Positions 1 to 34,767 of a stretch of DNA of 34,767 nucleotides are shown here, piece by piece. The DNA lies in contig CASIBX010000035.1 of the NCBI GenBank assembly GCA_949373075.1, positions 1-34,767 of the forward strand, given 5' to 3'. The stretch comes from Candidatus Poseidoniaceae archaeon (GTDB lineage Archaea; Thermoplasmatota; Poseidoniia; Poseidoniales; Poseidoniaceae). The notes beneath the pieces were generated by a model. It searched no databases. It saw only the letters and a program-made list of their open reading frames with translations, and was not told where the DNA came from. How positions within the stretch are numbered: the stretch's first letter is position 1; every line of letters begins with the position of its first letter. A program made the position numbers and the translations under genes.

Positions 1-3000
1 CCTTGAACGGAATAGCTAGGCAGAGTGCCAACTGAGTTGTCAACAGTGAATGTCCAGGTTTGGGATTGATTTCTCATAAAGATATCATAAGAAGTGACAT
101 TGAGCCAAACAATGCCACTTGCCAGAGTTTGATTTTGCCCGTAAGTTATTTCGGTATAAGAAGAAACATTTCCAGAATCTAACTGGGAACCATTACTATG
201 CTCGAATGTATATGTCGCCCATCCATTGGAATTGCCGGTTGAAGGAGGCGTCAATCCAATCGCGAAATCTTCACCCTGCACATAAGTACCATGATTTTGT
301 CCGATTAGGTTTACACTAGAAAGTGGCTGTGTAGTGTTTAGATACCAGAAATGGCCCACAAGTTGATTTTCATTGCCTAAATTGTCGATAGTATACAGGT
401 TGGCTGTGATTGTTCCATCAGTCAATCCTGACTTTATTGAATTGATACTAGAACTCCAGTTTGAAGAAAGAATTTGGACCGAACTTGACCATGAACTGGA
501 ACCGTTTGACCATGAGAGATTTAGCAGAGATGATTGAATACCTAATTGGTCATCTACATTCACTGAGATTTGTGACCCAGGTGAGATATGAGTACCGGAA
601 CTAGGCGAAATAGACTGTGAGGGGAGTATCCTATCAGAACTAGAGTTGAATTGTACCGATGGCCCGTCATTACCCAAGAAATCTACATTTTTACAAGTCA
701 ATGTATGATTTTTCATGTACTCCAGAGGCCGTATTTGGTGTCACGCGATCGCTAGCACCCACATTGAACCAAGAAACCTCGTCCCAACTACATGATGCCG
801 TATTTGCGCCGACCCCATTAGAATCATCGGAGATACTAGTCAGCATGAAAACACTTCCAACTCCAATCCAAGTAACATTGGATGAGGTGAGATTCAATCC
901 ATCAATCGTGATTATTGGGGATTGACCATTTGATGAATCGACATAATATGTCCAATTTTGAGATTGAGACTTACCTAGAGAGTCCGTAGTAAGCACATCT
1001 AGGGTAAGATTGCCTTCCGACAATCCAGTAGGATTGAGAGTTGTTGATGAGGTTATATCTCCCGTGTCAACCACACTTCCACTAGAATCTGTAAAAGTGT
1101 AATTTGTAGTAAGACCTAACCAACCCCCTGATGGAAGGGAGAGAGTAAATACTGTAGAATCGTTTGTTACAAATTGACCATGATATTCACCGGATAATGA
1201 TACAGTGATGAAGGGATTTGAGGTATTCAAGGTCCAAACTGTGCCTAAAATCGATTGTGTGTTTCCAAGATTATCCTCAACCAACAGATTTGCTGTGACC
1301 GTACCATCACCTAACCCGGAAAATAACTGAGAAAGAGGTGCAGAATAATTTGAATTTCCAAGTGAAACATTGGAGTAAAGATTAGAGCTGCCATTAGTCC
1401 AAATCATTGATAGATTTGAAGAATAAATACCACTATAATCTGAAACATTCACTATAATCGTGGAATTAGGACCGATGGTACTACTCGAACTTGGCTGCAA
1501 TGAAATTGTTGGAGCTTGGAGATCAACGCTACCATTCTTCCATGTGATAGGCCCCTCATTTCCTAGTAAGTCGACACTTCTACAAGCGAATTCAAAGGAT
1601 TGTATTGTGCCGGTACTGGCGGAAGGAACGTACGAAGAATTTGTTTGAACTTGGAACCAGTCGATGCCATTCCAACTACATCTTGCATGACTGCCCCCTA
1701 CTCCTGATGAATCATCAGAAGGTAGACCAGGAACTAATCTGCCAGTTGGCCCCAATGTAGAATTTGTAGCCGCCAAATAATCTCCCGTAACAGAAATCAA
1801 AATTTGATGACTATTTGATGAATCAACAACGAATGTCCAATTGTAAACAGAATAGTTTGAAAGATTATCAGTAGTATTAATCTCAATTCGAATTGAATCT
1901 TGGTCAGAGAATTCTTCGTTGATAGTAATTTGTGAGGAAGTACTTCCTGAACTCTCAGATTGGTTGTTCACAAATAATTCCCATGAAGCATTTGCTTGAT
2001 ATCCAACCGGAGTTAAGGAAAAGGATGCATTTTCAGAGATGGTGTTCCCATAGCGATTCGATAATACTGAAATTACAGAATATGGCAAAGATCCGTTGGT
2101 GTTAACCCATGATGTTGTTGAATAATTTGTATTACCAATAACATCTGTCGCTTTGACTTGAGCTCTAATTATACTTCCATTCAATGAAGAAGGCACAGGG
2201 ATTGTTGCGTTTTGTGAACTAATCCATCCGAAATTTTGGCCGTCGAATGTTTCCCACCGATATTGCATACTTGCAATATCACAATTATCACTAGAATTGA
2301 CAGACAGAGTACTAGAATTGATATTATGCTGAATAATTGGTAAGACTGAATCTACCGTAACGTTCCATGATTGGTTTGAACTGAATAATCCAACAGCATC
2401 AGAAGCTCTCAGAATAATATTACTCGAAAAATTGCTCGGAACACCTATGGAGTTTGATACTTGATTCCAAGAATTAGAACCCCATCTGTCTACATGCGAG
2501 TTTGAATGTAGGTCAGATGATTGGACATTAAGTCCCCCAATCAGCAGAAATACAATCTGAAGTCGACCTTTGTGCCCGTACTCCAAGTTCAGTATACGAT
2601 AAAGTAGGAATTGAATCATCTAGAATCACGGTGTAAGTCTGGTTTAATTCATTATCTACATTGTCTTTGCAGACCACAGTTATGTCAAATGTGTTATTCC
2701 CATTAATTGAGTTAGGTAGATTGCTGATAGACAATGTGCTGCTATTGCTATTGAATTGATGAGAGCCTATTGAAGCACTCAAGTTAGCAACTCCCGAAAT
2801 TAAATCTACACAGGAAAATGTTAGGGGAGTTAGGTTTGAAGTTACATAGACTGACTGATTTTGATTATATCTTAGTAATGAAGAGTTATTTGAACTGATT
2901 GTAACAGTAGGCAAATCTGCATCGACAATCAAATTCAATGATTTCCAGGATTCCAAACCAGTAGTAGAGTTCGTTCGGTAATTTACGGTAAGATTTGTGC

Positions 3001-3304
3001 TATGATTTGCCCACACAGTTGCAGCAGTAGTGTAATTGGTGACGCCCAATGATTGACTGCCTTCCACAATTTCATATTCAGAATTAATGTGAGTACTGTT
3101 ATTTACCAATGTATGAGATAAAGTAAATTCTGGATTTGCAGAAACATACACTGAGCTACCGTCTGATAGTCCTCCGTGATGCGAAGTTGTAATCGAGATT
3201 GAAGTGCTTGGCGGATTATTAGAGGCACTAGTTACTCCAATCAAAGTCCAACTTGTAAGCAATAGTTGAATTACAAGCAAAAATGCAATTCTCCTACCGT
3301 TCAA
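1..3304 (-). CDS. Giant exported Ig-like repeat surface protein, partial, two frameshifts
   Basis: The N-terminus is a signal peptide (short basic stretch NGRR, then a hydrophobic run ending near TSAS), followed by more than 1000 residues of Asn/Ser/Thr-rich beta-type repeats with many N-x-S/T sequons. It is probably a glycosylated cell-surface or adhesin-like protein; no enzymatic motif was seen. The reading frame breaks twice. Dropping one base of the C5 run at 2534-2538 joins the first segment to the second, and dropping one base of the T5 run at 709-713 joins the second to a third that stays open to the window edge. Across both joins the repeat pattern continues without loss. The start is taken as TTG at 3304, four bases after a GGTGA ribosome site; an in-frame TTG at 3319 is less likely because it overlaps the upstream gene. 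The C-terminus lies outside the window. Confidence 0.75.
41..1824 (-). repeat. Tandem composite repeat units of about 885-897 nt
   Basis: Within the giant surface protein, the junction motif (V)-D-[SN]-S recurs at codons starting 1824, 939 and 41. This defines two successive units of 295 and about 299 codons (the second after removing the extra base at 709-713). Each unit carries the same sub-blocks in the same order: a D-D-S-x-G-V-G then CSW block, a paired Cys further on (AC or TC before R/K-x-V-D), a W-[TS]-N-G-S-S block, a D-G-T-[VI]-T-A-N-L block with D-N-L-G-N, and a closing W-T-[FY]-x-V-D. The two Cys per unit could form a disulfide. Similarity is clear at protein level but too diverged for recent duplication. 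Confidence 0.6.
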
Positions 3305-3308
3305 AAAA

Positions 3309-4025
3309 TCACCTTCCAAGAATTATGCCCAAATTGAGCTTTTCTGCAATAGCGGCAGACTGAATCAATGCCAAAATCAGAAGTTTTAGTAAAATTAGAT
3401 TTAATTGTCGTTCTAAGCTTTGTTCGCTGAGGAAGCAAAATCTTTGATAGTATGCAAAGCGGATATTTAGGATAATCCAGACTACTAATCCGAATAAGAA
3501 ACCTTGAACAATGATTTTTGGCATTCCTGATAAATAATGAAGCAAAGAAGGATCTAATGAAGAAGATATAGCGAAAGTAAAAATTACAAAGTATCCCAAA
3601 ATACTCACCAATGCGATAGAATTCTGATCCAGCAAGCACCCTAGTAAAGGGTCAAAAATTCTAATCATGGTGAAAAACCCAAGAACTAAAATTATCCAAC
3701 CTTCAAATCCAATATCTCCTTTAACTAACAATCCCAAATAACAAACTATTGAGAGGCTAAGAATCCATGGCAAAAATCCAATCACTCTAGCAGAATCTCC
3801 GAAGTTGTCGTAAAATCTTCTAGTAAATTGTATATTTTCATTCTTGAACTTGTATTGAATAACATAAGCCTCTTGAATCCACAGAGAGGCACAGATGATT
3901 ATCAATGTCATTACAGACATAGAGTACCCTAACTTAGTAGCAATCAATGGAGAAATTGCAGCAGCCGAGACTGCAAAAATCAACAATCTCAACTGAGTCA
4001 CGCAACTCGGTAAGGTTGGTAACAT
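3309..4025 (-). CDS. Multi-pass membrane protein of unknown function
   Basis: I do not recognise the family. The 238-residue product is strongly hydrophobic, with about six or seven candidate membrane helices, near residues 12-28, 37-50, 82-101, 107-124, 136-152, 168-187 and 209-226. A short charged loop near residues 55-75 (KFKNENIQFTRRFYDNFGD) is probably cytoplasmic. No catalytic motif was seen. The ATG at 4025 is preceded by GTGAT. Its stop codon sits inside the ribosome-binding site of the next gene (TGA within GGAAGGTGA), so translation of the two is probably coupled. It may serve the export or anchoring of the giant surface protein downstream; this is inferred only from the linkage. 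Confidence 0.7.
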   Translation of the reverse strand: MLPTLPSCVTQLRLLIFAVSAAAISPLIATKLGYSMSVMTLIIICASLWIQEAYVIQYKFKNENIQFTRRFYDNFGDSARVIGFLPWILSLSIVCYLGLLVKGDIGFEGWIILVLGFFTMIRIFDPLLGCLLDQNSIALVSILGYFVIFTFAISSSLDPSLLHYLSGMPKIIVQGFLFGLVVWIILNIRFAYYQRFCFLSEQSLERQLNLILLKLLILALIQSAAIAEKLNLGIILGR

Positions 4026-4085
4026 ATCACGATTTCTACTGTCAAATAGAAAAAGAATAATTGTATTCGATAACTGCCAAAGACT
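4026..4085. promoter_or_regulatory. Divergent promoter region, 60 nt
   Basis: This AT-rich spacer separates the leftward membrane-protein gene from the rightward nuclease-like gene, so promoters for both must lie here or overlap the coding ends. An AT-rich element around 4050-4064 (AGAATAATTGTATT) lies about 25-35 bases before the ATG at 4086 and could be a TATA box for a leaderless rightward transcript, since no ribosome-binding site precedes that ATG. The leftward gene has a GTGAT immediately before its ATG. The exact boxes are uncertain. Confidence 0.35.
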
Positions 4086-4538
4086 ATGTTTGAGGAATTT
4101 CTTACTGAAATATTAGCTTTGAATCTAATTTTGATAATTACTGTAGTTTATCTAATTCGTAAATTAATTGATATGAATTCAGAATTCAATCGATTCAAAT
4201 CTCAAAAAGATAATGATATTCTAGAAGCGAGAAAGGATTCAAACAAGAAGCAGAGAGCAACTATCAAAGGCCAGATTAGCGAGACAATTGCTCCGTGGTC
4301 GATGACTGTAGTAGATAGCGTGAGTGAGTTAAACTTCCTGGGAAATCCAATTGATTTTGTAGGTTTCAAAGGGTTGGATGGTAAGGGTGATGTATCCATC
4401 AAATTTATTGAAGTAAAATCTGGTGCAGCTAAACTAAATTCTAACCAAAGAAGAGTACGTGATGCTGTTATTGCAAAACGAATCGAATGGGTCGAAGTTC
4501 GAATTAATGAACTACAAATCCAAGAGAAAGTACTCTGA
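4086..4538 (+). CDS. Membrane-anchored endonuclease-like protein related to archaeal Holliday junction resolvase
   Basis: The 150-residue protein has one N-terminal membrane helix (about 10-25), a charged, probably helical linker (30-58), and a compact nuclease-like domain. The domain matches the family described as endonuclease related to archaeal Holliday junction resolvase. Visible PD-(D/E)XK-type residues are E66 (GQISETIAPW), D90 (NPIDF), E109 and K111 (FIEVKSG) and Q121 (SNQRRVRDAV). The family is assigned by motif, and its members are often anchored this way. Substrate and cellular role are not established, and true resolvase activity should not be assumed. It converges on secY with a 7-bp gap. 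No ribosome-binding site was seen, so a leaderless mRNA is likely. Confidence 0.75.
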   Translation: MFEEFLTEILALNLILIITVVYLIRKLIDMNSEFNRFKSQKDNDILEARKDSNKKQRATIKGQISETIAPWSMTVVDSVSELNFLGNPIDFVGFKGLDGKGDVSIKFIEVKSGAAKLNSNQRRVRDAVIAKRIEWVEVRINELQIQEKVL

Positions 4539-4545
4539 GTTAATT

Positions 4546-6531
4546 TCAATCTGCGCCGAAGAACTGCCGGAGCATCGGATGCATTTCCATCGCTTGTTCC
4601 TTCTGAATTTGCTCATAAGTACGTAATATGATACCTACAGCAAGCAGCAATCCCGTTCCTGACGCATTACCTACCGTTCCCAGTAAATCTGCTCCAGCAG
4701 CAAGCAATCCTACGAAAGCTCCAGAGAAGTATGTTACAGGTGGAATATAACGCTCTAGAATACGCTCTAGAACAAGCGGGTTCTTACGGAATCCAGGAAT
4801 CTGCATTCCTGTCCTCTCGATTTGTTTTGCAACGTCCTTAGAGCCCATATTCGTAGTATCGATCCAGAACTTCGCGAACACCATCGAACCTACAGTCATC
4901 AACGTGACGTAGAACGCTACGTGACCGCCAATCTGCCACAAATTATGCCCATAGATGTCACCACCACCTGGGCTCTGGTCCAATATCGGAATCAGCCAAT
5001 CATTAACACCGTTAACCATCGATGAATACCAAGCAAAACCACCACTTGCAGTGGATGAACCTACATCATATGTCCCAATATATTCCGACATACTTCCCCA
5101 ACCATTCTTTCCAAGAATAGGTGTTTTCTGTAACGTTGGATGGTTCCAGAATAAGAGAGTAAACATGTTGATGTTAGCAAGTAAAGCAGCCATCAAAATA
5201 ACTGGAATGTTAGATGCGTATACTAGTCTAATTGGATACTTACCACGGTGACCACGTACCTTTCCGTGAGTCAATGGCAGTTCCAGTTTACTAGATTCAG
5301 CGTAAGCAACCACAAGGAATACTACCACCGAGGAGAACAATGCTACAACAGGATTCACGTGAGTCAACAGAATCGTTTCGAAACCATTCTGTGATATCAT
5401 TTCACCATTCGTAGCCTCCCTGAACATATAGAAAATCATAGGCAAGGTTCCCGATGGTGGATTTTGGATACTGTAACCCATCGAAGATGTTGCTGGCATT
5501 GGAGACAGAGTTCCAACGAAAGTCGATTGTGCAACACCTGCTGCAATGAATAGAGAGATACCAGATCCAATACCCCACTTGCTTACAAGTTCGTCCAGTA
5601 GGAATACAAGGTAAGAACCAGCGAACAATTGAGCTACGATTACAAAGTTAGCCCAGCCCATTCCATAATCTGAGATAAGAGCCTGAGTAGGGTCAAGGAA
5701 ACCGTATGTCTGAGGAATAGATTCAATTGGAATCATTAGAAGAACAAGCAATTTCTGTACTCCCTGGTACATTGCTTTGTCTTCAGAGTCTTGAAGGTCT
5801 AAGCGAATAATCTTAGCACCAGCGAATAATTGCATGATAATGGAACCGGTAACAATTGGTCCAATACCCAAATGCATGATGGTACCAGATGCACCAGCCA
5901 TGATTGAACGGAATCCACTGAACAAGTCAAGTGCTTGTCCTGAAAGACCCCATAGCATGACGTTTGTCATTGCGAAGTAGATGATAAGAACAAGAGTTGT
6001 AGTCCACAACTTCTCGTTGAATCTAACGTGGCGGTCAGGCTTGGTGATTGTAGGGTAAGTGTCTACGAAACGGCGTAGAGCATACAGACGGCTGCTCTTT
6101 TCGCCACTGTACATGAAACTGGTCAATGCTGCTGCAGCTCCAAATCCAAGTAGAATAACTCCGACTAGTAGGTAGCCAACCATTTCTTGGTGAGTTCCAT
6201 CATACCAAGCATTTGGACGGCAGTACCAAACTGCTACACCAAGGAATGCTAACCATCCTAACATCTTTCCATATCGGCCAATGATAGGTACTTCTTTCAG
6301 AGACTCAGGTAGATCTTTGGTGAAACAAAGCATGACGTATGCAACATATGCTACACCCATTGTAAATCCAAAGATAGCCCCTTCAACAGCATCTTGACAG
6401 CCCAGATTTTCCGGTCTGCATTCACTAAATCCAAGTGCTATTTCGAATGCGTCGTATTGCCAATAACCTAGCATACCAAAGTACAGCAGACCGGTTAGAG
6501 CCACTGCCCAAGGGATTGATTGCTTGCCCAT
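4546..6531 (-). CDS. secY: Preprotein translocase subunit SecY with N-terminal membrane extension
   Basis: This is the central pore subunit of the Sec translocon, which moves unfolded proteins across or into the cytoplasmic membrane. The archaeal SecY core starts near residue 149 (LYALRRFVDTYP, then PDRHVRFNEKLWTT). It carries the expected helices, including G-x-G-P-I-V-T-G-S-I-I-M-Q-L near 225-238 and K-W-G-I-G-S-G-I-S-L-F near 313-323. The 661 residues far exceed the usual 430-500: residues 1-145 hold about four additional predicted helices (6-24, 51-70, 86-103, 117-141). The ATG at 6531 follows a GGAGG. It is the last gene of the ribosomal block, 72 bp after uL15, as is common in archaea. 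Confidence 0.95.
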   Translation of the reverse strand: MGKQSIPWAVALTGLLYFGMLGYWQYDAFEIALGFSECRPENLGCQDAVEGAIFGFTMGVAYVAYVMLCFTKDLPESLKEVPIIGRYGKMLGWLAFLGVAVWYCRPNAWYDGTHQEMVGYLLVGVILLGFGAAAALTSFMYSGEKSSRLYALRRFVDTYPTITKPDRHVRFNEKLWTTTLVLIIYFAMTNVMLWGLSGQALDLFSGFRSIMAGASGTIMHLGIGPIVTGSIIMQLFAGAKIIRLDLQDSEDKAMYQGVQKLLVLLMIPIESIPQTYGFLDPTQALISDYGMGWANFVIVAQLFAGSYLVFLLDELVSKWGIGSGISLFIAAGVAQSTFVGTLSPMPATSSMGYSIQNPPSGTLPMIFYMFREATNGEMISQNGFETILLTHVNPVVALFSSVVVFLVVAYAESSKLELPLTHGKVRGHRGKYPIRLVYASNIPVILMAALLANINMFTLLFWNHPTLQKTPILGKNGWGSMSEYIGTYDVGSSTASGGFAWYSSMVNGVNDWLIPILDQSPGGGDIYGHNLWQIGGHVAFYVTLMTVGSMVFAKFWIDTTNMGSKDVAKQIERTGMQIPGFRKNPLVLERILERYIPPVTYFSGAFVGLLAAGADLLGTVGNASGTGLLLAVGIILRTYEQIQKEQAMEMHPMLRQFFGAD

Positions 6532-6603
6532 GTCACATTCCTCCTATTTTTTGCGTTGCTTAACTATTCATGAAGATAACGGAGTAAACCTCGTGTGAGG
6601 TGC

Positions 6604-7014
6604 TCACTCCCACTCCCCATCGTCGTCTCCGCCTTCAACTGCCCCACCTGCTGCAGAGAGTTTCTCTGCTGCTTTAGCGGACCAATTTTCAACGGTTACT
6701 GTAATTGCAGTATTGATTCTTCCAGAACCGAGTAACTTATCGATTCCCATTTCAGTTAGGTTAACTGAATCTGCCCCATTAGCAATTCCTTCAAGGTCGC
6801 TAACATTGCAAGTAGTGTAAACAGTCCTTAGACTAGGGTCACGGTTGAATCCATGCATTCCCCAATGGTTAGGCATGTACTTGATTCGAGTCATGACTCT
6901 GTGCTTGTTAATTCCAGCGAGACCACGGCCTCCACGCTTACCAGCTCCACGGCCAGCCTTGTGGCCTCTTCCGTGTGTTCGACAGCGTCCACGATGTTTG
7001 TTTGCTTTACTCAT
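6604..7014 (-). CDS. rpl15: Large ribosomal subunit protein uL15
   Basis: uL15 binds 23S rRNA near the exit-side core of the 50S subunit. The basic Gly/Arg/His-rich N-terminus (THGRGHKAGRGAGKRGGRG) is the family hallmark, followed by the Y-M-P-N-H-W-G-x-x-G-F block. The C-terminal part (about 75-125) is the globular L15e/L18e-like fold. The length of 136 residues is normal for archaea. It ends in an acidic tail (GGDDDGEWE), a feature shared with several other proteins of this cluster. It lies 11 bp after uL30. Confidence 0.95.
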   Translation of the reverse strand: MSKANKHRGRCRTHGRGHKAGRGAGKRGGRGLAGINKHRVMTRIKYMPNHWGMHGFNRDPSLRTVYTTCNVSDLEGIANGADSVNLTEMGIDKLLGSGRINTAITVTVENWSAKAAEKLSAAGGAVEGGDDDGEWE

Positions 7015-7025
7015 TTCAAATCACC

Positions 7026-7496
7026 TCAAATCATTCTTTCGACTAAGTCGGAAATGTCGTCTCCACGGTAACCTAATGCTCCACCAATAACGTAGGTGCG
7101 CTTTAGTCCGCCCCAGCCCTTAGGACCTACAGGTGGATGTAATCGGAAAACACGCTTCATGTCAGGCATGTCCTTTACAGTAGCATCGCCAGCAACGATT
7201 GCTGCAGCGAATTCCTTGATGGAACCAAATTCAGTTGCTTCTTTAACATCAGCATCAGTAATTGGCTTGTCACCAACTAGACGACCACGCTCTGTGATCA
7301 TCTTCTCAACAAGTTCAGCATCTGCATTACCCCAGGTAATGTAATCCTTAGCCTTCTGAAGCATTCCTTTGTACTGTGCGTTTTCAGGAATGACAACTGC
7401 GTGGTTAACACGAGTTAGATTCAGATAGTCCATAGTTTCTCTAATCGAGTGCTCAACTTTGACGTTAGAGCGAGCACGTACAACAATCCAAGTCAT
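7026..7496 (-). CDS. rpl30: Large ribosomal subunit protein uL30
   Basis: This is archaeal-type uL30 (156 residues, longer than the roughly 60-residue bacterial form). It shows the N-terminal W-I-V-V-R-A-R-S motif, R-E-T-M-D-Y-L-N-L-T-R-V-N-H, and the archaeal C-terminal extension with F-R-L-H-P-P-x-G-P-K-G-W-G-G-x-K-R near residues 116-133. The start overlaps the uS5 stop as ATGA, implying translational coupling. Confidence 0.95.
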   Translation of the reverse strand: MTWIVVRARSNVKVEHSIRETMDYLNLTRVNHAVVIPENAQYKGMLQKAKDYITWGNADAELVEKMITERGRLVGDKPITDADVKEATEFGSIKEFAAAIVAGDATVKDMPDMKRVFRLHPPVGPKGWGGLKRTYVIGGALGYRGDDISDLVERMI

Positions 7497-8260
7497 TCTA
7501 GTAGCCTCCCTTTGTGAATATACAACTCAGCACGCTGAGAATCATTTACACGAGTACGGTTAATTTCAGCAAGAGCGTTGAAAGTTGCTGCTGCATAGTT
7601 GATTGTAGTACGTGTCTGACCCTTTGTACGAGACAATACATCGGAAATTCCAGCGAGTTCTAGAACACGCTTTCCTGTTTCTCCGATAACTAAGCCCTTA
7701 CCTGAAGGTGCTGACATGAGTGTTACGCGAGTTGAACCTGCTTGTCCCTGAACCTTGAAAGGAACAGATGTACCAGGTCCTACGCTTGATTCCCATGAAC
7801 CATTTCCACGCTGAACTTGAATGATGTTGAGTTTAGCAGCGGTCAATGCTTTACGAATTGTGTTTGAAACTTCCTTACCCTTTGCCATTGCAAGTCCGAC
7901 ATATCCATCCTTGTTTCCGACACAAGCCATTACGTTGAATCGAACACGACGACCGGAGTCAGTCATTCTTTGAACCATGTTAACTTTGATTACTTCATCT
8001 TCAAGATTTGGAATCAGAGCATCTACTATCTCAACTTCACGAATTGGAAGTCCAGAAGCAAGAGCCTGCTCGTAAGTAACGACTCTGTTAGCCATAACTT
8101 CTCGACCCAGTCGAGTTTTTGGAGTCCAAGAACGAAGTGCTGCGATTGCTTCATCTGCAGCGGTACGGCGACGGCGACGGCCGCCTTCGTTAGTTTCTTC
8201 TTCTTGTGGTGCGAAGGCCTTGATTAGACCTGGTGCCATCTGGGATATTTCATCACTCAT
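7493..8260 (-). CDS. rps5: Small ribosomal subunit protein uS5
   Basis: uS5 sits in the decoding and fidelity region of the 30S subunit and lines the mRNA entry site. The dsRBD-like half (V-x-R-M-T-D-S-G-R-R-V-R-F-N-V-M-A-C-V-G-N) and the C-terminal half (V-T-L-M-S-A-P-x-G-K-G-L-V) are both present. The ATG at 8260 (MSDEISQ) is preferred because GGAGG lies 9 bases upstream; a longer frame reaching 8299 would overlap uL18 heavily. The first 45 residues are a low-complexity extension with acidic and poly-Arg patches (EEETNEGGRRRRR). Confidence 0.95.
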   Translation of the reverse strand: MSDEISQMAPGLIKAFAPQEEETNEGGRRRRRTAADEAIAALRSWTPKTRLGREVMANRVVTYEQALASGLPIREVEIVDALIPNLEDEVIKVNMVQRMTDSGRRVRFNVMACVGNKDGYVGLAMAKGKEVSNTIRKALTAAKLNIIQVQRGNGSWESSVGPGTSVPFKVQGQAGSTRVTLMSAPSGKGLVIGETGKRVLELAGISDVLSRTKGQTRTTINYAAATFNALAEINRTRVNDSQRAELYIHKGRLLE

Positions 8261-8261
8261 T

Positions 8262-8774
8262 TCAGAACGCCTCCTCAATCTTTGTCTTTGTTGCTTCAAC
8301 TAATGAAGCATAGGAATCATCGATGTGTGCGCCATTAAGACGGTCTTCGCTTGGAAGAACTGATTCTCCGTGAGGAATCTCAAGTCCTGCATCGACCATA
8401 CCTTTTAGAGCAGCAAACACACGATTGCCGTTAGAACTAGCAGCTAATCCGATATCTAGCACAGCCTCGTCATGTCCAGCAGCTAGTGCGGACTTTCCAA
8501 GAGCATAGCCTACAAGATAGGATGCTGGAATATTCTTGCGAGAGTTAGCCTCTGGCCAGCCGTAGCGAGATACTAGATCATCGCCAGTAACTGATAATTC
8601 GACCTTATCTCCATCTTTCTCCCAAGAAACAACTTGGCAAACGATACGAGTGTTGGAAATTCTAACCACTGCACGAGAACTTCGGCTTTTGAGAAGTTTC
8701 AGGCGACGACGATAATCTGTTTCACCAGTTCGTCGGCGACGGTATTGGTTACGCTGTTTTGGTCCCTTTGCCAT
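8262..8774 (-). CDS. rpl18: Large ribosomal subunit protein uL18
   Basis: uL18 binds 5S rRNA and anchors it in the central protuberance. Archaeal family features are the basic start (AKGPKQRNQYRRRRTGETDYRRR) and the L-V-G-Y-A-L-G-K block, with a typical 170 residues. Two adjacent ATG codons exist (8777 and 8774). The second is chosen because it lies 6 bases from GGAGGTGA, while the first leaves only 3; the first overlaps the eL19 stop as ATGA. Confidence 0.94.
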   Translation of the reverse strand: MAKGPKQRNQYRRRRTGETDYRRRLKLLKSRSSRAVVRISNTRIVCQVVSWEKDGDKVELSVTGDDLVSRYGWPEANSRKNIPASYLVGYALGKSALAAGHDEAVLDIGLAASSNGNRVFAALKGMVDAGLEIPHGESVLPSEDRLNGAHIDDSYASLVEATKTKIEEAF

Positions 8775-9232
8775 CATTGTTCACCTCCAATTGTGATTCC
8801 TTCAACGCCCATCTGAGTTTTCATATGAGCGATTGAACGGTAAGAGCCACCTTTTGCCTTTAGGTAATAGTGGCGGTATTGAGATTTCTCTAGAGTTCCG
8901 TCTTCACGCATTCCCTTTAGAATTCGGCGTTGCGCACGAATAGTTGCCATCCACCTTTGCTTGCGTGGATTACGAGCATTAGCAGTACCAGACCTCTTTC
9001 CTTGACCTTTACGACGTCCTTTTTGCTTCTGTTCTTGAATCTTCAAAGCACGTACACGGGAAGTTCCCTTGATTGCTTTAGCCTTGATCCATCCATTGTC
9101 GATAGCCTCACGGATATCTTCTTTCTGAACAGATTGTGCAACCTGGTCTAGGTAAGACGGATTAATCCAAACACGGTGTACACCGCACTTTAGAATCTGT
9201 GCAGCCATCTTCTTCTGATTAGTAATCTGCAT
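8774..9232 (-). CDS. rpl19e: Large ribosomal subunit protein eL19
   Basis: This is an archaeal/eukaryotic-specific ribosomal protein of long helices that contacts 23S rRNA and the subunit interface. It has the N-terminal Q-K-K-M-A-A-Q-I-L-K-C-G-x-x-R-V-W block, the K-I-Q-E-Q-K-Q-K-G-R-R-K-G-Q-G-x-R basic stretch and W-M-A-T-I-R-A-Q-R-R, in a normal 152 residues. The start codon shares its A with the eL32 stop (TGATG), and an upstream GGAGGGG serves as the ribosome site. Confidence 0.95.
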   Translation of the reverse strand: MQITNQKKMAAQILKCGVHRVWINPSYLDQVAQSVQKEDIREAIDNGWIKAKAIKGTSRVRALKIQEQKQKGRRKGQGKRSGTANARNPRKQRWMATIRAQRRILKGMREDGTLEKSQYRHYYLKAKGGSYRSIAHMKTQMGVEGITIGGEQ

Positions 9233-9870
9233 CAACGACCCCTCCTGCGGTTTAGGACTCTGATTCCCAATTCATCTGCTCGAGAATAGATATTCTCACG
9301 CTTGCGACCACCAACGGTAGCGCCAACACGTGCAGCTTGAGTTTCAGCATCGATTGGGTCTAAGTCAGCAGCATTGTGGACCATTACTTCTTCGAATCCT
9401 GAAGGGTGTAGGCCACTAGCGGCGCTAACTTTTCCGTGTCCAACTCTAACCAGTGAACCACGGTACTTGTAATTGCGGCGTTGTTTGTTGTCCATACCGT
9501 GAGGCTTTCTCCAGCCTGAACGGGATAGACGCTTGTAACGGAACCACTCTGTTCTGCGGAAGGAAGGTGTTGCCTTCTTCTGCGCAGCACGTAGTGCTAG
9601 AGCGGCTTTAAGATCATCAGAGAGAACTGGTTTCTGGCGAGCAACGTGTACTTCGTCAACCTCTTCGTCATCCCAATCTTCATCATCGTACTCTTCTTCT
9701 AATTCTTCTTCTGTTGATTCTTCAACAGATTCTTCTTCAGCAGGTGCAGGTGTTTCTGCTCCTTCCTGCAGGCGAGCAATCAAGTCTGCCTTCTTTCCAG
9801 AAACAGGTAAACCTGCTTCTTTCAGTAGCTCCTTGAGTTCAGCAACTTTCATTTTATCGTAATCACTCAT
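9232..9870 (-). CDS. rpl32e: Large ribosomal subunit protein eL32 with N-terminal SAP domain
   Basis: The C-terminal roughly 125 residues are classical eL32 (F-R-R-T-E-W-F-R-Y-K-R-L, W-R-K-P-H-G-x-D-N-K-x-R-R, H-P-S-G-F-E-E-V-M-V-H-N, R-V-G-x-x-V-G-x-R-K-R). Residues 6-36 form a SAP-like nucleic-acid-binding helix-turn-helix (V-A-E-L-K-E-L-L-K-E-A-G-L-P-V-S-G-K-K-A-D-L-I-A-R-L). A very acidic linker (about 40-75) connects the two. The ATG at 9870 is chosen because AAGGAGG precedes it; the frame extends to 9897 but has no ribosome site there. Total 212 residues, against roughly 130 for core eL32. Confidence 0.93.
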   Translation of the reverse strand: MSDYDKMKVAELKELLKEAGLPVSGKKADLIARLQEGAETPAPAEEESVEESTEEELEEEYDDEDWDDEEVDEVHVARQKPVLSDDLKAALALRAAQKKATPSFRRTEWFRYKRLSRSGWRKPHGMDNKQRRNYKYRGSLVRVGHGKVSAASGLHPSGFEEVMVHNAADLDPIDAETQAARVGATVGGRKRENIYSRADELGIRVLNRRRGR

Positions 9871-9883
9871 CTCAATTCCTCCT

Positions 9884-10423
9884 TCATGCCTTCCCAATCA
9901 GGTAAATTCCGTCTTGGAATACACGTCGGTCGCGCTTCTTTACGGTTGTGGAGCGTTCGATGTTGGCAGCAGTCTGACCGACTGCTTCCTTATCGATGCC
10001 GCTGACGACAACTTCGGTCTTATTCTGGACCTTTACGTTGACGCCGTTGATAATTACTGCTGATCTTGGTACACGTTCTCCGAAGTAATTGTTTACCACA
10101 AATTCGTTACCTTTCACAGCCAATGTCATAGGGAAGTGAGAATAAAGTGCTTTCAAGGTATATGTGAAACCATCAGTTACTCCTTTCACCATGTTGTTTA
10201 GGTGTGCATTCCATGTTCCCGCAAGAGCTCTCTCTTTACGGCGAGGAAGATCAATACGAACTAGTAAAGAGCCGCCTTCGTGGAAAATATCGTGTCTTGG
10301 ACTTGCGAATTCTCTAGATAGGCTGCCCTTAGGTCCTGTGATTGTGACAATGTCACTATCAATCGATGCGGTAACTCCTTCCGGAATCATTACACTGTGT
10401 TCAATACGGTCTAATTTTACCAT
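9884..10423 (-). CDS. rpl6: Large ribosomal subunit protein uL6
   Basis: uL6 lies near the factor-binding site of the 50S subunit. The two tandem L6 folds are visible: residues 10-85 (V-T-I-T-G-P-K-G-S-L-S-R-E-F) and 86-179, with the archaeal Y-S-H-F-P-M-T block and the ending R-R-V-F-Q-D-G-I-Y. The length of 179 is typical. It lies 9 bp after uS8 and 13 bp before eL32. Confidence 0.95.
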   Translation of the reverse strand: MVKLDRIEHSVMIPEGVTASIDSDIVTITGPKGSLSREFASPRHDIFHEGGSLLVRIDLPRRKERALAGTWNAHLNNMVKGVTDGFTYTLKALYSHFPMTLAVKGNEFVVNNYFGERVPRSAVIINGVNVKVQNKTEVVVSGIDKEAVGQTAANIERSTTVKKRDRRVFQDGIYLIGKA

Positions 10424-10432
10424 CTAATCACC

Positions 10433-10822
10433 TCAGAAAACATAGGCAAGGAGTTTTCCACCAATTCGGCTCTCCTTTGCGTCTTTGTGGTGCATAATAC
10501 CACTGTTAGTAGTCAAAATCAGTAATCCGAAATCTTGTGCAGGAAGATAACGACCTTCCCACTTATCGAACTCCTGGCGGCGGACTGAGTGGCGTGGCTT
10601 TACTACACCACATTCGTTTATTGCACCGCGAAGCTGTACAATGAAACTTCCTCCACGTCCGTCGTCGTTCTTCTCAATCTCTCCGACATAGCCGGAAGAC
10701 TGCATAATATCTAACACAGATCCAAGTAACTTGGATGCTGGGGATAAATCCACGTTGTACTTACCAGCTTGCTCTGCGTTGTAGATTTTTGCTAGTGCGT
10801 CATTAAGGGGGTCAAACTGCAT
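10433..10822 (-). CDS. rps8: Small ribosomal subunit protein uS8
   Basis: uS8 is a primary 16S rRNA-binding protein of the central domain. It has the N-terminal D-P-L-N-D-A-L-A-K-I-Y-N-A-E, the L-L-G-S-V-L-D-I-M-Q region, and the C-terminal G-L-L-I-L-T-T-N-S-G-I-M-x-H signature, with 129 residues. Of two adjacent ATG codons (10825, 10822) the second has the better distance from GAGGTGAT. The uS14 stop codon lies inside that ribosome site. Confidence 0.95.
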   Translation of the reverse strand: MQFDPLNDALAKIYNAEQAGKYNVDLSPASKLLGSVLDIMQSSGYVGEIEKNDDGRGGSFIVQLRGAINECGVVKPRHSVRRQEFDKWEGRYLPAQDFGLLILTTNSGIMHHKDAKESRIGGKLLAYVF

Positions 10823-10831
10823 CATATCACC

Positions 10832-10984
10832 TCAATTCATTTTCTTAAATCCTATTGATGGAGCTACGTCACGGAAACATTGCCTACATAGACGTAGACC
10901 GTGACGGCGGATCATTCCTCGGCGGCGTCCGCATCTGCGACAGCCGTTTGTTCTTCCAATTTGTTCACCGTGGTCTCGAGCCAT
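10832..10984 (-). CDS. rps14: Small ribosomal subunit protein uS14, zinc-binding type
   Basis: This is a 50-residue ORF between uL5 and uS8, exactly where archaeal uS14 belongs. The translation begins [15 protein letters not shown] and contains two CxxC pairs (C15/C18 and C33/C36) that form the zinc site. The family arginines surround them ([22 protein letters not shown]), and it ends IGFKKMN. uS14 assembles late into the head of the 30S subunit. The ATG at 10984 follows GGAGTG. It is 2 bp after the uL5 stop. Confidence 0.95.
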
Positions 10985-10986
10985 TT

Positions 10987-11514
10987 TCACTCCTCCAGGA
11001 TTGAAATGCCAAAATTCTCAACAAACCATGCTCTGGCATCATCAGCATTGGTTCGGTGGCTTTGTGCAACTTTTGCACTTCGACGTCGGCGGCGACTGAC
11101 ACGGTGGCCAGGCCTCTCTAGTACGACATTTATGTCCATACCAAAGATACCGATATCTGGATCGTATTTTTGATCGGGGAAGTCTGTATAGTCAGGGATT
11201 CCAAAGGAAAGGTTTCCAGTTCTATCAAAGTTCCAAGTTGGAATATTATTTTCACGAACCCAAAAGGCTGCTTTTAGGAACTTCTCGATGGTTTCAGGGT
11301 CACGCATGGTAGCCTTGCATCCAATCGGGAAGCCAACACGAACCTTCAGGTCACGGTTTTGCTGCTTTCCAAGAGTTCGAACTGGAGTTACCCCCGTTAC
11401 AATTTGTAGTACCTTCTCTGCATTGGTTAGGCGATCTCCACCTTCTCCAACACCGATGTTAACTACAACCTTAGCAATGCGAGGCATAAACATAGGATTC
11501 ACTGTTTCACTCAT
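10987..11514 (-). CDS. rpl5: Large ribosomal subunit protein uL5
   Basis: uL5 binds 5S rRNA and contacts P-site tRNA. Features seen are [14 protein letters not shown], the [11 protein letters not shown] block, and the [20 protein letters not shown] signature, in 175 residues. The ATG at 11514 (MSETVNP) overlaps the eS4 stop as ATGA and is preferred over the frame's upstream extension. Confidence 0.95.
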
Positions 11515-12212
11515 TGACTCACCTCTACTCCAGGTAATGCGCATCCACCGACAGTGAATACGTTGTCAGCAATTGTACCAAATCCGTCGAATTCGACTTC
11601 ATTAGGCATACTTGAGCGCTTAACGATGTAGTTGGACACGTCTGCAAGCTTGCCTACGTGAACCCCACCAACCAGCATACAGCGAGTTCCTTCACCAAAT
11701 TTGATGTGTTCTAGGACCTTCTGTTCAGGTAGTGATATCTTCAATGAATCTCCAGTCTTGTGTTCTGAGGAATCATTGACTATGATGTTTCTTCCATCAT
11801 GCAGATGAACTTGTGTGTTACCACCTTTGATAGTAGATTTACCTTCAATTCGGCAAACCTTCCATGCTGCTTCTTCTGCAGAGATTGGGCGGTAGCGAAG
11901 GCGACCGTTTGTGTCTAGGACACAGCGGTAGTTATCTTCACCAAGAGTTAGAACATCCATTACACCTACACCACGGCGTGTATCTTTTACAATACGGCCA
12001 TCGACCTTTGCAAGGCCATTGTGTAGAATTGTTCTGACTTCACGAGTTGAACGTGCTAGACCAATTACGTCTCTAATTATGATATTCAAAGGCATACATC
12101 TCTCAAGACTATGAGCACCTGCGCGAGGACGTGTCACCCATACTGTGGTCTTACGAGGAAGAGGCCAGCTACGAGGGATGGCCAAACGTTTCAAATGACT
12201 ACTGCTTCCCAT
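11511..12212 (-). CDS. rps4e: Small ribosomal subunit protein eS4
   Basis: This is an archaeal/eukaryotic eS4 with a normal 233 residues. Segments in order are the N-terminal H-L-K-R-L-x-x-P-x-x-W-P-L-P-R-K block, the S4-like RNA-binding domain (R-T-I-L-H-N-G-L-A-K-V-D-G-R, about 50-85), a central RS4 core, and a C-terminal KOW-like part. The ATG at 12212 follows TAGGAGTTG; the TTG at 12221 would abut the ribosome site and is rejected. Confidence 0.95.
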   Translation of the reverse strand: MGSSSHLKRLAIPRSWPLPRKTTVWVTRPRAGAHSLERCMPLNIIIRDVIGLARSTREVRTILHNGLAKVDGRIVKDTRRGVGVMDVLTLGEDNYRCVLDTNGRLRYRPISAEEAAWKVCRIEGKSTIKGGNTQVHLHDGRNIIVNDSSEHKTGDSLKISLPEQKVLEHIKFGEGTRCMLVGGVHVGKLADVSNYIVKRSSMPNEVEFDGFGTIADNVFTVGGCALPGVEVSQ

Positions 12213-12217
12213 TTCAT

Positions 12218-12625
12218 TCAACTCCTATCAGCGGTCAAGTGTTGCATACGCAACTTGTCCGTCTCGTCTAACTTGGTGACGACGACGTTGGAGGAGTGGA
12301 CCGGCACTGCCTCTTCTCTGTTATCAGACTTGGTTGCGGTTGCACCTTCTACGAAGATACGACCGGTATTGGATTCTACATTCAGTACTTTGCCATTAAG
12401 AGGGTCTGCGTTTCTCTTACCGCCAACTCTCTTGCCGCCGTGCGCATAGTCTCCACGTACGACACGAACTGTGTCTCCGACACGGATTGTGACGGAACGT
12501 AGACCAGCTAGACGCTCGTCTGGTTTGTCGAGTTGTAGACGGGCACGAATACGCTTACGCTTGATGTGCATTGGCGCATTATACTGCGCTTTGCGTTGTT
12601 TTCCTGGTTTGCTGCTCTTGACCAT
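12218..12625 (-). CDS. rpl24: Large ribosomal subunit protein uL24
   Basis: uL24 initiates 50S assembly and lies near the tunnel exit. The 135-residue product has the archaeal start S-K-P-G-K-Q-R-K-A-Q-Y-N-A-P and a KOW motif (I-R-V-G-D-T-V-R-V-V-R-G-D-Y, then G-K-V-L-N-V). The ATG at 12625 (MVKSSKPG) is chosen from the family start and a GAGGTGATT just upstream; the open frame continues to 12784 inside uL14 but is not coding there. Confidence 0.95.
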   Translation of the reverse strand: MVKSSKPGKQRKAQYNAPMHIKRKRIRARLQLDKPDERLAGLRSVTIRVGDTVRVVRGDYAHGGKRVGGKRNADPLNGKVLNVESNTGRIFVEGATATKSDNREEAVPVHSSNVVVTKLDETDKLRMQHLTADRS

Positions 12626-12635
12626 TCGAATCACC

Positions 12636-13034
12636 TCATACGATCTGTTTCGCTGTTGCTGCGATACGAGGCCAGCGTTCTGCTGCCTCGCGTGATACAG
12701 GTCCCTTAATATCGGAACCCTGGACATCGCCTTTCTCATTTGTAATGACACAAGCGTTGTCTTCGAATTGAACCCATGTTCCATCCACTCTACGGAATGG
12801 ACGGCGTTGGCGGATAACTACAGCATCGAACATCTGTCGACGGGTGTCAGGCGTACCACGCTTGACAGAGACCTTGATGAGGTCTCCAACACCTGCCGCT
12901 GGATAGCGACGCATTGTACCGCCAAGTTTGCGGACGTTGATTAGTTGTGCAATCTTTGCACCTGTGTTGTCGGCAACCTGAAGTCTAGCCATTGTTGGCA
13001 GACCACGTGTTTGCTTACCTGCAATACCACGCAT
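12636..13034 (-). CDS. rpl14: Large ribosomal subunit protein uL14
   Basis: uL14 lies at the subunit interface of the 50S subunit. Family blocks are A-D-N-T-G-A-K-I, the P-A-A-G-V-G-D-L-I-K-V-S-V-K-R-G signature, V-V-I-R-Q-R-R-P-F-R-R, and F-E-D-N-A-C-V-I. The 132 residues are normal for archaea. The start ATG shares a base with the uS17 stop (TGATG). Confidence 0.96.
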   Translation of the reverse strand: MRGIAGKQTRGLPTMARLQVADNTGAKIAQLINVRKLGGTMRRYPAAGVGDLIKVSVKRGTPDTRRQMFDAVVIRQRRPFRRVDGTWVQFEDNACVITNEKGDVQGSDIKGPVSREAAERWPRIAATAKQIV

Positions 13035-13369
13035 CAGGCCTCACCACCATTGTTTTCAATGACACAAAATGAAACAGTCTTGGAAAGCGGACGGCATTCC
13101 ATAAGTTTCACTCTGTCACCGACTTCAACACCGCCAATGCAACTTGGAAGGTGGGCTGAAAGAGCACTTGTGCGCTTTTCATATCGCTCATACTTCTGCA
13201 TGTATCGAACATTATCACGTTCAACAACAATTGTACGTCCCATTCCCAAGCTAGCAACTCGTCCTTCAAGCACCTGGCCGCGAAGGCGCAGAGACCCATA
13301 GAACGGGCAGTTTTCATCATCATCCCAATCGCCTGTTGGCGGCTTTACATCAACTCCGATGTCACGCAT
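13034..13369 (-). CDS. rps17: Small ribosomal subunit protein uS17
   Basis: uS17 is an OB-fold protein that binds 16S rRNA helix 11 early in assembly. The 111-residue product has the archaeal N-terminal D-V-K-P-P block, D-D-x-N-C-P-F-Y-G, then the OB core (R-Y-x-K-Y-E-R-Y-E-K-R) and the family signature G-D-R-V-K-L-M-E-C-R-P-L-S-K-T. The ATG at 13369 is chosen over the GTG at 13378, which would lie too close to GGAGTGAG. Confidence 0.94.
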   Translation of the reverse strand: MRDIGVDVKPPTGDWDDDENCPFYGSLRLRGQVLEGRVASLGMGRTIVVERDNVRYMQKYERYEKRTSALSAHLPSCIGGVEVGDRVKLMECRPLSKTVSFCVIENNGGEA

Positions 13370-13374
13370 CGTAA

Positions 13375-13638
13375 TCACTCACTCCTTTTGTTGCGGTAAA
13401 TTCTATCCTCAGAACGCTGCCGCACCAGCATACCGACGATTGTAGCATTACTGCTACCTATCATGAATTCGATTGAATTCTTTCCAAGAACGACCTCACG
13501 ATCATTCTCGAGAATTGTAATTGTTTCTCTGCTCTCGTCTACGACAAGGCCATTACGGCCCACTAGAGCAGTATCTGGAGAGGAAGTGACAGTCATGTCG
13601 CGACCAATCCAAGATTGGGTGAGGGGAGCGTTTACCAT
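13375..13638 (-). CDS. rnp1: Ribonuclease P protein component 1 (Rpp29/Pop4-like)
   Basis: The 87-residue protein has the Sm-like beta-barrel pattern of archaeal Rpp29: I-G-R-D-M-T-V, V-G-R-N-G-L-V-V-D-E-S-R-E-T-I-T-I, and a C-terminal M-L-V-x-R-Q-R-S-E-D-R-I-Y. With Rpp21 it stabilises the specificity side of RNase P RNA for 5' maturation of tRNAs. The location between aIF1 and uS17 is the standard archaeal one. The ATG at 13638 follows GGAGGTGCG; an open frame to 13716 overlaps aIF1 and is rejected. Confidence 0.88.
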   Translation of the reverse strand: MVNAPLTQSWIGRDMTVTSSPDTALVGRNGLVVDESRETITILENDREVVLGKNSIEFMIGSSNATIVGMLVRQRSEDRIYRNKRSE

Positions 13639-13639
13639 A

Positions 13640-13939
13640 TTATCGCACCTCCACATTGAATCCGTTGTTTGAGAGAACCGCTGCAGCTCTTTTCTTGTGA
13701 TCTCCTTGAAGTTCAATCACTCTGCCCTTTACGGTACCGCCTGCTGCACATCTGTTCTTCAGAAGTTTAGCAAGTTGATTGATGTCGATAGCTGTATCGA
13801 GGATACCTTCTACCTTGGTTACAATCTTTCCATAGCGGCGACGGTCGGTGGTGATAGTAGCCTTCTGTTGCTCCTTAGCGATTTCTTGACAAATACATAA
13901 TTCATCAGGTAGTCCGCAAACATTGCAAATTTCAGCCAT
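13640..13939 (-). CDS. Translation initiation factor aIF1 (SUI1 family)
   Basis: aIF1 supports start-codon selection on the 30S subunit. The SUI1 fold is seen at about residues 29-99: Y-G-K-I-V-T-K-V-E-G, the L-K-x-R-C-A-A-G-G-T-V loop, and I-E-L-Q-G-D-H. The N-terminus has a small cysteine cluster (C5, C8, C15, C17) that probably binds zinc. The length of 99 is typical. It sits between uL29 and the RNase P gene. Confidence 0.93.
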   Translation of the reverse strand: MAEICNVCGLPDELCICQEIAKEQQKATITTDRRRYGKIVTKVEGILDTAIDINQLAKLLKNRCAAGGTVKGRVIELQGDHKKRAAAVLSNNGFNVEVR

Positions 13940-13976
13940 TCTCTTTCACCTCCCTTCTCTGTTAATATTTTGATAA

Positions 13977-14171
13977 TCACTCTGCCGCCATTTGGGTCTT
14001 GATGCGCGCAATTGAGCGGCGGCAAGCCTTGAATGCACCCATGTTAGATGGTGTGCCACCAAGTGACTGCTCAGCACGTAATTGCAAAAGTTCCTCTTGC
14101 AATTCTGTCAATCGGTCTTTGAGAGCGTCAGCACTCATAGATGCGATTTCACGGCTTGATACGTGTGTCAC
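13977..14171 (-). CDS. rpl29: Large ribosomal subunit protein uL29
   Basis: This is a 64-residue helical hairpin protein near the tunnel exit, where it helps recruit SRP and chaperones. Family pattern: residues 14-37 (A-D-A-L-K-D-R-L-T-E-L-Q-E-E-L-L-Q-L-R-A-E-Q), then R-R-S-I-A-R-I-K-T near the C-terminus. The start is GTG at 14171, overlapping the uS3 stop as GTGA, with GGAGG 7 bases upstream. Confidence 0.92.
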   Translation of the reverse strand: MTHVSSREIASMSADALKDRLTELQEELLQLRAEQSLGGTPSNMGAFKACRRSIARIKTQMAAE

Positions 14172-14839
14172 TCAGATCCCTCCGCAGCAGTTTCTTTGCT
14201 TCCAGATTCTTCAGCTTGCTTAAGCAAGTCTGCTTCTGAATAAATTGTGATTTCGTGTGGTAACTTGGTTCCCTTACGCATGATAGCGACGGTTACACCA
14301 ATTGTTCCCAACTTCTTGATACAGACCGCATATCCTCTGTCCATGTGCTGAATTGCAGTTTCTCCACAATACTTTACGTGACCACGGATAAACTTCTGTG
14401 TTCGGTTTCGGCTACCTGTAAGCTTTCCTGCAAGGACGATAATTACGCCACGTGCGCCTGCTTCCATGATGTTGAGTGCAGCGGAATGTCCAGCACGACG
14501 GTAATACCATCCACGTTCCATAGCGCTAGCAATCTTTTCTGCCATAACTTGAGCGTTTAGTGCTGGGTCTTCTACTTCGTCTACTTTTAGACGAGGGTTT
14601 TCAAGACTGAATTCTTCACTCAATCTCTTTTGTAAATCGTTGATAATCTTACCCTTGCGTCCAATAACCATACCTGGGCGCTCTGCCTTGATTGTTACTT
14701 CAGTACCAGTAGGTGTTCGGCGAATATCTAATCCACCAAATCCAGCTTTCTTGGTGTTGTTCATCAAGAACTCTTTGACCAGTTGGCGCTCGACGTTACG
14801 GTCGATAATGCGTCTTAGTGTACTTTTATTTGCAGCCAT
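14168..14839 (-). CDS. rps3: Small ribosomal subunit protein uS3
   Basis: uS3 lies at the mRNA entry channel. The 223-residue product has a KH type 2 domain with G-M-V-I-G-R-K-G-K-I-I near residues 55-65, and the C-terminal domain with G-K-L-T-G-S-R-N-R-T-Q-K and G-T-I-G-V-T-V-A-I-M. It ends in a Glu-rich tail. The ATG at 14839 (MAANKSTL) follows GAGGTGATT; the frame upstream overlaps uL22 and is not used. Confidence 0.95.
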   Translation of the reverse strand: MAANKSTLRRIIDRNVERQLVKEFLMNNTKKAGFGGLDIRRTPTGTEVTIKAERPGMVIGRKGKIINDLQKRLSEEFSLENPRLKVDEVEDPALNAQVMAEKIASAMERGWYYRRAGHSAALNIMEAGARGVIIVLAGKLTGSRNRTQKFIRGHVKYCGETAIQHMDRGYAVCIKKLGTIGVTVAIMRKGTKLPHEITIYSEADLLKQAEESGSKETAAEGSE

Positions 14840-14849
14840 ATTAATCACC

Positions 14850-15449
14850 TCAGAAGTCGTCCTCCAACTCATCTTCAGCACCGCTGAAGTCCTCTAGGAA
14901 TAATTCGAGATTGACTCGATAGTGGTTCGATGGAGATGCACGACCACGTGCACGTGGAATCCATCCACGCTTAATCTGGCCACGGTGTGCAGCACAGTGA
15001 GTGATTACCATCTCTTCAGGATCTATGTCCTCATACTGATGGCGAGCATTCTCCATGCAACTTTCTAACAACTTGATCATAATTCTGCTAGCCTTAACAG
15101 GGTAACGTCCTGGACCAACTCCACCTTTTCGGTGTCCAACCATTGAAGGTCCTGAGCGCTTGCGCTTCTTGTTTCCTGAACCCATACGATATGGTACAGC
15201 AACTGCCTTTCTTCGAATGTCTGGCCTGTCACTGTCAATCTTCAATACATTGTTTAGGAATGTTACTGCATCTCCTGCAGTTCTGTGCTTGATTGCACGG
15301 CTAATCTCAAAGAGATGTTTTACGTGAACATCTGAGTTAACAGTACGAGCGGTTGCCAGACGGCTTCCTTGAAGAAGCTGTGTGTACCCCTTTTGAGGGA
15401 GTTCCTTACGCTTGGACCTGCGGTCCATTTCTGATTTCTTCCAACCCAT
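14850..15449 (-). CDS. rpl22: Large ribosomal subunit protein uL22
   Basis: uL22 lines the nascent peptide tunnel. The 199-residue archaeal form includes the R-A-I-K-H-R-T-A-G-D-A-V-T-F-L block and the beta-hairpin region ending in H-C-A-A-H-R-G-Q-I-K-R-G-W-I-P-R-A-R-G-R-A. It has an acidic C-terminus (AEDELEDDF). The ATG at 15449 (MGWKKSEM) follows a GAGGTGA. Confidence 0.94.
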   Translation of the reverse strand: MGWKKSEMDRRSKRKELPQKGYTQLLQGSRLATARTVNSDVHVKHLFEISRAIKHRTAGDAVTFLNNVLKIDSDRPDIRRKAVAVPYRMGSGNKKRKRSGPSMVGHRKGGVGPGRYPVKASRIMIKLLESCMENARHQYEDIDPEEMVITHCAAHRGQIKRGWIPRARGRASPSNHYRVNLELFLEDFSGAEDELEDDF

Positions 15450-15459
15450 TATATTCACC

Positions 15460-15954
15460 TCACTTCAATGCTACGTGTGTAGAAGAGCGGGTCGCACCAA
15501 CACCCGGTCCAGAATGCGTTACATTCTTTCGGGTTAGAGCGAACTCTCCAAGATAGTGACCTATCATCTCAGGCTTGACATCGATTTCAACGAAATTCTG
15601 TCCATTGTGGACAGCTATTCTCTTTCCAACGAATTCAGGCAGGATTGGGACGTCACGACGGTGCGTGCGAACTGTGCGACCAGTTGAACGGCGCATACGA
15701 TCGATGAAATGCTCATTCTCCGTGGATAGACCACGAGCGATAGATCTGCGTGCACGACTGGTTAACAGTGTAATTACAGAAGGAGAGCTTGGGTCTTCTT
15801 CGGATGGCCAAAGTGGCATTTCCTTGAGTTCCTCAACTTGATATCCACGGTATGTGAATTCCTTCTTCTTACGACCTGTAACAGTTGTACGCTTCTTACG
15901 AGCCTTTCTTCGGCTAGCCTTGGGCGTCATGAATGATTTCTTCTTCTTTGCCAT
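15460..15954 (-). CDS. rps19: Small ribosomal subunit protein uS19
   Basis: uS19 lies in the 30S head and contacts uS13 and uL5. Family blocks are F-T-Y-R-G-Y, R-R-S-I-A-R-G-L, the T-H-R-R-D-V-P-I-L-P-E-F-V-G region, and the C-terminal signature I-G-H-Y-L-G-E-F-A-L-T-R. The 164 residues include a Lys/Arg-rich N-terminal stretch of about 30. Confidence 0.95.
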   Translation of the reverse strand: MAKKKKSFMTPKASRRKARKKRTTVTGRKKKEFTYRGYQVEELKEMPLWPSEEDPSSPSVITLLTSRARRSIARGLSTENEHFIDRMRRSTGRTVRTHRRDVPILPEFVGKRIAVHNGQNFVEIDVKPEMIGHYLGEFALTRKNVTHSGPGVGATRSSTHVALK

Positions 15955-15965
15955 ATTATTTCACC

Positions 15966-16685
15966 TCAGACCTTCTTGCCGCGACCTCTTCCTGTGCGGC
16001 TTGGAGCTATGTTACCGACCTTAGCACCCGGAGGGGTACCACGAGCGACTGAATTCGGACCGTGAACCGCTTGGTGGTTTCCTCCACCGTGCGGGTGATC
16101 TACTGGGTTCATTGCGACACCACTTACGTGAGGGAACAGCTTACCACGGGCTTTTGCCTTGTAGTGCGCTGCACCAGCAGTTCGTAGTGGCATTTCTCCA
16201 CGACCATGCCCTGCTAGAACACCGATTGTCGCTCTACAGGTACTTGGCATGTCTTTTGATACGCCAGAAGGAAGTCTAACACGAACCTTACCATCATCGA
16301 GATGTGCTTCGATTGTAGCGGAGTTACCTGCTGTGCGGGCAATCTTTCCTCCGTCACCAGGACGAAGTTCTAGATTGTTAATCGCTGTTCCTTCAGGGAT
16401 TTTGGAGATTGAAGTAATGTTGCCCGGTCTTAGAGCGACATTGTCTCCGATAGCAACACTAGAACCTACTGAAAGTCCTTCTGTTGCAACTACTAGGTTG
16501 GTTTGACCATCCGGTAGTTTTACTCTTGCAAGTGGCGCAGTGTGTACTGGACTGTGAATCAATTCAGTAACCTCTCCTACTACATCGCTTACACGAGGCA
16601 TAGTGTTTGAACCAGGGAATCTGTGGCTCGCCACGCGGTAACGTGGTGAACTACCTTTTCGTTGTGAACGTGTTCGCTTACCCAT
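15966..16685 (-). CDS. rpl2: Large ribosomal subunit protein uL2
   Basis: uL2 supports the peptidyl transferase centre and subunit association. The signature N-P-V-D-H-P-H-G-G-G-N-H-Q is present near residues 191-203. The RNA-binding core (G-x-x-V-A-L-R-P-G-N) and the basic C-terminal tail (RTGRGRGKKV) are intact. The length of 239 is normal for archaea. Confidence 0.96.
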   Translation of the reverse strand: MGKRTRSQRKGSSPRYRVASHRFPGSNTMPRVSDVVGEVTELIHSPVHTAPLARVKLPDGQTNLVVATEGLSVGSSVAIGDNVALRPGNITSISKIPEGTAINNLELRPGDGGKIARTAGNSATIEAHLDDGKVRVRLPSGVSKDMPSTCRATIGVLAGHGRGEMPLRTAGAAHYKAKARGKLFPHVSGVAMNPVDHPHGGGNHQAVHGPNSVARGTPPGAKVGNIAPSRTGRGRGKKV

Positions 16686-16697
16686 AATATCACCTCA

Positions 16698-16958
16698 TCA
16701 GAATGCGCCCAAACGCATAGCAGCCTCATCTGCATGATAGCCTTCAGCGAGTTTTACGCTTGCTATCTTTCCATTCTTGGAATTTCTAACATTGACCTTT
16801 GCAACTTCTGCATCGAATAGATTCTCAACAGCAGCTGCGATTTGTGCCTTTGTAGCACTACGGCGGACAACAAACTCTAGGCGGTTTACAGAAGTTCTTG
16901 CTTCCATAGCCTTCTCAGTGATCCACGGCATCAGAATTATATCATACGGATTTACCAT
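16698..16958 (-). CDS. rpl23: Large ribosomal subunit protein uL23
   Basis: This is an 86-residue tunnel-exit protein and docking point for SRP. It starts with the D-I-I-L-M-P-W-I-T-E-K-A block, then L-E-F-V-V-R-R-S-A-T-K-A-Q-I-A-A-A-V, F-D-A-E-V-A-K-V-N-V, and ends with the A-x-x-R-L-G-A-F pattern typical of archaeal members. Confidence 0.95.
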   Translation of the reverse strand: MVNPYDIILMPWITEKAMEARTSVNRLEFVVRRSATKAQIAAAVENLFDAEVAKVNVRNSKNGKIASVKLAEGYHADEAAMRLGAF

Positions 16959-16971
16959 TCATCACACCTCC

Positions 16972-17841
16972 TCAGTTCAGTGCCTCCACTGCTGCCTTAG
17001 TGAAGACAGTTAGTCTGCCAAGGTCGCCACCAGGGGCGAGGTCTTCAGCAGACAGGTCCCTAGCAGCGACTACGTCAACGCCAGGAAGGTTACGTGCAGC
17101 CTTTGCAAGGCCGTCCTTGTTTGCTACAACAAGTAAGACACTCTTAGGCGTCTTGTGAACACGACCACGCATGGTAGCTTTACCAGCACGAATCTTGCGT
17201 CCCTTGCGAGCACGGCGGAGGTCATCACCAAGACCAAGTGCTTCGAAAATTGCACTCACCTTGCGTGTTCCACCAGATAGGTTGAATTCTTCAATGTCCA
17301 TCTTCTTACCATTCTCAGAATAATCTCCTAAGATAATAGGTAGAGAAGATATCTCTTCAGCGAAACGGTGTCCACGGTTGGATACCATTGTAATATCAGT
17401 AGTTGCGCTTAGAGCAGAGTTGCGTGCAAGTCTCCTCTCATTACGATTCAACTTACGAGACCAATCTTTCTCGACCTTAGGTCCGTGAGCACGGCGACCA
17501 CCCAATGTGTGAGGGCTTTGTGCACCACGGCGTTGACCGGTACGGCGCATGATACGAGAGACACCACGTCCCTTACCCCACCATTCGACGGAGTGCTTCA
17601 TACCGCTCATTGGCTTACGCTTTCCAAGATGTGCGTTGGAACCGTATGCTTGGCGTCGGTTTGCACGAGCACTTGCAACTGCAAGTTTGACTAGATCAGA
17701 GCGTATCTCTGAAGTGAAAGAGTCAGGAAGTGCGACCTTCTTGCCCATTTCGACATCTATTTCGTAAACTTCCTGTAGGCGTCCAGCATCAAGTTCATCT
17801 TGCTCGATGTTGTTGACGATGTTGTGTACTGCGACCTTCAT
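16972..17841 (-). CDS. rpl4: Large ribosomal subunit protein uL4
   Basis: uL4 reaches the tunnel constriction through its long loop. The archaeal pattern is clear: R-S-D-L-V-K-L-A-V near 46-54, R-A-N-R-R-Q-A-Y-G-S near 59-68, and the loop rich in Arg, Gly and His (about 70-135). The globular C-terminal part carries V-L-L-V-V near 238 and the D-V-V-A-A-R-D-L-S block. Length 289. It lies 2 bp after uL3. Confidence 0.95.
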   Translation of the reverse strand: MKVAVHNIVNNIEQDELDAGRLQEVYEIDVEMGKKVALPDSFTSEIRSDLVKLAVASARANRRQAYGSNAHLGKRKPMSGMKHSVEWWGKGRGVSRIMRRTGQRRGAQSPHTLGGRRAHGPKVEKDWSRKLNRNERRLARNSALSATTDITMVSNRGHRFAEEISSLPIILGDYSENGKKMDIEEFNLSGGTRKVSAIFEALGLGDDLRRARKGRKIRAGKATMRGRVHKTPKSVLLVVANKDGLAKAARNLPGVDVVAARDLSAEDLAPGGDLGRLTVFTKAAVEALN

Positions 17842-17843
17842 CT

Positions 17844-18869
17844 TCAGACCCCCTGTTTACTGGCTGTACTTACGTACGTAATTTCGAATGGGTGAGCTGC
17901 CTTGTCTGAACCACGTGTAGCATCACGGAATCTAACCAGACGCTTAGCAGGACCTGGAAGGCTTCCCTTTACCAGCACATATTCTGAGTTGACTTCACCA
18001 TAGTGGAGGAATCCTCCTGCCGGAGTGATTGCTTTATCTTCTGCAGATGCAATAGACAAAATTCTCTTATTGTATTCAGTACGCTGGTGATAACCTGTTT
18101 GACCACCTTGACGGATAGTCTTACGGACGTATCCTGTACCGAAGTCACCCATGTTACCGTGCTGACGGCGTTTCTTGGAGTTCTTGTGAGATTGTAGTTT
18201 TCCACCAAATCTCTTGATTACACCTTGCCATCCATATCCTTTGGTAACTCCAATGGCATCTACAAAGACACCCTCGTCAAATACGTCACCAATAGATAGT
18301 TCTTGGCCCATGTGCTCTTTTGCCCATTCTAATTTAGCAGCAGAATCGCCACCAACTAGTCCGAGTTCCATGACCTCAGGGGTCTTGGAAGGAGTTCCGG
18401 TAACTGAATGTGGCTGTGTAGCCGCAATGATTCTTACTTCGATTAAATCTCCAGCATCTAGCGCCTCTAAGTGCTTGTCTGAGTCATGCACCTTCAGTGC
18501 ATTGTTGTGTAAACGACGGAATAGTTGAGGGAATGCTTCGGAAATCTGCTCTGCATCAATCCATGCTTCGCCAGCAGATTGTTTGCCGTACGGTGTCATC
18601 TTGTATCCACGTACGCCAAGTACTCTCATCTTAGGTACTTCAACAACTGTTACAGGAATTCTAATCTCCTGCCCTGCGCTGTTCGAAGTAGGGTTTAGAT
18701 CACGAGCCATGATATGGGTCATGCCAGCTTTCCAGCCGGCGAATCCCTGTACACGGACCTCGGTCGCATCGGTTTCAGGCCACGACTTGACGTGACCAAA
18801 ATGGCGAGCTGACCGCTTACGCGGGCTAAACGCCATACTTCCTCGTCGTGGGTGACTTCTTTTTGCCAT
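17844..18869 (-). CDS. rpl3: Large ribosomal subunit protein uL3
   Basis: uL3 approaches the peptidyl transferase centre and is an early 50S assembly protein. The 341-residue archaeal form begins A-K-R-S-H-P-R-R-G-S-M-A-F-S-P-R-K-R, has G-F-A-G-W-K-A-G-M-T-H, the signature D-A-I-G-V-T-K-G-Y-G-W-Q-G, and later K-G-S-L-P-G-P-A-K-R-L. It is the first gene of the ribosomal block. Its ATG follows AGGAGG, and a long structured leader precedes it. Confidence 0.96.
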   Translation of the reverse strand: MAKRSHPRRGSMAFSPRKRSARHFGHVKSWPETDATEVRVQGFAGWKAGMTHIMARDLNPTSNSAGQEIRIPVTVVEVPKMRVLGVRGYKMTPYGKQSAGEAWIDAEQISEAFPQLFRRLHNNALKVHDSDKHLEALDAGDLIEVRIIAATQPHSVTGTPSKTPEVMELGLVGGDSAAKLEWAKEHMGQELSIGDVFDEGVFVDAIGVTKGYGWQGVIKRFGGKLQSHKNSKKRRQHGNMGDFGTGYVRKTIRQGGQTGYHQRTEYNKRILSIASAEDKAITPAGGFLHYGEVNSEYVLVKGSLPGPAKRLVRFRDATRGSDKAAHPFEITYVSTASKQGV

Positions 18870-19204
18870 TTGTTCGGCCTCCTATGTTTTTTTACTCCGC
18901 ATTGGCCCCCCGATAAGGGGCGTACAGAGGCTCTTCCGGTTGGGGAGAGGCCGTGACACCGGCTCTCAGTCCACGATTGGGACCGTGAGTGATGGGATGC
19001 ATTGCATTGCCCATTGTGTCTGGCCGCTCACCTTCTGAGCAGTCTGCCGACTTACCATCCCTATATGAGTGGTTCGGTAATGAACGATGTATAGGACCGC
19101 TAGACGTTGATGGTAATTGATAGTCTTCAAGGTTGTGGTTCAGGACTAAATCTGAAAACTGTGTTATGCAAATCCTCTTGAGCCACCGCCGCATAATAGT
19201 TTGC
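18870..19204. promoter_or_regulatory. Divergent intergenic region and probable leader of the ribosomal operon
   Basis: This 335-nt stretch separates uL3 (leftward) from Hef (rightward) and must hold both promoters. It is visibly richer in G+C than the spacers elsewhere in the window. A CATATAG-like element at about 19061-19067 on the minus strand is a candidate TATA box for the ribosomal operon, which would leave a leader of roughly 160 nt. The part from 18905 to 19042 is packed with hairpins, listed separately. I compared it by eye with tRNA, 5S, SRP RNA and RNase P RNA hallmarks and found none. A 114-codon open frame crosses the region but resembles no protein I know. Confidence 0.5.
18905..19042 (-). 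ncRNA. Candidate structured leader RNA upstream of uL3
   Basis: Read by eye, the segment has four hairpins. 19024-19042: 7-bp stem, loop of 5. 18963-18989: 10-nt arms with one mismatch, loop of 7. 18929-18952: 9-nt arms with one mismatch, loop of 6. 18905-18921: GCCCC/GGGGC stem, loop of 7, ending 36 bases before the uL3 start. A further stem, 18946-18953 with 18960-18966 (one bulge), shares bases with both neighbours and so excludes them. Such alternative pairing fits a regulatory leader, or simply a stable RNA. The orientation is inferred from the position before uL3. No known family was recognised. Confidence 0.35.
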
Positions 19205-21781
19205 ATGACCCCTGTGCTAACGCATCCTCGCCTCAACGACGGGGTCGAGGCTAGAGCATATCAATTGCTGGCTGCAAAGCAAGCGATTTCCGGCTCTACG
19301 TTGCTCGTTATGCCCACTGGTCTTGGAAAAACAGCAGTACAATGGATGGCGATGGCAGAAGCCTTAGACGGGCCTGGGAGAATCGTATTGGTTGCCCCAA
19401 CTACGGGCTTGGTAGCACAACAAGCAAAGATGGCAAAACAATTCATAAAAATAGATCCTGAACGAATTGTCACCCTTACCGGTCAAGACCGTCCGCAGAA
19501 ACGTGAAGATATTTGGAAAGATGCGAAAATCGTAATGGCTACGCCTCACGTTATTCGAAATGATGCCCGTAACGGCAGAATTTTACTCTCGGAAATAGAT
19601 TTACTCATTGTAGACGAAGCTCATCACGCCACAGGTTCAGACTCGATGGCGCAATTAGGCGACATGTATCTTGAATCATCATCTAAAGCATTGGTTTTAG
19701 CGGCAACTGCCTCACCTGGTGTCAAATCAAGCAAAGTACTCGAAGTGATTCAACGTTTGGGAATTGAAAGACTTCACGTTACAAAAAGAGAGGATGACTT
19801 AGTACAGCCTTACATCACATCAATGGACATTGAGAAGCATGAACTCAACTTACCTGAAGAAATGTTAGAAATTATTCGACCCATGAGAATTCTAGAGGCT
19901 GAAGAAGCCGAATTCCTACGCCGTGGAGGATTCCTGACCGGTTCAGGAAGAATAACGACTGCCGCCATTGAGGAGGCGCAAAGAAGAGCGAGTGCAGCGA
20001 TCGGAAGAGGAGATGCTAGAGGATATGATGCTGCCAAAAGAATTGGCGACCTTAGAAGGCTTCATCGATTGTTGGATTTGCTGGACACTCAGGGTTTGAA
20101 ATGTGCAATTATGTATCTTGAGCGGGCTAGAAGTGATACTGACCGTAAAACCAAACGTTTCCTATCTTTATCTGCAGTTTCTAACTTCTTTAGTGAATGT
20201 CGTGGCAAAGACGAGCACCATCCTAAACCAGCACTGGTTGTAGAATTAGTAAAAAAAGGATTGAGCGGAGACGGTAAAGTCATAATTTTCACAGAATATA
20301 GAGACACTGTTGATAATTTGTTGCTAATACTAGAAAATGAATCAGGAATAAAACCAGGTAGATTCGTGGGCCAGGCTAGTAAAGGTAGCCAAATTGGAAT
20401 GAAGCAAAAAGAGCAAATCGCTCAATTGGACCGTTTTAGAGAAGGAGAAATTAACGTATTGGTAGCCACAAGTGTCGGCGAAGAAGGTCTCGATGTACCT
20501 GCTGCTGACAGCGTTATTCTTTACGAACCTGTACCGAGTGCAATCAGGGCTATTCAAAGAAGAGGAAGAACAGCCAGGCAGAAAGATGGAGACGTTCATA
20601 TCTTAATCGCAAAAGGCACTCGAGACGAGTATGTCCAACAGGCATCATTGCGTCGCGAGGCAATGATGTATAGAACTCTAGATGCTTTGAAAAACCAATC
20701 CCGGCTTCCAAGAAGAGCCCCTCCTAAAGATGACGTACTTGCTAAATTTACGATAGATGATGAAAGAGCGGAAGAGTTCATCAATTCTGAAGAGAAGAGA
20801 TTGTTCAGGGAAAAAGAAGTAGAGTCAAAACCAACTCCTGTAAAGCACGAGGTGAAACAGAATTCAGTTACGCCTTCAAACCGGCCTAAGGCCCAAAAAT
20901 CACTTGCTGATTTTGCAGCAACTCCGGCCAAAGAAAAACAAGATGAGTGGTGGAAACCAGTTCTCGATGGAACTATTACTCATTCTAGAGATGAGGAAGC
21001 ATCCAGTGCAGATGCTGCGAAAACTGAAACTATATCGATGAGTGAAGAGCCTGATTCAAACAACCTCATCACGATAGATCACCGAGAAGGAAACTCAACC
21101 TTACCCGCAATGCTCAAGTTATACGGACATAGTATCAGTTTAGAAAATTTGACAGTAGGAGACATACGAATATCAGATAGAATACTGATAGAACGTAAAA
21201 GTGCAAGAGACCTAGTTGATTCACTCATTGATGGTAGATTGATTCACCAAGCGAGAAGATTGCACAGCGCAGCCCCTAGACCCCTCATTATAGTCGAATC
21301 CAATGAAACACAGAGAGTCCACCCCAATGCAGTCCATGGAGCAATGGCCTGGATAACATTGGATTTGGGGTTGCCTGTAATTATGACTGGTTCTGCAGAA
21401 CAAACTGCAAGATTTGTTTCAATAGCAGCTAAGAGAGAGGCTAGAGTACTGGATTTATTGATGAACCATGTTAGGAAAAAACCGACTGATGCTGAAAAAT
21501 CTGCTATTAGCGCTGCATCCTCAGAAATTATGTCAATTATCAATGGAGAATTGGAAGAGGGGATTTTGTCGAAGAAATGGACAAATGAAGTTCTAACTAA
21601 GAGAGCCAAAATACTAGCCGATTTACCCGGAATTGGAGTCAAGAGCGCTAAAAGAATTATGTCAGTTGCAGGAGATATAATGGGACTTTGCTTGCTGAGT
21701 GAGGAGCAACTAACTAATATTGAAGGAGTATCATCGATTCAAGCCAAGGAATTATACAAATTCCTTCATGGCAATTCATGA
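19205..21781 (+). CDS. hef: Hef-type helicase/XPF-family nuclease
   Basis: Hef processes stalled or branched replication forks and is the archaeal relative of FANCM and XPF. Domain order: SF2 helicase with P-T-G-L-G-K-T at 37-43 and DEAH at 137-140, T-A-S-P after it, and motif VI (Q-R-R-G-R-T-A-R) at 451-458; a hydrophilic linker (about 540-615); an ERCC4 nuclease domain with D625, D653 and E663-R664-K665, then D-S-L-I-D-G-R-L; and a C-terminal helix-hairpin-helix pair (about 803-858). Both halves look catalytically intact. The 858 residues exceed typical Hef mainly through the linker. The ATG at 19205 is chosen; an ATG at 19169 is also possible. No ribosome-binding site was seen. Confidence 0.93.
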   Translation: MTPVLTHPRLNDGVEARAYQLLAAKQAISGSTLLVMPTGLGKTAVQWMAMAEALDGPGRIVLVAPTTGLVAQQAKMAKQFIKIDPERIVTLTGQDRPQKREDIWKDAKIVMATPHVIRNDARNGRILLSEIDLLIVDEAHHATGSDSMAQLGDMYLESSSKALVLAATASPGVKSSKVLEVIQRLGIERLHVTKREDDLVQPYITSMDIEKHELNLPEEMLEIIRPMRILEAEEAEFLRRGGFLTGSGRITTAAIEEAQRRASAAIGRGDARGYDAAKRIGDLRRLHRLLDLLDTQGLKCAIMYLERARSDTDRKTKRFLSLSAVSNFFSECRGKDEHHPKPALVVELVKKGLSGDGKVIIFTEYRDTVDNLLLILENESGIKPGRFVGQASKGSQIGMKQKEQIAQLDRFREGEINVLVATSVGEEGLDVPAADSVILYEPVPSAIRAIQRRGRTARQKDGDVHILIAKGTRDEYVQQASLRREAMMYRTLDALKNQSRLPRRAPPKDDVLAKFTIDDERAEEFINSEEKRLFREKEVESKPTPVKHEVKQNSVTPSNRPKAQKSLADFAATPAKEKQDEWWKPVLDGTITHSRDEEASSADAAKTETISMSEEPDSNNLITIDHREGNSTLPAMLKLYGHSISLENLTVGDIRISDRILIERKSARDLVDSLIDGRLIHQARRLHSAAPRPLIIVESNETQRVHPNAVHGAMAWITLDLGLPVIMTGSAEQTARFVSIAAKREARVLDLLMNHVRKKPTDAEKSAISAASSEIMSIINGELEEGILSKKWTNEVLTKRAKILADLPGIGVKSAKRIMSVAGDIMGLCLLSEEQLTNIEGVSSIQAKELYKFLHGNS

Positions 21782-22636
21782 ACCGATAATTATTGCTCGA
21801 GTCCTTAACTGAGCATATCGGTCTGTGAAATGGCCCAAAGCAAAAGCAATAATCTCCGTTAGATTAACCACTGGGATGTTTGTTTGCTTGTTAGCAACTC
21901 TACCTGCTTTACCTTGATATGAATCAAGATTTGAATGTGATTGACTGCATGCGGTTACCAATACTTTGGCTCCTGCTTTCTTAGCATCATTTAGAACTCT
22001 AGCTGTCATTTTCATTACAGAATCACCAAGAGACAGTAATGAGGGATTACCAACACTAGATGTTTTCGACTTGTATTCAATTGGTTGGCCCCCAAGTGCG
22101 GTGATTAATTGTTCCATATAGGTTGGATTCCAAGGGTCGTCTTCACCACAAGCGCCCTTGCGTTGCATGTGTGGCCCATAATAGCAGGCAATATCGAGAT
22201 CCAAAGGATTGACAACAGCGGCCTTAATTTTGTCAATTCCAATTTCATCAATCAAGATGTGAAGAAGATGACTTGTTGTTATTTCATCGGCCTTTAGAGT
22301 CATACCAGTAGTCTTCTCTAAAACACGGTTCGCATTTGCTAATGCGATTGGGTCTTTCTGAAAAGTGTCTAATGACTCATGCATTATCCCTTGGGATGAT
22401 GCGCAAACTGTGAGTATATCATGTCCGTTTATCTCAGCCAGTGCTAGATTCCTAGCATTAAGTGCTAGTTGTAATTCTCGATTACCTTGTTTGATGATGT
22501 TTCCACCATCGCTATTGTAGCCAGTGATTTCAACCAACTCAATTCCTAGACTGCGGCATAGAGGGTGAATTGTATCTTCAATCTCACGAGAAGATTGACG
22601 TGCTACATTGCCGGGGTAGTAAGAATACTTGACCAT
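21776..22636 (-). CDS. HdrB/SdhE-like CCG-domain protein lacking most iron-sulfur cysteines
   Basis: The 286-residue product follows the fold of heterodisulfide reductase subunit B and the SdhE/SdhC-type subunit, whose two CCG motifs (C-x-n-CC-x-n-CxxC) bind non-cubane [4Fe-4S] clusters. Family landmarks remain: YYPG at 6-9, A-R-N-L-A-L-A-E at 61-68, H-L-L near 123, D-I-A-C-Y-Y-G at 148-154, N-P-T at 170-172, A-L-G-G at 180-183, and T-A-C at 228-230. At the ligand positions it has N10, S42-D43 and S81 in motif 1, and P155, S194-V195 and S233 in motif 2. Only C78 and C230 remain. The frame is intact, so this is not decay. It follows the flavodoxin/SdhB-like gene by 9 bp, and its 3' end overlaps Hef by 6 bp. 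Confidence 0.8.
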   Translation of the reverse strand: MVKYSYYPGNVARQSSREIEDTIHPLCRSLGIELVEITGYNSDGGNIIKQGNRELQLALNARNLALAEINGHDILTVCASSQGIMHESLDTFQKDPIALANANRVLEKTTGMTLKADEITTSHLLHILIDEIGIDKIKAAVVNPLDLDIACYYGPHMQRKGACGEDDPWNPTYMEQLITALGGQPIEYKSKTSSVGNPSLLSLGDSVMKMTARVLNDAKKAGAKVLVTACSQSHSNLDSYQGKAGRVANKQTNIPVVNLTEIIAFALGHFTDRYAQLRTRAIIIGS

Positions 22637-22645
22637 TGCACCACC

Positions 22646-24817
22646 TCAGAATCTCCTGTCTAACTCATTAAAAATCGCAACTACTTCGTGATGGTTAGCA
22701 ACCTTGCTGTTGAACATGTTTGGGATTTTACCAATTCCAGCAGGTGGGATGAGCATACCTTGGAAACCACGCATCAGAGGACCACCATTTCTGGTGAAAC
22801 CTAGCATCATTCGAAGCGAGACTCCATTCATGATGTTAGACCCTAATCCAAGTGGACCTAAAACAGAACGATACAGAGTTGTTTCATTGACGTTACCTGA
22901 CATCTTAACCGAACGAGAGTAAGTCTTTACCAAACGGCCAGGCTTTCCTGTGAATTTATACTCTGCTAACAGACGAGCTCTTGCTGAGTAAAGCGAATCT
23001 GCTGCTTGCGCCCCATCGATACCATGTCGATGGATTGAGGAAATATCTGCCTCATTCCAAACTCCACCTTTGCCTTGCATTAATTCAAACATTTGTTTGA
23101 CATGAGAACTTCCTGAACGAGGGTCCTGACTTCTGACCCATCGCTGAAGAGCAATACCTGGTCCTGAATATGCCTCGTCGACATCATAGGTATCCGACAT
23201 TGCATTCACTAATTGTAGAGAACCTACATCTGCTAATGTGTGTAAATGAGTTGCTTCTGCCGATGACATAACACCCATTGGGGCGCCACTAGCGAGTCTT
23301 TCGCCTTGACGAGGATCGGCAATCATCCAAGGTTTAGAGTCGGAACGTGATTCGTCGAAACGGTCGTATGAAACCATTAGGTCTTTCAAAACTTCATATC
23401 CGGGCAGTGGTTCTAAAGTTAAGGTGTCACCATCTCCAACTAAATCACAAATCCTCGTTGTATCTGCAGGAACAATTCTACCGTTTACCTTTATCCCAGT
23501 AAGTGGGTTCTGTCCGGCAATACCTCCACTTCTGAAAGTAAGAGAACCATCAAATTCTCTTTTTACCGCAACTAAGGCATCTTCGATTGTTGCGTGACCT
23601 GGTAATGCTACGGCTAATGTATCATATCCAGATTGAGCCAATAATGGGTCATAGCGGAACAACCTCATTGTAACTGAGAGTTCTGGCACCACGATTGAAG
23701 GTGGTGTGAAGTCTCCAGCGTCTCCTTCATCCTCAGCATCTCCAACTCCGTATGAGCGCATCTGCTCAAGCAAGTCTTCTTGGAATACACCTGTGGAATC
23801 AACACATGCTATTTTTGGAAGAGCCTCTTTGACCCAATCCAACCAAGGAGGTTCAAAATCAACATCACACAATTTAATCTCTTCAATTGAAGTAGCCCCT
23901 AGAGATGAAAATTTACCATCCCAGTCTAATCCAGCTTGACAGAACTCATCGTAGGCAGTATCGCCAATCGCACAAACAGAATAGTGAACTGTAGATAGAG
24001 CAGGGGTAGAGTTGCATATTGCAGTCCAAACAGCCTCCGCATTGTCTGGCATTTCACCTTCGCCCCATGTCGAGGTTATTATCAAAATACGCTTGTGTGT
24101 TGCAAACTTAGCAGGGTCGTATCCCTCCATGTCGATTACAGTTGGCTCAAGCCCATATGCTGCAGCCATCTTTGCTGTTTTGGCAGCTAAGCCTTCTGCG
24201 TTACCTGTTTGCGAACCAAAGAATATTGCAATACTACGGTCCCCTGATAAAAGTCCAGACAAATCGCCAGATGCTCCAGCAGGAACTGCGATTGGTGCTT
24301 CAGAAGCGGCGGCTTCGACTTCAACTGCTCCTGAAGGTGCGGCGGATGCTCCGCCATCGACTCCTGCCATCAACGGGATTACTGCCTTGGCCCATTTATC
24401 CCATTCAGGTTCATACTCAACGTCGCACAACTGAATTTCATGAACTCGGGTTGCACCCAATGAAACAAATTTCTGATCCCAATCAATACCGGCTTGACAG
24501 AATTCATCGTATGCAGTATCTCCGATTGCACAAACTGAGAAACTAACTCCTGCAAGACTTGGATTTAATCCCTCGGTGGCAAGCCAAAGGTCTTCTGCGT
24601 TGTCTGGCATGTCACCTTCACCCCAAGTTGAGGTGATGATTAGTATTCTTTTGTGGGAAGAGAAAGTAGCAGGGTCAAAGCCATCCATGTCGAATATTTT
24701 TGGATTAAGGCCTGCCTTCTTAGCCATTTTTGCAGTTTTTCCTGCAAGTTCCTCAGCATTTCCGGTTTGCGAGCCAAAGAAAATGGCGAGGTCAGGGTTA
24801 CCAGCGACTTGAGACAT
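22646..24817 (-). CDS. Tandem flavodoxin - SdhB-like fusion with no iron-sulfur cysteines
   Basis: The order in the 723 residues is flavodoxin 1 (9-150), an Ala/Ser/Pro linker (152-194), flavodoxin 2 (195-340), an acidic linker, an SdhB/FrdB-like domain (380-618) and a tail (619-723). Each flavodoxin has its FMN loops: G-S-Q-T-G-N-A-E, T-S-T-W-G-E-G-[DE]-M-P-D-N-A and C-A-I-G-D-T-A-Y-D-E-F-C. The third domain shows SdhB blocks such as V-T-M-R-L-F-R-Y-D-P, L-T-L-E-P-L-P-G-Y-E-V-L-K-D-L, G-P-G-I-A-L and G-V-W, but the [2Fe-2S] ligands correspond to G432, N437, T440 and D452, and the other two clusters' ligands to D530, S533, L536, M540, E589, I595 and G599. Only one Cys (457) occurs after residue 338. 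The tail (G-N-V-N-E-T-T-L-Y) recalls HdrC/SdhB C-termini. ATG 24817 follows GAGGGTG. Confidence 0.82.
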   Translation of the reverse strand: MSQVAGNPDLAIFFGSQTGNAEELAGKTAKMAKKAGLNPKIFDMDGFDPATFSSHKRILIITSTWGEGDMPDNAEDLWLATEGLNPSLAGVSFSVCAIGDTAYDEFCQAGIDWDQKFVSLGATRVHEIQLCDVEYEPEWDKWAKAVIPLMAGVDGGASAAPSGAVEVEAAASEAPIAVPAGASGDLSGLLSGDRSIAIFFGSQTGNAEGLAAKTAKMAAAYGLEPTVIDMEGYDPAKFATHKRILIITSTWGEGEMPDNAEAVWTAICNSTPALSTVHYSVCAIGDTAYDEFCQAGLDWDGKFSSLGATSIEEIKLCDVDFEPPWLDWVKEALPKIACVDSTGVFQEDLLEQMRSYGVGDAEDEGDAGDFTPPSIVVPELSVTMRLFRYDPLLAQSGYDTLAVALPGHATIEDALVAVKREFDGSLTFRSGGIAGQNPLTGIKVNGRIVPADTTRICDLVGDGDTLTLEPLPGYEVLKDLMVSYDRFDESRSDSKPWMIADPRQGERLASGAPMGVMSSAEATHLHTLADVGSLQLVNAMSDTYDVDEAYSGPGIALQRWVRSQDPRSGSSHVKQMFELMQGKGGVWNEADISSIHRHGIDGAQAADSLYSARARLLAEYKFTGKPGRLVKTYSRSVKMSGNVNETTLYRSVLGPLGLGSNIMNGVSLRMMLGFTRNGGPLMRGFQGMLIPPAGIGKIPNMFNSKVANHHEVVAIFNELDRRF

Positions 24818-24880
24818 TAGTACACCCTCGCCCGACTGGGCAATACTGACGACTAGGGTGTAGTCTTTGAAGGTTACTTG

Positions 24881-24900
24881 CCTCTCCCTTTAGGGAGAGG
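24881..24900. other. Perfect 8-bp inverted repeat between thermosome and flavodoxin genes
   Basis: CCTCTCCC and GGGAGAGG flank a TTTA loop. On the coding (minus) strand it follows the thermosome stop by about 31 nt and is preceded by TATTTT, so it may mark the thermosome transcript end. It could equally be a leader element of the downstream operon, whose start lies 64 nt further. A near-palindrome GAACAT-ATA-ATGTCC lies just before it, at about 24910-24924. Confidence 0.4.
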
Positions 24901-24931
24901 AAAATACAGGACATTATATGTTCAGGCAATC

Positions 24932-26554
24932 TCACATCTGGAAATCGTCCATTCCACCCATCATGTCTCCACCGGAGACACTCTTGGATGAAATTACATC
25001 ATCTATACGAAGAATCATGATTGCCGTTTCTGTAGCCGACTGAATAGCCTGTTCCACAACACGCTGTGGCTCCAATACATTGGCCGCACGCATATCCATT
25101 ACGCCGCCATCTTCAACATTTATTCCGGAAAAGGCGTTACCATCAGCATGGGACTTTCTCAATTCGATTATTGTTGTAACCGGGTCTAGACCTGCATTTT
25201 CAGCCAGGGTTCTTGGAATGATTTCCAAAGCACTTGCAAATGCTTCAATTGCCATTTGTTCACGGCCACCAATAGATTCGGCATAGGCTCTAAGGTCACG
25301 AGATAGAGCTGCTAGAACGCTTCCTCCACCAGTAAGAACTGCTCCGTCCTCCCAGGCTACAGAAACTACTCCAACCGCATCATCAAAAGCGCGACGGATT
25401 TCATCTACAACGTGCTCGGTTCCGCCACGAAGAAGAACTGAAACGGACTTTGCTTCAGGACAGCCAGTCAAGAAGGTCATATCGGACTCTCCGATCTTTC
25501 GCTCTTCGACCTTTGCAGCCGCCCCTAGATCTTCATGAGTTAAGTCATCAATATTTGTGACTACACGACCACCTGTTGCTTTTGAAAGCGCTTCCATGTC
25601 GCTCTTTTTAGCACGGCGAATTGCGAAAATACCAACCTTGGACATGTAATGCTGAGCAAGGTCATCAATTCCTTTCTGACAGACTACTACATTTGCACCA
25701 CTTGCGTGTATTTTGTCAACTAATCCTCTGATGTAATTCTCCTCTTCTGCTAAGAAAGAGGCAAGCATGGATGGGTCAGTAATCTGAATCTTAGCATCAA
25801 CTTCAGTTTTCTTAACTTCTATTGCGCTATTGATTAGAGCTACTTTTGCTCCTGTAATCGAACGAGGCATGCCTGCATGTACACGCTCTTTGTCCAGGAT
25901 TATTCCATCTACTAAGGTGCTATCTTTGATTGAGCCACCCTGTCTTTTTTCGACCTTGATATCAGATAAATCGACTATTCTCTCTCCGTCTTCAATAGTA
26001 CCGACTGAATTTACAGCTCGTACGCAAATATCCGCTAGGAACGACTTAACCGCTCCTGCAGATTTCCCGGTAAGGGAAGTTTTAGCAACTTCCATCAATA
26101 CATCGTTATCATTTTCAGTAGAAATGCCATGAGATTCAAGACAACCGACTGCTTTTTCTGCAGCCAGGCGGAACCCTTCACAAATGACAGTAGGGTGTAC
26201 ATTTTGTTCGATTAAGTCTTCAGACCTCTTTAGCAATTCACCGGAAAGAACAACTGCGGTAGTTGTACCATCATAGCAGTGTTGCTCTTGAGTCTTTGCA
26301 ACTTCAATAATCATTTTAGCAGCAGGATGTTCTATATCCATTTCCTTGAGGATTGTAGCCCCGTCATTCGTGATTACTACATCACCCATACTGTCAACTA
26401 ACATCTTGTCCATACCTTTTGGACCCAGTGTGCTTCTTACTGCATCTGCTACTGCTTTGGCAGCTGCGATGTTGTTAGACTGTGCGCTACGGCCACGGGT
26501 TCTTTGAACTCCTTCCTTAAGGATGAAGATTGGTGCTTGTCCATTTCCATACAT
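24932..26554 (-). CDS. ths: Thermosome subunit (group II chaperonin)
   Basis: This is an ATP-driven protein-folding chamber subunit of the archaeal CCT-like type. The 540 residues carry all ATPase motifs: L-G-P-K-G-M-D-K at 43-50, N-D-G-A-T-I-L at 63-69, D-G-T-T-T at 95-99, and the late G-G-G-S block. The Gly/Met-rich end ([13 protein letters not shown]) is typical of thermosome C-termini that line the cavity. The ATG at 26554 is preferred to the TTG at 26560 because GAGG precedes it at a normal distance. No second subunit lies in the window. Confidence 0.96.
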
Positions 26555-26617
26555 ATACAAAACCTCTACAATTCACCGGCACGAGGGGTATGACTTCAAC
26601 CCATCGTCGGAGAAAAA

Positions 26618-29600
26618 TCACTGCTGGTTGTCCAACCATTGCTGACCGTAGTGGCCCCATTGCTCCATAGTCCAGCCCTCTGGAAGGCCTGCTGCGGGCA
26701 CAGTCGGCCCAGTTGACACTTCAGCAGGTGGTGAAAATTGAGGGGTAGGAACTACCTCTTGAGGAGGGTTTTGCATATCCATGCCTCCTATTGTCGGAGC
26801 AGCCGCGACCGCTCCATAAGTGGCTGACAAATTATCTTCATAACCATCTTCTGCCCAATTCTGTTCTTCTTCTTCTTCTGTCCCGGTTACAACCATGAAC
26901 AGTACTCCAAGTAGAGAGATAATCAAAGCAGCGCCGACAATCCAGATTCCGATTCCAACCCAATCTAAGGAGTCTGAGTTACCAGATGCCGCACCGTCAC
27001 CGCTTCCAGATGTCCTTTTCAGAGTGACTGGCAATTCAAGAGACGCAGCATCTTCAACAGAGTTTGAGATTGCCCAGATTGTAACCTGTGTCTCAATGAA
27101 GTCCTCATCTAGATTCTTCAAAGTAGAACTTTGGACTTTGAAAACTACTGTAATTTCTCTTTCACCTTCAACATCCAACCAAAAGTCCCTATCTGTACTC
27201 TTGATGGAAGCACTGTACCAACGGTTGGTACCTTGCTGATCCACTGACATCGAGACAGATTGGCCTTCAGTGTACTGATTTCTAACCCTAACTACAACCT
27301 CGTATTCTCTTGCCTCATCGATTATAGTTGATTCAGTTGAAATTATTCGCAACCAATTCTGTGAACCTACTCTGTATGTGCACTTACCGTTTCCAGATAC
27401 ATCAGCATCATTAACGCTGGTTGCTATTACCTTGAGTATTAATTGGCCATTAGTGCCTTCATCAAAAGTAAATGTGACTGTAACGTTGAAAGAAGTACCA
27501 GGTTCTAGAATAGGAGTCATATCACCTTCAACCAATTGTGCGAAGTTTGCATTCATTCCATCGGGAAGTTCCATCGACATAGTGAACCTGTCCGCTTCGT
27601 TTCCATCATTACGAACTTCGAAACGCATTGATTGAGCTACATCACCTGGGATGTATGATTGGTCTGCATCTTCATCAGAGACCCAAACTGCAGCGGTATC
27701 AGTAACATCAACATTGATTGTAAGTTGTTCTTTGACCATAGGGTCATCTAGACTTGTTGCTGTAATTCTTGCCGTATACAAACCAGGTGCTAAACCAACC
27801 GGCATTGGTAAATTCAGAGCAATGCTTGTTTCACCGTCCCATGCATCTAGTATCGGAGTTTCATCCGAAGAAAGGTATGCTTCGAGTCTCCAATTAGATT
27901 GAACTAAGTCCAATGAATAGGCTTCGTCATCATTGCCAAGATTTAGTAGGTCAATGTATACTATTTTCGAATTGCCGTTTGCTGGTGCAACTATTTCTAA
28001 TTCTTCAGCATTCATCGATAATTCCCTAAGAACAGGAACATCGATTCTCTTGGAAATTACATCATTACCAAACAGTGACTGGCCACATGATGGGCAAACT
28101 GCACGGAGTGAGAATGGCACCTCTCCCGGAAGAGAATCAGAAGGTGCTGTGACGTTCAAAAGAAGTTCAACTTCTTCGCCCTTAATCAGCGGCATTGGCA
28201 TCTGAACAATACTATGATTCAAGTCAGTGACGAATGCCACCCATCCTTCGCTTTGGAAGTTAGATGTAACAGTAAATCCAGCCTCTCGGTTTCCAGCGTT
28301 TTGTAATTTGAAAGGAATGTTGGTATTCCCTCCAGGAAGTAAGGTGTCAGCAAGTAAAGGTACTGTTGAGGAAAGGTCAACACCGTATTGTTCTGTTATT
28401 GCGATATCTGAAGTGATACGACCCATCTCTCCTAGTTGAGTGCCTCCAGCGTCTTCCCACCAGATTTGCCATACTTGTTGTTGGACATCAGCTCCGGCCG
28501 GAATGGATAGATTGATCCACATCTCAGAAGTATTCCCCGCAGGGATTGCAGGAAGGATTACATTTGTACCGTGTTGGTTAGGGTTTTCACTGTCGATTCG
28601 AATCATAGGAAGCCCTGGATTCATCCATGATGAATTGGAAACATTGGATTGGATGCGTACTTGTGCAGACATGTATCCATTATTTGTGACCATACAATGT
28701 AGTGGAACAATTGTGTTTGGAGGAGTAGTATATCCTCCAACTGGGTTATCACAAGTTATGTTCAGAGTAAACTCACTCACCTTTTCGATTCCAAACATTA
28801 CGAAATCATCGACATGCATTCCACTAGATGCACCAGAACCATCAGACTGGAACAAGATACCGTAAGACCATGAGTGGCCTCCAAGTTCTTCAGTAGGATC
28901 CCATGAAATGTTACTCCAAGACCCTTCGGTTATACTCGGAGTATCTTCAACGAAGTTGTGTGAGATTGTAGTAGCAGGAGCTCCATTCCCTCTCCATAAC
29001 TCCAGAGCGACGAAATCTCCAGCGCCCATTTGTCCCCAGGTTTGAACGTGCATCTGGGCAGAAACTAACCCTGCAGAATTAAGTTGCATCTTGCACATCC
29101 ACTGGATGTACTGCTGGGATAAGCCACCGTCAAGAGATGCACCGTATCCGCAGTTACTATCTGAACCTCTGAAAGCGAACACTAGTCTGCTCCTAGAAGC
29201 TGAAGGATAGTCGGAACCTGAATTTGAATGTCGCCAGTTTGCTGTGCCTACTGCTGAAGCCGAGTTGTCCTCTTGCCAAATTCCAATACCGGATGCATCG
29301 CTTCCATCAATTGGATACTCGCCACCATAGAATGTAGGCATTGAGGCAGTAGGTAAGGCTTGATCTCTAGGGTCGCCTTCAGCGTCCATATCATCTTGAG
29401 AAATAGCCACTGGTAGTTCCATTTCCATCACGTCGTTATCATTTCTATCGTCGGCTGAATTGAAAACGGTTGCACGGATTATGACTCCACCAGATAATTC
29501 ATTGTTTGAAACATCTAGGAAAGAATGTGCAACTGAAGCTTCCCATGTGTAGGTGTCAGTGTATGACTGGCCTCCAAGCATAGGAACTGTTTCCCATGTA

Positions 29601-29923
29601 GTCGTGTTCATTACGAAACCAATAGGGTGAACCATTTCAACGGTGACCAAAGCACTTGAACCTTGTAGAGCGCCTCCTCCACGCTTTGCTTCGACTGAAA
29701 TATCTACAACGTCGCCCTTTGCGACATAAACTACAACACTTCCATCAGGCTGAACCCAATGATTGGCTTCAGTGGAATTGACTATGATATCAGATACTGA
29801 AAAGTCATCTGACGAACCTCCGCGTCCCGAAGTCGCCTCCACGTTTTCTACAGTCATCAAAAGCATGGACTGCATTAGGAGAATGGTCACCAATAGGAAT
29901 GGTATCGACTTTCGCATATTCAT
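26618..29923 (-). CDS. Large exported surface protein with C-terminal membrane anchor
   Basis: The product of about 1101 residues has a signal peptide (MNMRKS, then a hydrophobic stretch ending near VEA). A region resembling a jelly-roll or ligand-binding domain contains paired cysteines (about 255-285). Three or more beta-sandwich repeats of the CARDB/NEW3 kind follow, with L-x-N-x-G-[NY]-x-x patterns (LQNAGNREAGF, LLNLGNDDEAY, VRNDGNEADRF). A single membrane helix lies near 990-1013, with an 87-residue cytoplasmic tail: acidic, then Pro-rich, then a Trp/Gln-rich end. No catalytic site was recognised; a role in surface architecture or binding is inferred. The ATG at 29923 or 29917 is likely; an open frame with GTG at 29968 also exists. 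Confidence 0.8.
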   Translation of the reverse strand: MNMRKSIPFLLVTILLMQSMLLMTVENVEATSGRGGSSDDFSVSDIIVNSTEANHWVQPDGSVVVYVAKGDVVDISVEAKRGGGALQGSSALVTVEMVHPIGFVMNTTTWETVPMLGGQSYTDTYTWEASVAHSFLDVSNNELSGGVIIRATVFNSADDRNDNDVMEMELPVAISQDDMDAEGDPRDQALPTASMPTFYGGEYPIDGSDASGIGIWQEDNSASAVGTANWRHSNSGSDYPSASRSRLVFAFRGSDSNCGYGASLDGGLSQQYIQWMCKMQLNSAGLVSAQMHVQTWGQMGAGDFVALELWRGNGAPATTISHNFVEDTPSITEGSWSNISWDPTEELGGHSWSYGILFQSDGSGASSGMHVDDFVMFGIEKVSEFTLNITCDNPVGGYTTPPNTIVPLHCMVTNNGYMSAQVRIQSNVSNSSWMNPGLPMIRIDSENPNQHGTNVILPAIPAGNTSEMWINLSIPAGADVQQQVWQIWWEDAGGTQLGEMGRITSDIAITEQYGVDLSSTVPLLADTLLPGGNTNIPFKLQNAGNREAGFTVTSNFQSEGWVAFVTDLNHSIVQMPMPLIKGEEVELLLNVTAPSDSLPGEVPFSLRAVCPSCGQSLFGNDVISKRIDVPVLRELSMNAEELEIVAPANGNSKIVYIDLLNLGNDDEAYSLDLVQSNWRLEAYLSSDETPILDAWDGETSIALNLPMPVGLAPGLYTARITATSLDDPMVKEQLTINVDVTDTAAVWVSDEDADQSYIPGDVAQSMRFEVRNDGNEADRFTMSMELPDGMNANFAQLVEGDMTPILEPGTSFNVTVTFTFDEGTNGQLILKVIATSVNDADVSGNGKCTYRVGSQNWLRIISTESTIIDEAREYEVVVRVRNQYTEGQSVSMSVDQQGTNRWYSASIKSTDRDFWLDVEGEREITVVFKVQSSTLKNLDEDFIETQVTIWAISNSVEDAASLELPVTLKRTSGSGDGAASGNSDSLDWVGIGIWIVGAALIISLLGVLFMVVTGTEEEEEQNWAEDGYEDNLSATYGAVAAAPTIGGMDMQNPPQEVVPTPQFSPPAEVSTGPTVPAAGLPEGWTMEQWGHYGQQWLDNQQ

Positions 29924-30081
29924 CAACAACCATGCGAGACTCGTTTGGCATATGAATGTCCCCTTCACATGTCCCCGTAGGGGACAAGGGGGTGCGGCAT
30001 TATCAGACCACTGATTTAATCGCCTTTAACCCCCTCTTGGCAAGGGCAACCTTTGAGAAAGCATAGAGTTGCGATGAGCCC
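29924..30081. promoter_or_regulatory. Divergent promoter region with GTCCCC inverted repeat
   Basis: The spacer between two divergent genes contains a perfect inverted repeat at 29971-29985 (GTCCCC-GTA-GGGGAC) and another GTCCCC at 29958-29963. An AT-rich element near 30010-30025 (ATTTAATCGCCTTTAA) is a possible TATA region for the rightward gene, about 55-70 bases before its GTG. An operator role for the GTCCCC elements is possible but unproven. Confidence 0.3.
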
Positions 30082-31356
30082 GTGAGTGAGTACGCGGACA
30101 AGGGCCCATTGGCGGCTAGGCTCTGGTTAACAGGGCTAGTTTTCTGTCAAATCTTCCTAACACCTATGGCCGCATTCTCCATTACTTACCTCATCGATTT
30201 CAAGTTTGCATCAGAAAATTTCACAATGTCATTTCAATCTGAAATGATTCCATGGATTATCACTGCGTCTTTGGCGTATGGAATGTTAGCACTGCTTTTG
30301 GCATTGATGTTCGGAGGATTCACCCCCATCTCAGTTGTCGAGAAAGGAGGATGGAAGGCAGCATTAGGCCTCACTAGGGCGAAGAGAGATGCGGCTAGCC
30401 TCCGTAATTCCAGAAGAAATCATGCCAAATCTCCGCATGCCAAATTAACGGTAATGGTAAGCGACAGGATTCAGAAAAGACACTCTCTACTTTCCACACA
30501 CGGTGGATTGGTACTCCTTGCTATACCATTCCAATTATTACTGGTAATAATTCCACTTGCTTTTGTTATTTTCATTCCAGATGAGTGGATTAGGGCAAAT
30601 AGAAGGTTGGAAGTTGCTATGGCTTGCTATCTTGTTGTGCTAATTATGGTAATGAGAGTTTTTCCTAAATTTGCACGCAAGCACATCACTACAGCAGCAT
30701 TTACACGAAGATGGTTAGTTTCGATGACTAAACTTTCATTTTTGGCACCAGTTCTCGTATTGTGGTTGATGGGGAGAATCGCAAGCGTGATTGTCCTATC
30801 ATGGATTGGAGCGGATGTTTCGAGCAACCTGCAACTTGAACAATCATTCATGGAAGACATCCTAAGAATTGGAATTGTACCAGATACTTCATTCCTTGAT
30901 TTGCTTACCGCTTTGGCTGTTATGCCATTGGCCGCATTCACTACTCTCGCCTGCCTAGGTGGTGGCTCAGGAACCCCTCCTGAATGGATGCGAGTTGGAG
31001 ATGAAATCGAGATCAAATCTCCAGACCAAGAAGGCGACGGCGGAGCGATTGTATCTGTTGGCCGCACTATTGGAGCGGTTGCAGGCGCAGCTGTAGGTGT
31101 TGGAATCGGAATTGCTGCGACTACGGCATCGGGACTTGCTGCTAAAGCGCAAACTGCAGGAACATCTGCTGTAGCGGCCGCTAATGCTGCACCCCCTGCC
31201 ATGAATAGTGGCATCGATGCGATTTCGGCTACCGAAGATACATTCTCATTCGTTGACAATACAGAAATGACAAGTGAAGTGGCTCAAAATATAGAATTGC
31301 CACGAGATGAAGAAGAAGTATCCGAGTTCGAAGGGTTCGGCTCAATGTTTGACTGA
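30082..31356 (+). CDS. Multi-pass membrane protein with glycine-zipper-like C-terminus, unknown function
   Basis: I do not recognise the family. The 424-residue protein has about six hydrophobic segments (near 11-35, 55-80, 138-165, 178-194, 217-238 and 281-299), a basic cytoplasmic-type loop with many Arg/Lys between 95 and 135, and a Gly/Ala-rich stretch at 335-370 with regularly spaced glycines (TIGAVAGAAVGVGIGIAA), which resembles a glycine zipper. An acidic hydrophilic tail ends it. The start is GTG at 30082. It is divergent from the large surface protein, and its stop codon directly abuts the stop of the next, convergent gene. Confidence 0.75.
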   Translation: MSEYADKGPLAARLWLTGLVFCQIFLTPMAAFSITYLIDFKFASENFTMSFQSEMIPWIITASLAYGMLALLLALMFGGFTPISVVEKGGWKAALGLTRAKRDAASLRNSRRNHAKSPHAKLTVMVSDRIQKRHSLLSTHGGLVLLAIPFQLLLVIIPLAFVIFIPDEWIRANRRLEVAMACYLVVLIMVMRVFPKFARKHITTAAFTRRWLVSMTKLSFLAPVLVLWLMGRIASVIVLSWIGADVSSNLQLEQSFMEDILRIGIVPDTSFLDLLTALAVMPLAAFTTLACLGGGSGTPPEWMRVGDEIEIKSPDQEGDGGAIVSVGRTIGAVAGAAVGVGIGIAATTASGLAAKAQTAGTSAVAAANAAPPAMNSGIDAISATEDTFSFVDNTEMTSEVAQNIELPRDEEEVSEFEGFGSMFD

Positions 31357-31935
31357 TTATTCTTCTTCTGAAGCAATAATCGGCTTACCATCTGTTAAGA
31401 GTAATCTTACGAATCCCATTATCCACCCATCGCTTCGTGGACGTCCGAGGTCTGGCCTTGGAATGTTTAGGAGATTTTTTCCGCATGTCGTACACCTAAC
31501 CGCAATAACTTCCCACATAGGATTGGATAGATTACAGCACGACTCTTCTGATTCAGAATTATTCTTGACCAATTGTAAACGCATGGCTAACTGTTTAGTC
31601 CATGATGGCCCATCACCTGAAATGACGCCAGTAACTCGTGATAGGATTAACCATCCTGAAACTGTCCACATACCGAAACCGATAGGGGCGGAGCCATACT
31701 GTAAACTGAACCATCCGAAACTTAGAGGAATCAATGCAAAAACCAGTGCAATCCAGTAGAAAATTCGCATGTGCATGACTCTTTGGATAAGATGACTGTC
31801 GACGTAAAGGGCTTCAGGGTGAGGTGGGAATTGCTCATTCCAACTCCTCATCCGAGGGAAAGTTAAGAATGGAACTCTTGCAATAAGATACGCTAAAATA
31901 GCGCCGAAAGAAAATTCTAGAACTGTAGACCACAT
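31357..31935 (-). CDS. Small membrane protein with a C-terminal cysteine cluster
   Basis: I do not recognise the family. The product of about 192 residues has three hydrophobic segments (near 3-21, 57-76 and 84-103) followed by a hydrophilic C-terminal domain with a Cys-Cys pair and, about 17 residues later, a CxxC (RCTTCGKNLL), which could form a zinc site. The ATG at 31935 lies directly after the aminotransferase stop codon; a GTG at 31947 overlapping that stop is an alternative. It is probably cotranscribed with the aminotransferase. Its stop touches the stop of the convergent gene with no gap. Confidence 0.7.
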   Translation of the reverse strand: MWSTVLEFSFGAILAYLIARVPFLTFPRMRSWNEQFPPHPEALYVDSHLIQRVMHMRIFYWIALVFALIPLSFGWFSLQYGSAPIGFGMWTVSGWLILSRVTGVISGDGPSWTKQLAMRLQLVKNNSESEESCCNLSNPMWEVIAVRCTTCGKNLLNIPRPDLGRPRSDGWIMGFVRLLLTDGKPIIASEEE

Positions 31936-31936
31936 T

Positions 31937-33085
31937 TCATTCGCCACGTAATCTCTTCAATACAGTCTCTGTTTTATCCATCCCGCGAGAAATATCATCT
32001 CGAGAGATAGTATAAGCGAATCGAAGATGACCTTCACCAGATTGGCCAAAGGCAGTACCTGGTGAACAAAGAACACCTCCTTTTAGTAATTCAATAGCAA
32101 CTTCCTCACTTGACAAGCCAGGGACATCTACTTTCGGGAACACATAGAACGCGCCTTCCGGGACATGGCACTGTACGCCTGGCATAGCATTCAGTCTTGT
32201 ACAAATTAAGTCACGACGTGCTTTGAATTCTGCACACATTTCATCAGGATAATCATTAGCGTTTTCGAATGCTGCCAAAACAGCGTGTTGCATTGCGTCA
32301 TTGGAACATGCTGTAATGTAATATTGCAACTTAGTCATCTGTGCCATGGCTTCTTTATTTGCAGACATGATATATCCAATTCTCCAACCAGTCATTGCAA
32401 ATGTCTTAGAGAATGAATTGATCAAAATAACTCTGTCATCATCACTCCCCACAAAGGATACGTGTTCACCATCGAAAACTATGCGGTCGTAGACTTCATC
32501 TGTAATTATCCACAAATCATGCTTCTGAGCAAATGAAACTAATTCATCACGCTGAGATTTTGTAATTGTAGCTCCTGTTGGGTTTGATGGGAAGTTGTAC
32601 AAAATAGCAACCGTATCTTCATCGACCAGACTTTCCAAGTGCTCGATTGTAGGGACGAACTCATTATCGAATAGACACTCATAAAATCGCCCTTCTCCGC
32701 CCCATAGCGACACATCAGGACCGTATAGAGGAAAATATGGTTCAGGAAGTAATACATTTTTACCAGGGTCGACGAGTGATGCAAATATGTTTAGCAGCGC
32801 ATTGGTTCCACTCATTGTCATACAGACATTACTTTCATCCAAACCGGGACAAAGATTGTGCCACGATTGTGCAATTTTATTCCTTAATGCCGGTAATCCA
32901 GCAGTGGTAGTATACTTGTTGTGACCGTCATTCATAGCCTGATACATCGCGTCTATTGCAACTTGAGGAGGTTGGAAGTCAGGTTCACCCAAACCGAACG
33001 AGATTACATCATCACCGGCCATATCAAACATCTTTCTTACACCCGTAGGCTGTATGTCCAATGCTCTCTTTGAGAAGCCACGCAT
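31937..33085 (-). CDS. Class I/II pyridoxal-phosphate aminotransferase
   Basis: This is an aspartate/aromatic-type fold I aminotransferase of 382 residues that transfers amino groups between amino acids and 2-oxo acids in the cytoplasm. Visible cofactor residues are the Schiff-base K227 in S-F-S-K-T-F-A-M-T-G-W-R, D196 and Y199 (T-D-E-V-Y), N168 (S-N-P-T-G) and R235. The substrate-carboxylate Arg lies in H-L-R-F-A near residue 358. The N-terminal G-L-G-E-P-D-F block is present. Family members include aspartate, alanine and aromatic enzymes, and the substrate cannot be fixed from the sequence alone. Confidence 0.92.
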   Translation of the reverse strand: MRGFSKRALDIQPTGVRKMFDMAGDDVISFGLGEPDFQPPQVAIDAMYQAMNDGHNKYTTTAGLPALRNKIAQSWHNLCPGLDESNVCMTMSGTNALLNIFASLVDPGKNVLLPEPYFPLYGPDVSLWGGEGRFYECLFDNEFVPTIEHLESLVDEDTVAILYNFPSNPTGATITKSQRDELVSFAQKHDLWIITDEVYDRIVFDGEHVSFVGSDDDRVILINSFSKTFAMTGWRIGYIMSANKEAMAQMTKLQYYITACSNDAMQHAVLAAFENANDYPDEMCAEFKARRDLICTRLNAMPGVQCHVPEGAFYVFPKVDVPGLSSEEVAIELLKGGVLCSPGTAFGQSGEGHLRFAYTISRDDISRGMDKTETVLKRLRGE

Positions 33086-33110
33086 ATACAGTCGACTACG
33101 AGTTCACTTT

Positions 33111-34767
33111 TCAAGATGAGGTGCCATCCGTATCTTCAACCAGTATTGCTTCGAAGAGTTCATCTTCAACCGTAGGCGGAATCTCAGTCGTTTTATCTGC
33201 CGCATACGCTAATTCAAATGGCTCTTCTGTGCGTTGCTGGATAGCGACCCATGCGCCAAATACTAGAACTGAAAGTCCGAAAACACCAAGGAATAGTAAT
33301 CTACCCAAAGAGTCTCCACTACCCATCAATTCAATATTTCCGCCTCCAATTACTGAATCCCAAGATACCATCGAAGATGCTCCTGTATCATCTACGCCTC
33401 TAACAATAATCATGTTGTAACCAGCAGGCAAGAAATCAGTATCTATTACAAATTGGAATTGGAATGACTCATAAGCAGTCATAGAACCGTTTACTGACTC
33501 ATACATTACTTCGGTCCAAGACTCTCCGCCATCGACTGAATATTCTATTTTCTCCATTACTGCACCACGAGTCCACGCTTGCCCAGTGTAAGTATTTACA
33601 GTTCCTTCAGAAGAGATATTCTCTATGTGTACCTGCAAATCCAAATTCATATCAGAGGTGGTTATTCCAGACATGTTGAGATATTGAGCGGTCCATACTG
33701 CATCATGAGCATCAACCATCCCCCAACCAAAATGACGGTTCCAGTGAGGGTCAATATCTGGATAAGTAGCCCATGGGCCATCTTCAACACCTTCGCCATC
33801 TACTTCTTCGGATAGAGTTTCTCTTCTTTCAGCGGTTGAACGTAATATTTCCCTAATCACCAATGGATTGATTTCATCATTTACTTCCATCATCAGAGCG
33901 ATTACTCCGGTAACTGCAGGAGTAGCGTAAGAGGTTCCCGAACCTCTACCAGTGTAACCATTTTGAGAAGCATCGCCTCCTAAGAAGTTGTTACAAGAAC
34001 CTGAAGTCACACAAGCTTCTGCTTGCACAATGTCTGTACCTGATGCAGTTACATCTGGCTCTCATCTCATTGATAGGATTAGAATCGCCATTGTCTCTAC
34101 GAGGACCACGACTAGAATAACCTGCGATTGTATCGTCATCTCTTTGGATTGTATTCATGTCATCTGTGGCTCCAACAGTTATCGATAGAGAAGAAGAACC
34201 CATGCCAGATAGACCATCATTTCCTGCACCATCGTTTCCAGCGGCTACACTTACAGCAATTCCTGCGAGGGTTGCTTCGTTAAGAATACGTGAGTGCATA
34301 TCTTCTCCATCACTTCCTCCGCCTTCGTGACTTGTAATCCCCCATGAAAGTGAAATGATATCAATACCATGTAGACTTTCATCAACACCTGGCCAAGCAG
34401 TGTCCTTATTGTCTATAATCCACTGAAGACCATTCATTGCAGATTCATAGAATTCCTGCGGAAGAAGGTAGTTTTCGAACGGACCTGCACCTGCATCAGT
34501 ACCAATCCTGACATCGATTAGACTAGCATTAGGTGCAGAACCTTCGTGCCCAGTTTGTTCTCCATTAGCATCTAAACCAGTAGCTGCAGCCATACCCATG
34601 CAAGCGGTACCGTGTTGATTTCCGTCATCTGGATCGAATGACCCATCGGTTTCTCTAGAACCCCCAGATAGAACACAGTCTGGATCTGTGTGCAAGTAAC
34701 AAACCGCATCATATCCAGCTACAAACTTGTCTTTCAGGCCTGGATGCTCGTTATCGGTTCCTGTGTC
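33111..34767 (-). CDS. Exported S8 (subtilisin-like) peptidase, partial, one frameshift
   Basis: This is a secreted or surface-anchored serine peptidase. The catalytic triad is visible: Asp of D-T-G as the very last codon at the window edge (34767-34765), His of N-Q-H-G-T at 34614-34612, the oxyanion Asn of A-A-G-N-D-G, and Ser of G-T-S-Y-A-T-P at 33932-33930. After the catalytic domain come a beta-rich domain, a membrane helix (L-L-F-L-G-V-F-G-L-S-V-L-V-F-G) and a short acidic tail. The frame breaks at about 34057-34064: removing one base there restores E-M-R-P-D-V-T-A-S-G, the expected subtilase sequence. The N-terminus and signal peptide lie outside the window. Such peptidases fit a protein-degrading marine heterotroph. 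Confidence 0.85.

Follow-up and report, generated by a model that had tools for sequence, protein, structure and literature searches.

Succinate:quinone oxidoreductases and 8-methylmenaquinol:fumarate reductases of the E type (SdhABE) are the closest described counterparts of the archaeal gene pair considered here. The available passages of PMC2680327 define this type and the 10-cysteine motif of its SdhE subunit, and those of PMC5861303 describe HdrB of heterodisulfide reductase as holding two non-cubane clusters, between which a disulfide is reduced. The module that we analysed in Ca. Poseidoniales (Marine Group II) resembles SdhABE in that genes with SdhB and SdhE/HdrB folds are adjacent, and in that an SdhA-like protein exists in Poseidoniales genomes, though unlinked. 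Unlike SdhABE, its SdhB lacks Fe–S ligands, its SdhE lacks the 10-cysteine motif, the unlinked SdhA-like protein lacks catalytic residues, and flavodoxin or ferredoxin carriers are fused to the module. With HdrB it has the predicted fold in common, and in the window (the whole stretch of 34,767 nucleotides that was analysed) 2 of the 10 cluster cysteines, C78 and C230, are kept. No catalytic SdhA was found in the module operon within the window.

With respect to electron carriers, low iron is well known to elicit an exchange of ferredoxin for flavodoxin, which in phytoplankton and bacteria normally involves separate proteins that are exchanged or regulated. In the module, by contrast, a single open reading frame includes the carrier as one of its domains, and the carrier forms interchange at one locus. 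That iron-free flavodoxin stands in for ferredoxin in phytoplankton and bacteria is set out in the available part of PMC10287166, and a large survey, as far as the accessible text of PMC7039249 describes it, used a 200-aa cut-off that would miss such fusions. CysJ and cytochrome P450 reductase also offer a parallel, both to the flavodoxins of the module and to a reductase that co-varies with it (FAD_binding_1, NAD_binding_1); unlike the CysJ system, the 61 genomes compared contain no sulfite reductase match, and the reductase may or may not include a flavodoxin domain. We found no description of this module among the papers that the literature searches listed. In their available portions, PMC6336850 terms the succinate dehydrogenases of Poseidoniales canonical and contains no flavodoxin, the Poseidoniales papers PMC9723583 and PMC6461757 mention none of the features looked for, PMC13096325 assigns flavodoxin to cyanobacteria and Nitrosopelagicus, and PMC7554672 places it in ammonia oxidisers. 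The running text of the archaeal-fusion paper PMC11237513 likewise mentions none of them in a Poseidoniales context.

The layout of the locus is given in Table 1. A preliminary description had placed both genes and the gap between them correctly, and its assignment of the pair to SdhB-like and HdrB-like families is borne out by profile searches. It had taken the flavodoxins for neighbouring genes, whereas they are domains of the same 723-aa open reading frame as the SdhB-like part.

Table 1. Features of the module in the window, all on the reverse strand
Feature	Position	Strand	Evidence or remark
723-aa protein: flavodoxin + flavodoxin + SdhB-like	22646..24817	-	beta-grasp (2Fe-2S-type) and alpha-helical domains without ligands
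N-terminal exchangeable cassette, 562 bp, flavodoxin in the window	24253..24814	-	361-bp ferredoxin cassette in sister genome; flanks 83-87% identical to L151 (DNA)
Fld-N, first flavodoxin domain, residues ~8-150	24368..24796	-	Flavodoxin_1 (two stretches), FMN motifs
Fld-C, second flavodoxin domain, residues ~193-340	23798..24241	-	Flavodoxin_1, FMN motifs; present in nearly all homologues
SdhB-like 2Fe-2S-type beta-grasp domain without Cys ligands, residues 384-487	23357..23668	-	Fer2_3 1.2e-8
SdhB-like alpha-helical ferredoxin domain without Cys ligands, residues ~488-660	22838..23356	-	family matches, alignments, fold
TGA stop and 9-bp gap between both genes	22637..22648	-	both genes in one frame; L089, from one relative, is a fusion
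HdrB/SdhE-like protein, 286 aa, both CCG sites stripped	21776..22636	-	family matches, ligand alignment
C78, first Cys of old first CxxC	22403..22405	-	retained in 75/76
C230, first Cys of old second CxxC	21947..21949	-	retained in 76/76

Specifically, the 723-aa reading frame matches the Pfam family Flavodoxin_1 at 3.4e-58 (196.3 bits, cut-off 25), and its SdhB-like region scores 35.4 bits with Fer2_3, above the cut-off of 27; the best match of the flavodoxin domains is CysJ (TIGR01931, 2.9e-68). The 286-aa protein matches the family profiles MFR_anch_SdhE (4e-36) and CoB_CoM_SS_B (6e-35), the CCG Pfam family at 21.5 bits (cut-off 20.6) and solved HdrB chains at 1.6e-28. Both proteins fall short of the curated models, the SdhB-like part of PRK05950 (46.9 bits, cut-off 228) and dhsB (41.3, cut-off 88), and the 286-aa protein of two curated families (125 bits, cut-off 500; 120.9, cut-off 345.15). 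The SdhB-like core retains the PLPG..V+DL segment of SdhB. In both flavodoxins the FMN motifs look intact by what we take to be the phosphate-loop, Trp and Tyr motif definitions of the family: loop and Trp motifs are present in 105/105 Fld-C and 30/30 Fld-N domains, and the Tyr motif in 103 and 29, its three misses being one run of X and two cases with Gly beside the Tyr. In the window, a thermosome (chaperonin) gene lies upstream of the module and a helicase–ERCC4 nuclease gene downstream, tail to tail, an order common to all five loci listed for family f2. The two module genes are naturally fused in the single genome with L089, and unfused in its near relative L221.

The loss of Fe–S ligands is real and extends across the order. 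Eleven SdhB ligand columns are common to the references, and nine of them contain no Cys in any of 111 distinct modules: the 2Fe–2S columns 83, 88, 91 and 103 have Cys in 0, 0, 3 and 0 modules, respectively, and the seven further cluster columns show one Cys at column 185 and none at the other six. The SdhB ligand cysteines were also absent from all 56 sequences of an earlier alignment. In the HdrB-like partner, four of the five cysteines of the second site (CCG2) are gone from 76 of 76 proteins, while the first site (CCG1) is mostly lost in 69, complete with five cysteines in six and reduced to four in one. Proteins that retain CCG1 occur in both families f1 and f2. Because the residues at the stripped site differ between these families (N,S,D,C,S/A/T versus N,S,C,C,T/A) and the tree requires two changes, CCG1 was probably lost at least twice. 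All seven modules with CCG1 cysteines carry ferredoxin, a number too small to conclude from.

Purifying selection acts strongly on both genes. Measured against the sister locus L151, the SdhB-like part gives dN 0.027 and dS 0.937 (dN/dS 0.029), and the HdrB-like protein dN 0.009 and dS 0.889 (dN/dS 0.010); a pseudogene reading is ruled out by these ratios together with the intact reading frames. In terms of the preliminary description, the claim of cluster loss in both partners is correct for the window, where no SdhB ligand survives, and has to be tempered elsewhere by the few complete or four-cysteine CCG1 sites and by the ferredoxin domain that most SdhB-like proteins bear. Of its further claim, coordinated replacement rather than chance, the part on chance stands, as the order-wide, nearly Cys-free positions and the ratios of ~0.01 and ~0.03 speak for more than chance; a single coordinated replacement is not supported, the losses themselves looking stepwise, with CCG2 and the SdhB ligands gone in all or nearly all modules, CCG1 lost at least twice and the ferredoxin swapped repeatedly.

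Structure prediction had been suggested as a check on the pairing. With the two window proteins joined by read-through into a single chain, the full-length model has pLDDT 78.1 and pTM 0.56, and that of the SdhB-like plus HdrB-like part pLDDT 76.7 and pTM 0.78; this latter value tentatively favours a defined contact between the two predicted parts, in a model whose joint is of low confidence. The SdhB fold was recovered through chains of 6lum, 6awf and 1kf6 (E values between 1e-9 and 1e-7, TM ~0.5 of target), and the best solved-structure match of the HdrB fold was 8rvy_B (TM 0.87 of target). A single chain of 3kwl, a hypothetical protein from Helicobacter pylori, aligned over 653 columns with the 639-residue SdhB-like plus HdrB-like model (E 2.1e-13, TM 0.58 of target), at 12% identity and an rmsd of 14.5. 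No sequence match to 3kwl was found, one of the listings covering the best 60 of 150, and a table in the available part of PMC3397514 gives it as of unknown function.

The N-terminal slot of the module is exchangeable. Among the 111 distinct modules it holds a 4Fe–4S ferredoxin in 72, a flavodoxin in 30 and neither in five, two of these five being unreliable (the edge of its contig truncates L167, and X residues mask L207); in four the N-terminus is indeterminate. L088, L098 and L103 have neither carrier in the slot, and no flavodoxin gene is evident beside them among the listed neighbouring ORFs of at least 80 aa; L096 has a ferredoxin but no flavodoxin. The first 90 residues of most homologues form a single-cluster ferredoxin (CxxCxxC...CP), and Fer4_13 (PF13370) exceeded its cut-off in both homologues tested. 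The substitution of a flavin carrier for an iron carrier, as the preliminary description had supposed, is seen directly as a swap of ferredoxin and flavodoxin; in the sister genome, positions 4027-4387 of L151, a ferredoxin cassette, take the place of the window cassette. One breakpoint coincides with the start codon and the other with the linker, and the flanks are collinear, both in this pair and in four others. Collinearity in all five pairs speaks against an assembly chimera as the origin of the two forms, which we rejected, as does the two-flavodoxin form of three AG- isolates, which we take to be single-cell genomes. On a tree built from the SdhB-like and HdrB-like core regions together (102 labelled modules), at least 17 changes between ferredoxin and flavodoxin are needed, whereas the Fld-N domains, on their own tree of few columns, need only 5–6. 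This difference suggests that a few cassettes moved by recombination, and a handful of cassettes traded among relatives is probably the simplest account. A general description of the module as iron-free does not hold, since 39 of 60 genomes have a ferredoxin domain on it and one CCG site survives in a few; with 72 ferredoxin and 30 flavodoxin forms among the 111, that term, proposed for the module as a whole, fits only a minority, the window included.

In terms of what drives the swap, iron thrift is plausible. It is also possible, if somewhat doubtful, that oxidative stress rather than iron is responsible, through surface-ocean oxidants that destroy ferredoxin clusters: the available part of PMC5322553 presents flavodoxin as a substitute for ferredoxin that withstands stress, and the iron pattern is not clean, with the flavodoxin form in 0/3 ALOHA and 0/3 Antarctic-named MAGs. 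Oxidative stress is compatible with iron as a co-driver, and against it as the driver stands the frequency of the two-flavodoxin form in South Pacific and South Atlantic MAGs, 7/11 versus 1/8 elsewhere among the Tully provinces (p 0.037 one-sided and 0.059 two-sided), a contrast chosen after seeing the data and uncorrected for kinship. Elsewhere the form was counted in Fram 0/4, ETNP 0/4, Guaymas 0/2, Saanich 2/5 and North Sea 1/1. Provinces are our interpretation of MAG name prefixes, after those given in the available part of PMC5769542. Both drivers fit the swap, and the geographic pattern, weak and mixed, is indecisive between them.

A second locus co-varies with the carrier. A reductase of the CysJ/P450-reductase type, with FAD_binding_1 and NAD_binding_1 domains and unlinked to the module, occurs in 57 of 61 genomes (59 match, those of G003 and G023 being to the module's own flavodoxin only). 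It carries an N-terminal flavodoxin in 12 of these 57 and none in 45. Among genomes whose module lacks a ferredoxin, 11 of 18 have the reductase flavodoxin (two-flavodoxin 7/13, neither 4/5), against 0 of 38 among those with a ferredoxin module (Fisher 2.1e-7, leaving out the four genomes without a found reductase, one with a ferredoxin and three with a two-flavodoxin module, as well as G012, which has no module, and scoring as lacking flavodoxin the G038 reductase, whose N-terminal extension is of a different kind and lies at a contig edge). In six of the 13 two-flavodoxin genomes for which a reductase was identified, it is thus one without flavodoxin. Corrected for kinship, 5–6 independent pairs changed in the same direction, none in the opposite one and 4–5 showed no difference; the pair sign test is marginal (median p 0.031; 0.0625 with the traits reversed). 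Between the window genome and its sister, the reductase flavodoxin is a clean 517-bp difference. NIR_SIR sulfite reductase was found in 0 of 61 genomes, 18 of which are at least 90% complete, compared with 11 of 14 in the control; the reductase is therefore unlikely to serve sulfite reduction, and its placement in an assimilatory pathway of that kind was rejected. We infer that this reductase would feed the module.

The pair occurs across the order. The best 80 of 466 relatives are named as Ca. Poseidoniales, Poseidoniaceae, Poseidonia, Thalassarchaeaceae, Thalassarchaeum or Euryarchaeota archaeon. Co-occurrence and adjacency, which had been put forward as a check on the pairing, hold widely: the HdrB-like protein is present in 60 of 61 relatives and the 723-aa protein is matched in all 61, in G012 by flavodoxin matches only. 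Across 292 genomes sampled from the whole phylum, the HdrB-like protein matched in 80 members of the order, the misses listed including one order member (G306) and six of the class's other family. By our reading, 58 of the 61 have another SdhB match that is stronger and that we take to be the canonical one (G006, G010 and G011 show the module only); this bears on the earlier question of a resident enzyme and marks the SdhB-like module as a paralogue.

Regarding ancestry, the best-scoring relatives outside the order form family f6 (31–36% identity), whose loci have adjoining SdhA, SdhB and HdrB-like genes with ligands intact. The module profile scores E-type SdhB at 67–74 bits and the resident canonical SdhB at 30–36 (six sequences each), and a grouping of the module with canonical SdhB is not rejected in the SdhB tree (p-AU 0.295); we regard E-type ancestry as the likely origin suggested by these comparisons. 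The preliminary statement that no SdhA-like flavoprotein is present holds for the window and not for the genomes, 55 of 61 of which encode an SdhA-like protein (E no higher than 1e-40) at a locus apart from the module. Its positions for the flavin-linking His and the catalytic Arg are lost in 13 of 13 aligned sequences, one His position is retained in 3/13 and the other in 0/13, these residues having the roles that we presume for them in SdhA. The flavin-linking His is also missing from some working SdhABE enzymes (available part of PMC2680327), so its loss alone says little. The SdhA-like proteins form one clade, and neither an E-type (p-AU 0.237) nor a canonical grouping (0.239) is rejected; in the best tree the clade joins NadB, unsupported and on long branches. 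Some SdhA-like genes in f2 have internal stops near the end. This orphan may be the third old subunit.

Our preferred reading, which we consider rather likely, is that the module descends from an E-type SdhABE and is a relic put to a new use, driven by an exchangeable N-terminal carrier with the NADPH reductase as likely donor. The SdhB and SdhE/HdrB folds would have been kept, as would, by prediction, the contact between them, and the internal Fe–S wire would be gone. Electrons would enter through the fused N-terminal carrier, mostly a ferredoxin plus a flavodoxin and in the window two flavodoxins, in a slot that relatives appear to trade as a DNA cassette. Their likely donor would be the unlinked CysJ/P450-type NADPH reductase, equipped with its own flavodoxin only where the module lacks ferredoxin. 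The putative path runs from NADPH to the reductase FAD, on to the FMN (or 4Fe–4S) carrier domain and into an acceptor in the SdhB-like/HdrB-like body; both this path and the role of the module as a redox enzyme are what the domain content suggests. The boldest candidate for the acceptor site, and the element of which we are least sure, is the old HdrB pocket with C78 and C230 as thiols. We are more doubtful of the full proposal, in which an order-wide, NADPH-driven new enzyme would have arisen from a dead E-type succinate dehydrogenase, with a hot-swappable ferredoxin/flavodoxin allele switched by recombination together with the second locus and a two-cysteine, iron-free thiol site replacing the non-cubane clusters.

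Other accounts of the module fare less well. A non-redox scaffold or redox sensor, with the SdhB/SdhE pair as platform and the carriers sensing flavin or Fe–S status, would suit the disappearance of nearly all internal cofactor ligands and the chaperonin gene that adjoins the module in the window and the five f2 loci; it has no obvious need for a carrier type that tracks the domain content of an NADPH reductase elsewhere, or for intact FMN motifs in both flavodoxins, and we judge it unlikely. Still less probable is an assembly or regulatory pseudo-subunit of the resident canonical succinate dehydrogenase, a role that the separate SdhB of 58 genomes and the retained PLPG..V+DL segment would permit, but which sits poorly with a profile that scores E-type SdhB above the resident one and with the placement of module and canonical genes on different contigs of the window genome (C35 and G000:C11), and which leaves the carrier swaps and the reductase link unexplained. 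That clusters are still bound in the SdhB-like/HdrB-like part through non-cysteine or rearranged ligands is very improbable, the six complete CCG1 sites and the one additional CCG1 cysteine of f2 members relative to the window being outweighed by the other residues at the SdhB columns, nine of 11 of which are without Cys.

For the repurposed relic that we favour, the swap amounts to a domain exchange at a single conserved locus in plankton of a dominant, uncultured group; it has recurred many times, even between sister genomes, and selection for flavodoxin versus ferredoxin at sea thus becomes testable from junction reads set against iron, light and oxidant data. The order also offers a natural series for the emptying of an Fe–S enzyme of its iron under strong selection, from the few proteins with a complete CCG1 to the majority without. 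Carrier type could provide a genetic readout of iron economy or oxidation resistance in abundant ocean archaea and, if the reading is true, allele frequency would serve to gauge, from genomes, how far these uncultured organisms are under iron or oxidant stress.

In the module formed by the SdhB-like protein, with its fused N-terminal carrier domains, and the HdrB/SdhE-like protein, the flavodoxin is not kept in every case, as in the 471-residue form, which has a ferredoxin, a flavodoxin loop was looked for and not found. The optional flavodoxin domain of the unlinked CysJ/P450-type NADPH reductase constitutes a second swap site within the same genomes as the module swap. Besides the stand-alone flavodoxin of the window genome, several relatives have short open frames that match flavodoxin.

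With respect to other components, the orphan SdhA-like flavoprotein is present in 55 of the 61 genomes compared, and in many genomes of module family f2 the SdhA-like match stops near residue 495. Large open frames occupy the position of the window's 1116-residue protein at five related loci.

Features of the window and of other loci (L numbers)
Feature	Location	Remark
Stand-alone flavodoxin, 156 aa	L118:8080-8547	window genome
Single ORF, both module genes fused, 997 aa	L089:5841-8831	one f2 genome
Module with ferredoxin, no flavodoxin loop found, 471 aa	L096:5312-6724	
Orphan SdhA-like flavoprotein without catalytic residues	L131:5788-7431	window genome (G000), contig C39
Protein adjoining thermosome, 1116 aa	26618-29968	weak CARDB match, E 0.037
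Reductase gene, flavodoxin domain optional	L117:9680-11506 and L231-L286	

In terms of structure, one chain of PDB 3kwl (Helicobacter pylori, function unknown) matches the SdhB-like plus HdrB-like model, predicted for the window pair as a single chain, along its length. 3kwl is possibly an independent case.
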